A stretch of DNA of 64,000 nucleotides, from positions 24,390-88,389 of IMG/VR virus record IMGVR_UViG_3300023178_000023. One strand, 5' to 3'. The notes beneath the pieces were generated by a model, which saw only the letters and a list, made by a program, of their open reading frames with translations, was not told the DNA's origin and searched no databases. The stretch is from a virus. The position numbers and the translations under genes were made by a program. Shown here in pieces: positions 1 through 64,000 of this stretch (its first letter is position 1; every line of letters begins with the position of its first letter).

Positions 1-840
1 TTGGATCAGACTCATAAGTTTGATGGCCCAAGTCAAAATTGGAATTTTATTTCTAATGGAAAACCACAATCAAGAATTTACAATAAAGAATATTTTATAA
101 CTTTAAACCAATATGATACTCCACAGTCATTTGTAGTTTCTTCAAAAACCTCAAAAATACCTGTCACAAATATGACTCTTAGAATTTATAGAGGTTCTAC
201 TGTAAATATAAACTTTACAGGACAAGATGTTTCTAGATTATACATTACTAGAGATGATGGTGGTAGTTTCACTTCTGAGAATTATTTTAGAGAATATAGA
301 GAAGGGATTGAAAATAATAGATTGTCAAATGGATTATTGACATTTAATGTTCCTATGGATGCGCCTAATAGATTATATTATCAATCTTCTAAGTATAGAG
401 ATGTGAGAGGTTCTATTGATATTTTAAATAGGGAAGATGAGTATTATGTTGAACATTCTGATAAAAATTCCTTACAGCAAAGAAGCGGCAATAGAGTAGG
501 ACAACTTGCTAGAGTTGGAAGTGATTTTTATATTTGGAACGGAAATATTAAAACTATAAACAATTTTATTAGTACTTGGGAAAAATTGACAACTGATAGT
601 AAAGTTCTTCATTTAGACATTGCAAAAAAAATTCCTAAACATTATATACACACAGAATATGACCATATTATTTCTTCCGAAACATATACACATTTATCCG
701 ATCAAGAAAAAAAATTATATAAAAAATATTCATCATATGAATATGAATTTGATCTAAATGAAAATAATAGAATAATAAAAATTATGAGAAGAGAAGTTCT
801 TTCAGAATTTTTGAAAGAATGGGAAAGGATTTCTAAGTAA
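1..840 (+). CDS. 53: gp53-like baseplate wedge protein (5'-truncated by window)
   Basis: The frame is open from base 1, so the true start lies upstream and only the last 279 residues are seen. The C-terminal ~60 residues (a Tyr/Glu-rich stretch, then NENNRIIKIMRREVLSEFLK) resemble the end of T4-like gp53, where an Asn-Glu-x-x-Arg-x-Ile segment precedes a final amphipathic helix. gp53 joins neighbouring baseplate wedges into the ring. Position fits: in T4 gene 53 lies just before gene 5, and here it precedes the gp27- and gp5-like genes. The middle (about residues 54-146) is extra beta-rich sequence that looks like a degenerate cupredoxin-type domain (ends DAPNRLYYQSSKYRDVRGSI) without the copper ligands. 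The stop TAA shares its last A with the next ATG, so translation is probably coupled. The family call rests on the C-terminus and synteny only. Confidence 0.6.
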   Translation: MDQTHKFDGPSQNWNFISNGKPQSRIYNKEYFITLNQYDTPQSFVVSSKTSKIPVTNMTLRIYRGSTVNINFTGQDVSRLYITRDDGGSFTSENYFREYREGIENNRLSNGLLTFNVPMDAPNRLYYQSSKYRDVRGSIDILNREDEYYVEHSDKNSLQQRSGNRVGQLARVGSDFYIWNGNIKTINNFISTWEKLTTDSKVLHLDIAKKIPKHYIHTEYDHIISSETYTHLSDQEKKLYKKYSSYEYEFDLNENNRIIKIMRREVLSEFLKEWERISK

Positions 841-2117
841 TGTCTGATTTTGCAAAGTTAGGTGATTATCAAATAAATGATTTGACAATAACATCACACA
901 ATGGATTTCAAAGAAGTCTAATACCAATGGCAATGTCTATTCAAGTTTTTGAAGATATATTCTCTCCAAACATGACATGTAGAATTAGTATTAGTGATGA
1001 TGGTGGAATGTTAAATTATTTGCCGATTATTGGACAGGAAAAGGTATCTTTTTCTTTTGTGACTATGGGTGGTACAACATCTATTAATATGAATATGATT
1101 GTTCATAAAATATCTGGCCTCACTGCCGATGGATTGTCTCAGTTATATAATTTAGAACTAGTTACCGAAGATATGATAAAAAATTTCGAAATGAGAATAT
1201 CAGAAAGATTTGAGGGTAGTGTTACAGAAATAGCACAACAAGTCTTTAGTAAAATGGGAACAACAAAACAGTTGGAAGTTGAGCCCAGCGATGATAGATA
1301 TGATGCAGAAACTGGAATCGTAATTCCAAATATGACTCCGATAAAGGCTTTAGATTTTTTAAGTGGAAAGGCATTTTCTGATACTTATAAAAGTTCTTCT
1401 TATACATTTTTTGAAAATTCTAAAGGATATCATTTAAAACCTATTGAAGCTTTGGCACAAGGAGCCTCAAAAAATAAATTTTATCTTGGAGATTTGAAAA
1501 ATGTTGATGGGCCAGGAGGACAGAATTCGGAAAACAAGAAAGTAATTGATTATTCTTTTGATTCTAATTTTTCTGTTATCGATAACATAATGAGAGGAAT
1601 GTATGTCGGAAATTTAATTACCGTTGACCTTCTTACAAGAAATTTCAAAACTTTAGAACATTCATATTGGGATAATTATATGGATTATCAATATATGAAT
1701 GATGGCCCTATACATGATGTTAGCGGAACAGGTGTTCAATATAATCCAAGCACATTATATATTGCTCCCGAAACAGAACTAGAAACTGGAAAGCCTTTGC
1801 AGAATCAAGAAAAGATATTTCTTCAAAGAAAGTTTCACAGACAATTGATGCAGAACATAAAATGCACAATAAGTGTATATGGAGATAGTGATTTGACAGT
1901 TGGGGATTGTATTGATTTGAATGTTCCATTATTTAGTTCGACAGACCCAGATGAAATAGATAAATATTACAGTGGTAAATATTTAATCATGGCAATTCGG
2001 CACAGATTGCAATTTGGTAGATATATTACAGATATAGAAGTTGTTAAAGATTCTTTCAACGATTCGTTGCCATCTCCAATACCAATTCCAGTAGAAAATC
2101 GAGGAAACGCCAGATGA
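840..2117 (+). CDS. 27: gp27-like baseplate hub protein
   Basis: A 425-residue protein (T4 gp27 is 391) with the layout of the hub proteins that form the torus between tail tube and spike. The N-terminal beta domain is about residues 1-110. An insertion domain with PNMTPIKALDFLSGKAFSD then YTFFENSKGYHL (about 165-200) matches the 'Pro-x-x-Ala-hydrophobic ... Phe-hydrophobic-Glu-x-x-x-Gly-Tyr' pattern of gp27/gp44-type hubs. The C-terminal beta domain includes YGDSDLTVGDCIDLNVP and YSGKYLIMAIRHRL, also typical of the family. The start overlaps the gp53 stop (TAATG) and the stop overlaps the gp5 start (ATGA), so 53-27-5 form a tightly coupled block. In T4 gene 27 lies in a separate cluster (51-27-28-29); having it beside gene 5 groups the hub and spike partners. 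Confidence 0.75.
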   Translation: MSDFAKLGDYQINDLTITSHNGFQRSLIPMAMSIQVFEDIFSPNMTCRISISDDGGMLNYLPIIGQEKVSFSFVTMGGTTSINMNMIVHKISGLTADGLSQLYNLELVTEDMIKNFEMRISERFEGSVTEIAQQVFSKMGTTKQLEVEPSDDRYDAETGIVIPNMTPIKALDFLSGKAFSDTYKSSSYTFFENSKGYHLKPIEALAQGASKNKFYLGDLKNVDGPGGQNSENKKVIDYSFDSNFSVIDNIMRGMYVGNLITVDLLTRNFKTLEHSYWDNYMDYQYMNDGPIHDVSGTGVQYNPSTLYIAPETELETGKPLQNQEKIFLQRKFHRQLMQNIKCTISVYGDSDLTVGDCIDLNVPLFSSTDPDEIDKYYSGKYLIMAIRHRLQFGRYITDIEVVKDSFNDSLPSPIPIPVENRGNAR

Positions 2118-4432
2118 TGAATTTTATGGGTAGAGAAGGTATGGTCTGGTGGCAGGGTATCATCGAAGATATCAAAGACCCTGAGGCTTTAGGTAGAGTT
2201 CGAGTCCGTATTATCGGATACCATACCGAAGATAGACAACAATTACCTACAGATGCGTTACCTTGGGCATCTCCAATTATGCCAATTACCTCTGCTGCGA
2301 TAGCCGGTATAGGACAATCTCCTACTGGTGCATTGCCTGGCGCATGGGTTATGGGTTTCTTTAGAGATGGTGAGGCAGCTCAAGATCCTATTATATTTGG
2401 AACAGTTTATGGGCGTCCAAACGATACATCACAGACAACAGAAGATGGTTCATATCCATCTTCAGATGAGAGGGTGCCTGGCGCGTCCACAAACAACGAG
2501 ACAGATGTTAACAGACTTGCAAGGGGAACTGGCGTCAGTGAAGAATCTGGTGGCTCTGGTGATGCTAATGGTGTCAGTGATGGTGCTGCAAATACTGGAG
2601 ATCAAACTGCACATGGAAAAGTGGATCAAGACGGAACGCCATCAGATTCTGAAAACAAAAAAAGACTTTCAAAGATTACTACTAAAAATGGAAAATCAAC
2701 ATATGTAGCTACAATATTTGCAGAAAATTTTCAAAATTTTATCAATGAACTAGAAAAAACACCAGCACCAAATCATCCAAATGGATATACGATTTATAGT
2801 ATAGGTGGGTATAATCATAGAAAATCCGCAGCGGGAAGTGGTGCATGGAGTTATCATGCGTCTGGTGCATCTATCGATATCAATCCTAGAGAAAATCCAT
2901 ATAGTTCGCAATTTATAACTGATATGCCATCAAACACTTCAGCTATTGCAGCAAAATATGGATTGGGTTGGGGCGGTGATTGGACAAGCAAAAAAGATAC
3001 AATGCATTTTAGTATGGCTTCGGCAGAGCGCGGTTCTGTAAAATTAAAAAGAAATGGTGTTGTCCCAGATCCAAACACTGGTAGTCAAGAAGGTAGTCCA
3101 AGTTCTTCAGGTTCGTCCAGTGTTTATGGTAAAGGGAGTCCATTCCTTGGCGAAGGAAACACAAGGTATACTGCTCCGCAAAATCAACCGAAAATACAGA
3201 CACAAGCACGTCCGGCCGTGAACGCGCAAGATTGGCAGTCTGGAAAAACTTATCAGGTTGGAGATGTTGTAAAAAGTCCAGTTCTTTCAAAGGGGCAAAA
3301 TTCCACAGGAGGCCCGCCACATACAATGAAAAGCGGAATTATCTCTTCTGCTTCAGCATTGGGAATTTCTGCCGTTGATTTGGCTACAGTAATATCATAC
3401 GAAACTGCTGGAACATTCAATCCAAGAAAACCTGGCCCTACAACCAAATGGGGTCAACACAAAGGGTTAATTCAATTTGGAGAACCTCAGGCTACACAGT
3501 ATGGAGTAGACTTTACTACAGAACAATCTGCAATAGATACTCAATTAGGATCAAATGGCGCAGTAGTGAAATATCTACGAGATGCTGGTGTGAAGCCAGG
3601 AATGGGACGATTGGAAGTTTATTCTGCAATCAATGCCGGTGGAATTGGAGAGAAATACTATGGAAGAAGCGATAGTTCTTCTGGTGGAGCTGCTGGTACA
3701 GTCAGAGATAAAGTAAACAACCAAATGGCCGGACATGAAGTCAAAGCAAATAGACTCCTGCAAGGTACTGACGAGGCCAAATTTGTTGAACAAACTGTAT
3801 TTATCGCAAGGAAGGCTGGTATTTCTGGAAGTGATGGTGGGCCTAGAAAATCTAATCTAACTGATGGTGATGTTCTTTGGGAAGTTGCAAATAACGAAAT
3901 TCAACAACAATCTGTGAGTGAACAATTTGCAGAAGCCGAAGCAGCAGCTGCAACAACCTCAGATGGATATACCACAAACAATAAAGGAATTTCCAATACT
4001 CCTGCTGAAAACAAACCAGCGGCTGTACAACAAAAAGAAAATAGTATTGATGAAACGGATTTGTTTAAAGAACCAGATAATCCTTATGCAGCAGAATATC
4101 CATACAATAAAGTTTTGTTTACTGAGTCGGGACATATTCAAGAATTTGACGATACGCCTGGTGCAGAAAGAATACATACTATGCACAAGTCAGGAACATT
4201 TCAAGAGATACATCCAGACGGCACGACAGTAACAAAGGTTGTGAAGGATAATTATCAGATTGTCTTTGGAGAAAATAACATATATGTGAAAGGGAATCTG
4301 AACATAGTCGTAGATAAAGATGTAAATATAAAAGTGAGTGGCGCTGTTGATGCCCAGATTGGTAAAACTCTGAATTCGCAGAGTGGTGGAAATACAACAA
4401 TCAAAGCACCAAGAATAGATCTAAACCCATAG
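2114..4432 (+). CDS. 5: gp5-like cell-puncturing spike with two cell-wall hydrolase domains
   Basis: A 772-residue central spike. Domains in order: (1) OB-fold, about residues 10-105, with WWQGIIEDIKDPEALGRVRV and WVMGFFRDGEAAQDPIIFGT, as in gp5/VgrG N-terminal domains. (2) About 185-310, a peptidase M15/VanY-type zinc domain: H248 and D255 in HASGASID, D295 and H298 in DTMH. (3) About 400-520, a transglycosylase/lysozyme-like domain with candidate catalytic E430 in SYETAGTFNP and the GLIQF motif at 451-455. (4) About 675-772, short beta repeats (NIYVKGNLNIVVDKDVNIKV) as in the gp5 C-terminal triple-stranded beta-helix needle. T4 gp5 is 575 residues with one lysozyme domain. Gly/Ser/Thr-rich linkers separate the domains. 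Start ATG2114 overlaps the previous stop. The role, local peptidoglycan digestion during penetration, is from the family; peptide- plus glycan-cleavage is inference. Confidence 0.85.
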   Translation: MMNFMGREGMVWWQGIIEDIKDPEALGRVRVRIIGYHTEDRQQLPTDALPWASPIMPITSAAIAGIGQSPTGALPGAWVMGFFRDGEAAQDPIIFGTVYGRPNDTSQTTEDGSYPSSDERVPGASTNNETDVNRLARGTGVSEESGGSGDANGVSDGAANTGDQTAHGKVDQDGTPSDSENKKRLSKITTKNGKSTYVATIFAENFQNFINELEKTPAPNHPNGYTIYSIGGYNHRKSAAGSGAWSYHASGASIDINPRENPYSSQFITDMPSNTSAIAAKYGLGWGGDWTSKKDTMHFSMASAERGSVKLKRNGVVPDPNTGSQEGSPSSSGSSSVYGKGSPFLGEGNTRYTAPQNQPKIQTQARPAVNAQDWQSGKTYQVGDVVKSPVLSKGQNSTGGPPHTMKSGIISSASALGISAVDLATVISYETAGTFNPRKPGPTTKWGQHKGLIQFGEPQATQYGVDFTTEQSAIDTQLGSNGAVVKYLRDAGVKPGMGRLEVYSAINAGGIGEKYYGRSDSSSGGAAGTVRDKVNNQMAGHEVKANRLLQGTDEAKFVEQTVFIARKAGISGSDGGPRKSNLTDGDVLWEVANNEIQQQSVSEQFAEAEAAAATTSDGYTTNNKGISNTPAENKPAAVQQKENSIDETDLFKEPDNPYAAEYPYNKVLFTESGHIQEFDDTPGAERIHTMHKSGTFQEIHPDGTTVTKVVKDNYQIVFGENNIYVKGNLNIVVDKDVNIKVSGAVDAQIGKTLNSQSGGNTTIKAPRIDLNP

Positions 4433-4441
4433 GAAACTAAA

Positions 4442-4903
4442 ATGGCAACACTTCAGACGAATAAAGATTTTGATTTGAAATTCACCAGAATGCCTAGTGG
4501 TGATGTGAAAATTAAAACAGATAAACCACAACTAAATCAATTTCCGGCAATAGAACAGAGTTTAATTAATATTTTGTTAACAAATAAAGGAGAAAAACCT
4601 TTTAATCCGGCTTTCGGTGGTGATTTATATGCAAGTTTGTTTGAACTCATTCCAGATATTGAGTTTTTATCTATTCCAGGCCAGATAAATATAAAAGAAA
4701 ATATAAAATTAGTTCTAGAAGAATATGAACCAAGAATCAATGTAATGGAAGTTAATTTTGTTGGAGATGGAGAAAATAGATATGGCAAAGGTTCAGTTCA
4801 TAAATCTACTGATAATAATCAGATCAACATTGAAATTAAATATATTGTTCCACCAGCAACACAAATGTATGAATATACACTACAAGTAAAAAGAGTAAGA
4901 TAA
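4442..4903 (+). CDS. 25: gp25-like baseplate wedge protein
   Basis: A 153-residue member of the gp25/GPW (lysozyme-like fold) baseplate family (T4 gp25 is 132). The diagnostic segment is INILLTNKGEKPFNPAFGGD near residues 42-60, the usual 'small residues-Gly-Glu-(K/R)-x-x-x-P-x-x-G-(S/G)' signature, followed by LFE and later EPRINVMEVNF, the EPR motif of the family. gp25 sits in the inner wedge and links gp6 to the sheath. A Shine-Dalgarno AGGAA lies 6-10 bases before the ATG. The stop is directly followed by the ATG of the gp6-like gene with no spacer. Confidence 0.9.
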   Translation: MATLQTNKDFDLKFTRMPSGDVKIKTDKPQLNQFPAIEQSLINILLTNKGEKPFNPAFGGDLYASLFELIPDIEFLSIPGQINIKENIKLVLEEYEPRINVMEVNFVGDGENRYGKGSVHKSTDNNQINIEIKYIVPPATQMYEYTLQVKRVR

Positions 4904-6946
4904 ATGGCCAAGAACATTAACATATCCGAATTAGATTTCAATTCAATTAAACAATCTATCAAGGCATATATGCAGTCAGACGAGACTTTCAAAGATTATA
5001 ATTTTGAAGGATCTGCCCTTAATACTCTTACTGATATATTAGGATACAATACATATTATAATTCATTTTATTTGAATATGATGGCAAATGAAATGTTTCT
5101 TGAGACTGCAAGGTTGAGAGATAATGTTGTTTCTAAGGCGAAATTGCTGGGTTATACACCGACATCAAACAAATCTTCTGAAGCAACTATTGTTGCTACA
5201 TTCGTGATAGAAAATTCTGTGAGCGATAGATTAAATTCAAAATATACAAATATTAAAATTGATAGAAATTTTGTTTTCAAATTGAATGCAGATGGCGCAG
5301 AGTATAGATTTGTCCCTAAAATTAATAGAGTTGTAAATCGTTCTCAAAATCCTATAGATATGGGTAACGGAAAATATCGCCACATATATGAAATATTTGA
5401 TTTGGAATTGATTCAAGGAAACGAAGTTCAAGAAATGTATACAGTAGATACTTCTGATCCAAATCAGAAATTTTATATTTCAAATCAAAATGTAGACATA
5501 TCCTCTCTTAAAGTTTATGTAAAAGAAAATCAATTTAGCGATACAATTGAAGAATATAGCATCAATACAGATACAATGTCGTTAACAGATATTTCTACAA
5601 GATATTTTTTACAAGAATCTACTGATGGAAAATATGAAATATTATTTGGAGATGGTGTTCTAGGAAAAGAATTAGTGTCTGGTAATGTGATAACTATAAA
5701 ATATATTACTACTGCTGGTGCAGCAGCAAATGGTTTTGGTGGAAAAATGACTTTGTTGGGTAAAAGTATTCCAGACGGAATCAAACCAGCATCATCTACT
5801 TTGGTTCCAAACAACCTTGAAATTGTCGGAAGAACTTACAATGGCGCAGATAAAGAAAGCATAGAATCTATCAAGTTTTATGCTCCAAGAACTTTTGAAG
5901 GACAAAATAGGGCAGTAACTGCTAGAGATTATATGACAATTGTTCCAAAAATATATCCACAGACTGCATCAATGAATATTTGGGGAGGAGAAGATAATAA
6001 CCCACCCCAATACGGTAGGGTTTTTATTTCAATTAAACCTAATACTGGATTATATCTTTCACAACTTGAAAAACAATCGCTTCAAAATAATTTGATAAAG
6101 AATTATTCAGTATTGGGGCTGACTCCTGTCATTGAAGATCCAGATTTTATTAAACTAAAATTAAACATTCAAGTTAAATATGATAATGAAGCAACACTTT
6201 TAGATGAAGCAGATTTACTAGGCGCAGTAAAAAATTCTATTGTAGATTTTAATGAAAAGTTTTTAAATGATTTCAATAGTTATTTTAGATATTCTCAATT
6301 TTTGGCTAAAATTGACCAAACAGATGAGTCCATCACAAACAACTTGACTACCATGATTTTAATTAATGAACAAATAGCAACACTCAATACTGCTTCTGCA
6401 TATAACTTTAACTTCAGTAATGCAGTTTCTCCAAACTCAATTTATTCTAATGCTGTTTATGTGTCTGGTGGAGATGTTCCATATTATATTGATGATAATG
6501 GACTTGGTTCTATTAGAATGTATTATATCAATAATTTTAATACAAGAGTATATAATACTCTTCCAATCGGAACTATAAATTACACTACAGGAACGATCAA
6601 TATTCCAGATTTAAATATATCTGGAGTTTTAGGTGGAGATGTGTTTGGGGTTGCATGTACTCCAGCATCAAATGATATCTTTCCCGTAAGAAATCAAATT
6701 ATATTTATTGATATGGAAGAACTGGATGTAACTATGTTGCCAGACACAGACGAATTCAACGAGAACTATGATATTTCAACTCAGAGAGTTGTTGTAAGTA
6801 GAAATGTTTCTACAACATATAACACAGGAAATTCATCTATTTCATCATCTGGAGCAAATTCTTCAATAACGAGAGTTTATAGTGACAGCGGGCAAACAAG
6901 TTCTGGTTCGTCTGGAACCAATACTGGTACTGGTAGTGGATACTAA
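4904..6946 (+). CDS. 6: gp6-like baseplate wedge protein (baseplate J family)
   Basis: A 680-residue protein close to T4 gp6 in length (660). The N-terminus has the helical wedge-core pattern (ISELDFNSIKQSIKAYMQS, then LTDILGYNTYYNSFYLNMMANEMFLETARLRDNVVSKAKLLGYTP written here in part), with the conserved 'LGYNTYY...NMMANE.FL.TA...DNV...AK.LGY' series. The middle carries FGDGVLGKEL and later IESIKFYAPRTFEGQNRAVT, the 'YAPR.FE.QNRAVTA.DY' motif of gp6/baseplate-J proteins. gp6 dimers form the ring that ties wedges together. The extreme C-terminus is Ser/Gly/Thr-rich and probably flexible. It is coupled to gp25 upstream (no spacer) and to the gp7-like gene downstream (2-base gap). Confidence 0.92.
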   Translation: MAKNINISELDFNSIKQSIKAYMQSDETFKDYNFEGSALNTLTDILGYNTYYNSFYLNMMANEMFLETARLRDNVVSKAKLLGYTPTSNKSSEATIVATFVIENSVSDRLNSKYTNIKIDRNFVFKLNADGAEYRFVPKINRVVNRSQNPIDMGNGKYRHIYEIFDLELIQGNEVQEMYTVDTSDPNQKFYISNQNVDISSLKVYVKENQFSDTIEEYSINTDTMSLTDISTRYFLQESTDGKYEILFGDGVLGKELVSGNVITIKYITTAGAAANGFGGKMTLLGKSIPDGIKPASSTLVPNNLEIVGRTYNGADKESIESIKFYAPRTFEGQNRAVTARDYMTIVPKIYPQTASMNIWGGEDNNPPQYGRVFISIKPNTGLYLSQLEKQSLQNNLIKNYSVLGLTPVIEDPDFIKLKLNIQVKYDNEATLLDEADLLGAVKNSIVDFNEKFLNDFNSYFRYSQFLAKIDQTDESITNNLTTMILINEQIATLNTASAYNFNFSNAVSPNSIYSNAVYVSGGDVPYYIDDNGLGSIRMYYINNFNTRVYNTLPIGTINYTTGTINIPDLNISGVLGGDVFGVACTPASNDIFPVRNQIIFIDMEELDVTMLPDTDEFNENYDISTQRVVVSRNVSTTYNTGNSSISSSGANSSITRVYSDSGQTSSGSSGTNTGTGSGY

Positions 6947-6948
6947 GA

Positions 6949-9900
6949 ATGTCAAGCAACATCAAAGATATATCAAATTATATAAGACAACAACTTCCTT
7001 ACTATATTTCTTCTGATGAAGATTATGGTAAGTTTGTAAGATTTCTAGAATTATATTATGAGTGGTTATCTCAACCATCAAATGTATCTGATGTAACAGG
7101 AAAAATTATTGATTATACCGATTTAGACCAAACTCTTGACCTTTTTGTTTCTATGTTCAAAAGCGAACTGGCTGATAGTTTTCCAAACATTACCAGAATA
7201 AAAGGTATTGAGTTTTCAAATGAAAATACAGAAAATAATACACAATCTGCAACTATTACAACTTCAGATCAAAATTTCTTTGCAGATGGGTCGAATCATA
7301 CTTTTAAATTAAATTATTTCAATCCTCTTTATTATCTTGGAAACCCAGATGATAATAGTAAAGTTGTAGAGATTAAGGTTTTCACAAATTTAGCAGGATC
7401 GGCGAGAGGGACAGATAGTTCTTTGGATGGGGTTCTTGATTTCTTAACATCTCCTGATGTCGATCCAAATGGTTCTGCTGGTTCATATAATTTACTCGTA
7501 GAAAATACTGATTATGTTTTGATTGACAATACAATTAAATTTATTGATATTAATGGTGACCCTGAAGCTCCAACCAATAATGATTTAATTAAAGTTAGAT
7601 TTTATATTGAGTCTATATTACAGACAACAGGAACTGCTGATAGTGAAGATGATGTTAAGAAAATTGTCTCTGATGCATCTATCAAAAAAACTAGTTACAC
7701 AAATCAAAAAAACTTTTTGAAATTTATGAAAGATTTCTATCAATCAAAAGGAACAGAACCATCATATAAATTTTTGTTTCGTTCTATTTTCAATGAAGAT
7801 ATAGATATCTATTATCCAAAAAATAATTTATTCAAGCTGAGCAACAATGTTTGGGACAGCACTAGAAGTTTAAGAGCAATTCCATATTCTCCTTCAAAGG
7901 TTACTGATCCTAAAGTAGAAACTCCATATAGAATAAAAGGTAAAACATCTAATGCAACCGCTACAGTAGAATATTATAATGATGTTACTATTGGTTCATA
8001 TTCGGTTAGAGAATATTTTATAACAAATATCTCTGGTGATTTTACAAATAAAGAAAAAATTGAAATTCTTCAAACAAATAACACAACATATGAAGAGGAA
8101 TTATATGTATGTGTGGTTGGATTTGATATTATTGAGCCCGGCCAAAACTATCCAAGAAATAGACCTCTCACAAGTTATGTTTCTGATGCTGGTTCTGGGA
8201 CTGGATTTTCTGCAATGATTCAACACACAACGATGGGTTCTCTTGATGAAATTGAAATCATTGGATCTGGTTCTAACTATATTACTGGCGAACAAATAGA
8301 TTTTGCAGAAACTGGTTCGTTAGGATCTGGTGCTCTTGGTGAAGTGAGCGAAATTGACTCAGTTACTACAGACTATGAGGTTGTTTTCAATCAAAATCCA
8401 GAGTCTTTAGAATATCCTGTTCTGTCATTTGATATTTCTCTTTCTGGTGATATATATCCTTCAAATTCCACAAATACAATAGTTTCAATTGAAAATATTG
8501 ATTCTAAAACAAACGATGTTTTAATTTTATATGATTATGAAAATTTAATTCGTGATAGAAGAGTATATCAAAATGGAATGTCATTTCATGGGTTTTTGTT
8601 GGATAAAAAGTCAAATACAATTGCATATAGACACAAAGCATCTCTAATGCCTGTGGAAAATCCACTCGATACTGTAGTAAATACAAATTTTGGAGAAGTT
8701 ACTGATACTAGAATTAGACAAGATTTGGATATTAGAGTCGATTCTGTAGATGCAAATGGTGGTATTACTTCAGCATCTGTTATTACTCCTGCGGCTAATC
8801 CAACTTCGATTTTTCCTAATATAATTCAATTAACTAACCAAACAGCAGTCTTAAACAATGGCCTTGGATTTGGAGCCAGTTTTGATGTTGTTGTTGAGAA
8901 TAATACTATTACTAGTCTCACTTTAAATGCCGATGATAATTCTCAATTATATTCAATTAATGATATTGTAAAAATTGATGGTTCTACTTTTAGACCAGAT
9001 GGCGAGAGCATTAATGATGATGTATTCATTAAGATCACAGCTGTTGCGGGTGGAGTTGTTGTGACTGATATTGAAAGCGATGCATATACAACAACTAGTG
9101 TAAACGGTACTGGCGCAGTTTGGGATATTGATACTACACAAGCAACATATCCAAAACTAATATCAGTTTTATTGAGTGATGCAGATTCTAATGGAAATCC
9201 ATCTCCTACTAGTGGATATGAAGTGGGAGATTCATTTACGATACCTGGCTCAGTTATCAACGGCACTGATGGTGAACACGATCTGACGATTGAAGTTACT
9301 GAAGTGGATAATAATGGAAGAATTCACAGTTTCCAAACGCTAGGTCGTCCACAGGGCGGACAGATATCATCATTTACACAAGAAAATTTTCCAACACTAC
9401 CAGATGCAAAACATGAATTCTATAATCCAACATTTGTTGCAAACAATCCAAACGGCGGGCCCGTTGGTGTTGGATTAAAATTTTCTGTGAATGTAGATGG
9501 AAGTTCATATTCTGTTATAAATCCTTTTGGTGTGTCTCGTGGCTCAGGATATGAGGTGGGAACTACTCTTACTATCAATGGTGAATTATTGGGAGGAACT
9601 ACTGGTGTAAATGACCTTGTAATTCGAATTGATGATGTAGTGGACAATATTAGAGATGGAGAGTTTATTTCTGGACAAGTAAAAGAGTTGTCTGTTGTTA
9701 GTGGAACAGCTGTAAATAAAACAACATATAGAAATGTAAGTGTACAAAATGGAAAAGGAAGGGGTGCTAGATTTGATGTTGCTGTTAATTCTGGAACCTA
9801 TTCTATTACAATTCCAGCGGGAAAAGAGGGAACTGGATATTCTATAGACCAAACTCTTACTATTCCTGGCCAAGTTCTTGGTGCCCAATGGATTAAAGAT

Positions 9901-12813
9901 GGATTTGTGGCTGGTTTGGATCAAGTTGGAGAGTATGCTCTTCACACAGATTTTGGATATGCCAGAACAGATGATGTCGATGAAATTCTATCAAATAGCT
10001 TAACAAATAATGAATTGACTTTAGATTTTTGGTATTTTAGAAAATCAACATCCATAACTGATTTAAATTCTCCTGGCTCATCAATATTTTCTTTCAATGT
10101 TGAAGATGGTGGAGATCAAAAAACAATTCTTTGGCAAAAAACAGACGGAACACTTTTATTAGAAGATAGTCTTGGAAATCAATTAACAACTGCACAATTA
10201 GAATTTGGAAAATGGCATCATATCGCTGTTTATTTTAGCGACAATGCAACTACAATATATGTTGATGGAAAAAAAGAAGATACTATTGCGTCCACAAACA
10301 TGCTTGAATATACTACAGGTACTAATTTTTATGTCGGCGCTAGACAAGACGCTGGACCAGACTATGTAATACTTGATTATACTTTAGGTTTCTTTGGTAG
10401 TATGAGATTTACCAAAGGACAGAGATATGAGGAACAACCAATTAATGGGGATGGTAATATTTTAGTTGAAGATTTGGGAACAGAAAACGCATTATCTGGA
10501 AATGGACTAAATCCAATATATGTAAATCCAGTTCCAAGTTATAGAAATATTAGAAATTCAGTAAAATTGACAAACTCCTTTGTTGCAACAGAAGGACAAA
10601 CTGTATATGCATTAGATTATGACTCAACACAACAGATTGTAATTACTATCAATGATTCTCCAACAACCGCATTTTCTGCGACAGATGGATATGAAATTAC
10701 TTTTGATAGTGGTTTGACTGCTGGTGATGTTGTAGTTATTTCTTCATATTCTGTTATAAATGATGATCTTGAATATATCATTTACGATTCAAATAATGCA
10801 GTTGCTGCGAATACGATCCTTCTAAGAAGAATGGATTCTGATGGAATCTATTCGTCATATCAACTTCCAGATGGACATTCATTGAGAATAAAATATTCTG
10901 CGCGGCCACCGGCGGGAGTAAGCAAAACAAGACTTATTACTGGTGGTAGTAATTATATTCGTTATTTGTATGGTTATGTAAAAGACAAAACTATGGATTA
11001 TAATTCAATTGGTGATGGCGCATTTTTCTTAGGCAAAGGAAAAACTGTTGGCGGGATTAGTAAAATCAATATTTATGAAAGCAATATTCAAGATCAGTAT
11101 GATGGGTTTGGAGTTGGTTACGATACACCACCGACTCTAGACCTATCTCAACTTGGAGATGGTACTGCACAAGTAAATGTTTTGACAGGGCCGGTTTGTG
11201 TTAGAGAAGGACAATATATTAATGATGAAGGTTTCTTATCGGCAGATAATAGAATAACTGACAGTTATTTGTGGCAAGATTATTCATATGTTATCAAAGT
11301 TGGTAGATATATTGATGAGTGGAGAAAAATCGTTAAGAAAGTAGTTCATCCGGCCGGACTAATGATGTTTGGTGAATACTCAATTACTACCACGGCGGAA
11401 TTGAGAAAGACTGCAAATGCAGCATGGAGTCAATTGATATATGAGATTATCAAAAATATCAACTTAAAAGTCAGAAATATGGATGGTTTGGGAAGATGGA
11501 CATATGGATCTTCATTTCCAATGAACACCAATGACTTAAATTCTTATGGGTATAAAATTGTCTATGATAATAGACAACCAACAATAAACAGCACGATTGA
11601 TGGATTGTATCAGGGCGTGGGTACTGGAGAGGTATCTGATGATACAATTGGAGCAGCCACAGTTGACACGGGTTCTGGTAGATATGCACTTTTAGATGAA
11701 AATCAAGATGATGCATACCAATGGAATGTTGTAAAATATATTGCATTGAACTACAAAGATGCGTTTGGAAAAGATTATGAAAATTATTACGAATCAGAAC
11801 TTATTGGAAATACAGTAACTGTATATGATTTGTCTGATACTGAAATTACAAATGATGAATACATAAACACACGTCCTTGGGCGAAATATCAAATCACTTC
11901 AATTGAATTTGATGATGATGCTGAAGATAGAATAGTCACATTTACTGTGAAATATTTGAAACATTATAAAAATATTCCAACACTTTCCCCAGAAAACAAA
12001 GTAGAATTCAGATGGGATAATATCTTTAGAGGAAATGTGGACAGAATGAACAACTATTGGGTCGGTTCTACTCTAGATGGTGCCAATCCAAGAGATGAAA
12101 AAATGATCATAAATATTTCTGGAAGATATAATAATAACAAAGAAGGAGATGTGCCTACTTTACATACAACCTATCGTTCTCTAGAAAGATTTAAATTCTA
12201 CTTTACAGCATATTATCCTTGGCAAAATCTAGCAGCACTGTTGTTTAGTCCACAGAGAGAAATGGAAGCTTCCCCATACTGGAATAGAAGAAAATTAATT
12301 CAAGGCAATCAACTCACTCATGTTCCAAGACGGCCTACAGAATTTAATATGTGGTATTTCTTGCCAGTTGAGGTTGCTGGAGATTATGATTGGATTGCAA
12401 ATACGGATGGAACTGACCATCAATGGACTAATACTAGAATTTCTGAAATTACAGAAAAATCGGATAGAAAATATAGAGCAGTTCTAGATTCACATTTAGA
12501 TTTGAATCCTGTATATTTGGTAATGAGTGAAGAAAATCCTAATTCTAGTACTAGAAAAAGAATGGGCCCTACTAATTTATCAGTAGAAAGAGCTAAATTC
12601 AATGAAAAAACTCAGATGATAGATTATAATGTAGACAGAATTGATTATAACGAAAATGAGTTGTATATGAACACATTTGGAAAATATATCGTTCCCGGCG
12701 GGTTACATAATAAAACTAATTTTGCTTCTGAATCGAGCATAATAAAATTCCGTTCAGAACCAACCACATTGGAAGAATTGAATAATATGATAAGTTCAAC
12801 TATGATTGACTAA
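6949..12813 (+). CDS. 7: giant gp7-like baseplate wedge protein with embedded ConA/LamG-like domain
   Basis: 1954 residues, almost twice T4 gp7 (1032). The N-terminus (YIRQQLPYYISSDEDYGKFV, then ELYYEWLSQP) is the start typical of gp7-like proteins in marine T4-like phages, and the gene sits between gp6 and gp8 as gene 7 does in T4. The C-terminal ~500 residues are non-repetitive and rich in aromatics (FYFTAYYPWQNLAALLFSPQ, TEFNMWYFLPVE), probably the wedge core. The middle is filled with small beta domains with recurring 'GSGY..G..(L/F)TI.G' motifs (for example residues ~760-980). A concanavalin A/LamG-like domain lies at about 1019-1163 (LTLDFWYFRKS, then GKWHHIAVYFSDNATTIYVDGK). The added domains are likely surface-exposed modules. 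gp7 identity rests on N-terminus and synteny. No obvious promoter precedes it; it follows gp6 by 2 bases. Confidence 0.72.
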   Translation: MSSNIKDISNYIRQQLPYYISSDEDYGKFVRFLELYYEWLSQPSNVSDVTGKIIDYTDLDQTLDLFVSMFKSELADSFPNITRIKGIEFSNENTENNTQSATITTSDQNFFADGSNHTFKLNYFNPLYYLGNPDDNSKVVEIKVFTNLAGSARGTDSSLDGVLDFLTSPDVDPNGSAGSYNLLVENTDYVLIDNTIKFIDINGDPEAPTNNDLIKVRFYIESILQTTGTADSEDDVKKIVSDASIKKTSYTNQKNFLKFMKDFYQSKGTEPSYKFLFRSIFNEDIDIYYPKNNLFKLSNNVWDSTRSLRAIPYSPSKVTDPKVETPYRIKGKTSNATATVEYYNDVTIGSYSVREYFITNISGDFTNKEKIEILQTNNTTYEEELYVCVVGFDIIEPGQNYPRNRPLTSYVSDAGSGTGFSAMIQHTTMGSLDEIEIIGSGSNYITGEQIDFAETGSLGSGALGEVSEIDSVTTDYEVVFNQNPESLEYPVLSFDISLSGDIYPSNSTNTIVSIENIDSKTNDVLILYDYENLIRDRRVYQNGMSFHGFLLDKKSNTIAYRHKASLMPVENPLDTVVNTNFGEVTDTRIRQDLDIRVDSVDANGGITSASVITPAANPTSIFPNIIQLTNQTAVLNNGLGFGASFDVVVENNTITSLTLNADDNSQLYSINDIVKIDGSTFRPDGESINDDVFIKITAVAGGVVVTDIESDAYTTTSVNGTGAVWDIDTTQATYPKLISVLLSDADSNGNPSPTSGYEVGDSFTIPGSVINGTDGEHDLTIEVTEVDNNGRIHSFQTLGRPQGGQISSFTQENFPTLPDAKHEFYNPTFVANNPNGGPVGVGLKFSVNVDGSSYSVINPFGVSRGSGYEVGTTLTINGELLGGTTGVNDLVIRIDDVVDNIRDGEFISGQVKELSVVSGTAVNKTTYRNVSVQNGKGRGARFDVAVNSGTYSITIPAGKEGTGYSIDQTLTIPGQVLGAQWIKDGFVAGLDQVGEYALHTDFGYARTDDVDEILSNSLTNNELTLDFWYFRKSTSITDLNSPGSSIFSFNVEDGGDQKTILWQKTDGTLLLEDSLGNQLTTAQLEFGKWHHIAVYFSDNATTIYVDGKKEDTIASTNMLEYTTGTNFYVGARQDAGPDYVILDYTLGFFGSMRFTKGQRYEEQPINGDGNILVEDLGTENALSGNGLNPIYVNPVPSYRNIRNSVKLTNSFVATEGQTVYALDYDSTQQIVITINDSPTTAFSATDGYEITFDSGLTAGDVVVISSYSVINDDLEYIIYDSNNAVAANTILLRRMDSDGIYSSYQLPDGHSLRIKYSARPPAGVSKTRLITGGSNYIRYLYGYVKDKTMDYNSIGDGAFFLGKGKTVGGISKINIYESNIQDQYDGFGVGYDTPPTLDLSQLGDGTAQVNVLTGPVCVREGQYINDEGFLSADNRITDSYLWQDYSYVIKVGRYIDEWRKIVKKVVHPAGLMMFGEYSITTTAELRKTANAAWSQLIYEIIKNINLKVRNMDGLGRWTYGSSFPMNTNDLNSYGYKIVYDNRQPTINSTIDGLYQGVGTGEVSDDTIGAATVDTGSGRYALLDENQDDAYQWNVVKYIALNYKDAFGKDYENYYESELIGNTVTVYDLSDTEITNDEYINTRPWAKYQITSIEFDDDAEDRIVTFTVKYLKHYKNIPTLSPENKVEFRWDNIFRGNVDRMNNYWVGSTLDGANPRDEKMIINISGRYNNNKEGDVPTLHTTYRSLERFKFYFTAYYPWQNLAALLFSPQREMEASPYWNRRKLIQGNQLTHVPRRPTEFNMWYFLPVEVAGDYDWIANTDGTDHQWTNTRISEITEKSDRKYRAVLDSHLDLNPVYLVMSEENPNSSTRKRMGPTNLSVERAKFNEKTQMIDYNVDRIDYNENELYMNTFGKYIVPGGLHNKTNFASESSIIKFRSEPTTLEELNNMISSTMID

Positions 12814-12820
12814 AAAAGAT

Positions 12821-12828
12821 TATAAATA
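12821..12828 (+). promoter_or_regulatory. T4-type late promoter box upstream of gp8-like gene
   Basis: A perfect TATAAATA octamer lies in the 48-base gap between the gp7- and gp8-like genes, 33 bases before the ATG. This is the T4 late promoter -10 consensus, read by host polymerase carrying the gp55-type sigma and gp33/gp45 co-activators. Those factors are not encoded in this window. Confidence 0.8.
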
Positions 12829-12861
12829 GTAAAAACTTACAAAGACTTAAAAGGTAAAAAA

Positions 12862-14532
12862 ATGGCAGCAATTATCACAAACAAATTGAGGATTTTCAAC
12901 GCACAAGAATTCCTACAATCAATAAACCGTTCTTCTCCTGTCTGGACAACTAATAGAGCATATTCTGCTGGGGATTCTGTAGTAAATAACAGAAACCTTT
13001 TCATTGCAGTCTCTAATGGAACTTCTGCAGCAACAGGAACAGGGCCTACGCCATCTTCTCTTACAGATGGTACTGTAACATGGGTACATCAAGGTCTTGC
13101 AGTATATAACAATCTGTATATGTCAGTTGCAAGACACACTCCTTGGGTGAATGATGCAAATCCTCCAACTCCACAAGATTCTATTGGATATGGTTATTCA
13201 GTAAATGCAGATGCGATTGCAATGAAAAAGATCAATTATGCTGATATGACTCTCGCTATTCCAAGAATTAATTGGACTTCTGGAAGAGTTTATACAATGT
13301 TTGAACACGATTCCCCAGAAGAAATCATTCCAAACAATTATGTAATTACTGATTCTGGAAATCAATACAATGTCTACAAATGTATTAGTAACCAAAGATA
13401 TATTGACGATTCAGTTGGTGTTCAAGCTGTCGCATCTACTGTCAAACCTACTTCTACTTCTACTACTTCATTTGAGACAACTTCAGACGGATATGTGTGG
13501 AAGTATATGTATTCTATTGAACTTTCAAAGGCCTTAAAGTTTTTGACTAAAGACTATATTCCAGTCGATTCTGTTTTATATGAACCCGTTGATACTACTA
13601 GTGCAGAGTATGTACAGTGGCAAATTCAACAAAATGCGGCATCAGTTGATGGAGAAATTGAATTTATTAAAATTGAACCAAACGAACCAGGCGGCGCTGT
13701 CTCTGGTGGTGCTGGTTATCATCCAAATATTAATAAAACTGGTGTAACTTTAAGTGGAAATACTCTAAGTATTACAAATTTACCAAACAATTCTCTTGAT
13801 TATACAGGATATTTTGTAGTTGATTTAGGTAATAACGAACAGTTTGAAATCACAGAATGGAATGTAACTGGAACAACTGCTAATGTTACGGTCAATGGAA
13901 CATTTACTGGTGGTGCAGACAGAAATATTATTGTTGCCCCAGGCGTATCTATTGCTGGTAATGGTTCTGGTTTCTCTGCATATGGTCTTGTAACTATTGA
14001 CAAAATTTCAGAAATGAGAATTACCGCTCAAGGTGCAAATTGGAGCGCAGTTGATAGTGCAACTATTGATACTGTAAATGTTCCAGCATTTGGCGGTGAT
14101 GGAAATCCAAATGTAAATGCGTGTAAAATCAAACCTATTATTTCTCCAGATTTTGGTCATGGTTATAATGCCATTGAAGAGCTTGCTGGATATTATGTCA
14201 TGATTTCAATGAGATTAGAATATGATGAACAATCCACAAGAAATAACAGTTTGGGTAATAGTGAAACCAAAGTAATGTTCCCTGTTTCTGGAGATGAAGC
14301 ACAATTCAGACAAATTGCTGTTGTTGCAGACCCACTAGAAGCAACCACAGACAATCCACCAGCTACGGAAGAATCTTATAGGGGCCCACAACACCCAGAT
14401 TTTGGTACAGCAGACGAAGAACCTTTTGACATATTGACAGGTTCTGGTAAAGTACTTTATACAGAAAACAGACAGCCGGTTGCCAGAGCAATCGACCAAA
14501 TTGAAGATATTAAAATAGTATTCGAATTCTAA
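12862..14532 (+). CDS. 8: gp8-like baseplate wedge protein with chitin-binding-like insert
   Basis: 556 residues (T4 gp8 is 334). The fold is recognisable from NKLRIFNAQEFLQSI at the start, NNLYMSVARHTPWVNDANPPTP, the TLAIPRINWTSGRVYTMFEH segment and the downstream YVWKYMYSI motif, all standard in gp8 of T4-like phages. Two insertions enlarge it. Residues ~25-80 have a carbohydrate-binding (CBM5/12-like) look: Trp, 'YSAGDSVVNNRNLFIAVSNG', then 'GTVTWVHQG'. A beta-rich stretch at ~275-400 is rich in Gly, Asn and Thr. gp8 is an intermediate wedge protein that binds gp7 and gp10. The gene has its own late promoter and a purine-rich leader (AAAAGGTAAAAAAATG). Confidence 0.85.
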   Translation: MAAIITNKLRIFNAQEFLQSINRSSPVWTTNRAYSAGDSVVNNRNLFIAVSNGTSAATGTGPTPSSLTDGTVTWVHQGLAVYNNLYMSVARHTPWVNDANPPTPQDSIGYGYSVNADAIAMKKINYADMTLAIPRINWTSGRVYTMFEHDSPEEIIPNNYVITDSGNQYNVYKCISNQRYIDDSVGVQAVASTVKPTSTSTTSFETTSDGYVWKYMYSIELSKALKFLTKDYIPVDSVLYEPVDTTSAEYVQWQIQQNAASVDGEIEFIKIEPNEPGGAVSGGAGYHPNINKTGVTLSGNTLSITNLPNNSLDYTGYFVVDLGNNEQFEITEWNVTGTTANVTVNGTFTGGADRNIIVAPGVSIAGNGSGFSAYGLVTIDKISEMRITAQGANWSAVDSATIDTVNVPAFGGDGNPNVNACKIKPIISPDFGHGYNAIEELAGYYVMISMRLEYDEQSTRNNSLGNSETKVMFPVSGDEAQFRQIAVVADPLEATTDNPPATEESYRGPQHPDFGTADEEPFDILTGSGKVLYTENRQPVARAIDQIEDIKIVFEF

Positions 14533-14553
14533 TTAATTTGAGAGAAGAAAAAC

Positions 14554-17500
14554 ATGGCCTTAAATCTTAATGTAGCTCCTTATTTTGATGATTATGATGT
14601 AAATAAGGGGTACTTAAAAATACTCTTCAAACCTGGCAATTCTGTTCAAGCCAGAGAAATGACGCAACTTCAGACAATACTGCAAAATCAAATTGCCAAT
14701 CTATCTGATCATTTCTTTAAAGAAGGTTCTTTGGTAATTCCTGGCCAAGCAGCTCTTGATTTGAAAGCAAATTATGTAAAAGTAGAACTTGGTGGAACTC
14801 TCTCTACTGCAAATGGATTTGTAGGAAAAATTGTTCAGGGTAAAAGCACAGGAATTAGGGCATTAGTTGTAAATTATGCAGATGCTGTTGATTTAAATAA
14901 TGATGATGTTATCGATGGTTCTAATGATGAGTTAACTACCCTATATGTTAAATATTTAGATAGCACAACTTCAGGAAACACAACATTCTCTGATGGCACA
15001 ACAGTAAATATTTTAGAAAATGGAACAGCAAATTTTACAATAAATGGCCAAACTGTATCTTTAGCAGAAGGACAAACTTCCACCTTTGTGGAAGGAGAAG
15101 AACTTGTTACAACAACCGACGATGGTGTAAACTTAACTTGTACCGTTCAAAATAATTCTCAAGTTTTAAATCCTATTGGAATTGGTTCTCTCGCATTTAT
15201 CGAAGAGGGAGTTTACTATATTGGTGGTAAATTAGTAAGAGTCGCATCACAAAGTATTATTCTAGACAAATATAATAACAAACCATCATATAGAATTGGA
15301 TTGGAAATTTCTGAAAGTATTGTATCTCATAATGACGATACTAGTTTATTGGATAATTCTTTAGGAACTACAAACTTTAATTCTCCTGGCGCCGACAGAT
15401 ATAAAATTCAACTCACTCTTACCAAACGAGATTATGATGTTATTGACACAAATAATTTTGTAGAATTGATAGCAGTTAAAGATGGGTATATTAATAGTTA
15501 TGTTCAAAATACAGACTATTCTGTTTTAATGAAAACATTAGCAAGAAGAACATATGACGCGGATGGAGATTTTACAATTCGTCCATTCAAATTAGATATC
15601 AGAGAATATTATAAAGAAAATAATAATGGTGGTGTGTTTTCAATGTCAGATTTTGAATTTGACACAGAAGTTGCTGCAAGACAGTTTGCATTTGATTGGG
15701 GATTTAGTGATGACATTGGATGGGTGATCAACGGCCAAGGTCAGGCGCATACTATTTCTTCTATTGACAGATTAAATTATCCAGAACAAAATTTAGATGA
15801 AACTGGTTTAAAATATTATCCGGCAAATAACCATGAAAATCTTATGGTTGCAATTAGAGACAAATTAGCCATTGGGGTAGAATCTGGGAAGGCTTATATT
15901 AAAGGATATGAAATTGAACGCAAACCTTCTTCAAGACAAGGAAAATATATTGTATTTGATAAATCTAGAAGCAATTATCAAATAAACAACAAATATATGC
16001 CTGTGAATTTAGGAGCATTTGTTTATACCAGCGACTCCAAAGGTTTATTTAAAATAGACGAAGAAGTAAAATTGGTAAATGTTCATATTTCTAACTCAGG
16101 CCTTACAAAATTTATAAGTGTAAATGAGAATGTTGATGAATCGGAATCGAACTATTTAACAACTATTACATATGATGAAGATGATACATTTTATCAAGGT
16201 GGCGGAACTGCATTAGGAACGAATATATATGGAACTGATGTTATTGCAACTGCAAAAGTAAAGGCAGTTGAATATTTTGCAGATTCATCTTCTGATGCAA
16301 AGAAAAATAATTATTTACAATCTAGCTATCGTCCAACAACAGATGTTGAAAAAAGTAAAGAATCTGCAATCTATAAAGTATATTTATATGATATAGAGTA
16401 TGAAACAAATCCTAGAACATCACAACCCTATAATATGTCTAATGCTCGGTCTATTGTTTCTTCTGCTGAGCAGACTCCAGCGGGAATTGGTACTCCAATT
16501 TATGAAAATGGTGCCAATATTCTTACGCAATTGCAGTTGACAGATGTTCAAGGCGGATTCACCTACAAAAGTATGATATATGATAAATTTAATGTGAACT
16601 TTAGAGGAATTAACTATTATTACAATTCGATTTATTCAATTATGTTGGTTAAACCTTTAAACTCTGGAAATATTGCCAGTGGGGCCGAGGGTACAGGTGT
16701 TTTACCTTCTGCAACTTTTAATATAAATGAAGTTATTCAAGAAGCAATACCATCCACTGATGTTGCAAGTGTTAATGTAAATTCTTGGAATGGGTCTCAA
16801 ACCGCTGATGTTGGAAATGTTTCTGCAAGAATTTTTAGTAAAGCAGTTCTTCATAATACAAATGGTTCTAGTATTATTCCAATCGGACATGATTGGGTAC
16901 AAACTGCTAGAAGTATTGACCCTATAAGTGGTATTGCTTCTATTGATACACAATATTCAGTTATAAAAAGATTTGATAATGTAAGCACATCTCCCACGAC
17001 AGGAAATGTAACACTTACAATAACTGAATCTGATGCTTTTTTTGAAAATATTCCAAGTAAATATTTCATTTTTTCTTCCGCAACAACTACACAAAATAAT
17101 GGAAACATTGGATTTACTTCTAATTTTTCATTTTCTACGGATTTAAGAACAGTAACATTCAATGTTTCTGGTGATACCATTGCAAATGGTTCTGCCGGGC
17201 TTGTTGTATATGCACCAGTTAAGAAAACTTCTGCTAAAGAAAAAACAAAAACACTTGTAAAAAATTATGTTGAATTGCCGCTTACTTTGTTAAATGCTTC
17301 TGGAGCAACCATAACTCCAGTAGACTATAACAATAGTCTTAGTTTTGAAGATAATGATTCATCAGGAACATATGGTGTAGATATTTTAAAGACAAATAGC
17401 AGTAATGCTACTGGAACTGTAAATCCGACTTTTGCTGTTGGTGCGAATTTAGATATGAGTTTGAGTTTATCAACTTTGCAACTGCAAAAATCAGACATTA

Positions 17501-20500
17501 GAGAATTGGTAAAACTTTATGATACATGTAATGTTAACAATGTTGCATATAGAGTTGATGTTGTGTCTGATACTAAAAAATATATTCATGAAATGACAGC
17601 AGATGATTTTGCTTTTGCAAGGAGTGCATATGAATTTTATGAACAAACAGGACAATCTCCATTCAATGTAAATTTGGACAATAATATTGTTACTAGTTTA
17701 GTTGACCTTGCAAATGCATTAACTATTAGTGAAATTGAAAATCCGTTTAAAATTCAGATGGAAACCGCCTGGGCCGCCGGTCAGTTGATCACAAATCCAA
17801 CTGATGTTCCTGTTAAAATTAATGATATAACAGATAGATATGATTTATTTGACGGCCAAAAACCATCAATTATTCAGTTAGGAGAATTAAATTTAAAATC
17901 TGGAAGTTTACCCTGCGGAGGCCGTCCAATTGTTGTGTATAATTACTACAATCACGGCATAGGTGATTATGCGTCCGTAGATTCATATGTAGATGGATAT
18001 TCGACTATAGGTTATTATCAAAATTCTCGTTTATCAGATGTTATCGATTTCCGTCCAGCAGTTTCGTATCAACAGCTAACAGGATATCCTATAGGAGAGG
18101 GAGTTGTTTCTGATTCGACTGACTATCCAATTCATAATACCGCAATTAGTGCTGATATTAGAATATATCTTGCTAGAAAGGATAAACTATATATTGACAA
18201 ATTAGGAAGAGTGAGAGTTAAATATGGTTCTCCTAGCGAAGACCCTTCAATGCCAGAAGATGCAGCCGATGGCATGGTAATTTACGAAATAAACACCGAT
18301 CCATATACAATAAGTCCAAAAGCTCTTACTGTTAAAATGAGAGATAATAAAAAATATAGCATGAAAGACATTGGTAAACTAGAAAAAAGAATTGAAAATC
18401 TTGAATATTATACATCTCTCAATCTTTTAGAAAAAGACACTATGGATCTCGCAGTGAGAGATGAAAACGGAAATGATCGATTCAAAAATGGATTTATTGT
18501 TGATAGATTTGTAGATCATACAGTTGGTGATGTTTTTGATCCAGATTATAAAGTTTCAATTAGTAAATCTGAAGGCGTTTTGCGGCCGTTCTTTACTGAA
18601 AAAAATGTTAACATGTCAATTAATGCAGCTGCATCTGATGGATATGCAATAAAAGAACAAAAACTGTATTTGCCATATACAAGCGAATATCTAATCACAC
18701 AAGAAAAATCTTCAAAAACTGTGAATGTTAATCCTTTTGCTATTTTCACATTTAGAGGAAGTGTTGCTCTATTTCCGTCTACTGATGAATGGAAAGTAAC
18801 AAATCAGGCTCCAGATATTGTAACTGATAGAAGAGAAGAGTATGAAAATATTTTTGGAGCGCTTCTTCCTGAAGATGGAGTTCTAGGCACAATTTGGAAC
18901 GAATGGGAACAAAACTGGACAGGAGAGAGTTCAGATTCTACATCCAGCACACGAAGAGTGAATAGAAGTAATGCAACTTCTTCAGTTATTTCTGGTGGAA
19001 GAACATCTGGTGGCATTAGAAACGAAACAACTACAATTACGACTACTACACTCACTGGACAACAAACAAGAACTGGTACTACAAATATAGTTCAGTTGCG
19101 CGATAATACAGAAACCGTAGGACAAAGAATACTTAGTACTGAAATTATTCCGTTTATGAGAGCAAGAGATGTTTATTTTAGTGCTGATAGATTGAAACCA
19201 AATACAAGACTATATCAATATTTTGATGGAGTAGACGTTTCTCAGTATTGTAAATCTTCTACTTTAGTAACAATTAATGACATTCCTTCAGCAACTGCTA
19301 CATGGAGAAAAACCAACCCAAGTATTGTGAGAGATAATATGGGGTTTGTTTTTATTAGAGGTGGATCTAGTGGAACAAATGCAAGAGTTTTTGATATTAA
19401 TTATTTGACTTCTAGCAGTTTGCGGTTTCATTTACACCCAGACGCAACAACTGGATTTATAAGTGGAGAAAATATATTCATTGTCTATCCTGATCCAGAA
19501 GCATCTGGGGGGGAGAGAATTAGAAATGCTGGAAGCTGGCCTACCCTCAGTTCAAATATTATTGCTGGTGGAGATCTTGTCAAATCAGATGGTGCTGGAT
19601 TTGTTTCTGGTACTTTTTCTATTCCAAATAATGATGATCTCAGATTCAAGACTGGAGAAAGAGTTTTCAAGCTTTCTGACCAACCTAACAATGCACAGGA
19701 TGTAGATACGGAAGCGCAGACAACCTATGTTGCCTCAGGTGTCATTGAAACTGTTGCTGATCAAATTGTTCTAACAAGAATGCCAGACTTTCAAACACAA
19801 AGCGCAGAAGAATCCGAAGCAATTACTTCAGTAGAGGTAAATACAGTTGTTACTGCTGGAAACTGGTATGACCCTCTTGCACAGACTATTATGATTAATC
19901 AAGACGGTGGCTGTTTTATTACAGCAGTAGAACTATTTTTCTCTACAAAGGATGATAGTAAACCAGTTACTGTTCAGGTTAGACAAACTGTAAATGGATA
20001 TCCAGGCCCTAAAATTTTAGGACAATCTGTAGTATATCCAGAAAATGTGTCCATATCAGATAATGGTGTTCTTCCGACTGAATTTGTATTTCCATCTCCT
20101 ATCTATGTGCAAGACGAAACAGAATATTGTATTGTAATTCTTGCAGATACACAAGGATATCGTTGCCACGTTGCTAGAATGGGAGAACAATCTTTAGATG
20201 GAAGTGGAACTATTTCTCAGCAACCTTATGCGGGAGTATTCTTTAAATCACAAAATGCTTCAACTTGGACAGCAGATCAAATGGAAGATTTGAAGTTTAG
20301 AGTATCAAGAGCTAAGTTTGACACTTTAGCAAATTCTGAAATTTATCTTCAAAACACAGAATTAGATGATATGGGTAATGACCTTTGGTCAGAAAACTTT
20401 AAATCAAATTCAATGAAAGTTGCTGCTGGAGATACTAAAGTAACATTCTTTGTTTCGGATACAAGTGGTATGGTCCCGACAAGTGTTTGGAGATCTAATG

Positions 20501-21519
20501 GATACAATTATGTTACCCTGCAAAATTTCTTTGGAACATATGGAGTATTCCCATCTACATCATTGAATGGTACTCATTTGGTTACAGACACAACAACAAA
20601 TAGTTTCACTATTGATTTGAGAAATCCATTCTTCCCTGCTGGTTTGACTACTGCCCAGACAGCATATTCTGGAAGTACCTTACCAACAGTTGATGATTTA
20701 TTTACACCAAAATCAAACACAAACAAATTACCTTCTGTTAAATCTAATTTCAAGTATGACTTGATAAAACCCGTAATTGCAAATTTAGAGTTCCCAAGAA
20801 CATCTATGACTTTTGCAATGAGAGGATTGAGTGGAACTTCTCAAGATTCAGCAGAAGTTCCAGGCATTAAAGATTCTGGATATGTTGGATTTATTCCAAA
20901 TACAAATTATGAACTAACTTCTCCTAGAATGGTTGCAATAGATTTCAATGAAAATGAATATAACCAAGAGGCAGCTGCAATTGATAAAAAATCTCTTGTA
21001 TTTAGAGTAAACATGAGAAGTGAAGTTGATAATCTGTCTCCTGTTATTGATACTCAAAGAATGAGTTCAATTCTTGTATCAAATAAAACTAACAGTCCAG
21101 AAAATGTTTCAAGGGGTGTATTGGGACATGTAAATACTGGATTTGTAGATGAAACCGAATCCACAGGTGGTTCCGCAGCAACTAAATATATGACAAGAGA
21201 AGTGACTTTGGACCAACCAGCAACTTCATTAAGAGTTATTGCGGGAGTCAATAGAAGAGAGGGTTGTGATGTTGATTTTTATTATAGAATTAAAACATCT
21301 GAAGATCAGCTCTTCTCTAAATTGGCATATACACTAATCCCACGCAATAGTAACTATGATGTAGCGTCTATTAATGGAGAAGATTATAAAGAATTTGATT
21401 TTGACCTGAGAGGGTTGCCGGAATTTACTTCAGTATCTATAAAAGTTGTTATGAAAACTAAAAATTCTTCAATTGTTCCTAAGATTAAGGATTTAAGAGT
21501 TATAGCATTAGCGAGTTAA
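14554..21519 (+). CDS. giant DUF4815-type baseplate/appendage structural protein
   Basis: 2321 residues. The N-terminus (LNLNVAPYFDDYDVNKGYLK, then PGNSVQAREMTQLQTILQNQ) is the hallmark of the DUF4815 family of T4-like marine phages, found beside gp8. The C-terminal ~560 residues hold the second conserved part: WYDPLAQTIMINQDGGCFIT at about residue 1765, VELFFSTKDDSKPV, and NGYPGPKILGQSVV, a beta-sandwich region also typical of the family. The middle contains a lower-complexity Ser/Thr/Arg region (~1450-1520, with runs such as ETTTITTTTL) that looks like a flexible linker. The family is a virion component. Its position after gp8, where T4 has genes 9/10, suggests a peripheral baseplate piece that holds fibres (inference). 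A purine-rich RBS (GAGAGAAG) lies about 10 bases before the ATG. Confidence 0.8.
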   Translation: MALNLNVAPYFDDYDVNKGYLKILFKPGNSVQAREMTQLQTILQNQIANLSDHFFKEGSLVIPGQAALDLKANYVKVELGGTLSTANGFVGKIVQGKSTGIRALVVNYADAVDLNNDDVIDGSNDELTTLYVKYLDSTTSGNTTFSDGTTVNILENGTANFTINGQTVSLAEGQTSTFVEGEELVTTTDDGVNLTCTVQNNSQVLNPIGIGSLAFIEEGVYYIGGKLVRVASQSIILDKYNNKPSYRIGLEISESIVSHNDDTSLLDNSLGTTNFNSPGADRYKIQLTLTKRDYDVIDTNNFVELIAVKDGYINSYVQNTDYSVLMKTLARRTYDADGDFTIRPFKLDIREYYKENNNGGVFSMSDFEFDTEVAARQFAFDWGFSDDIGWVINGQGQAHTISSIDRLNYPEQNLDETGLKYYPANNHENLMVAIRDKLAIGVESGKAYIKGYEIERKPSSRQGKYIVFDKSRSNYQINNKYMPVNLGAFVYTSDSKGLFKIDEEVKLVNVHISNSGLTKFISVNENVDESESNYLTTITYDEDDTFYQGGGTALGTNIYGTDVIATAKVKAVEYFADSSSDAKKNNYLQSSYRPTTDVEKSKESAIYKVYLYDIEYETNPRTSQPYNMSNARSIVSSAEQTPAGIGTPIYENGANILTQLQLTDVQGGFTYKSMIYDKFNVNFRGINYYYNSIYSIMLVKPLNSGNIASGAEGTGVLPSATFNINEVIQEAIPSTDVASVNVNSWNGSQTADVGNVSARIFSKAVLHNTNGSSIIPIGHDWVQTARSIDPISGIASIDTQYSVIKRFDNVSTSPTTGNVTLTITESDAFFENIPSKYFIFSSATTTQNNGNIGFTSNFSFSTDLRTVTFNVSGDTIANGSAGLVVYAPVKKTSAKEKTKTLVKNYVELPLTLLNASGATITPVDYNNSLSFEDNDSSGTYGVDILKTNSSNATGTVNPTFAVGANLDMSLSLSTLQLQKSDIRELVKLYDTCNVNNVAYRVDVVSDTKKYIHEMTADDFAFARSAYEFYEQTGQSPFNVNLDNNIVTSLVDLANALTISEIENPFKIQMETAWAAGQLITNPTDVPVKINDITDRYDLFDGQKPSIIQLGELNLKSGSLPCGGRPIVVYNYYNHGIGDYASVDSYVDGYSTIGYYQNSRLSDVIDFRPAVSYQQLTGYPIGEGVVSDSTDYPIHNTAISADIRIYLARKDKLYIDKLGRVRVKYGSPSEDPSMPEDAADGMVIYEINTDPYTISPKALTVKMRDNKKYSMKDIGKLEKRIENLEYYTSLNLLEKDTMDLAVRDENGNDRFKNGFIVDRFVDHTVGDVFDPDYKVSISKSEGVLRPFFTEKNVNMSINAAASDGYAIKEQKLYLPYTSEYLITQEKSSKTVNVNPFAIFTFRGSVALFPSTDEWKVTNQAPDIVTDRREEYENIFGALLPEDGVLGTIWNEWEQNWTGESSDSTSSTRRVNRSNATSSVISGGRTSGGIRNETTTITTTTLTGQQTRTGTTNIVQLRDNTETVGQRILSTEIIPFMRARDVYFSADRLKPNTRLYQYFDGVDVSQYCKSSTLVTINDIPSATATWRKTNPSIVRDNMGFVFIRGGSSGTNARVFDINYLTSSSLRFHLHPDATTGFISGENIFIVYPDPEASGGERIRNAGSWPTLSSNIIAGGDLVKSDGAGFVSGTFSIPNNDDLRFKTGERVFKLSDQPNNAQDVDTEAQTTYVASGVIETVADQIVLTRMPDFQTQSAEESEAITSVEVNTVVTAGNWYDPLAQTIMINQDGGCFITAVELFFSTKDDSKPVTVQVRQTVNGYPGPKILGQSVVYPENVSISDNGVLPTEFVFPSPIYVQDETEYCIVILADTQGYRCHVARMGEQSLDGSGTISQQPYAGVFFKSQNASTWTADQMEDLKFRVSRAKFDTLANSEIYLQNTELDDMGNDLWSENFKSNSMKVAAGDTKVTFFVSDTSGMVPTSVWRSNGYNYVTLQNFFGTYGVFPSTSLNGTHLVTDTTTNSFTIDLRNPFFPAGLTTAQTAYSGSTLPTVDDLFTPKSNTNKLPSVKSNFKYDLIKPVIANLEFPRTSMTFAMRGLSGTSQDSAEVPGIKDSGYVGFIPNTNYELTSPRMVAIDFNENEYNQEAAAIDKKSLVFRVNMRSEVDNLSPVIDTQRMSSILVSNKTNSPENVSRGVLGHVNTGFVDETESTGGSAATKYMTREVTLDQPATSLRVIAGVNRREGCDVDFYYRIKTSEDQLFSKLAYTLIPRNSNYDVASINGEDYKEFDFDLRGLPEFTSVSIKVVMKTKNSSIVPKIKDLRVIALAS

Positions 21520-21521
21520 TA

Positions 21522-21728
21522 ATGAAAGAAAGACATATTGTAGAAGAAAACAAAAACTTACAGAGAGACCTGCACTCAAAAGCTATAATAAATACTGATA
21601 GTAGAGCATATCGTGATTATATGAACAAACAACATGCTATCAAAAGAAGAGATGAAGAGATTAGAGATTTGAAATCTGAAGTTGACGAAATTAAAAAAAT
21701 ATTAAACCTAATATTGGAGAAAATTTAA
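21522..21728 (+). CDS. small coiled-coil structural or assembly protein
   Basis: A 68-residue, highly charged protein with no recognisable family. The second half (RRDEEIRDLKSEVDEIKKIL) has Leu/Ile spaced at heptad positions, so a short parallel coiled coil ending in LNLILEKI is likely. It begins 3 bases after the DUF4815 stop, and its stop abuts the next ATG. This ultra-tight packing argues that it is a real gene co-translated with its neighbours. A role as fibre assembly factor or oligomerisation clamp is only inference. Confidence 0.75.
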   Translation: MKERHIVEENKNLQRDLHSKAIINTDSRAYRDYMNKQHAIKRRDEEIRDLKSEVDEIKKILNLILEKI

Positions 21729-23141
21729 ATGGCCGTAGAATATCCAACACTAGTCAGTGTAATTCTGACAGATACATTTGAAGAATGGCGTATAAAAACA
21801 AATGCTATAATCGCGCACACTGAAGCGGCGGCTCAGAATGTCGGAAATTTAAATTTTCTAAACACTGATGGAAAAACTACAATTGTAGATGCCTTGAATG
21901 AAGTAGATACTCACACCGATACTAATACTACAAATATTGGTAATATGAGTGATATTGATAATAAAATCAAAAAGGCAACACTTGTAGACACCCTAAATCA
22001 AGCAGTCCAATATCACGAAAAATATACAACTGATGCAGTGGCAGCAGAGGCAGCTATTCGTCTTGCAAAGGATAATTCTCTTCAATCTGAATTAGATGCA
22101 ACTCAAACAGCAGCTGGTTTGACAAATAGTGGAACCTATGTTGCTCCTACTTCTACATATTTGGGAAATTCAACATCTATTATGGGCGGTATGTTAAATT
22201 TAGATACTAATTTGAAAAGTACAGCAGATTTATTGGAAGTTTTGATTGATACGGTTGGAGCAAATGAAAAGGGAGTATATAATTACACTGGAGATACAGT
22301 TTATTACTTACAGACTCCCACGACTGGAAATGCTAAAGTAAAAAGTGCATTGATTCAATTAGATAACCAGATACATTTAAATGCTGATAATATTTCAAAT
22401 AACGTAACGGCACATAATGATTTGGCCGGAATTGTTGACAATATCAAAACTTCTATTGGTTTATTAACTGCTGATGGCTCTTATGAGGCCGACGAAAGAA
22501 ATGATTACGCGGGGGGCGTTGGGGCCACATCGGTCAGGGACGATATTTCATTCTTAGACAATCAAGTTGCATCAATTTCCAATAAACTAACAGAAGATGT
22601 AGATGATATCAATGAAGCAATAAAATTAAACATTGATAATATTTCAGCAAACGCAGTAGCACACAATACTTTGGCCGAACAAGTTGAAAGTTTGAGACAG
22701 GCACTTGGTATGATAAATACCAGTTTTAACTATACCACAATTTCTGGAACAAACTATGCCAAAGGGACTACAGTTGCAGCAGATATTAAAGCACTAGACG
22801 ATACCTTACATGGGGCCATTTTGCAACTTACCGGCGAAACAGAGACTTCTATCGCTAACATTTCAGGAGATTTATCTACAAAGGCAGATAAAGTAGTTGT
22901 TGGCAATAGAGAGGACTTAAAGGGTGAGATTGGTAATACTTCTAACATTGTTGCAGCAATCAATTCTTTATATGACTTGGTGGCACCTCTCATCAATGGA
23001 GCGAGTACAACCCCATTTGTTTTAAAAACTGGAGATACAATGTCTGGTACTTTAACTATAGATGGTGGCAATTTAATTGTAACTGGAAATCAAGGCCTAT
23101 ATATTAAATCAAGTGGTGATGTGATTGCATATGCTGACTAA
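21729..23141 (+). CDS. helical fibre-like structural protein
   Basis: 470 residues. The first ~60 residues (VEYPTLVSVILTDTFEEWRI, then KTNAIIAHT) look like the short attachment domain seen in T4-like marine fibre proteins. Most of the rest is rich in Ala, Asn, Asp and Thr with repeated 'D.(I/L).NA.AHN.LAG.V..I..(A/S)LG' units (for example ~215-250 and 295-330), suggesting a helical trimeric shaft. The C-terminus has the tail-fibre motif KTGDTMSGTLTI but stops ~30 residues later, where most fibre proteins continue into a receptor-binding head. It starts directly at the stop of the small coiled-coil gene. A baseplate-linked short fibre or fibre adaptor is the best guess. Confidence 0.7.
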   Translation: MAVEYPTLVSVILTDTFEEWRIKTNAIIAHTEAAAQNVGNLNFLNTDGKTTIVDALNEVDTHTDTNTTNIGNMSDIDNKIKKATLVDTLNQAVQYHEKYTTDAVAAEAAIRLAKDNSLQSELDATQTAAGLTNSGTYVAPTSTYLGNSTSIMGGMLNLDTNLKSTADLLEVLIDTVGANEKGVYNYTGDTVYYLQTPTTGNAKVKSALIQLDNQIHLNADNISNNVTAHNDLAGIVDNIKTSIGLLTADGSYEADERNDYAGGVGATSVRDDISFLDNQVASISNKLTEDVDDINEAIKLNIDNISANAVAHNTLAEQVESLRQALGMINTSFNYTTISGTNYAKGTTVAADIKALDDTLHGAILQLTGETETSIANISGDLSTKADKVVVGNREDLKGEIGNTSNIVAAINSLYDLVAPLINGASTTPFVLKTGDTMSGTLTIDGGNLIVTGNQGLYIKSSGDVIAYAD

Positions 23142-23164
23142 ATCCTAATTAAAGAGTATTATAC

Positions 23165-26100
23165 ATGTCTATTACAGCTTTACCTGCCTCTGGAAGAATA
23201 ACATTAGCACAAATTCAAGGCGAATTCAATCCCTCTGATAATTCAGCACCACATGCGTTATCTGAATATTATAGAGGACATGGCAATGTTGAAGATATTA
23301 TTGAGAACGAAAATATTCCAGCTGTTCAAAAGACTCAAATAAAATTTAGTGATTTCTTTGGCACCAGTGATGAGGTGGGACCATCTTCCGTCGATCTCCC
23401 TGCAATTAATGTTGAAGATTTTTGGCAAGAATGTCAGGGTGTTAATAATTGGAACGATATTCAGGATAATTGGAAACAATATGTAACTAGAATTAATGAT
23501 AGACATGCGGTTGCAGTAGATGTTCGTTCTGAAAAAGCGAAAGTTGAAGTAGAATTTAATAATACAGGTTTTGGTCCTCCCATAATGATGGAGACTGGTG
23601 TTGGGGAAGATACTGGATTTGAAAAACTCCTTAGAAATACGCAAGAAAATAAAGATTACTTTGAATTTGGTGAATGGGCTCTTACTGTACCAAATAAATT
23701 TTATAGATTTAGAATAGTTGCAACTGCTGGTGGTGGAAGTGGAAGTGTTCAAAAAACAGAATTGACAGGAGATGCTCTTCTCAATAAAGATTTGCCTGGA
23801 TTAGAGGAATCTGGTTATAAGGGAGGAGATGCAGTAATAATATCAAATGGTGCCACCGTTAAAATGTTTGGTGCTCCTGGCGGAACTGACCCTGATGGAA
23901 TTCCTGATGTTTCAATTATTCCAGAACAGGGACAATATACAGTTAAGAATAATGGAACAGTTACAGGAGATTATTTAAAAATATCTTCAACCACTGTTGA
24001 ACATCCTTTGGTTGTAACTAAAGGAAATTATATATTGGAAGCCGGCCAAAAACACACCATCAAAATTGTTGGCGGTGGTGGAGGCGGTGGTGCTGGCTCT
24101 GATGATTGGAAAGATTTTGGTGCGGTTGGTACGGCGGGTACAGCAACAACCATAGAAATTCTCAAAGAAGATGGAAGTGTTCACGAAACATATTCTGCAG
24201 CTGGCGGCCGCCGAGGTAAAGGTGGAGACAGGCCGAAATGGGGTGGTGGAGAAACCAGCACCCATACGCGATTGATTGGTCTTAAATATGGAGAAAGAGG
24301 CCAAAGTAGTACATTCGGGGCTGGTGGCGGTGGCGGCGCCCAAGGCAGTACTGGTAGGCACGGTACTGCTGGTGGCGCTGGGGGAAGAGGAGCCGGCGGC
24401 GGCGGCGGTGGCGCAGGAGTCAAATGGAGAACTGGATTTGGCGGTCAAGGAGGCGGGGCCGGAGAAGAAAAAACTGTTGAAATTGATTTGACAGGAAAGA
24501 CTCAAAATTGGACTATGAAAGTGACAGCCATAGGTCAAGGCGGCGCTGGAGGTCCAAGAGATGGTGGTAGCACAAAAGGTGGTGCAGGCGGCACGGGCGG
24601 AAATGGTGCTATAGAATATAATTCAGTTATGTCGAGTGATAAACCAAGATTTGTTCAATTCTATTGGAGCAATAATGTAATTGAAAGTTATTATGCTGGA
24701 AATAATTCTCGCACCACAGCACAGGAATATTCAGGCACTTCTTATAATTATATTTCAGAAGTAAATGAAATTTCAAGAGTAGGAGAAACTAGATACTATT
24801 CTCTCACAAGAATTCCAATTCCAGAAAGCGCCGATAATGATGGAGTTGCTGATGTCAATTGGAGTACATCTAGAAGCAATCTAATGGAAGTTTCTGGTGG
24901 AATTGAAACGAGTAAACCACTTGGAAAATATATGCACAGATTTCCAGATTCAGCAAAAAGATATACTCAAGACAATATTGTAAACTATACTGTAGGGGAA
25001 GATGGAAACTTTATGTTGCCTATTGGGCCTCCTACGGGAAATGCGAGATTTTCTGTTTTTGGAGACCCATCAAAATATCCAATAAACATGTATTACAGAG
25101 AATTCGATCAAAGAGCTCAACATCAAGATAAAAAAGGTGGATCTGGTAAAGGCGGAAAATCGTTTTATGGGGATGGAACTGTAGGCGCAGCAGAATATCC
25201 AAATATTTCGGGCCCCGAAGGAACACCAGCTTTTGGAGCCGGTGGCGGGGCCGGTCAGCACGGCGGTAGAGGGAGTGATGCGTATGGCTATACTGAAACG
25301 TATGGTGGATATGGAGCTCCAACTGCATATCTAGGAGACTTCTCATGCGAACCAGGCGATATTATTAATATCCAAGTTCCACAGGGCGGTAGAGAATCTA
25401 GAAACGAATATACAGAATATGATGAAGATACAGGTGATGGACAGAGATACGTTTCTAGAGCGGATCGCGGGGGAGATGGTTTAGTTCAGATATATGGACT
25501 ACATGGTCCTTCATTTACTGAAATGTCTCATGGCGGAATTGTTCTTATGGACGACACAGGAAGAGTTTTGAAAAATTTATATTCTAGTGGCACATCGAAA
25601 CGTGGTGTAAATGAAGGCCTTCCTTCAATTCCAAACAAAATAAGTGTTGTTTTAAATGGAACAACCGATCCATCAAGTCCAAAAAGATATTATATTGGAT
25701 ATACAGCAAGAATTAGAAAGTCTGGTAAATTTAGAACTCCAACTAAATTTAATGCCCCAGGCGCAAAGGTCACTATCACTCCAACATTTACGGAAAATGT
25801 TACACCAACTGAGTTCCAACCAATATACTTGCTCCCAGACTATCAAGGACAAGAAGAGGTTTCAGTTGGAACTTTTGGCACTAGAGATGCTATTGATAAT
25901 GAATTGGTTCCAAACTGGTTCATAAAGAAATGTGATGTAACTTTTACAGCCACAAGGGATGCTGGAGACAGTAATACCGCTACTTTTACTAAAGTGGAAT
26001 CAACAAATGCGGATGTTGGACCAGATACCATTACTTTTGGCCCGAATGGCGGAACCCAAACATTTACAGTGGCAGAAGATGAAGTATATGCTTTGAGGCC

Positions 26101-26563
26101 CAGCAATATAACTAACAATAGAGGCGCTGCTGGAGGAACTTACACCATAAAAACTTATGCTTATGAAGATGGAAGATTTCAGTTAGAAGACCGTTCCTCT
26201 GTTGATAGTTGGGCCAATGCCGATCTTGGTGTTACTCCCTCTATGGGAAAATTCTATGTTGAGACTGGAGTGACATATTTTAGTTGTGGTAGAGAAACAA
26301 ATTCTTCAGGAAGAACTGCCGGAACAGTAAGGAATTATGTTGCAGCCGTGGTCATGTCCCATGATGATCCGGGCGCTTGGAAAAATGATAACAATAATGA
26401 TGATCGAATCACATACACCTACACAGACACACAAGTCATAGTCGATTTCGGCAGCGGTATGGTTCATACACACGACAGAGTTTCCACCGACCCAGATGGA
26501 GTCCAAAGCGAGAATGGCGGTTTGGATCTGTTCTCCGGCAGCAGTTGGTTGGGTGGATGGTAA
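23165..26563 (+). CDS. glycine-rich adhesin-like tail fibre
   Basis: 1132 residues. The N-terminus (LPASGRITLAQIQGEF, LSEYYRG, KFSDFFGT) is a widespread attachment domain of marine phage fibre proteins. Two polyglycine blocks follow: about residues 300-485 (IVGGGGGGGAGS and many GAGG/GGGG runs) and about 655-710. Glycine-rich sandwiches of this kind occur in T-even gp38 adhesins and similar receptor-binding tips. Between and after them are beta-rich domains, and the last ~120 residues include THDRVSTDPDGVQSENGG. The polyglycine DNA is strikingly GC-rich (GGC/GGT/GGA codons) compared with the AT-rich surroundings. No TATAAATA box lies in the 23-base gap upstream, so it is probably read from the gp8 promoter. 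Likely receptor-binding; receptor unknown. Confidence 0.75.
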   Translation: MSITALPASGRITLAQIQGEFNPSDNSAPHALSEYYRGHGNVEDIIENENIPAVQKTQIKFSDFFGTSDEVGPSSVDLPAINVEDFWQECQGVNNWNDIQDNWKQYVTRINDRHAVAVDVRSEKAKVEVEFNNTGFGPPIMMETGVGEDTGFEKLLRNTQENKDYFEFGEWALTVPNKFYRFRIVATAGGGSGSVQKTELTGDALLNKDLPGLEESGYKGGDAVIISNGATVKMFGAPGGTDPDGIPDVSIIPEQGQYTVKNNGTVTGDYLKISSTTVEHPLVVTKGNYILEAGQKHTIKIVGGGGGGGAGSDDWKDFGAVGTAGTATTIEILKEDGSVHETYSAAGGRRGKGGDRPKWGGGETSTHTRLIGLKYGERGQSSTFGAGGGGGAQGSTGRHGTAGGAGGRGAGGGGGGAGVKWRTGFGGQGGGAGEEKTVEIDLTGKTQNWTMKVTAIGQGGAGGPRDGGSTKGGAGGTGGNGAIEYNSVMSSDKPRFVQFYWSNNVIESYYAGNNSRTTAQEYSGTSYNYISEVNEISRVGETRYYSLTRIPIPESADNDGVADVNWSTSRSNLMEVSGGIETSKPLGKYMHRFPDSAKRYTQDNIVNYTVGEDGNFMLPIGPPTGNARFSVFGDPSKYPINMYYREFDQRAQHQDKKGGSGKGGKSFYGDGTVGAAEYPNISGPEGTPAFGAGGGAGQHGGRGSDAYGYTETYGGYGAPTAYLGDFSCEPGDIINIQVPQGGRESRNEYTEYDEDTGDGQRYVSRADRGGDGLVQIYGLHGPSFTEMSHGGIVLMDDTGRVLKNLYSSGTSKRGVNEGLPSIPNKISVVLNGTTDPSSPKRYYIGYTARIRKSGKFRTPTKFNAPGAKVTITPTFTENVTPTEFQPIYLLPDYQGQEEVSVGTFGTRDAIDNELVPNWFIKKCDVTFTATRDAGDSNTATFTKVESTNADVGPDTITFGPNGGTQTFTVAEDEVYALRPSNITNNRGAAGGTYTIKTYAYEDGRFQLEDRSSVDSWANADLGVTPSMGKFYVETGVTYFSCGRETNSSGRTAGTVRNYVAAVVMSHDDPGAWKNDNNNDDRITYTYTDTQVIVDFGSGMVHTHDRVSTDPDGVQSENGGLDLFSGSSWLGGW

Positions 26564-26629
26564 AGGTTGAAACTAGTAAGGATAAAATATAATGACATTC
26601 GCAATACAAATATTTGAAGGTAGATATTA

Positions 26630-28678
26630 ATGGCACAAAGATATGTAGATCCTAGCACTTTTACAAACTACGGAGTATCTAGACAAAGAAGTTCTTTCAC
26701 CACACTTCAGGGTGTTGGTGAAATTTCTAGTGCTGGAGCGATTTCTGGCGGCGCGATGATGGTTCTTGCGACAGATTTGACTACAAGTTGGACTATGTAT
26801 AATGGAGATCCTATTGCGGGAAATGAAATTATTGATCAGGATATTGCCAGTCCAGTGACTCCAATCACAAAACAATTTTTCACACAGGTTTCTTTGAATC
26901 GTCCAACCACTTCTAATGGCGCGGGCTCTGGACCTTATGCTGGAGTTGCAAACTTTAGTCAACTCAATGCTGGAATTAATCCAGAACAACATGTTATGGT
27001 TTTTGAAACTAATGACGATATTTTACCAAAAAGTGGTGCCGTTTCGAGAGGGATTGACCAAAATTATAGAATTAGATTTGAGTTGGATTTGCGTCCAAGA
27101 CTTTATTTTGATGTGGCAGGAAATTCTGGTGATGTTGAATTTAACCAAGAATTATATCAATTAAATATTCGTATGAGTTCTAGGGGCGATCCGCAATATG
27201 CAGTTGGTAGTACAATTGATGAAGCAACATTTGTTCCAGATTCTTATCATCCTGGCTATTCATTTACAGGAACATTAGCTTCTGGATGGGAGTTATCCAC
27301 AGGAATACCAAATCCAAAATATGGTTGGTTCAAAGTAAATGTAGGAACCGCAAATCAAATATTAAATGATGGTAGTGTAGTATCTCCACAATTGAGTGGT
27401 GATGGACTTATTACATTAGAAAACGGTTCGTCCACAAACACATCAGTTATTAGAAATCCTGGCGAGATGGTAGACTTATCTTTTGATGATGTTGTTATTG
27501 CTGCTGATGTTTCTAATAGTGGCCCATATCATGTTTACGGAACTGAAACGGACACTTCTACATATGGCCTTAGTAAAGGATATTATTATCCATTGTATCT
27601 AGACCAAGCAGCTTCGAATGCAGCGGATATTGCAGCAGGAGGCACAGGAATATCTCATACTCATACTTTTACTGAATATCCTCTTGCCACCTTCTATATG
27701 CCAGATTCTGACCAAAATCATACAATGGCAACCGCTCCGAGCTCTTCTAGTTACACAAGATATATAAACAATAGATCGATAAGATTTAGAAATAAAAGAA
27801 AAGGTGGTGGATGGTTTAAGAGATATCCTAAAACCGACCCTACTCTTGAAGGAACATATCCTTTTTCATATAGATTAACAATGACTGAAAGAGGATTAAT
27901 TTTATATATGTATGATGATGCGGCAAGTGATCAGGCAGATGATTATGCGTGGTTTTGCGTTCAAAGAACAGTAAGCAATGAAAGTGGATTACCAAGAACA
28001 GATGAGGGTTCAAAATTTCCAGTTCACGCAATGTACTCATGTTCAAGAGAATCTTCATATTCTAGTGATGCAGGAGTTTATTTTTCCAGTCAGGCTGCAA
28101 ATTTACAAACAGCAGAAACTATGGTTAATCAAGTTTACGACGATCAAGGAAATGAATATACGCTTGAAAATATTGATAATACTAAAACATTTTATATTTT
28201 GAGTCCATTTGATAGAGAAGATTATCTTGGAGATGAAGCAGCCGCAAAAAATATTTGGAGATTTGTTGTAAGAGAATTTGATATTCAAAAACCATCTGAT
28301 GTTCATAAATTTGCAACAAGACATCAAATTGATAGCAATGCAGTAATCAATCCACTGGAACAATTAGCAATCACAGACGAAAACAGATTTGTCATTACAT
28401 TTCCAACGGGACTTACGACACAAAGATTTATGTATCCAAAAGAAGAGATAGATCTTATTTGTTTTTCCTCTGCTGAAGTTGTTGCTGAAGGAAGTAATAT
28501 TCCAATGGCAACATATCTATACGATGGAGCTAGTGAAGATAAAAGACGCTATCAGGGAATGCGTTCAACTGCTGCATTTGGAAACGGTATGAGAATTATG
28601 GTTTTGGTTAATTCACAATACATATTTAATTCGGATGTTAACTTAGATGCCAACGACCCTGTTGGAACAGGAACTTAA
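26630..28678 (+). CDS. structural protein, paralogue family A (shortest copy)
   Basis: 682 residues; function not recognised. It shares two C-terminal modules with three other genes here (28741, 33064 and 49791). Module 1 (about residue 409 on) reads YPFSYRLTMTERG, then QADDYAWFCVQR and PVHAMYSC. Module 2 (about 543 on) reads FVVREFDIQKPSDVH, NPLEQLAIT, TTQRFMYPKEEIDLICFSSA and FGNGMRIM near the end. The modules are only ~134 residues apart here. The N-terminus (RYVDPSTFTNYGVSRQRSSF) differs from the SIQRN start of the other members. It has no TATAAATA box; a GAAGG site lies about 13 bases before the ATG. Setting among fibre genes and length suggest a virion surface protein, but no family is known to me. 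Confidence 0.75.
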   Translation: MAQRYVDPSTFTNYGVSRQRSSFTTLQGVGEISSAGAISGGAMMVLATDLTTSWTMYNGDPIAGNEIIDQDIASPVTPITKQFFTQVSLNRPTTSNGAGSGPYAGVANFSQLNAGINPEQHVMVFETNDDILPKSGAVSRGIDQNYRIRFELDLRPRLYFDVAGNSGDVEFNQELYQLNIRMSSRGDPQYAVGSTIDEATFVPDSYHPGYSFTGTLASGWELSTGIPNPKYGWFKVNVGTANQILNDGSVVSPQLSGDGLITLENGSSTNTSVIRNPGEMVDLSFDDVVIAADVSNSGPYHVYGTETDTSTYGLSKGYYYPLYLDQAASNAADIAAGGTGISHTHTFTEYPLATFYMPDSDQNHTMATAPSSSSYTRYINNRSIRFRNKRKGGGWFKRYPKTDPTLEGTYPFSYRLTMTERGLILYMYDDAASDQADDYAWFCVQRTVSNESGLPRTDEGSKFPVHAMYSCSRESSYSSDAGVYFSSQAANLQTAETMVNQVYDDQGNEYTLENIDNTKTFYILSPFDREDYLGDEAAAKNIWRFVVREFDIQKPSDVHKFATRHQIDSNAVINPLEQLAITDENRFVITFPTGLTTQRFMYPKEEIDLICFSSAEVVAEGSNIPMATYLYDGASEDKRRYQGMRSTAAFGNGMRIMVLVNSQYIFNSDVNLDANDPVGTGT

Positions 28679-28704
28679 TAAAGATATAAGGACTATTTTT
28701 TTTT

Positions 28705-28712
28705 TATAAATA
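28705..28712 (+). promoter_or_regulatory. T4-type late promoter in T-run cassette
   Basis: Perfect TATAAATA preceded by nine T's and followed by TAAAGAAAA, 28 bases before the ATG at 28741. An RBS, AAGGAG, follows. The same arrangement recurs at 33025 and 49741. Confidence 0.88.
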
Positions 28713-28740
28713 TAAAGAAAAATACACAAAGGAGAATTTA

Positions 28741-31700
28741 ATGCCTATCGCCAGCGGATTCAGTATTCAAAGAAATGACATTATTGATGTCGCACATCGG
28801 ACGCAGAAAGAAATGCACACAGCAAATTCTGCGACCGATACCTATATTTTAAGATCAAAACCAGATTTCACTGATAAAGAGTGGGAATGGGATATCAGAA
28901 TGGGTGAAGTCAGATTGTATCTGGATAGAAGAAAAGGAAATAATGTTCTTGCTATTCCAACAATGGCATCAGAAATAACAGAATGGCGCGGAAAAAATTA
29001 TACGGAAGGTTCTTTAGTTGCTGGAGAAGGTGGTGTAATTTACGATAGTAGTGTTGGTGAATTTGGAGCATTAATATTTAGCGATCTTTCTAAACCAACT
29101 TCTGGCGAAATTGTTGAAATTCAATATAGTGAGGCACTAGAAAAATTTACTGGCAATGACGGCGGCCTTCTTTTCCAACTGGCACATGACCTTTGTGTTC
29201 ATCCATATAATACTCCAGAAACTTTTAGGGCAAAATTTAGTAATGCAGAGACATTAAAAATTAATCCGGCCGGAGATGCGCTTGATCCAACCACTAATGG
29301 CATCAACCCAAGCCAAACAATTACTGGAACTCTTCTTAGCCAAAACGGCGACAACCTATCGGTGTTCAGAAACGATTTATCTGTAAGATATAATCATGAT
29401 TATTTAGAAGATGGAACGAAGGCTGAACAAAGAGAAGGGTATCAGTTGTGGAAGGTTGTTACAGAACATAGAGAATCGGCCACTGTAGACCTTAGTGCTG
29501 GCGCTAACGCAACAACTCCTATAACTTTGATGGACGATTTTCCTTTAATTGAAGGAGATCTTGGTTCTGGTGAATTTAGAGTTGCAATTAATGGAAGAGT
29601 TATTCCAAGAGATCACTATACAATTAGTAGTGAGGTTGCTGATAGAAAATCTACATTCAAACTGATAAGAGATACAACTTTATATCCACTAACTTGGGTC
29701 GCAGATTTAGTTTCATCGAATATTGTAATCACCTATCATTGGGCAAAATCGCTAGATGTTCCATATGGGGCATTAGTTGGTTATAAAGGAATGGGCCCAG
29801 ATCAGGCAAATTTAACACAAACTAATGCAACTGTAAATCCAGCAGATGGTTCTTTTCCTAGACAGGGCGCAGATAAAGAGTATTGGGTATATAGTACTCC
29901 AATTTTAGCATCCCCTGCTACAACAGGAATTAACGGATTTGTTGGTTGGGTTTATGATACTGGTACAAACGCAGCAAATGTTGTAACAGATCAAAGTACG
30001 GTAGGTACACCTATTACTACAGATGGAATGAGCGAAAGAAGAAAAAATCTTGCTACCGTTTCTGATGGAGATGTATTCTACTTATCTTTCGTTCAAAATG
30101 ACGATTTTGCAAACCCATTTGAATTGGTTTATCCAAAACCAGTAAGTTCTGAATCAGCTGATGTTAAAGCAGCGCTGAGAAGAATTACTAATAAATTTCT
30201 TGTTGAGTCAGATAAGGGTGTTGATTTATTGTCAGCATCAGATATGTCTTTCCTTAATAGTTATTCTCCTGTTACTGCAAGAAAATCACAGAGATGGAGA
30301 ATTAGATTTGAATGGAATGAATCTGACTTTGCATTAAAAGTAAATGTTGCAACACACCATCAATTAAAAGATGATATGACCATTACTCAGCCTCAAGGTA
30401 GAGATGGAATTAAGTCTCCAGTCTATAGAGAGCCTGGAGAACTTTGTGATGTTTATAAAGAACCTGTTATTGGAAAGGGTGCAAGCGTTCAAATTACAAC
30501 AGCAAAACAACAGTGGTTCAAAAGAAATAAAATTGTTGATGAATTGTCCTTAACATATCCAATGTCATATCGTTTGACATGTACAAATCATGGGTTAGGA
30601 TTATTTTTGTTCGATCAAGCCTCAGTAGATCAAGATGATGATTACGCATGGTTTGTTGTACAAAGACATGTGGATCAAACAACAGGACAGCCAGAATATA
30701 CTGACAAGTCTCCCGTACATTGTGTATATTCTCCATTCAAACCAACTGCTGATATATCTACCATTAATAGATATTATGCTGTAGATGATTTGGATGATTT
30801 ATCTCAACCACCGCCAATTGCGAATGCATTGGGAGATATTTTTAAATCCGAATCTCCAACGATTTTCATAGACAAAGATAATTCTATTTTTAATGGATAT
30901 GTAAATGCTGTAGATTTTAATAGTTTTGGATACACCACTGGCGTATCTGCTGGTATTTCCACTGGTGGAAATATAGTTACCACAGATTTCAAGGCCGATT
31001 TGTTTAGAGGAATTACAGGCACTTCTGGAATTCCTTCGACATCTCTCTGGTCAGCAACAACATATTCGTTTCAAATAGATGCTAATACAGCTGATCTTTC
31101 AACATTGGAAGATTCCGGCGCATTAATGGCTGGACGATATATTCAATTTGATGCTAATGATGCCTCATTTGCCTCAGCACCAAATCCAGCTGATGCCGTT
31201 GGCGGGCGTATTATATCATATAACAAAAGCACTAAGGAATTGGTAATTTCTATGTCAGCAGACAAGAAAGCAGTTGCAGATGCTCTTGCGGGACAGGTGC
31301 CGGTTACTGCACACTTAGGAACAAGTGCGACTGGTGATGTGATAGGAATTAACGATTTTGCACAATCATCTCTTGCACAAGATTATGGGATTTTACATAC
31401 TTTACCATATACAGGTGCGGACCAAGTTCTATTGACAACTCATAGTAGTGATTCAAATGCATTGTGTGTGAAGAATGAACTTGGAAATGTAAATGATTTG
31501 AATGTTGTTGGATTTAACTCCCTTCCAAGAAGAAGAGAAACGGCAGTTACAATGGGTGCGTCAAAATCTCCAGTTCCACTTATAAGAGATTCTTTAGCAA
31601 ATCCAGTTTCTATGATTACTGCTACTTCTAATGGTAATAATTTTACAGCAAATCATCCAGCAGCTGCTCTGTGGGTAAATACATTAGATATGGCTCCTTC

Positions 31701-33006
31701 TGCTTCTGGTAATGTAGTTTTCCCAGCACAACTATTAGATAGAATGTCTACTTTTAGGACAGCATCATCAAGCGGAACAGGAGTTCCACCTGTTCCAGAA
31801 AATATTAGTCTTTCAGATTATAAAGAAGGGGATTCTGCTGTTTTAGACATATTATATAACGCTCAACCAACAAACGCATCAAAAGTTTTTGAATCTATTG
31901 TTGTAGCAATTGATGATGTTGAAGTTGTAAGAGACCCAGATGCATATGTTCTTACATATGATGAATGGGTAGCACACGGCGATCCATCTACCGCTGGAAA
32001 ATTTTTAGAAATGCTTGAAGCGGCCGGTGCGGATAATATTGGACCAAACTTCAAACTTCCAGCAGTTAACACAACTGTTTCTAATCTATTGGGAGAGACA
32101 GTAGATGGAACAATAGATGGTTCTGTTGTTAATAGAGTAACAAATCGTAGAATGTTTTTAGACAAAACTGGAGATTCTTTTGTAATCGCTTCTGGAAATT
32201 TAGTTGTCTCTACAAACGATACAAAATTGAGTAGTTTATTGCCAGGTGATATTGTTTGGAAAGAAAACTCAACCACAGATGCTTCTAGAAATACATATAT
32301 GTATGATTTCTGGAACAAAACTTTAGTATTCAAATATGCTCCTAGAGCAAGTGCAAACTTTAGTATTTCTATGGTAAATTATACATCTTCTAATCCATCT
32401 CAAAATAGATATATTATTGATGTTCCAGAAGATAGAAATTTCCCAGAAACAAATATGAATAAAATTAAAACAATTAATAGATTTGTTGTTAGAGAACAGG
32501 ACGTATTAAAACCTTGGGATTATCATGTTTCTGCTACAATGCACGAAATTGACTCTCATGCGATCATCAATCCTCAAGAACAATTGTCCATAACACAGGA
32601 TAGAAATTTTGTGTTCTCGTTCCCAACACAAATTACATCACAGAGGTTTTATTACCCACAAAGTGAACTTGATATTATTTGTGTATCTTCTGCTGATTTC
32701 TCTACTCAAGCTGGTCATGTAGAAATAAATAAGTATGGAGATTCAGATGGGTTGAATGGAGTATTTTCTGGAAATGATTTTGTTCCAGCGGGCCTCGATG
32801 GTGACGAAGGCACAAGATATGCTGGGCATGTTGGACCAGATGGAGAAAAATATATCTGGAGAAAGTCTGCAAGAAAATATGAAGGAATGGTTTCTACACT
32901 TCCAAATGGAAATGGTATGCGAATTTTCATGCAAGTAACGGGATCTAGTATTAGATACAGTGATGTGTCGCCAGGAAAAGATCCGGGCTCCGTCTTAGGA
33001 ACATAA
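28741..33006 (+). CDS. large structural protein, paralogue family A
   Basis: 1421 residues; function not recognised. It opens with ASGFSIQRNDIIDV, matched by SGGFSIQRNEMVSM in the next gene and SVSINRNNMTQL in the gene at 49791. Around residues 520-690: QRWRIRFEWNES, the QGRDGIKSPVYREPGEL element, WFKRNK, and module 1 (YPMSYRLTCTNHG, DQASVDQDDDYAWFVVQRHV, SPVHCVYSP). Module 2 starts near 1246 (FVVREQDVLKPWDYH, NPQEQLSIT, TSQRFYYPQSELDIICVSSA). About 500 residues of beta-rich, Gly/Thr/Ser-rich sequence separate modules 1 and 2; in the 26630 and 49791 copies the modules are almost adjacent. It has a strong late promoter and RBS of its own. Probably virion-exposed. Confidence 0.8.
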   Translation: MPIASGFSIQRNDIIDVAHRTQKEMHTANSATDTYILRSKPDFTDKEWEWDIRMGEVRLYLDRRKGNNVLAIPTMASEITEWRGKNYTEGSLVAGEGGVIYDSSVGEFGALIFSDLSKPTSGEIVEIQYSEALEKFTGNDGGLLFQLAHDLCVHPYNTPETFRAKFSNAETLKINPAGDALDPTTNGINPSQTITGTLLSQNGDNLSVFRNDLSVRYNHDYLEDGTKAEQREGYQLWKVVTEHRESATVDLSAGANATTPITLMDDFPLIEGDLGSGEFRVAINGRVIPRDHYTISSEVADRKSTFKLIRDTTLYPLTWVADLVSSNIVITYHWAKSLDVPYGALVGYKGMGPDQANLTQTNATVNPADGSFPRQGADKEYWVYSTPILASPATTGINGFVGWVYDTGTNAANVVTDQSTVGTPITTDGMSERRKNLATVSDGDVFYLSFVQNDDFANPFELVYPKPVSSESADVKAALRRITNKFLVESDKGVDLLSASDMSFLNSYSPVTARKSQRWRIRFEWNESDFALKVNVATHHQLKDDMTITQPQGRDGIKSPVYREPGELCDVYKEPVIGKGASVQITTAKQQWFKRNKIVDELSLTYPMSYRLTCTNHGLGLFLFDQASVDQDDDYAWFVVQRHVDQTTGQPEYTDKSPVHCVYSPFKPTADISTINRYYAVDDLDDLSQPPPIANALGDIFKSESPTIFIDKDNSIFNGYVNAVDFNSFGYTTGVSAGISTGGNIVTTDFKADLFRGITGTSGIPSTSLWSATTYSFQIDANTADLSTLEDSGALMAGRYIQFDANDASFASAPNPADAVGGRIISYNKSTKELVISMSADKKAVADALAGQVPVTAHLGTSATGDVIGINDFAQSSLAQDYGILHTLPYTGADQVLLTTHSSDSNALCVKNELGNVNDLNVVGFNSLPRRRETAVTMGASKSPVPLIRDSLANPVSMITATSNGNNFTANHPAAALWVNTLDMAPSASGNVVFPAQLLDRMSTFRTASSSGTGVPPVPENISLSDYKEGDSAVLDILYNAQPTNASKVFESIVVAIDDVEVVRDPDAYVLTYDEWVAHGDPSTAGKFLEMLEAAGADNIGPNFKLPAVNTTVSNLLGETVDGTIDGSVVNRVTNRRMFLDKTGDSFVIASGNLVVSTNDTKLSSLLPGDIVWKENSTTDASRNTYMYDFWNKTLVFKYAPRASANFSISMVNYTSSNPSQNRYIIDVPEDRNFPETNMNKIKTINRFVVREQDVLKPWDYHVSATMHEIDSHAIINPQEQLSITQDRNFVFSFPTQITSQRFYYPQSELDIICVSSADFSTQAGHVEINKYGDSDGLNGVFSGNDFVPAGLDGDEGTRYAGHVGPDGEKYIWRKSARKYEGMVSTLPNGNGMRIFMQVTGSSIRYSDVSPGKDPGSVLGT

Positions 33007-33024
33007 ACATAGGAAAAGTTTTTT

Positions 33025-33032
33025 TATAAATA
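33025..33032 (+). promoter_or_regulatory. T4-type late promoter in T-run cassette
   Basis: Perfect TATAAATA preceded by six T's and followed by TAAAGAAAA, 31 bases before the ATG at 33064, with AAAGGAG as RBS. It is almost a copy of the promoter region at 28696-28722. Confidence 0.88.
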
Positions 33033-33063
33033 TAAAGAAAAGCAACTTTAAAGGAGAACATAA

Positions 33064-36000
33064 ATGGCTACCTCACTAGCAACCGAATTTTTGTCAGGTG
33101 GTTTTTCTATCCAAAGAAACGAAATGGTGTCTATGCAGCAACAGAAACACCGCCAAAAGTTTCAGTTTTTGAATAGTTTTAACCAAACATATACAAGACT
33201 CGATAGACCAGCACAAGGAGAATTTGATAGAATTCGTCCTTATTCACTATCATCTGAAAAAAGACAATTTATTGGTGGGACTGTTACTACAGTAACTACT
33301 CCATTAACACAAACATATAGAAATGGAAATCAAAAAGCACAACTAGGAGGTATCACTTTAAACTCACAGGGTGGTATTGTAACTCTCAATGTTCTTTCTG
33401 GTGGATATGGTTATGCTCCTAGTACAACATTTAATGTGATCTTTAGAGGTGGCCAACCAGATGTTGGAACTTTCGAGCAATGTTACGCTACAGCACAATC
33501 AGACGGTGAGGGTAGAATTGTTTCTGTAGATATTCAAGTCACTGGATTGAACTATGATGAAACAACTGGTGCCGAAATTACAGCAGAAATAGATGAGTCT
33601 CCTACTATTGGACAGTTCTATGTTTCTTTCTTTGATGGGGTTGGTGCTATTACTGGAGTTGATATTGAAAGTGGAAACACAGGACATCGCCCTGGCGTTT
33701 ATTTTGTAGAAGCTGGCACGGTTGCTGTTGGTGTCGGTGAGGATGGTGTAACTCCAAACGCTTCAGCAGGTTCTGGTGGTACTTTCCAAGTGCATGTTGA
33801 TAATAGCGGCGCTGTTATTAAAGTAGTTCCTCTTACTTTTGGACAAGATTATCTTGTCGGAAATGAAATTACTATTCCAGCAACACGACTTGGTAATAAT
33901 GGAACTCAGTTAACACCAGTTACCGATCTTGTTATTAGTGTCAGTTCTGTTGTTGACGCCGATCAGTTTGCCCTTGATTATGGAACAGTCACTTGGAGAA
34001 GTGAAACCTTTCAAGTTGGCGATACTGTTGTTTTAGAATATTTTATCGATACTTCTAGAGATACAAGAGCTGTTGATGGTGTTCTTAGAACACTTGCTAC
34101 TGATTTGTGTCTACATCCATATGGAAACTATTATAGTTCTGCATTTTCAACTGTCCAACAAAGAAATGCTGTTTTGACTTGGGATGCTGCTCCGACTTAT
34201 GGTGTTACTACATTTACTGCCACTTTAACAGATGCTGTTTCTGGATTTGCTTTAACAGCAGATACAGGATTTCAACCAGGCGATGTTGGTAAAAGAATTA
34301 TTGAACCAAATAAAACTGGCGCTGCAAAAATTATATCTGTAGATGCCGCTGGTGTTGCTACAGTAACTATGGATAATGTTTTGGAACCAGATACAAGAGA
34401 AGTAAATGCATTTGAAAGTTCCACAAAAACCACATATTCGGTAGGAGAATGGAGACTTGCGATTGCAACATCTGAATTTGAATCGCAACCATATAATATC
34501 ATTTATCCATATCTCAATTCAGATGCAACTTCTCCAATTCCAATCGCAGTTGATGGTCAACAAAACCATAGAGATGTTAAAACATGTATCAATAGAATTG
34601 GTGATATGTTTATTGTAGAATCTGAAAAGGCAACAGACCTTCTTTCTTCGAAAGCAGATATTAACTCTGCTACTTCAGCTATACCATCTTCGGTTTCTTT
34701 GACACAACCAGTAAAAGATGCTAGAAAACCACAAAAATGGAGAATGAGATTCTTCTATGACCAAAGAGATGAATATCTTTATGTAAATATAGCAACTTCT
34801 CTTCAAATTAAGGACAATGGAGATTTGACAAAAGGTCAAGGACGTGATGGTATTAAACAGGCAGTATTTAGACAGCCAGGAGAATTAAGTGAAATTTATT
34901 ACAATTTCTCCAATGATACTAACAAAGCAAAATCTGGTTGGTTCCGTAGACAAGGTAAAACAACAGACGATATTGAAAGCGGATATCCACTTGCATATCG
35001 TTTAACTTGTACTGACCATGGCACAGGACTGTTCTTGTTTGACCAAGCATCAGTAGATCAAGATGATGACTACGCATGGTTTGTTGTACAAAGACATGTT
35101 AACAATGTTTCTGGAAGAATCGAATTTGAAGATGGAAAATCTCCAGTACATTGTTTATATTCACCATCTACAAGGCCAGAAGAAACATCAAACTATAATG
35201 TAGGTTTCTTTGCAGAAGTTGATGAAGATTTGGATGTTATCAGTGGACAAACTACAATAACATCAAAATCTCTTGAAGAACTTCAAATCTATGATGTGAA
35301 TGGTAGATTGCTTAAACCAGGCCTACCAGTAGATGTATCTATTGTTACAGATTCTAGTCCTGTGGAATTTAGAACTACTCCATATTCGGGCGGACCTAAA
35401 TATCTCGCTCCAACTCTTGCTGCTGGCGGTGTTGCCGGTGTTGGTCCGTATGATGGAATTTCATTTGTCGATACCGCGACACTAGGAACAGATTCCACAA
35501 CTGGATATACAATTATTAATGACCAAGTGCTTATGCCAGCAATTACTGGTGGTGCGACTGGAACATATGAAGATCTAGCTATTTCAAAAAGTGCTGGATT
35601 TACAGGAGCAACTATTACTGATAGAACTCAATTTTCTCTGAATTTTGCTAAGGGATATGGAACAACTTTTGTTCCTGTGGGACAATTTATCACTGCACTA
35701 GAACAAACGAATAGATTTACAGCTAATGTGGATGAAGATATTGCAAAAACCGCAGCAGACATAGGAGACTCCAGAACCGTTGTTGCAAAGGCTGGATTTA
35801 CTATTGGTGGTTTGGATAACTTTAACGCAGCAAGAAATCAGATGACGGGCCCTGCTAGACTCGGATTGACGCCATCTAGAATTAGACATAGAAGTAGATC
35901 TGGTGTTGATACATACTTAGAGGTTTCCGATTTCCAATTCCTTGATAAAACTGAAATTGCACCAAGGGTAAATCCAAACGGCAAGGCAAGAGAACTTCCA

Positions 36001-37566
36001 GTCGTTTCATCTGTAGCAATATTTAAACCTCTTTCTGGATTTGCAAAAAATCTAGTAAACCAACAAAGAGTGAGAATAATTCACGTTACTCCTGTAACAG
36101 CTACATATTCTGCTGGTTCAAATATTCCAGTAATAGCACTACAGGCCGCTGGATCAATTACTGGACCGGTAACTGGATTGACAGATGATGTAAATGCAGA
36201 AATTGTTCCAATCCCTTACGCACAATTGGGCGGAAGCACAGCAGGATTTATTACAGACTATTCTGGTTTATCAGAAGCAACTCCAACCAATAATGGATTT
36301 ATTACTGGTGGCAGCGGTTTTACTGACATGTTTATTACTGCTCCAGGCTCTGGAACTTTAGATATGGCTGTGGGTGATATGATTACAACTAAACAAGAAG
36401 CTGTCAAAGTTGATGCTACATATCTTGGAGCGCCAGGAGCGCCAATTGAGGGTTATAGAGTTGATGCTATTGTTGATACTTTCTCAGAAGGTGATGGTTT
36501 CATTTATGAATATGCATGGGAAGGTGCTGGATTTGGTAACACATATACAAACTTCTATGGAAGATCTGGTACTTCATCCAACCCACTATTTGAAGTAAAT
36601 AGATTGAAAATATTTGTTGATGGTGCAGAAGCAGATGCTGCTGTTTTCGGACAAAACTATACTATCAACTCAGCGGGAGAAGTAGAGTTTGGTACAACTA
36701 ATAAGAGTTTGGAATACTTTGGTGTTGAGAAACCAATGTATGCGTATAACTTGACAAACGACACATGGACTTTCAATGAAGTAATTGAAAATGGAACAGT
36801 TGTAAAACTTTCTTATGAAAACTATAATGATATCGAAGAAAGAGATACAGGTAAATCAACATACTTGATTAAAGTTCCAGAGGATAGAGATATTCCAAGC
36901 ATTTGGAATGATATTCACAGAGTTGCCAAAGGTATCTACAGATTCTGTGTCAGAGAAGCCGATGTGTTCAAACCTTGGGATTATCATGTATCTGCTGTAA
37001 TTCCACAAGTAGATAGCCCTGCATGTATTAACCCTGTAGAACAGTTGTCAATTACACAAGACAAGACAGTTATCTTTAACTTCCCAACACCTCTTGCATC
37101 ACAAAGATTTATCTATAGTGATGCTGAAATGGACTTGATTTGTGTCGCAGGCGCAGACAGTTCAACTCAAGGTGGTATTATCAAAACTGCTTCTACAAAG
37201 TATGACTTGGATGCTGCACAAATCTCTGCGGTTACTGATGGACATACTCCAGGCACTGAAAATATATCAAGCAATGGAGATAAAATGAATTTCCGTCAAC
37301 CATATGATTGGCACAACACTCACCAAGGAGTTCACTCAGCTACATTGGCTACAAATGGTGGAGTTGCATCTTTTAGAGATGGAGCTGTGGCTGTTGATAC
37401 CATTTCGAACTCAACACACAGAACATATGTTGGTATGATGAGTACAAAACCTTTTGGTAACGGCATGAGAATCTTTATCTTAACAAGAGGTGGGCCAGTT
37501 AGACCACAATATAGTGACTATACTCCAAGAGATATTAGAGCAGAAAACGAAAATACATTTACATAA
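33064..37566 (+). CDS. large structural protein, paralogue family A
   Basis: 1500 residues; closest relative in the window is the gene just upstream. The start is SGGFSIQRNEMVSMQQQKH. Residues ~80-260 add repeated beta units with 'GG(Y/F)GYAP' and 'GNEITIPAT' elements like those of the gp7-like protein. KWRMRFFYDQRDE, GQGRDGIKQAVFRQPGEL and module 1 (from ~640, YPLAYRLTCTDHG, DQASVDQDDDYAWFVVQRHV) lead into a ~510-residue insertion, then module 2 from ~1292 (FCVREADVFKPWDYH, NPVEQLSIT, ASQRFIYSDAEMDLICVAGA). A stretch at 35050-35099 differs by one base from 30622-30671 in the upstream paralogue, a sign of recent duplication or gene conversion. It is followed by a strong terminator. Confidence 0.8.
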   Translation: MATSLATEFLSGGFSIQRNEMVSMQQQKHRQKFQFLNSFNQTYTRLDRPAQGEFDRIRPYSLSSEKRQFIGGTVTTVTTPLTQTYRNGNQKAQLGGITLNSQGGIVTLNVLSGGYGYAPSTTFNVIFRGGQPDVGTFEQCYATAQSDGEGRIVSVDIQVTGLNYDETTGAEITAEIDESPTIGQFYVSFFDGVGAITGVDIESGNTGHRPGVYFVEAGTVAVGVGEDGVTPNASAGSGGTFQVHVDNSGAVIKVVPLTFGQDYLVGNEITIPATRLGNNGTQLTPVTDLVISVSSVVDADQFALDYGTVTWRSETFQVGDTVVLEYFIDTSRDTRAVDGVLRTLATDLCLHPYGNYYSSAFSTVQQRNAVLTWDAAPTYGVTTFTATLTDAVSGFALTADTGFQPGDVGKRIIEPNKTGAAKIISVDAAGVATVTMDNVLEPDTREVNAFESSTKTTYSVGEWRLAIATSEFESQPYNIIYPYLNSDATSPIPIAVDGQQNHRDVKTCINRIGDMFIVESEKATDLLSSKADINSATSAIPSSVSLTQPVKDARKPQKWRMRFFYDQRDEYLYVNIATSLQIKDNGDLTKGQGRDGIKQAVFRQPGELSEIYYNFSNDTNKAKSGWFRRQGKTTDDIESGYPLAYRLTCTDHGTGLFLFDQASVDQDDDYAWFVVQRHVNNVSGRIEFEDGKSPVHCLYSPSTRPEETSNYNVGFFAEVDEDLDVISGQTTITSKSLEELQIYDVNGRLLKPGLPVDVSIVTDSSPVEFRTTPYSGGPKYLAPTLAAGGVAGVGPYDGISFVDTATLGTDSTTGYTIINDQVLMPAITGGATGTYEDLAISKSAGFTGATITDRTQFSLNFAKGYGTTFVPVGQFITALEQTNRFTANVDEDIAKTAADIGDSRTVVAKAGFTIGGLDNFNAARNQMTGPARLGLTPSRIRHRSRSGVDTYLEVSDFQFLDKTEIAPRVNPNGKARELPVVSSVAIFKPLSGFAKNLVNQQRVRIIHVTPVTATYSAGSNIPVIALQAAGSITGPVTGLTDDVNAEIVPIPYAQLGGSTAGFITDYSGLSEATPTNNGFITGGSGFTDMFITAPGSGTLDMAVGDMITTKQEAVKVDATYLGAPGAPIEGYRVDAIVDTFSEGDGFIYEYAWEGAGFGNTYTNFYGRSGTSSNPLFEVNRLKIFVDGAEADAAVFGQNYTINSAGEVEFGTTNKSLEYFGVEKPMYAYNLTNDTWTFNEVIENGTVVKLSYENYNDIEERDTGKSTYLIKVPEDRDIPSIWNDIHRVAKGIYRFCVREADVFKPWDYHVSAVIPQVDSPACINPVEQLSITQDKTVIFNFPTPLASQRFIYSDAEMDLICVAGADSSTQGGIIKTASTKYDLDAAQISAVTDGHTPGTENISSNGDKMNFRQPYDWHNTHQGVHSATLATNGGVASFRDGAVAVDTISNSTHRTYVGMMSTKPFGNGMRIFILTRGGPVRPQYSDYTPRDIRAENENTFT

Positions 37567-37587
37567 TATAAAAGTATCATAGTTTTA

Positions 37588-37595
37588 GATAAATA
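37588..37595 (+). promoter_or_regulatory. possible late promoter (GATAAATA) overlapping terminator
   Basis: GATAAATA differs from the T4 late box only in the first base and fits the looser NATAAATA form reported for T4-like cyanophages. It sits immediately before the terminator stem and 41 bases before the ATG at 37637. Late start sites lie a few bases after the box, so transcripts from here would begin inside the left arm of the hairpin and could not fold it fully. Confidence 0.45.
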
Positions 37596-37596
37596 A

Positions 37597-37624
37597 GGGG
37601 AGGCACTTAGCTTCCCCTTTTTTG
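37597..37624 (+). terminator. rho-independent terminator
   Basis: Stem GGGGAGGC (37597-37604), loop ACTTA, stem GCTTCCCC (37610-37617) with one G-T wobble, then a run of seven T's. It lies 30 bases after the stop of the 1500-residue structural gene and is the clearest terminator in the window. Confidence 0.9.
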
Positions 37625-37636
37625 TTGCAGAGAAAA

Positions 37637-40600
37637 ATGTCAGTCGTAAATATATTTTTATTTAGAGATATAGTAAAAGTTAAGATTGGAATAGGTTCGC
37701 CTTCCAATCCTGGCACTCCTACGGATGGTCAAGAGATCTCCGAGGGAAACATAACATATGTTTACAATGCGTCTACAACAAATTGGGATATTACAACAAA
37801 AACAAATCAAGTTTTTGTGTCAGGATTATCTTCTGCTATAACTATAAATTTTTCAGCCGGTGATATTATAAAAAATGGTAATAGTGTCGGAACATCTACC
37901 ACAGTAGATAATGGAGATACCGTTAGGCTTTCAGTTACAAGTCCTGTATTAAATACGGTGAACAATTATACGTTCACTGCTGATTCTACAACATTAGAAT
38001 TTAATGTGGAATTAAATGATCCAGTAACCGCAAATTATGATGTAGAAAAAGCCGAAACAATTTCTAATAACGACGACTTAGAAAAAGAAGATGAAAATGT
38101 AAATTTAATTTCTGGTGCAACAGAAAATTTATTTCAGAATATTGCAAAACAGACTCAAACAACAGAGCGTGATGCTCTAATAGTAAAAGATACTATTGAA
38201 AAATATGTACAAGAAAGAGTTGGTAGTAATTTACTTGAGCCAGATTTTGCAGATATTGATATTATTACTGAAATTGCAAAGTTAGAAGGAATCAATCTTG
38301 AATTTATTGCTGACATAGAAACTATTACTCTAAGAGATTTTATTTTAGCATATCTTCAAGATACAGAACTGAAAACTTTAGAATATACTCCTACAGAAGA
38401 AACAGTAGAAGAAAAATCTCAAGAATCTATTGAAGAGGAAGAAACTTTACAAACTTCTGAAACCGAAAAATCAGAAGTTTTAGAAACAATTTCTACTACA
38501 GATGCTTCTTTGTTGGAAACATCTGATAGCGATTCTTTATTAGAAACTAATCTAATTGAAGATTCAGAAACCATTACTTCTTTAGAAACTGCAAGTGCGG
38601 AGATTACAGAGATTATATCTGCAAAAGATGCGGAGATTAATAATGTTACAGACACTATTGAGACAACACAGACATCTACATTTGAAGATATTGAAGAGAT
38701 CTCTTCTCAGGAGACTTCTACATTAGAAGAAACGGAAACAATAACAACTTCTGAAACAGACAAGGCAGAAGAGACAGAGTTTGTTTCATTCACAGAAACT
38801 TCTACTCTAGAAGAAACCGAATCTACTTCAATCACAGAAACTTCTACTCTAGAAGAAACCGAATCTACTTCAATCACAGAAACTTCTACTTTAGAAGAAG
38901 TAGAGGATGTTTCATTTACTAATATTGAAGCTGATGAAGTTCTTGAGCAGGCCAATTTACTAGAACAAATTAAAAACGAGCTTCAAGAACTCACAGAAAC
39001 GAAACAATCTGAAATACTAAGTGAACTAGAAAATATTTTTCTGAATAATTTAGAAAATTTTTCTGAACAGATTACGGTAGATTTTATATCTCAAAATTTA
39101 GCAGATATTTTAGAGAAAGAAAATTTATCAGTACCAGAATTCAATAGTTTTGAAGAATTACAACAGTTTCTTCAAAATGAATTAGATTCTACTACCGAGA
39201 TCACTTCTCTGCGTCAACTGAATTTAGGAGAAATTGATGAAATAATTTCCGTTTCTCTTCAGGAAACATTTACGGATAGCGTAGTCGATTCTTTATTGGA
39301 CACGCCTATCAATGAAATAATAGATTCTGTTGAATTTGCAGATCCAAACATACTGAATGAAATTGAGACTTTTATAGAAACTAATTTCCCTCAAGCTTCT
39401 ATAGAAGAAACCACAACATTTATAGAACCAAGAGAAAGTTCAAACGAAGCTGAAACAGTAGAAGCACAAGAAAAAATTACTGGTGCGACAGAACTTGTTT
39501 CTGGGGTTGATGACACTGATGATTCTTCAGTAAGTTCTGCTGTAAGCACAGATACTTCAGTAGAAGATTCTTCTTTAGAAAATGCAGCAAATCCTGATCA
39601 AACCGAGGATTTTATTCCAGTATCGGGAGTTTCAGAAACGACAATTCCAGAAACTGAAACATCAGAATCTGAAGATTCTTATGAATTCGAAAAATTTAGT
39701 GATGAAGAAATCAATGAAGTAAAAGAGATAGAAACTACATCAACAGATGAAATTAATGATACAAGAGAATTAGAATCTTCAACACCAGACGAAAGTGAAA
39801 ATTTAAGAGAATTGGATTTTGGTTCCGATTCGGATGTTGTTGAAACACAAGAAAAAATTACTGGTGCGGTAGAACTTGTTTCTGGTTCTGATGATACTGA
39901 AGATTCATCACAACCAACTGCTGTATCTACTGAAGGCACTGAAGATTCATCACAACCAACTGCTGTATCTACTGAAGGCACTGAAGATTCATCACAACCA
40001 ACTGCTGTATCTACTGAAGGCACTGAAGATTCATCACAACCAACTGCTGTATCTACTGAAGGCACTGAAGATTTTATTCAGCCACCGTCTATTGGATCTG
40101 AAGAAACTGAAGAGGAATCACAAAAAACTGATATATCAACATCAGAGACTATTGATAGTGGTTTGATTTCTGTTGTTGGTTCTGATGGCATTGTTGAAGA
40201 TTCTCAAAAAACGATAAACAATTCTGATGATGCTGTAGATACAGTACAAACTTCAGTAATTGCATCTGAAGACGAAGAAGAAGATTCTCAACAAATAACT
40301 GTCAACTCTAATGATGCTGTAGATACATCACAAATAATAGTTGTTGCATCTGAAGATGAAGAAGAAGATTCTCAACAAATAACTGTCAACTCTAATGATG
40401 CTGTAGATACAGTACAAACTTCAGTAATTGCATCTGAAGATGAAGAAGAAGATTCTCAACAAATAACTGTCAACTCTAATGATGCTGTAGATACAGTACA
40501 AACTTCAGTAATTGCATCTGAAGATGAGGAAGAAGCGGCGCAGATAACAACCATATCTTCTAACTCTATAGACATTTCAGAGATAGAATCTATTATTCCG

Positions 40601-43270
40601 GCCGAAGATGTTTCAGATATTTCTTTAGATTCAAATTTAGAACAAGGAGAAGAAGTAGATGCTCAAATCCAGTCTGTAGCAAGCGCTGAGGTGCGCGAAG
40701 ATGTTGCTGAAGCGGGAACTGCATCAGAAGATATCTCTGTAGATAACGATGTGGCTGCAGCGTCTAACGCCGATACTGCTGTTGATAATAGTTTAGAAAT
40801 TATACTTTCGACTGATGATAGTTTGGACGACCAACTCACATCTGGGACGGTTACGGATGAAATTTTAGATTCTTCATTAGAACTTTCTACAAATTTAGAT
40901 GATACTACAGATCAAGCAATACTTCAAACACCACCAGTTGATGATACTACAGATCAAGCAATACTTCAAACACCACCAGTTGATGATACTACAGATCAAG
41001 CAATACTTCAAACACCACCAGTTGATGAAAGCGAAGATCAAGCAATACTTCAAATACCACCAGTTGATGAAAGCGAAGATGTTCAACAACCCATTGTAGT
41101 TACAGCAGAAACAGATATTAATGAAGATGCAGATTCATTCATAGGTGCAGATATAGCAATAGATGATACAGATTCTTTAGTTACTGCAAAAGAAGAATCC
41201 GTAGACAGTACAGAATCTATAGATGCTGGAGAAGATCCTTCAATTGATACTTCTGTTGTTTCTATTGTTTCTGACGAAACATCAGAAGATAATACAATTC
41301 CTGTTGTGACAGCTGTGGAAGATGAAGTCGAAGAACCTACAATTTCTACAAAATCTGAAAATGATAGTATTGATTCTGAAATTGTTTCTTCAGCTCAATC
41401 AGAAATTCCTAATGACGAAGCTGATTTTATAGAGACTGGAGTTGACCCCAGTGAAGATCAGAGTTTGGAATTTACTCTTCAAACAGATTCTAATGTTGAT
41501 TTTACTTCACCTCTTCCAGTTTCAGAAGATGATTTAATTCCAGACACTGAAAATATTATTTCGCAACAAGATACAAATATTGACCTTACAGATAGTGTGT
41601 CTCCTAATATTGACGAACCAACAGATGAGACTGTTCCAGTATTAGCACAAGAAGATGTTAGAACTGATCTTACAGATAGTGTATCTCCTAATATTGATGA
41701 ACCAACAGACGAGACTCTTCCAGTATTAGCACAAGAAGATATTAGAACTGATGATAGTGATTTCGTGGAATCGCAAACCGATCTGCGGCCTGATGAGACA
41801 AGTCCAGTTACGGCTCAATTCGATGAGACAATTGATAATGATTCAGCACCAGATTCGCAAACCGATCCACGGCCCGATGAGACAAGCCCTGTCACAACTC
41901 AATTCGATGAGACAATTGATAATGATTCAGCACCAGATTCGCAAGTAGATGATCAGCCCGATGAGACAAGTCCTGTCACAACTCAATTCGATGAGACAAT
42001 TGATAATGATTCAGCGCTAGATCCTCAAGTAGATGATCGGCCTGATGAGACAAGTCCAGTTACGGCTCAGTTTGATGAGACAATTGATAATGATTCAGCG
42101 CTAGATCCCCAAGTAGATGATCGGCCTGATGAGACAAGTCCAGTTACGGCTCAATTTGATGAAAGTTTAGATGATACTGACCCAACTATAGTTCAATCTG
42201 ACCTCATAGAAGAAGATACAATAAATCAAAATGGCGGCGAAAACCTTGAAATAGATGATACAGATATTTCTACTCTAAATGAAACTCCAGAAATTGATGA
42301 TACAGATGCTGTTCCAACTGCTGAAAATTCTGTCGAAATAGAAGAAATTGTTTTAGATTCGAGTTCAGAGGTGCCGGTAGATGCGGATATTGATTTATCT
42401 GGAATCGAAGATACCGTAACAGATCAGGACACTCCAAATCGTATAAGCGATGATGTAAGTTTGGATGACCCTCTAATATTGGAGCCATCAGTAGACGATA
42501 CAACTGATGATGCTGTTGTATTTTCTAAAAATGACGATACTGTAGATGATGATGCAATAATATCAATTATTGAAACAGATCTTATTGATGATACTGAAAT
42601 AAATTTAGGATTTACTGATGATATTCTAACAGACCAAGACACTCCAACTATCGGGGTGGATGATGAATTAGGAGATGAGGATGTTGTATTTGTAACTTCG
42701 ACAGACGATACGATAGATGATGCTGTTATTGTAGAAACGATAGTAGATGATACGATAGATGATGCTGTTATTGTAGAAACGGCAGTAGACGATACAACTG
42801 ATGATGCTGTTATTCTAGAAACAGCAGTAGATGATACAAATGATGAACAATTACAAGTAGGTGCAACAACTGATGATACGGCAGATCAAGAAACTCGGCC
42901 GAGACTTAGTGTTACTATAGAAACAGATTCGCAAATAGTTCTTAGATCTGGTACAGATGAAACTGATACCGAAGCATTGGTTTCAGTAGTTCCAGATGAA
43001 GATCCAGTCCAAGCACCAAACATTCCTAAGCCTCCGGCTGAAGAACCTGTAGAAGAACCTCCTATTTCAAAGCCAGGCGAAGATACATTACCAGAATTAG
43101 CTCCACCGATTAGTGAAGGTTTGGATGATTTTAATAGAGAAAAAGGAATAATTATAATGAGAACTGGAGAAGATAGGTTGTATGCGTTAACTCCTGTTTT
43201 TGATAGCGTAAAAAATAGAAATATTGGTCCGTTTATTGATAGACGCGATTCAGATAGATATTTTGGATAA
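37637..43270 (+). CDS. giant acidic protein made of 14-residue repeats
   Basis: 1878 residues from ATG37637, preferred over in-frame TTGs at 37622/37625 that lie in the terminator T-tract. Family unknown. Layout: residues ~1-130, a beta domain (YVYNASTTNWDIT, VRLSVTSP); ~250-430, Thr/Ser/Glu repeats (LEETESTSITETST); ~430-610, a predicted helical block (LLEQIKNELQELTETK); then 74 consecutive 14-residue units (39887-42994) with Asp/Glu usually at unit positions 2 and 6, e.g. VDDTTDQAILQTPP and VDDTIDDAVIVETA. A Pro/Glu linker and a basic C-terminus (KNRNIGPFIDRRDSDRYFG) follow. The repeat part has no Cys, Trp, Tyr, His or Met that I could find and very few Lys/Arg. It is first in the transcription unit after the terminator. 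A long stalk or fibre seems likely; calcium binding is possible, unproven. Confidence 0.82.
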   Translation: MSVVNIFLFRDIVKVKIGIGSPSNPGTPTDGQEISEGNITYVYNASTTNWDITTKTNQVFVSGLSSAITINFSAGDIIKNGNSVGTSTTVDNGDTVRLSVTSPVLNTVNNYTFTADSTTLEFNVELNDPVTANYDVEKAETISNNDDLEKEDENVNLISGATENLFQNIAKQTQTTERDALIVKDTIEKYVQERVGSNLLEPDFADIDIITEIAKLEGINLEFIADIETITLRDFILAYLQDTELKTLEYTPTEETVEEKSQESIEEEETLQTSETEKSEVLETISTTDASLLETSDSDSLLETNLIEDSETITSLETASAEITEIISAKDAEINNVTDTIETTQTSTFEDIEEISSQETSTLEETETITTSETDKAEETEFVSFTETSTLEETESTSITETSTLEETESTSITETSTLEEVEDVSFTNIEADEVLEQANLLEQIKNELQELTETKQSEILSELENIFLNNLENFSEQITVDFISQNLADILEKENLSVPEFNSFEELQQFLQNELDSTTEITSLRQLNLGEIDEIISVSLQETFTDSVVDSLLDTPINEIIDSVEFADPNILNEIETFIETNFPQASIEETTTFIEPRESSNEAETVEAQEKITGATELVSGVDDTDDSSVSSAVSTDTSVEDSSLENAANPDQTEDFIPVSGVSETTIPETETSESEDSYEFEKFSDEEINEVKEIETTSTDEINDTRELESSTPDESENLRELDFGSDSDVVETQEKITGAVELVSGSDDTEDSSQPTAVSTEGTEDSSQPTAVSTEGTEDSSQPTAVSTEGTEDSSQPTAVSTEGTEDFIQPPSIGSEETEEESQKTDISTSETIDSGLISVVGSDGIVEDSQKTINNSDDAVDTVQTSVIASEDEEEDSQQITVNSNDAVDTSQIIVVASEDEEEDSQQITVNSNDAVDTVQTSVIASEDEEEDSQQITVNSNDAVDTVQTSVIASEDEEEAAQITTISSNSIDISEIESIIPAEDVSDISLDSNLEQGEEVDAQIQSVASAEVREDVAEAGTASEDISVDNDVAAASNADTAVDNSLEIILSTDDSLDDQLTSGTVTDEILDSSLELSTNLDDTTDQAILQTPPVDDTTDQAILQTPPVDDTTDQAILQTPPVDESEDQAILQIPPVDESEDVQQPIVVTAETDINEDADSFIGADIAIDDTDSLVTAKEESVDSTESIDAGEDPSIDTSVVSIVSDETSEDNTIPVVTAVEDEVEEPTISTKSENDSIDSEIVSSAQSEIPNDEADFIETGVDPSEDQSLEFTLQTDSNVDFTSPLPVSEDDLIPDTENIISQQDTNIDLTDSVSPNIDEPTDETVPVLAQEDVRTDLTDSVSPNIDEPTDETLPVLAQEDIRTDDSDFVESQTDLRPDETSPVTAQFDETIDNDSAPDSQTDPRPDETSPVTTQFDETIDNDSAPDSQVDDQPDETSPVTTQFDETIDNDSALDPQVDDRPDETSPVTAQFDETIDNDSALDPQVDDRPDETSPVTAQFDESLDDTDPTIVQSDLIEEDTINQNGGENLEIDDTDISTLNETPEIDDTDAVPTAENSVEIEEIVLDSSSEVPVDADIDLSGIEDTVTDQDTPNRISDDVSLDDPLILEPSVDDTTDDAVVFSKNDDTVDDDAIISIIETDLIDDTEINLGFTDDILTDQDTPTIGVDDELGDEDVVFVTSTDDTIDDAVIVETIVDDTIDDAVIVETAVDDTTDDAVILETAVDDTNDEQLQVGATTDDTADQETRPRLSVTIETDSQIVLRSGTDETDTEALVSVVPDEDPVQAPNIPKPPAEEPVEEPPISKPGEDTLPELAPPISEGLDDFNREKGIIIMRTGEDRLYALTPVFDSVKNRNIGPFIDRRDSDRYFG
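38798..38881 (+). repeat. 42-bp tandem repeat, two exact copies
   Basis: Two identical 42-base units starting ACTTCTACTCTAGAAGAAAC, plus a partial third. They encode the LEETESTSITETST unit of the acidic repeat protein. Confidence 0.9.
39896..40063 (+). repeat. 42-bp tandem repeat, four exact copies
   Basis: Units start at 39896, 39938, 39980 and 40022, each beginning ACTGAAGATTCATCACAACC, with no base differences. They encode TEDSSQPTAVSTEG. A fifth, diverged unit follows. Perfect identity implies recent expansion or ongoing homogenisation. Confidence 0.95.
40223..40540 (+). repeat. 84-bp tandem repeat, about four copies
   Basis: Units start at 40223, 40307, 40391 and 40475 (exact 84-base spacing, each with a TCTRATGATGCTGTAGATA core). 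Each encodes two 14-residue units: one with NDAVDT, the next with SEDEEEDSQQIT. Copies are near-identical; the second has a local change (TSQIIVV) and the last diverges at its end. Confidence 0.92.
40898..41065 (+). repeat. 42-bp tandem repeat, three near-exact plus one diverged copy
   Basis: Units at 40898, 40940, 40982 and 41024. The first three begin GATGATACTACAGATCAAGC and encode DDTTDQAILQTPPV; the fourth encodes DESEDQAILQIPPV. Confidence 0.93.
41819..42154 (+). repeat. 84-bp tandem repeat, four copies
   Basis: Units start at 41819, 41903, 41987 and 42071 with exact 84-base spacing; a diverged fifth begins at 42155. Each encodes FDETIDNDSA(P/L)D(S/P)Q followed by a DETSPVT(T/A)Q unit. 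Confidence 0.93.
42704..42829 (+). repeat. 42-bp tandem repeat, three similar copies
   Basis: Units at 42704, 42746 and 42788, encoding DDTIDDAVIVETIV and close variants, differing at a few bases. A further degenerate unit follows. Confidence 0.9.
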
Positions 43271-43276
43271 TTAATA

Positions 43277-46200
43277 ATGCCTCAGGTACAAATACGTGGC
43301 GGAACAAAAGTTCAAGCCAGAACAAGAAGGATAGATAATATAATTTTCGATTCTGTGGCCGAAGTTACGGTGCAGTATGTAAATTATTATTATGATGAGT
43401 CAAAAGAAAAAAATATTGCCCTTGAAAAGTTAAGAACCTCAATCACATTTGAAACTATCACTTCAAAGTTAGAATATAATCATTTAGAATTAGATTTTTT
43501 AGAAGGAACCACTAGTCCATATGTTCCAATTGGTACAGAAAGTATGGAAAAATTTGCAACCGTTTCTGCGCCCCCTATAGATTATGTGGCAATACATAAT
43601 GAATTTTTGCCAGGAAAGTTTGTAAGTTCTAAAAATCATAGAGAAAGATTTTCTGGAGATGATTCTAGCAGATTTGTTGTGCTTGATGATAATTTTAGAA
43701 AAACTGCTACTATGCCATTACGGCACGTACACACTTTAAATAATCCTAATGATTCTGGGCCGGGGGATGCGTTTCATTTTTCCATTTTATCTAGAAATAT
43801 ACTTACAGAAAATCCCAAGGTTAGAGTTAGTGTTTACAGAAGCACTTTGGAGTATGAAGATGCAATTGAAAATTTGGATGAATTTCAAAGAGGCTTGTCG
43901 TCTGTATTCGTTCAAAGCTTTGATTATTCGATTGAGGGTGTTGGATGGAATAGATTTGTAATAAATTTAAGAACTTTAAACATACCTATTGGTAACTGCT
44001 TGTTGTGGTTTGTTATTGAAAGATTGCCAATTATAATTGAAAATCCATTTGATATTCCTTCTGGAGAATATAATGAATCATTTAATGAAACTAATATACA
44101 AATAGAAACTATCGTTGATGATAATTCTGAAACTAAAATTTATAGATTTTTAAGTTCTATAGATGATTGGATTGATAATGACACATTAACAACTAGGCCC
44201 TTTTCTATTCAAATAAATGGAGTCGATTTAACTTTAGATGTTGATTTTTCATATCAATTATTTAAACATAGAGAAACTATACGAAAATTAGAAATAACAT
44301 TTTCTGACGATGTTCTTCCATTAACTCAGGAAGGCGAACTTTCATCTTTCTCAGGAGTTCTTACAGTTGAGCCTAGAACAACAGGTGTTAATTCTTATGC
44401 TATTTTATCGAATTGGTATAAATTTTCACACGGCGCAATTTTTACCGATGGCAGCGCGATATATCCATCTATACCTTCTGAAATTGATTCGTGGCAAGTT
44501 AACGCGGATGACGCGATTTCATATACCAGAAACAGTCGGTCTTATATTGGATTTGTTTCTCCTGACCCAATCGAGTCTTATGAACTAGAAACTCAAGTTT
44601 CTTCGACAGGAAGAGATGATGATGCTATAGGTGTTGTGATTGGTTTTGCGAAAGATGAGGATTATGAATATACATTAAGTGCTGTTAGAGTTCATGGTGG
44701 TATGTTTGGTGGAGTAACTTGGATGTTGGCTACAAACATAGCACAAACAATATCATTTAATGGTAGAACTATATCTGATAAAATTTCTAGTCATAGATGG
44801 TATCTTAGAACACCAGCCGGAGAAATAGATTATGAAACAATCCCTAATATTGGAAGAAATTGGAGCAATACTCCAACAGGAGCAAAAATAAAAATTAGAA
44901 AAGAGGGAAATATTATAAAGGCATGGACAAGCCAGATGAATTCTGATGTAATTGACCCTGCAAGTTTAATTGAAATTGATCTTAATGAATATGAAGATAC
45001 TAAAAAATTCATTAACTCTCGATTTGGATTCTCTACTTATTCACAATCAAATTCAAAATTTACTAATATATCTTTTTCTCCTATCATTGGAGAAACGAAC
45101 TTAGAAGATATAAAGGCCGGAGAATTATTTGTTGGGGGATTTGCTACTGAGATTGCTTCCACTGAAGTCAAAAATTTAAATCCAAAGGCAAATCATGAAT
45201 TTATAGATTCAATTACAGCCGAAAGATTTATCATAGATGGGCCAAAAGTTGCGAAAGAAAAATTTAACTTTATAACATTTGAACTAACTTCAGCAATAGA
45301 CACTGATTCTGAAAATTTCATAGATTTAATTAAACCAAGTCTATATGCTGGAACTATACTTGATTATACTAATATTAGTATGCTTTTAAAAACTAAAAAA
45401 CTTACATTTACACACAATCCTTTTACTGGATTTAGAATTGATTATCTCACCGAAAACATTGATTCTCAATTAGTGTCAGGCGAAAGTTTAGTTGATATAT
45501 TAAATAGATATATTTCTCCTACGAACGACTTATTTGCTGCTCAAAAATTAGTAGAAATCATCGAAGGAAAAGACGCAGCGAAAAGATATGTTGAGTTTAT
45601 ATCTTCTGAAATGAGTCAAAATATTATACAAAATATTTCAGGAGAATTTACATCAACAGGAGTTTCTATAGAAAATATTTCTAGTGAATTTGCTATATCT
45701 CAAAATATAAGTAAAAAAATAATAGAAGTAGGATATGCTGGAATAAAATATGAATTCTCATACGATCCTATCGATAGAGTGCAAAATTTAGATTCTATTA
45801 CTAAAGAATTAAATCTTTCAGAATTTATTTCTATTTCTGATATCGCTTCTATTCAAAATTATGGAAGAGAATTAAATAGAGCAGTAGATATTTTAAAAGA
45901 ACAAGATCTTGTTATGGATATACAATCTGGATTGTATTATTTCGAACCCCAAGATTATTTAAATGATATTACAAAATCTATGTATTTTGGTAAACCAAAA
46001 GATAGCATTATTCCTATCAATTATGGTTTCCAAAAATATACAGATTCTACAGAAAAATACAAAAAATATATTGAATTATCGAAAGACATTCTATTTGAGT
46101 TTGAGCCCTTTGCAGAAAACCCAATAGATATTTTATTCAATTCTGAACTCTTTATTGAAAAACCAAAAGATATAGAATATGATACTCTTTGGATGAATGC

Positions 46201-48469
46201 TCCATCCGATATAGTTTTAAACACAGAACTATTTTATGAAAATCTAAAAACAATAAATTTATCAAATTTGGAATTTAATGAAATTCTTAAAACGGTTGAT
46301 ATTTCACAAAAAGATTTTTATGAAGAATTAAAACTTGGAAATATTACACAGAAAGATTTTTATGAAATTGTAAAATCTATTTTTGAAAAAGAAAAAGTTT
46401 TCTATGAAATTCCAAGAAACATAATTCTTGGAGACAAAACATGGAACGAAAAAATAAAAATTATAGAAATTAATTATCCAAAAACTTCTTTTTTTGAACG
46501 AGCAAAAGATATTAGATTTGACGCCAAACCATTCTATACAGAGACTTTAAGTAAAACATACATTAATAAAATATTTTTCGTAGATATGGATATGTGGAAT
46601 AAAACTCTAAATTTCTCAGGATTTGAATTAGAAACTCAAGATGTATCATATTTTATTGAACAATATTTTATGCAAACGAATGCGGTTACTCCAACAATTG
46701 GGAAAACGATATTTGGCAAAAAAATGTTGGAAGAAATATTCAGGCCGAACTTTAGAATTATAGAGAAAGTATTAGAATTTTTCTTCGATTCTTTTGTTGG
46801 TGTTTCGTCTAATTTATTCGATGTGAATAAATTTCAACCAACTTTTTATGACAAAATTACTTCTTTTCATCCCAGAAATGGGGGTTCAAACGCATATGGA
46901 CATGAGGTATTAGAAAATGGTAGAAGTTTAATAGCTAGATCAAAAAAACCTGTTTTAAGTGAATATGTGGTTGAAAATAATTTTGAAGCTGCTGGACGAT
47001 CAGGCAGACACGAAACAAATGTTTATAGTGAAACTCAAGTTATAACAGACATTAATTCAAATTTTTTATTTGAATTTTCTACAGTCGATTGGAATTTAGA
47101 AACTAATAGTAAAATGAATGAGATTTGGGCTTTTAATAATGAAAATAATAAGTTTAACTTTTTATATGATATAGAAGCTATGGAAGGTAGAATACCAGAA
47201 TGTTTAACTCTTACTTCGACAGGAAGATTGACAGGAAAGCTTTCGGAAACTGATAAGTTTTTAAGAAAGTATGCTTTTGAGCCTTGGGTAAAAACTCAGG
47301 GATTTACTAATTCGAATGGAGAATTTGTATCACATTTTGATAGTTTGGATTATGATTATACTGATTTTGAAGTAGTAGATCCTAGAGAATTTAGTGTGCG
47401 ATTGGTGGGAAGAAATATTACAACTGGTACTATTGACATTATTGCTGTAAATGATGGTGATGAGTTGGTGCCAGGTGAGGTTGTTAGACAAGGTCTTTCT
47501 AATTTTGTCGTAGGACCAAAAGTAACAACTTTCAATAAAGATGTTAATTTAGGAAATGGAATAGTAAATAAAACAATTTTGCGTTATGAATTAGAAAGAT
47601 TAGAAGGCGACATCAACATAACCAGAATTGAAAGGGTTCTTACCGATGTCTTTGTAACATCCTCTAGCATATTAATTAATAACATCGCTGAATTAAATGA
47701 ACAGATTCTTTTTTCGGAAAATTTACAAACCACTGAGGTTTTGTTACAAAGAAGGAATAAATTACAATCTTTATTGGATGCGGTTGGGCCGGATGAAGGA
47801 ATTTTTGCCACCGAAACGGCATCAGAAACTGTTGAAGTAGAGACAATTGAACAAGAAGATGGAACACAGTTTTATGTAGATGATTTTCTTACAGATAATT
47901 CTGGTGCAGTTATAAAACAAGTAACTCTCATTTTCAGAATATATAATAACTATTCATTTGATAGAGATTTATTCATTCATAAATCTCCACAGATAGATGA
48001 TTCTCTATTTGCTTCTAGAACTGAGTGGTTAGAGGCAAACAGAGAAAATAATAATTTCAGATATAGTTCTTTGATAAATAATAGAGCAATAGATAGTGAA
48101 GTTATTGATGTGGTTAGAAATTATTATAACTCAAAAATATCAGAAGTGGAATATAATGCTAGGAAAGCTGAACTAACAGAATTAAGAGAATACACAAATC
48201 CAGAACAATACAATAAATATATGAATTTCCTAGATTCTTTATCTAGAGATGGGACTAATTATGACCTTTCAAAACTTTTAGATGTTGATTATTTTACAAA
48301 AGAGTTTCCAATACTACCTTCTAAATTTGAATACTTGGAAAATATTGCAAATGAAAACGGAACATTTACATTGAATTGTGAATATGAAGTGGATGAAAAA
48401 ACATTCTATGAAGCCACAGATGATATTAGAATAATAAGAGGATACCCAGTATATGCCAGCTGTAACTAG
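43277..48469 (+). CDS. large fibre-like structural protein with ConA-like domain and aromatic 14-residue repeats
   Basis: 1730 residues; family not recognised. The first ~270 residues are mixed alpha/beta (PQVQIRGGTKVQARTRRIDN at the start). About 420-600 is a concanavalin A-like sandwich: YELETQVSSTGRDDDAIGVV, GFAKDEDYEYTLSAVRV, then FINSRFGFSTYSQSN and FTNISF. A long helical region runs ~600-940 (LVEIIEGKDAAKRYVEFISS). About 941-1082 holds roughly ten 13-16-residue units of the pattern F-(Y/N)-E-x-x-K-x-I (QKDFYEELKLGNIT, QKDFYEIVKSIFEK, EKVFYEIPRNIILG). The C-terminal third includes small beta domains (VRLVGRNITTGTIDIIAVND; 'GDELVPGEVV') and ends RIIRGYPVYASCN. It lies 6 bases after the acidic repeat protein, so the two are surely co-expressed. 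Its end overlaps the PAAR gene by 17 bases. Confidence 0.75.
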   Translation: MPQVQIRGGTKVQARTRRIDNIIFDSVAEVTVQYVNYYYDESKEKNIALEKLRTSITFETITSKLEYNHLELDFLEGTTSPYVPIGTESMEKFATVSAPPIDYVAIHNEFLPGKFVSSKNHRERFSGDDSSRFVVLDDNFRKTATMPLRHVHTLNNPNDSGPGDAFHFSILSRNILTENPKVRVSVYRSTLEYEDAIENLDEFQRGLSSVFVQSFDYSIEGVGWNRFVINLRTLNIPIGNCLLWFVIERLPIIIENPFDIPSGEYNESFNETNIQIETIVDDNSETKIYRFLSSIDDWIDNDTLTTRPFSIQINGVDLTLDVDFSYQLFKHRETIRKLEITFSDDVLPLTQEGELSSFSGVLTVEPRTTGVNSYAILSNWYKFSHGAIFTDGSAIYPSIPSEIDSWQVNADDAISYTRNSRSYIGFVSPDPIESYELETQVSSTGRDDDAIGVVIGFAKDEDYEYTLSAVRVHGGMFGGVTWMLATNIAQTISFNGRTISDKISSHRWYLRTPAGEIDYETIPNIGRNWSNTPTGAKIKIRKEGNIIKAWTSQMNSDVIDPASLIEIDLNEYEDTKKFINSRFGFSTYSQSNSKFTNISFSPIIGETNLEDIKAGELFVGGFATEIASTEVKNLNPKANHEFIDSITAERFIIDGPKVAKEKFNFITFELTSAIDTDSENFIDLIKPSLYAGTILDYTNISMLLKTKKLTFTHNPFTGFRIDYLTENIDSQLVSGESLVDILNRYISPTNDLFAAQKLVEIIEGKDAAKRYVEFISSEMSQNIIQNISGEFTSTGVSIENISSEFAISQNISKKIIEVGYAGIKYEFSYDPIDRVQNLDSITKELNLSEFISISDIASIQNYGRELNRAVDILKEQDLVMDIQSGLYYFEPQDYLNDITKSMYFGKPKDSIIPINYGFQKYTDSTEKYKKYIELSKDILFEFEPFAENPIDILFNSELFIEKPKDIEYDTLWMNAPSDIVLNTELFYENLKTINLSNLEFNEILKTVDISQKDFYEELKLGNITQKDFYEIVKSIFEKEKVFYEIPRNIILGDKTWNEKIKIIEINYPKTSFFERAKDIRFDAKPFYTETLSKTYINKIFFVDMDMWNKTLNFSGFELETQDVSYFIEQYFMQTNAVTPTIGKTIFGKKMLEEIFRPNFRIIEKVLEFFFDSFVGVSSNLFDVNKFQPTFYDKITSFHPRNGGSNAYGHEVLENGRSLIARSKKPVLSEYVVENNFEAAGRSGRHETNVYSETQVITDINSNFLFEFSTVDWNLETNSKMNEIWAFNNENNKFNFLYDIEAMEGRIPECLTLTSTGRLTGKLSETDKFLRKYAFEPWVKTQGFTNSNGEFVSHFDSLDYDYTDFEVVDPREFSVRLVGRNITTGTIDIIAVNDGDELVPGEVVRQGLSNFVVGPKVTTFNKDVNLGNGIVNKTILRYELERLEGDINITRIERVLTDVFVTSSSILINNIAELNEQILFSENLQTTEVLLQRRNKLQSLLDAVGPDEGIFATETASETVEVETIEQEDGTQFYVDDFLTDNSGAVIKQVTLIFRIYNNYSFDRDLFIHKSPQIDDSLFASRTEWLEANRENNNFRYSSLINNRAIDSEVIDVVRNYYNSKISEVEYNARKAELTELREYTNPEQYNKYMNFLDSLSRDGTNYDLSKLLDVDYFTKEFPILPSKFEYLENIANENGTFTLNCEYEVDEKTFYEATDDIRIIRGYPVYASCN
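46100..46522 (+). repeat. degenerate 14-residue coding repeats (aromatic type)
   Basis: About ten successive units of mostly 42 bases (one of 39, one of 48) encode F/W-(Y/N)-E-x-x-K-x-I patterns. They are conserved at protein level only; the DNA copies have diverged, unlike the 42/84-bp repeats of the gene upstream. Confidence 0.75.
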
Positions 48470-48761
48470 ATTCGGAGACTCCTGCACAGGACACGGTTGT
48501 TTCCCCCCAAGAAAAAATATAGCCGCAAGCGAAAATGTGTTTGTAAATAGTATTGGTGCTCATAGACAGGGAGATGGGTGGGCGGTTCATTGTTGTCCTC
48601 CGCCAACTTGTCATGGTTCTGTGCTTGCGATGGGTTCTCCTTCAGTATATGTAAATGGAAAACAATTAGGAAGAATTGGAGATCCAGTTGCGTGTGGGTC
48701 TACTGTTGCAAGTGGATCTGGAAATGTTTTTGCCGGTGGTTCAACTATATCTGTTTTGTGA
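48453..48761 (+). CDS. PAAR-domain spike-tip protein
   Basis: 102 residues, a complete PAAR protein. It starts MPAVTRFGDSCTGHGCFPPR, followed by NVFVNSIGAHRQGD, then CHGSVLAMGSPSVYVNGKQL, RIGDPVACGS and SGNVFAGG. These are the 'G.D...(G/H)...V.VNG....R.GD......C' strands of the family. PAAR proteins cap the beta-helical needle of phage tails and type VI secretion spikes (T4 gp5.4). Conserved His/Cys residues (H in AHRQGD, CHGS, VACGS) could hold the tip metal ion. It would sit on the C-terminus of the gp5-like protein. The ATG lies inside the end of the previous gene in another frame, suggesting translational coupling. It is far from gene 5, unlike the T4 layout where 5.4 is next to 5. Confidence 0.92.
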   Translation: MPAVTRFGDSCTGHGCFPPRKNIAASENVFVNSIGAHRQGDGWAVHCCPPPTCHGSVLAMGSPSVYVNGKQLGRIGDPVACGSTVASGSGNVFAGGSTISVL

Positions 48762-48772
48762 TTATTTTGAGA

Positions 48773-48780
48773 TATAAATA
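48773..48780 (+). promoter_or_regulatory. T4-type late promoter
   Basis: Perfect TATAAATA in the 37-base gap after the PAAR gene, 18 bases before the ATG at 48799. The short leader still contains TTAGGAG as RBS. Confidence 0.85.
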
Positions 48781-48798
48781 ATAAATTAGGAGTTTTAA

Positions 48799-49731
48799 AT
48801 GGCACAGGCTTTTCCAGTAAAGGCAGTATTACAACAATCTGGTGATGTTGTACTCGCTGAATTTTTAGAATCTGATTTTGTTGGAATTCTTGACGGTGGA
48901 ATCGGTGCCGGTGGCGATGCTGTAGAAAATGGATTGCCAGAGACAGCAACAACTGCTGAAATTTTAGAAGCAGTTAAAAATACAATGAGAAACAATTTTA
49001 ATCTTTCTAGATTTGATGCGTTTCCAGACTATGCATCTATGAATGCTGAAAATCCAACTGTTGGTAGACTAGCACAAGATGAATCAACAAATACATTTTA
49101 TTATGCCTCTGGTGAAGCATGGATTCCTGTAGGTGCAGCATTGCAAGTTGCGGGACAAATAACCGCTGAATTGGAATTTGGGGGTGGTTTAGATGTGTCG
49201 TTTGATCCAAACACTCTTATAACAACAGTGTCCGTTAACTTAGCACCATTACAGTCTGAAATTGATGAAATAGAACTTGGCACAGGGCTAAACATAGATG
49301 GAACGTATATAGTTCCTAATGGCACAAATTACATAGATACATCGACCTCTATTGCAAATGCGGTTAGTTTGTTAGACGCTGCGATATTTGCGGAAAGAAC
49401 TAGAGCAATAGGAGTGGAAAGCGGAATTATTGGTGATGTAACAACAATTGAAGATAACTTACAAAATTTTGAATACTCAGGACATACAGCATCTGATGTT
49501 TCAGGATCTGGTATTATTGGAATTGCATATGATGCCGGAACTGGTAAGTTTAGGCCAGAGACTAATTTTTCTGTGGGTGGATTTATAAAATTTCAAAAAC
49601 AAAATGGAACTAGAGATGATCTTCCTCTCACCACCACTTTCGTTGGAGATCAATTAATAAGTGGAACTGTTGAGTTTTTCTTGCAAAATGGAACACAAGA
49701 CGATATCGATTTGATTACGAATGGCGTATAA
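48799..49731 (+). CDS. short fibre-like structural protein
   Basis: 310 residues. The first ~37 residues (FPVKAVLQQSGDVVLAEFLE, then SDFVGILDGGIGA) resemble the start of the fibre protein at 53813 (IPIRVIVDGSGDTTGLSEFL, then VGLDHGGTGA), so the two may share an attachment peptide. Residues ~50-115 are helical and end in a small module (DESTNTFYYASGEAWIPVG) found in phage fibres. The rest is beta-rich with 'LGTGLNIDGTYIVPNGTNYI' and two C-terminal strands with related motifs, FQKQNGTRDDLPL and FLQNGTQDDIDL. It has its own late promoter and RBS. Likely a small fibre or fibre connector. Confidence 0.7.
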   Translation: MAQAFPVKAVLQQSGDVVLAEFLESDFVGILDGGIGAGGDAVENGLPETATTAEILEAVKNTMRNNFNLSRFDAFPDYASMNAENPTVGRLAQDESTNTFYYASGEAWIPVGAALQVAGQITAELEFGGGLDVSFDPNTLITTVSVNLAPLQSEIDEIELGTGLNIDGTYIVPNGTNYIDTSTSIANAVSLLDAAIFAERTRAIGVESGIIGDVTTIEDNLQNFEYSGHTASDVSGSGIIGIAYDAGTGKFRPETNFSVGGFIKFQKQNGTRDDLPLTTTFVGDQLISGTVEFFLQNGTQDDIDLITNGV

Positions 49732-49740
49732 TCTTTTTTT

Positions 49741-49748
49741 TATAAATA
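49741..49748 (+). promoter_or_regulatory. T4-type late promoter in T-run cassette
   Basis: Perfect TATAAATA preceded by seven T's and followed by TAATGAAAA, 42 bases before the ATG at 49791, with ATAGGAG as RBS. This is the third copy of the promoter cassette that precedes paralogue family A genes. Confidence 0.88.
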
Positions 49749-49790
49749 TAATGAAAACGAACTAATTCAAATTATAGGAGTTTATTAAGA

Positions 49791-52700
49791 ATGTCCGTAT
49801 CAATTAATAGAAACAATATGACTCAGCTAGATGGTTTCTATGCTGGCGAAATAAGAGAAAAAACAACACCAGTCCTTAAACATCTTGCGGATGACCTTCT
49901 TGCAAATGGATTTGAAGATGTCGGGCCAACTATTACAAAATTGACATTGAATAATAAACAATTGACAAAATATATTGATGAATTTATTGTTTATCATTAC
50001 GATTCAAATTGTATTACTCCATCAGAAGGAGCATTTGGTATTGGTGACCCTATTAACGCAACTCCTGTTCGTGCTTTTGGAAGCGGCTCAGTTGATTATT
50101 TACTGGATGGAATTGGAAGTCAAAGAGTTAAAAAAATTGATGATGTTTATTTATATGACGATTGGCATCTCCACCTTTCAGAAGAACTTCAGCAGGGTAT
50201 GACATACACAGGCGCACTAGATTTAGAAACTGCACTTGGGCCAAATTGCGAACTTTTTTCTTATTTAAATCCACATCCAAATATGCGAGGCGGCGAGGCT
50301 AGATGGCACACTTCACTTCAAGATAATGCTGGAGATGGAACCGCTCAAACTGTTATACACATGGTAAGTACTGAACTCTTACAGGAAGGGGATATTCTTT
50401 TTGAAATTGCTGGCGTTCCAACTGTATCGCCATTTCCAACTATTACTGCAATAAACTCTAGCACATCTATTACTATGGACCAAGCAGTTACTTCTACTCG
50501 CGGTGATGAATTAATTTTTGGTAAAGATCAAGCATTGTATGCGGCTGGTTCCACATCTCTTAGACCAGTTGACCTTTACAACGGCCATTTTTATAAAAAA
50601 CGTCCCTCCGCAGTTCCATTATTATCAACCGCCGGTCCTGCTAAACAGCCTGGATATGTGGGATTGCCAGGAATTTCTGAAAAAATTTATTATAATGAAT
50701 TTAATAAAATTAAAAGACTCATCACAACCGCAGCCAGAGGTGTTACATTTATGCCTGCTGCATCAACTGGAGTGAATACTGAAGCAAAATTGCGTCATTA
50801 TAAAGAAGAAAAAGCAGCAGACGGAACAGTCAAACATCATTTTTGGATTTCTAACTATAAGGACGATTTTTTCTTTCCAGCAGGAACAGTAGAACCGTCT
50901 AAATATCAGGGAGACCTTATGCTTGGTTTTGATTCTGCATTTACAACAAATGTGTTTCAAATTGGAGACATTTACACTTTTACATTTACTCATAAAGGAA
51001 TCGCTCCAGCACCAGATGTTATCTATGAAATTCCAGTAATTGTTGGATTGGACCCGACAATTAAAGGGTTTACTCAATCTCTTCACGAAGAAATGCAAAA
51101 ATCTCCTTTAGCAGATCCTAAAGGTGGTGTTTTCTCTGCAATTATTGATCCAGATAGAATTGGTGTTATTGAATTTACATCTAGAGATATGGGCCACAGT
51201 TTAACAGCGTCTGTTTCTAGAACCGCGCGGCCAAATCAATCTTATACAAATTCAGTTGTGAATTTCATTGTTCCGCAAACTCAAGCTTCATCTACAGTAA
51301 CTGATGGAGTTACAACCTCTACAGGCGCGACATATACAAATGGTTATATCCATGAAGTGCAAATTAGAGGATTAGAAGGTTCTAATATTGGAGATGAATT
51401 CCAAATCACTCTTGAAGGTGTTGTTGATGAAGATGCAGCAGATGTTACATTAACAACAGCAGTGAAAGATGTCGTAATTGATTTTACAACTAATGTCAGT
51501 TTAAATGCTTCTCAATTGGCAGAGGCCATGGCGAATAAAATTAGAGCAAATGCTTATGTATCAAAATACATGAAAGTTGAAGCAGGTGCAAACTTTATTA
51601 CTATCAAATATGATAGAGCATCTTCTGCATACATGAAAAAATCAATAGTTGGCGCAACTCATGGATTACTTGGTGTTGATTCTGCAACATTGACAGGGAC
51701 AATTGGCGCAACATCTTCTTCTGAATATTCACTAGATGGATTTTTAGTTGCCGACCTTCCAACACATGCAGCATTCACAGCAAATGTGACAAATTTTTAT
51801 ACAGCAGATGTCTTACATAGTGTTGCATCAACAGGAGTTGAAGATGGTTTGGATTTTGAATTGGCAGAGACTCAAGCCGGTGTAAATTCAGCAGTTTCCA
51901 CAGTTCGTTTGGGTTTCCCTCTTGCAAGAGATTTGGGAACATTTGCAAATCCTCCGACTGGAAATTGGACTGCTTATTCTAATTTTAAACTCCCAGGCAA
52001 AGGCGCTGGGGGTTCAGGATTAACAAATTATTTTGTTTCTTATGAAATGCAAGTTTTGTCAAATGAAAACAGACCACTTGGGCCACAAGTTTCCTTTGAC
52101 ACCAATTCTCTTTTATCACATCCAAATACACAATATGGTGGCTCATCATCTGGAGAGGTTTCTTGGACAGAATTCGATAGATTTACTAAAGAAATTGAAA
52201 TTGAATCCTTTGAATATATTGAAGATTATTCGATGGGTCCAATTGTTTTAGAATCTTCATCAACATCGCAATTGTCTGGATCGAATGGAGATCAACCTTG
52301 GAGACTACGATTAGATGTTTCTAGAGGACAGGAAGTTAGAGAAACTTCGCCATATATAAATCCAAAAGTATTGGAGACTAATCAGGATCCTAGAAGCGTT
52401 TATGCAACTACAGGATATGAATATTTGAGTGTTCATGTCGCTACTAAATTTCAGCTTCAATCAGATGGTGATATTTCTGAGATTCAAGGAAGAGATGGAA
52501 TTCGCAAAGGCGATATGAGAGAGCCAGGATTTTTAGGAGCTTTAAGGCCTCAATTTAATGGATATTTAGAAACAATTACTCACTTAGTAAATCCATATGT
52601 AAATAGACTTGAACTTGAAGATAATATTCAAAGTGGATTCAATATCTATGGTGGTTTGGTTGGAAGTCAACATTATACTTCAGCATATGCCTTAAAAACA

Positions 52701-53738
52701 ATTGGGCCCGGCGCGACCGGAACCTACAATTTTTCAGAAGCATTCTCTTTACCAGCTGGAACAACAGCCCCAACACTTCCTTCTGGGACTTCTATAACTA
52801 AGGGAGTATTATCTGACGATGAATATAGATTTGAAGAAAAACTATTAAAAGGAACTTCTACTGAAATGTTGAATGATACTCCATATAATAGTGGATCTTT
52901 GAGAATACAAAAAGGATTGTTTAGAAGAACTGGAAAATTCGGTCCTGAGATTTCTGGACAGTATCCAATGAGTTATACATTAACTGTTGCGGATCATGGA
53001 ATTTCTTTTTATATTAAAGATCAAGCATCTCATGCACAGGCAGATGACAATGCATTCTTCCTTGTTCAGAGACATGTTGATGCAACGACTGGCCAACCAG
53101 ATTTTACATCAGAACATCAGCCATTACATTGTGTATATCAATCTTCATTACCTCCTGTATTGTATTCTGACCTAACTCCATATTTTACTGAAAAACAACG
53201 GGTCAGGGCAAATTCTTTGGCATATCAAGGAATTTATGATGCCTCTGGAAATTATACATATGAATTTAGAATTGATGAGTTGAAAGATGAAGAACTTCAG
53301 GCTCTTGAAATGGATACACAGGGCCGATTTAGGAGATTTGTTGTTAGAGAAAAAGACACATTAAAACCTTGGGATAGACATGTTTTCGCAGGAATCAATG
53401 AAAGAGATTCTCATGCGGTGTTAAATCCTTTGGAACAACTTACTCTAAACGACCAAGGACAACTTGTAATTCAGTTCCCAAATAGATTAGGTTCTCAAAG
53501 ATTCCTTTATACAGGAACAGAACTAGACTTAATTGCATTCTGTGGAGCTGGAGCAGTAGGTCAAGATACACTCATCACTAGTGATAGATTTAGTACTACT
53601 GGAACTAATGACAAGAGAAGATTGTACAAAGGCCAAATGTCAACTGAAGCTTTTGGAAATGGTATGCGAATTCTTCAATTAGTTGCTGGACATGGAATCG
53701 CTACAACGGATGTTGATACAAGTCTACTGTCCTCTTAA
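49791..53738 (+). CDS. large structural protein, paralogue family A (distant copy)
   Basis: 1315 residues. The start SVSINRNNMTQLDGFYAGEI aligns with the SIQRN starts of the 28741 and 33064 genes. The N-terminal two-thirds is unique, with many beta-rich segments and NLDPTIKGFTQSLHEEMQ-type helices. The shared part begins near residue 840 (PWRLRLDVSRGQEV, then YLSVHVATKFQLQSDGD, IQGRDGIRKGDMREPGFL). Module 1 starts near 1057 (YPMSYTLTVADHG, DQASHAQADDNAFFLVQRHV) and module 2 near 1181 (FVVREKDTLKPWDRH, NPLEQLTLN, GSQRFLYTGTELDLIAFCGA, FGNGMRILQLV). The modules are only ~124 residues apart, as in the 26630 gene. It is separated from its relatives by 12 kb but keeps the same promoter cassette. 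Confidence 0.8.
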   Translation: MSVSINRNNMTQLDGFYAGEIREKTTPVLKHLADDLLANGFEDVGPTITKLTLNNKQLTKYIDEFIVYHYDSNCITPSEGAFGIGDPINATPVRAFGSGSVDYLLDGIGSQRVKKIDDVYLYDDWHLHLSEELQQGMTYTGALDLETALGPNCELFSYLNPHPNMRGGEARWHTSLQDNAGDGTAQTVIHMVSTELLQEGDILFEIAGVPTVSPFPTITAINSSTSITMDQAVTSTRGDELIFGKDQALYAAGSTSLRPVDLYNGHFYKKRPSAVPLLSTAGPAKQPGYVGLPGISEKIYYNEFNKIKRLITTAARGVTFMPAASTGVNTEAKLRHYKEEKAADGTVKHHFWISNYKDDFFFPAGTVEPSKYQGDLMLGFDSAFTTNVFQIGDIYTFTFTHKGIAPAPDVIYEIPVIVGLDPTIKGFTQSLHEEMQKSPLADPKGGVFSAIIDPDRIGVIEFTSRDMGHSLTASVSRTARPNQSYTNSVVNFIVPQTQASSTVTDGVTTSTGATYTNGYIHEVQIRGLEGSNIGDEFQITLEGVVDEDAADVTLTTAVKDVVIDFTTNVSLNASQLAEAMANKIRANAYVSKYMKVEAGANFITIKYDRASSAYMKKSIVGATHGLLGVDSATLTGTIGATSSSEYSLDGFLVADLPTHAAFTANVTNFYTADVLHSVASTGVEDGLDFELAETQAGVNSAVSTVRLGFPLARDLGTFANPPTGNWTAYSNFKLPGKGAGGSGLTNYFVSYEMQVLSNENRPLGPQVSFDTNSLLSHPNTQYGGSSSGEVSWTEFDRFTKEIEIESFEYIEDYSMGPIVLESSSTSQLSGSNGDQPWRLRLDVSRGQEVRETSPYINPKVLETNQDPRSVYATTGYEYLSVHVATKFQLQSDGDISEIQGRDGIRKGDMREPGFLGALRPQFNGYLETITHLVNPYVNRLELEDNIQSGFNIYGGLVGSQHYTSAYALKTIGPGATGTYNFSEAFSLPAGTTAPTLPSGTSITKGVLSDDEYRFEEKLLKGTSTEMLNDTPYNSGSLRIQKGLFRRTGKFGPEISGQYPMSYTLTVADHGISFYIKDQASHAQADDNAFFLVQRHVDATTGQPDFTSEHQPLHCVYQSSLPPVLYSDLTPYFTEKQRVRANSLAYQGIYDASGNYTYEFRIDELKDEELQALEMDTQGRFRRFVVREKDTLKPWDRHVFAGINERDSHAVLNPLEQLTLNDQGQLVIQFPNRLGSQRFLYTGTELDLIAFCGAGAVGQDTLITSDRFSTTGTNDKRRLYKGQMSTEAFGNGMRILQLVAGHGIATTDVDTSLLSS

Positions 53739-53752
53739 TATGAATTATTGAA

Positions 53753-53788
53753 GGGGGATTTGGAGAAAACTTAGTCTCCAAATCTTCC
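53753..53788 (+). terminator. hairpin between structural gene and fibre gene
   Basis: GATTTGGAGA (53757-53766) pairs perfectly with TCTCCAAATC (53775-53784); two G-T and two G-C pairs extend it to 14 bp with an 8-base loop. No T-run follows, so it may be a weak terminator, an mRNA 3'-end stabiliser or a processing site. CCTAAATA directly after it is only a poor late-promoter match. Confidence 0.6.
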
Positions 53789-53812
53789 TAAATAGTAGAA
53801 AAGAGGCTTTTC

Positions 53813-56800
53813 ATGACTAATGTAATTCCAATAAGAGTTATAGTAGATGGTTCTGGAGACACAACTGGTTTAAGTGAATTTCTTGTAAACGAAACAGTAG
53901 GTCTGGACCATGGCGGAACCGGCGCAACAGATGCGGTCGGTGCAAGAACGAATCTTGGACTTTCTACTATCGCAGCAACTGGAAGTTGGACTGACCTCTT
54001 AAATAAACCAGATACTGATGCAATTCCAGAAGGTTCTACCAACCTTTATTTTACAGATGAAAGAGTGGACGATAGAGTTGCCGCTCTTTTTGTTGATGGA
54101 ACTGGAATTCAAAAAACATATGATGACGTTGGAAATCTTCTAAACATTTCTATAGACTTTAGCGAATTCGACTCTGATGATATTGTCGAAGGCGCAGTCA
54201 ATACATTCCTTGCAAATAGAACAACTGATAATATTCCAGAAGGTTCAACAAATCTTTATTTTACAGAAACTAGATCAAGAAATTCCATTAGTGCAACTGG
54301 AAGTATTAATTATGATCCAGCTACAGGTGTAATAAGTTATACCCAAGGCGATACTGATACAATCGTAGAAGGCACAACAAATCTCTATTTCACAAATGAA
54401 CGTGTCGATGACAGAGTTGCTGCTCTTATTCAAGACGGTGTTGGCATTGTCAAAAATTATGATGATGCTGGTAATCTATTAGATATTGCTATTAATTTTA
54501 CAGAGTTTGATACTGATGATATTATTGAAGGTAGTGTAAATACATATCTTGCAAACAGAACTACAGATGATATCCCAGAGGGTTCGACAAACCTTTACTA
54601 TACAGACGCAAGAGCAGACGCTAGAATCGCCGCTGCAAGTGTTGATGCACTATCTGATGTAGATACTACAACAACTGCACCAAACACTGGAGAGGCGCTT
54701 GTATGGGACGGAACAAACTTTGTTCCTGGCGTTACATTTAGTCAAGGAGATTTTGATACTGCATTTACCAATAAAGACGCCTCCGATTTAAATCTTGGTA
54801 CTCCAACAGATGGAAGTCTGAGTGATGGAGCTATAATTTTAGATTCTACAGATAAAACAGTAGATGCTATTGATGAATTGAATGAGGCGTTAAACAACAT
54901 TAGAATTGGTGTATTTGTAAGAAGTGTATCATTCACCGCATCTCCACTTGCGGGGGGTGAAGGAACTACAGTAACTTTATCTTTGAATGTTGATGGTTCT
55001 CCAAATAGATATGATATTGATTGGGGAGATGGTTCTAACACAAATGGCACAACCGACTCAACACCAAGTCATACATATACATCCAATGCTGGAAGTCCTT
55101 ATACAGTGACCGTTAGAGCATATAATAGTTCAGGGTCGGGTGCTGGAAGCGAAGCAACAGCAACTAATACAGATTATATTATCATTTATACAGCAGACCC
55201 TAGCACCGCATTTGCACTTTATAGAACTGTTTCTGGTGGTTCTTCTCTTAGCGGAAACGATCTTTATGTTATAGAGGGGCAAAGTTTATATTTACAAAAT
55301 ATTACTACAAATACTTTAATGGCAGATGTTACATATAATGTGAATTGGGGAGATGGAAGCGCACTTGATAATATTGCATCTGATGTAGCAGACGGCGGTG
55401 TGAGTGGTTCTAGATTACAACATACATGGGGTGCAAATACAGATACAGGAACTGGAAGAGATACAGTTATATTAACATTAGACTCACACACCACAGCCGA
55501 TCCTTCTGTAATTCCAACTAGTACATCCCTGCAACTTAAAGTATATGATCCTAATATCTCAACTCCAGCGGGATTGAGCTCAAAGTCAATAAGTTTTACT
55601 GGTGATGTTGGAACTTCTCCTAAACTCGTATCTGGATTTACAGATAATACTGGAGGCACTTCTCTTGTGGCAGGAAGCAATGTAGATAGAACAACATCAA
55701 CTTCTGGTTCTGTTCAGTCTACTACAATTTCTACTTTTGCATATAATGCAGATGGTGGAACACTTGACGCAATTGTAAATGGTTCTTCAGATGGACAAAT
55801 TACTTTTGATGGTAATGATAATTCTGGAACAGTCACTAGTCTTGTTGTTACAGAAGAAAGAGATTACAATTTATTAGACTCTGATGGTTCCAGTATTTCA
55901 TTCACTTCCAGTGTATATCACCCAGATTTATATAAAGGATTCAAGGCTAGAGTTTCCAAGAGCGCAGCGACACTTAGTATTGGGATAAATAGTTTTCAAT
56001 TATCTCACTCGACAACTGGAAATACAAATCTTATAGAATTTGTAAAAGACGATTTAACATCTACACCAACAGTTACTTCTGGCACTCTTTCTGAGAATGT
56101 TGGCAATTACAGATATATTTCTGGAATTCCGTATTATACTTCAGGTTCGTCTTTGACCTTGAGCGGAGTTACTATTAATAATTTTATAGGTCAAACGTAT
56201 AGAGATACATCTAGTGTTGTGACTGTACAGAGCGGAACTAACCAAGAAGGAACTTCTCAGTCTGCCATTTCTACTCAAAATTATAATTATTCTCAAATTG
56301 ATGGATCTGTTACTTTCTTGAGTGATGGAATTCCTATTGCAAACACTGGAAATGGTTCTGCATACTCAATTGGAGATTTGACTGTTAATATTACGGGTTC
56401 TGGTGTTAGGACTGTCGAAACTATAAGTATTAGTGCTAATAATGTAAACGGAAGCGGAAGTTCGGTGCAAAACAATACAGCTTTACAGGTTCATACATCA
56501 TCTCAATCAAACATAGATGAAACAAATATTAGCGTTTCAAGTTCTCTGGGTTCTGGTTTCAATGATGGTGGAGTTAGAGTTTTTGATTTTAATTTAGCAA
56601 CCACCACAAATCCCTCAATAAATGATGCAAACAATTACTATACAAGTAATCCATACACTGAAGGTTCTGATCCAGGCGTTGTTGGAACACAGGAAGCGAC
56701 ACTTAGATTAGGAGATATTGAACACAATACAAATGATTACAGTAGTGGATATCTTCCAGTAGGACCAGATCGTTCTGGTGATACTGGTCAACAATATTTT

Positions 56801-57172
56801 ACTTTTGCTTTCAGACGCACAGTAGTAGCAAACTTCAATATAAATATAACAAGTCCTAGTGGTGTGGCGGGTGTTTGGATTGCAGCTCCAGGCACAGCCA
56901 TAGGAGCCACTAGTTCTATAAACGGATGGTTAGATTGTGGTGTTCAATATGCTGGTGCTGGAATCCCAGGCGCAAACACTGGCTCGGGTGGAAATGGTAG
57001 CAATGGTTGTGCCTCAACTGGTTCTGATAGGATTCTCCCAAATGCTTCTTTGAGCGGAAGTTATACCATGACACTAGGAACTGAAAATCTTACAAATGCT
57101 ACTGGAAATGTTGCACTTGTACGGATTGCATTAGATTCTGGTCAATCTATAACATCACTTAGTGTGTCATAG
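53813..57172 (+). CDS. giant tail fibre with TNLYFT repeats and PKD-like domains
   Basis: 1119 residues. The N-terminus (IPIRVIVDGSGDTTGLSEFL) is followed by the classic fibre motif GGTGATDAVGARTNLGL. Residues ~75-275 contain four TNLY(F/Y)T(D/E/N) units with the shared insert 'VDDRVAALI.DG.GI.K.YDDAGNLL', also found in the next gene. About 372-440 and 500-570 look like PKD/Ig-type beta sandwiches: DIDWGDGSNTNG then YTVTVRAYNSSG, and VNWGDGSA. The C-terminal ~500 residues are Ser/Thr/Gly-rich beta domains ending in LVRIALDSGQSITSLSVS, plausibly the receptor-binding end (YFTFAFRRTVVANFNI region). It follows the hairpin at 53753. The next gene starts 8 bases after its stop with GGGG as RBS. Confidence 0.8.
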   Translation: MTNVIPIRVIVDGSGDTTGLSEFLVNETVGLDHGGTGATDAVGARTNLGLSTIAATGSWTDLLNKPDTDAIPEGSTNLYFTDERVDDRVAALFVDGTGIQKTYDDVGNLLNISIDFSEFDSDDIVEGAVNTFLANRTTDNIPEGSTNLYFTETRSRNSISATGSINYDPATGVISYTQGDTDTIVEGTTNLYFTNERVDDRVAALIQDGVGIVKNYDDAGNLLDIAINFTEFDTDDIIEGSVNTYLANRTTDDIPEGSTNLYYTDARADARIAAASVDALSDVDTTTTAPNTGEALVWDGTNFVPGVTFSQGDFDTAFTNKDASDLNLGTPTDGSLSDGAIILDSTDKTVDAIDELNEALNNIRIGVFVRSVSFTASPLAGGEGTTVTLSLNVDGSPNRYDIDWGDGSNTNGTTDSTPSHTYTSNAGSPYTVTVRAYNSSGSGAGSEATATNTDYIIIYTADPSTAFALYRTVSGGSSLSGNDLYVIEGQSLYLQNITTNTLMADVTYNVNWGDGSALDNIASDVADGGVSGSRLQHTWGANTDTGTGRDTVILTLDSHTTADPSVIPTSTSLQLKVYDPNISTPAGLSSKSISFTGDVGTSPKLVSGFTDNTGGTSLVAGSNVDRTTSTSGSVQSTTISTFAYNADGGTLDAIVNGSSDGQITFDGNDNSGTVTSLVVTEERDYNLLDSDGSSISFTSSVYHPDLYKGFKARVSKSAATLSIGINSFQLSHSTTGNTNLIEFVKDDLTSTPTVTSGTLSENVGNYRYISGIPYYTSGSSLTLSGVTINNFIGQTYRDTSSVVTVQSGTNQEGTSQSAISTQNYNYSQIDGSVTFLSDGIPIANTGNGSAYSIGDLTVNITGSGVRTVETISISANNVNGSGSSVQNNTALQVHTSSQSNIDETNISVSSSLGSGFNDGGVRVFDFNLATTTNPSINDANNYYTSNPYTEGSDPGVVGTQEATLRLGDIEHNTNDYSSGYLPVGPDRSGDTGQQYFTFAFRRTVVANFNINITSPSGVAGVWIAAPGTAIGATSSINGWLDCGVQYAGAGIPGANTGSGGNGSNGCASTGSDRILPNASLSGSYTMTLGTENLTNATGNVALVRIALDSGQSITSLSVS

Positions 57173-57180
57173 GGGAAGTC

Positions 57181-60100
57181 ATGGCGATAAACGACAATCA
57201 AAAACTTGACTTTCTTTGGAAGAAACTTGGTTATGGTGTTTCAAAGACTGACATAAATTCAATAAAAAACGCCACAAACGAAAGTATTCCTAGTCCACTT
57301 TTGATTAGGGGCGATAGGCTCTGGGCCGAAGCAGACCAAATTCCCACCACAATTCCATCTTCAGACACTTCACAAGTACAATTAGAAACTATAGAAACAA
57401 CTGCTGATGCAACTGCATCTGCGAATAGAACTTGGAAAACTGGTAATGGTGATTGGATACCACCAGAATTTGGTTCTACATATCAGATAAAAGTATATCT
57501 TGATAATTCAGGAGCTGCAAATCCGGCTTCTACAGGAACACAACTATTTGCTGCTGGTTCTGGTAATAATGATGAATGGTTTTTTGATTATCAATCTGGT
57601 GTTCTAAACTTTATTGGAGATAATCTTCCAAGTGGAATTAGTGGAAAAACTGTATATATTATTGGTGCAAGATATATTGGCAATTTTGGTATATCTGGAA
57701 CAACTGATGGAATTGTTGAAGGTGCCACAAATCTCTACTATACAGATGAGAGAGTTGATGACAGAGTTGCAAATTTAATTTTAGATGGGCAGGGAATTAC
57801 AAAAAGTTATGATGATGCTGGGAATCTTCTAAACATTGCGATAGATTTTACTGAATTTGATTCGGATGATATTATTGAGGGTGCTGTAAACACTTTCTTA
57901 GCATCCAGAACTACTGATGATATTCCAGAAGGCTCAACCAATCTTTACTATACAGATGCTAGAGTTGACACTAATTTTGCAACTAAAACTACAACCGATC
58001 TTACGGAAGGCACTAATCTTTACTATACAGATGCTAGAGTTGACACTAATTTTGCAACTAAAACTACAACCGATCTTACGGAAGGCACTAATCTTTACTA
58101 TACAGATGCTAGAGTACAAACTTATTTAACTGCAAATAACTATGCAACCATCTCTACAGTAACACAACAGGTCGCAGCACAAATTGGAGCAATTCAATCC
58201 GATCTTGATGATGAGATTTATGATAGAGAACAAGCAGATTTAAATCTTCAAAGTCAGATTGATAATTTAGTACTGAACGACTTGACGGATGTAAGTGTAA
58301 CTTCTCCAACTTCTGGAGATGCTCTTGTATGGAATGGAACTTCTTGGATTCCGCAAGCTCCATTTAGTCAAGCAGATTTTGATTCTGCTTTTGCTGCTAA
58401 AACTACAACTGATTTAACTGAAGGTACAAACCTTTATTATACTCAGACAAGATTCGACTCCGCATTTACTGCAAAATCTACTACGGACCTTTCTGAAGGA
58501 ACAAATCTTTATTATACAGATGAAAGAGTTGATGATCGTGTCGCAGCCCTAATTCAAGATGGAGTTGGGATTACTAAAACTTATGACGATGCTGGTAATC
58601 TTCTAAACATTGCTATAGATTTTACTGAATTTGATTCTGATGATATCATTGAAGGTGCTGTAAATACTTTCTTGGCCTCTAGAACCACTGACGATATTCC
58701 AGAGGGTTCAACAAATCTTTATTACACAGAAGCAAGATTTGATACAAGACTGGCAACAAAATCTACAACTGATCTTGCAGAAGGTACAAACTTATATTTC
58801 ACAGAAGAAAGAGTAGATGATAGAGTTGCCGCATTAATTCAAGCAGGAGAAGATATTTCTGTTGTATATGATGATGTTGCAAATACTCTAACGATTGCAC
58901 TTGCATCTAGTGTTGATGGTTTAGATTTATCAAATAATAGTACTGATGACCTTTCAGAAGGTTCTACCAATCTTTATTACACTGATGCAAGAGTTGATGC
59001 GAACTTTGCAACCAAGACTACCACAGATTTGACTGAAGGTACAAATTTATACTATACTGATGCTAGATTTGATGTCAGACTTGCAACTAAGACAACAACC
59101 GATTTAACCGAAGGTACAAATCTCTATTATACAGAAGCCAGAGTTGATGCAAATATTGCAACAAAAACTACTGATGATATTACTGAAGGTGCAACAAATC
59201 TTTACTATACAGATGCTAGAGTACAAACTTATTTAACTGCAAATAACTATGCAACCATCTCTACAGTAACACAACAGGTCGCAGCACAAATCGGATCTTT
59301 ACAATCAGATTTGGACGATGAAATATATGATAGAGAACAGGGCGATCTTGCTTTACAAAATCAAATAGATTCTTTAACAACAACCGATGTTGCAGAGGGA
59401 ACAAATCTCTACTATACAGATGCTAGATTTGACGCTAGATTGGCTGCAAAAACTACAACCGATTTAACTGAAGGCACAAATCTTTATTATACGGACGCAA
59501 GAGTTCAAACAAAACTTGGTGATGTTTCTGGACATATTATTCCAGATACAGATGTAACTTATGATTTAGGTAGCACAACCAACAAATTCCGCGATTTATA
59601 TTTGAGTGGAAGTTCAATTTATTTGGGAAGTTTACAATTATCTGATAACAATGGAGCTCTTGAAGTTACCGCAAGTGGTTCTACAGAAGTATTTGCGACA
59701 GAGACATATGTTGATACTGCAATCTCAAATCTTATAGATACTGCTCCAACCACTCTTGATACTCTCAATGAACTTGCTGCAGCACTAGGAGATGATCCAA
59801 ATTTTAGTACTACAATTACTAATTTGATTGGAACAAAACTTGCAACAGCAGATTTCAATACAACTGCTGACACTTGGTTGGGAACAAAATCTACAACTGA
59901 TTTATCAGAAGGCACCAATCTTTATTACACAGATGCAAGAGTAGATGCTAGAATTACTGCATCCAATCCATATGATTCTTCTGATTTTGATACAGACTTT
60001 TCTGGAAAGTCTACAACAGATTTAACTGAAGGTACAAATCTTTACTATACGGACGCTAGGGCGGACGCTAGAGTTGCTGCTGCAAATATTGGAGTATTGA

Positions 60101-63100
60101 ATGATGTAAATACAACCGGCATTGCTACTGGAGATTTCCTTCTGTATGATGGTAGTGAATTTCTACCAGTCGATTTTGCAACTGAAGTAACCACATATGC
60201 AGACTCTCGTATTAATCTTGCAAGTATACAAGACTTATCAGATGTAGATGCAGTTGATACACCAGCAAATGGAGATGTTTTATTATATGATGCTGGAAAT
60301 AGTAATTTTGGATTTATTAATCTTGGTAATGAAATTAATTCATATTTCGACATACGATTTGCAACAAAAAATACAGACGATTTAACAGAAGGTACTACCA
60401 ATCTTTATTACACAGACGCCAGAGTCGGTGCATATCTGGTTGCAAACAATTATGCTACTACTTCATATGTAACAAATCTTGTAAACACACAAATTGCAAT
60501 TGTAAATTCCAATTTAGATGACGAGATTTATAATAGAGAACAAGCAGATATTGATTTACAAAATCAAATCAACTCAAAGACTTCTTATACAACAAGCGAT
60601 TTTGATACAGATTTTGCAACGAAATCCACTACAGATTTGGCAGAAGGAACAAATCTTTACTATACAGATGCTAGAGCTGATGCAAGAATTACTACATTCG
60701 GTGCAGTAACGCAGAGTGATATTGATGCATCTATTGCTGCTTTGGTTGACTCAGCGCCGACAACACTTGATACTCTAAATGAACTAGCAGCTGCGCTGGG
60801 AGATGATCCTAACTTTGCGACTACGATTACAAATTCAATTGCAACCAAACTTGCAATTGCTGATTTCAATACAACTGCCGACACTTGGTTAGGAACAAAA
60901 TCTACAACTGATTTAGCTGAAGGCACGAATCTATATTATACAGATGCAAGAGTTGATTCAAGAATTAATTTACAAACCGGCACAAATTTGTCTTTGGCCA
61001 ATAAAACTACTGATGATTTGACTGAAGGTTCTACAAATTTCTATTATACAGATGCCAGATTTGATACAAGACTTGCTACGAAATCAACAACTGATCTTGC
61101 TGAAGGAACCAACCTTTATTATACAGACGCTAGATTTGATATTAGATTGTCCACAAAAACCACAGACAATCTTACTGAAGGTTCTACAAATCTCTATTAC
61201 ACAGACGCCAGAGTTGATGCAAGAATAACTGCGGCCAATTTGTTTGATGGACAATTTAGCAGTTTAACAAATACTCCAACTACACTTGCTGGTTACGGTA
61301 TTACAGACGGAGTTTCTACTTCTCAAGTAACTTCTATTGTAACACAACAAGTCGCAGCTCAAACTGGAGCAATTCAATCCGATCTTGATGATGAGATTTA
61401 TGATAGAGAACAGGCAGACATTGGATTGCAGAATCAAATAGATGCTTTGACAACAACTGATGTTGCTGAAGGAACCAATCTCTATTATACAGATGCAAGA
61501 GTTCAATCTTATTTAACTACACAAGGTATTGCCACAGAAACACTTACTTCACTTGGGATTGCTGGAAATGTTCTTACATACACAGATGAGAATGGAAATA
61601 CCACAAATATTGATTTATCTCTCTATTTGGATGATACAAATCTTGCAAGACTTACTTCGGGATCGCTTGCTGCAAATGGTATTGCTACGTTTATAAGAGA
61701 TGATGCATCCACATTTACTGTAGATTTCAGTCAATTTTTTGATGATACAAATTTATCAAGAGTTGATAATGCGACTTTCTCAAATGGTACACTGACACTC
61801 ACTAGGGATGATTCATCGACTGCAGCTAGTGTAAATTTAGACGGTAGATACCTACAAAACCTTGTAGCTCAAACGACAGATGATCTTTCAGAGGGATCTA
61901 CAAATCTTTATTATACAGATGCTAGAGTTAGAGATCAACTTTACAGTACTGTATCAGTAACAACTTCTAGTGGAAACTTCTATATTGATGGCGAACAACA
62001 AGGAATTGTAACACTCCAGCCAGGTAGAACTTATCGTTTCGATCAGTCAGATGCGTCAAATAACTCACATCCAATTAGATTTTCTGAAGTTTCAGATGGA
62101 ACACATGCTGGTGGTGGCGCAACAGAATACACAACAGGTGTAACTGTTAATGGTACGGCAGGAAATGCTGGTGCTTATGTTGAGTTTGTGGTCACAAATG
62201 CTACTCCAAGATTGTATTATTACTGTGCGAATCACAGCGGCATGGGTGGAAAAGTCAGTGTCGGTAAGGAAATGTTTGTTGAACGTATCACTTCAGATAC
62301 TTGGATTACGGGCCCTATCCAAACTACTTCGGTGAATGTGGGTACTGGTGGTTCAATCAATGCATCTACCGCGACACTAGACTTTACTCACACTACTGTA
62401 AACTTTAGTGGTGCAACTGTAGGTGGTCTTAGTAATTCTGATGTTGGTTTGGCAAATATCGCAGATAACGCACAGGGTGTAGTTGTTACTGGTAAGGTTG
62501 CTGCCGATAGTTTAGATATAGGTACTGGCGGTTCAATCAACGCACAACTTGCAACATTAGATTTTACTCATACTTTGGTAAATTTTAGTGGCGCAACTGT
62601 CGGTGGACTTGGTGATACTATTCAAGATGAAGTAGATTTTCATTTGAATAAAAATAATTCGAGTGGACAAACTATTATATCTGATGGACAAATACTAAGT
62701 TGGAATGCAACAGGTGGATTACAAGGTACAGGTGATTATGAGTGGATTGCACAATCTGGTGGTGGAGCATCTGTTACTACAAGCTCTACTGCACCAACAA
62801 GTCCTAATGATGGAGATTTGTGGTTCGATACTGACGAATTAAAAACATATGTATATTATAATGACGGAACATCTTCTCAATGGGTACAATCAAATCCAAC
62901 AGGAGCTATAGGTGGTGGTGGAACATCTATTGAAATTTCTGATGTTGCTCCATCAAGTCCATCAGCAGGAGATTTGTGGTTTGATTCTGATGCTCTTAAA
63001 ACATTCATTTATTATGATGATGGTAGTGGGGCTCAATGGATTGAATCTTCTGGCGGCGGCGGTTCTTCTATTGCGGATACTGATGCATTACCAGAGGGCT

Positions 63101-64000
63101 CTACAAACCTTTACTATACAGATGCAAGAGTTCAATCGGTTAGTATAAATGAAGTTGTAGAAGATACAACTCCCACATTAGGCGGCAACTTAAATTCTGG
63201 TGGATTTAATATTACTAATATTAGTGCAGATGGTTATAGTCTGCCAGTTGCAGATGGTACAAATCGCCAAGTTATTATGACAGATGGTAGCGGTACGTTA
63301 TCGTTTGAAAATTTAGACACAATTCATACTGAAGTAACAAACCAAACTGGGTCAACTATTCTTAAAGGCACACCTGTTTATCAAACAGGAACAAGTGGCA
63401 ATGCAATGACAATTGCACCAGCTGATGCAAGTAGTTCAGCTACAATGCCAGCGGTTGGTGTTTTAGAACAAGATTTAGTATCAGGTGCTACTGGATTTGT
63501 TATCCATATGGGTAAAATTTCTGGAGTTGATACAAGTGCGTTCAACGAAGGAGACATAATTTATGTTGCAGTCGGTGGTGGTTACACAAATACCCCTCCA
63601 GTTGGTGAAAGTAATCTATTACAAAACTTGGGCCGTATCACAAAAGTTCATGCATCCAACGGCGGCGGCGTTATTATGGGTGCAGGACGTATAAATGCTG
63701 TACCCAATCTAAATGACGGTAACATCTTTATTGGTGATTCAAACAATCAAGCAACTACTGCATCATTAAATACCTCTGTACAAAATTATCTATCAAATGT
63801 TTCTGGTAGTATCATTCCAGATACAGATGTAACTTATGACTTGGGTAGTTCAACTCATAAATTTAGAGATTTGTATCTAAGTGGAAATAGTATTATTCTT
63901 GGTGGAATTACTCTCACAGAATCTTCTGGTTCTCTTTTAGTAACACCAACTGCTGGTGGAGCAAACAACACTTTCGCAACGGAAAGTTATGTAGATACTG
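57181..64000 (+). CDS. giant repeat tail fibre with cupredoxin-like domain (open at window end)
   Basis: ATG57181 (after AGGGGAAG) opens a frame that stays open to the last base, giving at least 2273 residues; the stop lies outside. The start is MAINDNQKLDFLWKKLGYGV. About 25 copies of a TNLYYTDAR(V/F) unit (spacing ~25 residues when tandem) occur between ~180 and ~1580, with one more near 1980, interleaved with 'DDEIYDREQAD', 'YDLGSTTNKFRDLYLSG' and 'TLDTLNELAAALGDDPNF' modules. Residues ~1591-1695 form a cupredoxin-like domain with H1630, C1682, H1685 and M1688 (LYYYCANHSGMGGKVSV). Two copies of a 'GDLWFD(T/S)..LKT(Y/F)(V/I)YY.DG' module follow at ~1870-1960, then a 'GTPVYQTGTSGNAMTIAPAD' domain. 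A trimeric shaft is the likely architecture (family knowledge). Confidence 0.88.
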   Translation, partial: MAINDNQKLDFLWKKLGYGVSKTDINSIKNATNESIPSPLLIRGDRLWAEADQIPTTIPSSDTSQVQLETIETTADATASANRTWKTGNGDWIPPEFGSTYQIKVYLDNSGAANPASTGTQLFAAGSGNNDEWFFDYQSGVLNFIGDNLPSGISGKTVYIIGARYIGNFGISGTTDGIVEGATNLYYTDERVDDRVANLILDGQGITKSYDDAGNLLNIAIDFTEFDSDDIIEGAVNTFLASRTTDDIPEGSTNLYYTDARVDTNFATKTTTDLTEGTNLYYTDARVDTNFATKTTTDLTEGTNLYYTDARVQTYLTANNYATISTVTQQVAAQIGAIQSDLDDEIYDREQADLNLQSQIDNLVLNDLTDVSVTSPTSGDALVWNGTSWIPQAPFSQADFDSAFAAKTTTDLTEGTNLYYTQTRFDSAFTAKSTTDLSEGTNLYYTDERVDDRVAALIQDGVGITKTYDDAGNLLNIAIDFTEFDSDDIIEGAVNTFLASRTTDDIPEGSTNLYYTEARFDTRLATKSTTDLAEGTNLYFTEERVDDRVAALIQAGEDISVVYDDVANTLTIALASSVDGLDLSNNSTDDLSEGSTNLYYTDARVDANFATKTTTDLTEGTNLYYTDARFDVRLATKTTTDLTEGTNLYYTEARVDANIATKTTDDITEGATNLYYTDARVQTYLTANNYATISTVTQQVAAQIGSLQSDLDDEIYDREQGDLALQNQIDSLTTTDVAEGTNLYYTDARFDARLAAKTTTDLTEGTNLYYTDARVQTKLGDVSGHIIPDTDVTYDLGSTTNKFRDLYLSGSSIYLGSLQLSDNNGALEVTASGSTEVFATETYVDTAISNLIDTAPTTLDTLNELAAALGDDPNFSTTITNLIGTKLATADFNTTADTWLGTKSTTDLSEGTNLYYTDARVDARITASNPYDSSDFDTDFSGKSTTDLTEGTNLYYTDARADARVAAANIGVLNDVNTTGIATGDFLLYDGSEFLPVDFATEVTTYADSRINLASIQDLSDVDAVDTPANGDVLLYDAGNSNFGFINLGNEINSYFDIRFATKNTDDLTEGTTNLYYTDARVGAYLVANNYATTSYVTNLVNTQIAIVNSNLDDEIYNREQADIDLQNQINSKTSYTTSDFDTDFATKSTTDLAEGTNLYYTDARADARITTFGAVTQSDIDASIAALVDSAPTTLDTLNELAAALGDDPNFATTITNSIATKLAIADFNTTADTWLGTKSTTDLAEGTNLYYTDARVDSRINLQTGTNLSLANKTTDDLTEGSTNFYYTDARFDTRLATKSTTDLAEGTNLYYTDARFDIRLSTKTTDNLTEGSTNLYYTDARVDARITAANLFDGQFSSLTNTPTTLAGYGITDGVSTSQVTSIVTQQVAAQTGAIQSDLDDEIYDREQADIGLQNQIDALTTTDVAEGTNLYYTDARVQSYLTTQGIATETLTSLGIAGNVLTYTDENGNTTNIDLSLYLDDTNLARLTSGSLAANGIATFIRDDASTFTVDFSQFFDDTNLSRVDNATFSNGTLTLTRDDSSTAASVNLDGRYLQNLVAQTTDDLSEGSTNLYYTDARVRDQLYSTVSVTTSSGNFYIDGEQQGIVTLQPGRTYRFDQSDASNNSHPIRFSEVSDGTHAGGGATEYTTGVTVNGTAGNAGAYVEFVVTNATPRLYYYCANHSGMGGKVSVGKEMFVERITSDTWITGPIQTTSVNVGTGGSINASTATLDFTHTTVNFSGATVGGLSNSDVGLANIADNAQGVVVTGKVAADSLDIGTGGSINAQLATLDFTHTLVNFSGATVGGLGDTIQDEVDFHLNKNNSSGQTIISDGQILSWNATGGLQGTGDYEWIAQSGGGASVTTSSTAPTSPNDGDLWFDTDELKTYVYYNDGTSSQWVQSNPTGAIGGGGTSIEISDVAPSSPSAGDLWFDSDALKTFIYYDDGSGAQWIESSGGGGSSIADTDALPEGSTNLYYTDARVQSVSINEVVEDTTPTLGGNLNSGGFNITNISADGYSLPVADGTNRQVIMTDGSGTLSFENLDTIHTEVTNQTGSTILKGTPVYQTGTSGNAMTIAPADASSSATMPAVGVLEQDLVSGATGFVIHMGKISGVDTSAFNEGDIIYVAVGGGYTNTPPVGESNLLQNLGRITKVHASNGGGVIMGAGRINAVPNLNDGNIFIGDSNNQATTASLNTSVQNYLSNVSGSIIPDTDVTYDLGSSTHKFRDLYLSGNSIILGGITLTESSGSLLVTPTAGGANNTFATESYVDT
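57940..58089 (+). repeat. 75-bp tandem repeat, two exact copies
   Basis: 57940-58014 and 58015-58089 are identical and begin AATCTTTACTATACAGATGC; a third partial copy begins at 58090. Each encodes one TNLYYTDARVD unit with its 25-residue spacing. Confidence 0.92.
58090..58184 (+). repeat. 95-bp direct repeat, copy 1
   Basis: Identical to 59197-59291. It encodes the end of a TNLYYTDARV unit plus QTYLTANNYATISTVTQQVA. The continuation (GGAGCAATTCAATCCGATCT...) recurs near 61366. Confidence 0.9.
59197..59291 (+). repeat. 95-bp direct repeat, copy 2
   Basis: Base-for-base copy of 58090-58184, 1107 bases downstream, in the same frame of the same fibre gene. The exact identity suggests recent duplication or recombination between modules. 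Confidence 0.9.

Follow-up and report, generated by a model that had tools for sequence, protein, structure and literature searches.

A conserved cupredoxin-like domain with a putative type 1 metal site in the shaft of a viral tail fibre

The last gene of the window, a 64,000-nucleotide stretch of virus record IMGVR_UViG_3300023178_000023, encodes the very long tail fibre of a marine phage, and in the middle of the fibre shaft we found a cupredoxin-like domain with the ligand order of a type 1 copper site. We consider it quite probable that this domain holds a real, selected type-1-like metal site, and we assign a probability of roughly 0.6 to the complete reading, namely that a real, selected metal site lies mid-shaft and that its metal is most likely copper. 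Cupredoxins are textbook electron carriers. A search of the open-access literature, in which absence is no proof, found no report of a virion cupredoxin; as far as this literature shows, cupredoxins have not previously been described as parts of virus particles.

The fibre gene lies on the plus strand (57181..64000) and was assigned to PHROG tail fibre/structural families. Its open reading frame of 2273 aa is incomplete, because the source contig of 88,389 nucleotides stops at the same point as the window, and its shaft is built of NLYYTDAR-type repeats. The cupredoxin-like domain occupies residues about 1590-1696 (61951..62268, plus strand). In the translation around the site (...SNNSHPIRFSE...RLYYYCANHSGMGGKVSV...), the four ligands named in the initial annotation were found exactly where it had placed them, all on the plus strand: H1630, the first ligand, within NSHPIRF and with Pro next after the His (62068..62070); C1682 (62224..62226); H1685 (62233..62235); and the axial ligand M1688 (62242..62244). 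C1682 is the sole Cys among the 2273 fibre residues, and the loop, C-x2-H-x2-M, is of the amicyanin type. The C..H..M pattern occurred a single time among the window ORFs that are 60 aa or longer. With this single occurrence, the lone Cys and the retention of these four residues across hundreds of viral loci, the proposal of a cupredoxin-like domain with type 1 ligand order in a tail fibre goes beyond chance. The gene ahead of the fibre (53813-57172) contains PKD-like repeat stretches (DWGDG...HTYT) recognized by eye, and a PAAR-motif protein (phrog_281) is encoded a short way upstream of the fibre genes (48453-48761).

A position within the receptor-binding part of the fibre was not supported. 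The nearest relative, L001, has a complete fibre gene of 2970 aa with two Cys residues and a separate C-terminal end, and the Cys of the domain is residue 1715 of its 2970. The C-terminal position expected of a receptor-binding tip was thus not seen in this full-length protein; the domain lies mid-protein and is therefore not the tip. The window domain and that of L001 are 99% identical as protein and differ by 18 synonymous codon changes and one replacement. The corresponding dN/dS (0.0037/0.26) gives a ratio below those of both the upstream (0.018/0.15) and the downstream (0.14/0.77) flank.

A first viral scan returned 166 relatives, in which ligand conservation appeared to be 100%. Because one of its search patterns itself contained the ligands, we set this figure aside and used ligand-blind and ligand-masked searches instead. 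With the His-to-Cys segment alone as the query, a ligand-blind search recovered 488 relatives among at least 600 pattern matches, and 69 of the 70 distinct viral domains read from its best 80 loci had all four ligands; the sole exception, L127, carries Asn, Ser, Asn and Leu in their place. Another ligand-blind scan was queried with the N-terminal part of the domain. Finally, a hidden Markov model in which the four ligand columns had been masked was applied to viral, phage and cell loci, and His, Cys, His and Met (HCHM) were found in 263 of 296 distinct domains.

IMG/VR loci are redundant and related, which clustering lessens but does not abolish; of the 98 clusters formed at less than 70% identity, 86 had HCHM, two HCHQ and one DCHL, one was truncated, and the remainder lacked the Cys and the second His. 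These last two residues were kept or lost jointly in all 97 scorable clusters (Fisher 7e-12, kinship ignored), which, to judge from the sequences, is the behaviour expected of a unit. Homologues without ligands, which the initial annotation had regarded as telling against a metal site, do therefore exist, about a tenth of the divergent clusters being without some of them, but HCHM predominates and the Cys and second His disappear only together. Gln replaced the axial Met in L206 (ORF residues 813-919) and L231 (ORF residues 1500-1634), a substitution familiar from the axial position of stellacyanins. The ligand Cys was the lone Cys of the domain in 254 of 259 intact copies, and so has no disulfide partner there.

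Structure prediction supported the fold proposed at the outset. The AlphaFold2 model (pLDDT 87, pTM 0.81) is a nine-stranded Greek-key beta sandwich of the cupredoxin kind; its input was an alignment of 34 relatives, so that features common to these are built into it. One strand (98-102) ends at C102 and is followed by a loop (103-108) and a further strand (109-114), while H50 immediately precedes strand 52-55. This is the cupredoxin topology, in which the Cys closes a strand, the second His and the Met lie in the next loop and the first His is beside the neighbouring strand. One loop of the model, residues 61-70, had a pLDDT of 66. In a Foldseek comparison with the PDB, the top 17 matches were all blue-copper or multicopper proteins, among them rusticyanin, copper nitrite reductase, pseudoazurin with an engineered amicyanin loop, and multicopper oxidases, at moderate TM-scores of about 0.5. 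Sequence searches of the PDB gave weak pseudoazurin matches amid antibody noise, and turned up no solved structure of the domain from a phage. A search of BFVD yielded 62 structural matches at E <=0.001, and none of the rows listed carries a cupredoxin name. The BFVD entries that match the model include A0A481Z6J5, A0A481YVH3 and A0A481Z7Q7, small proteins with a beta sandwich that come from pithovirus-like and marseillevirus-like giant viruses.

Plastocyanin-family domains were drawn from genomes of Marine Group II, SAR86 and candidate phyla, and a profile-profile comparison with them gave a probability of 95.7% (P 8.5e-9). The Cys, second His and Met lined up, the first His being off by one residue. 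The best of 40 column-permuted controls reached P 0.011 and the reversed control P 0.0022; masking the ligand positions and their loop weakened the link (47.7%, P 1.9e-4). At the level of sequence, the window domain is tied to Pfam PF00127 (Copper-bind) through this kind of comparison only: it scored 13.4 bits (E 0.11) against a cut-off of 21.2 bits, and among the 34 relatives one passed E 0.01, the best value being 0.0057. Searches of Pfam and NCBIfam with the domain gave weak matches and nothing stronger, and matches to Pfam CBM_4_9 and gp45 were judged to be due to chance.

Similar to the plastocyanin/azurin family (PF00127), amicyanin and pseudoazurin, the fibre domain combines a cupredoxin fold with the order His...Cys-x2-His-x2-Met, at the amicyanin spacing. 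It differs from PF00127 members in being inserted in a phage protein of ~3,000 residues, in falling below the Pfam cut-off and in having a long stretch between His and Cys in which the pattern GTHxGGxxYTTGV is conserved. Its first His is followed by Pro, in contrast to the His-Asn of plastocyanin and azurin; the type 1 His of laccases also precedes Pro (HPxHLHG). Rusticyanin and laccase type 1 domains were the best Foldseek matches; the fibre domain has neither type 2/3 copper ligands nor the oxidase arrangement of domains. A plastocyanin is encoded by marine cyanophages as the auxiliary gene petE (PMC3037559), which is a stand-alone photosynthesis gene, whereas the present domain is part of virion tail proteins. 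Pfam PF25489 (At5g54830-like), whose name comes from a plant protein, was matched by one A2 member (E 2.3e-4) and, weakly and below the cut-off, by the gp9-type domain (E 0.026); the window domain does not match it.

The domain is used repeatedly in the tail, and a second subfamily was linked to the first by profile comparison (99.8%, P 2e-28). Its model had a pLDDT of 95, and all 50 PDB matches listed for it are type 1 copper proteins. It occurred in 310 of 50,697 phage records, all of them marine cyanophages or marine viruses, in baseplate wedge-tail fibre connector or related proteins. The four ligands were kept by every one of the 60 distinct IMG/VR copies that were read, a count obtained with scan patterns that partly contained the ligands and with one copy confirmed by eye, and they were present in all six reference phages checked. 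In L001, which is near-identical to the window virus, a second-subfamily domain is found in the gene after the fibre and also in a third gene. With these two further structural genes besides the fibre, one virus would have at least three intact predicted sites. The intact second-subfamily domains of this near-identical virus lie at L001:10079-11704 and in L370.

Other copies are degenerate. The first gene of the window (1-840), of the baseplate/fibre-connector (gp9) type, carries a second-subfamily domain (157..426, plus strand) in which all four ligands are lost (VSR-LYIT...YYQSSKYRDVRG). Further ligand-less copies were found in L127, in L212 and in tandem in gp7, where the gp7-like protein of S-CAM22 and P-SSM7 has one intact and one ligand-less copy. 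The S-CAM22 gp7-like baseplate protein (L164:412-3285) also matches Pfam YHYH (PF14240, E 7.6e-16). Metal is not essential for the fold, as its pattern persists in some paralogues that have no ligands.

These copies bear on the suggestion, already made in the initial annotation, that the fold serves purely as a scaffold. In this reading, the four residues would be conserved for packing or loop shape and the virion copy would be free of metal. Such a use is real for the degenerate paralogues, including that in the first gene of the window, which retain the fold pattern. For the fibre copy, it would be consistent with the very low free copper of the cytoplasm in which phages are assembled, and with the F, Y and several Gly positions that are conserved as strongly as the ligands. 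However, packing does not demand exactly His, Cys, His and Met, a lone Cys, joint loss of the Cys and second His, or a swap of axial Met for Gln. We therefore disfavour the scaffold for the fibre copy and regard it as fairly unlikely there.

If a metal is bound, it need not be copper in its usual form, and Zn, Cu(I) or another soft metal in the predicted site is possible. The His2-Cys-Met set of apo-cupredoxins can take Zn or Hg, and zinc is more available than copper in the cytoplasm. The axial Met/Gln position and the amicyanin-type loop nevertheless form a copper pattern, and we think it quite unlikely that the site is a plain structural one for zinc or another soft metal instead of copper.

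Electron-transfer cupredoxins have this ligand set, and stand-alone, single-domain SAR86 lipoproteins of ~180 aa carry the domain, as might be expected if it were a working redox or copper-sensing centre, whose redox state or occupancy altered the conformation of the fibre or its adhesion to the host surface or which transferred electrons. Against this, no partner and no redox gene context were found, the position is mid-shaft, and several copies per virus sit in structural genes, so that we judge this reading very unlikely overall. Electron transfer in the middle of a shaft is unlikely; for copper sensing and metal ferrying, which are possible, we found no support.

That tail fibres can contain metal is itself an accepted idea, based on the HxH iron sites of T4 gp37 and Alteromonas phage R22Y (PMC11705849), from which the fibre domain differs in fold and ligands; no HxH motif was found in the window fibre. 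A copper counterpart to the Ferrojan-horse idea for iron, in which virion copper or another metal helps the phage to exploit host metal uptake or surface copper proteins, could appeal to tail-fibre iron, which is known in T4 gp37 and has been proposed in marine phages (PMC11705849), and to the domain relatives on surface proteins of marine microbes, but the domain is mid-shaft and not at the tip, and we consider ferrying most improbable.

The reading that we prefer is that a cupredoxin module was inserted mid-shaft and that its intact site of two His, Cys and Met is under selection. Phages are assembled in a cytoplasm with very low free copper. Because this compartment is almost copper-free and the affinity of type 1 sites is very high, we infer that the site would fill with metal after lysis or virion release. 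The bound metal would then tie the His strand and the Cys-His-Met loop together, fixing the shape and stability of one fibre bead. The domain would thus act as a modular extracellular structural or adhesion unit, most likely stabilising and shaping one bead, and its place in the middle of a ~3,000-residue fibre, with no obvious redox partner, argues for such a unit over an electron carrier.

Among cultured phages, the domain was found in the tail fibres of those that infect Synechococcus, Prochlorococcus, Pelagibacter and Methylophilales; the cyanophages S-TIM5, S-RIM2 and P-SSM2 are cultured carriers, and the named hosts of all domain-bearing cultured phages are marine; gp7- and gp9-like baseplate proteins of marine phages contain it as well. 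Cell relatives are surface-type proteins of marine microbes (SAR86, Marine Group II and Bacteroidetes). Matches were found in 29 of the 61 SAR86 genomes searched, in lipoproteins of ~180 aa and in adhesin-like giants, and very long adhesin-like ORFs (>3,400 aa) of Bacteroidetes and SAR86 carry the domain (L182, L190, L191 and L358-L361). Lipoproteins of Marine Group II archaea (L193, L194, L199, L203-L205, L207 and L210) share a lipobox, collagen-like repeats, a C-terminal cupredoxin domain and conserved chromosomal neighbours. In L354-L356, also from Marine Group II, a related N-terminal domain is followed by what by eye are fasciclin-like repeats, and L355 has in addition a canonical copper-bind domain near its C terminus. 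Phage and cell labels were intermixed in a tree of the domain, with 10 changes for 16 cell clusters as compared to 15 in shuffles (minimum 12); because the domain is too short, the tree leaves the direction of transfer between phages and cells unsettled.

Many marine viruses keep an intact domain in their tails, as some marine microbes do on their surfaces, which suggests that marine phage particles with the domain may carry copper or a similar metal. A broader and rather doubtful extension is that many marine phage virions are copper carriers, in which several structural proteins (fibre, connector and baseplate wedge) have type 1 sites that are filled after release and affect host attachment or the copper chemistry of the ocean, the modules being common to phages and to proteins on the surface of marine microbes. 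Marine virions rank with the most abundant biological particles; were the sites loaded, these virions would carry copper, and this would have a bearing on fibre assembly, on adsorption and on trace-metal chemistry.
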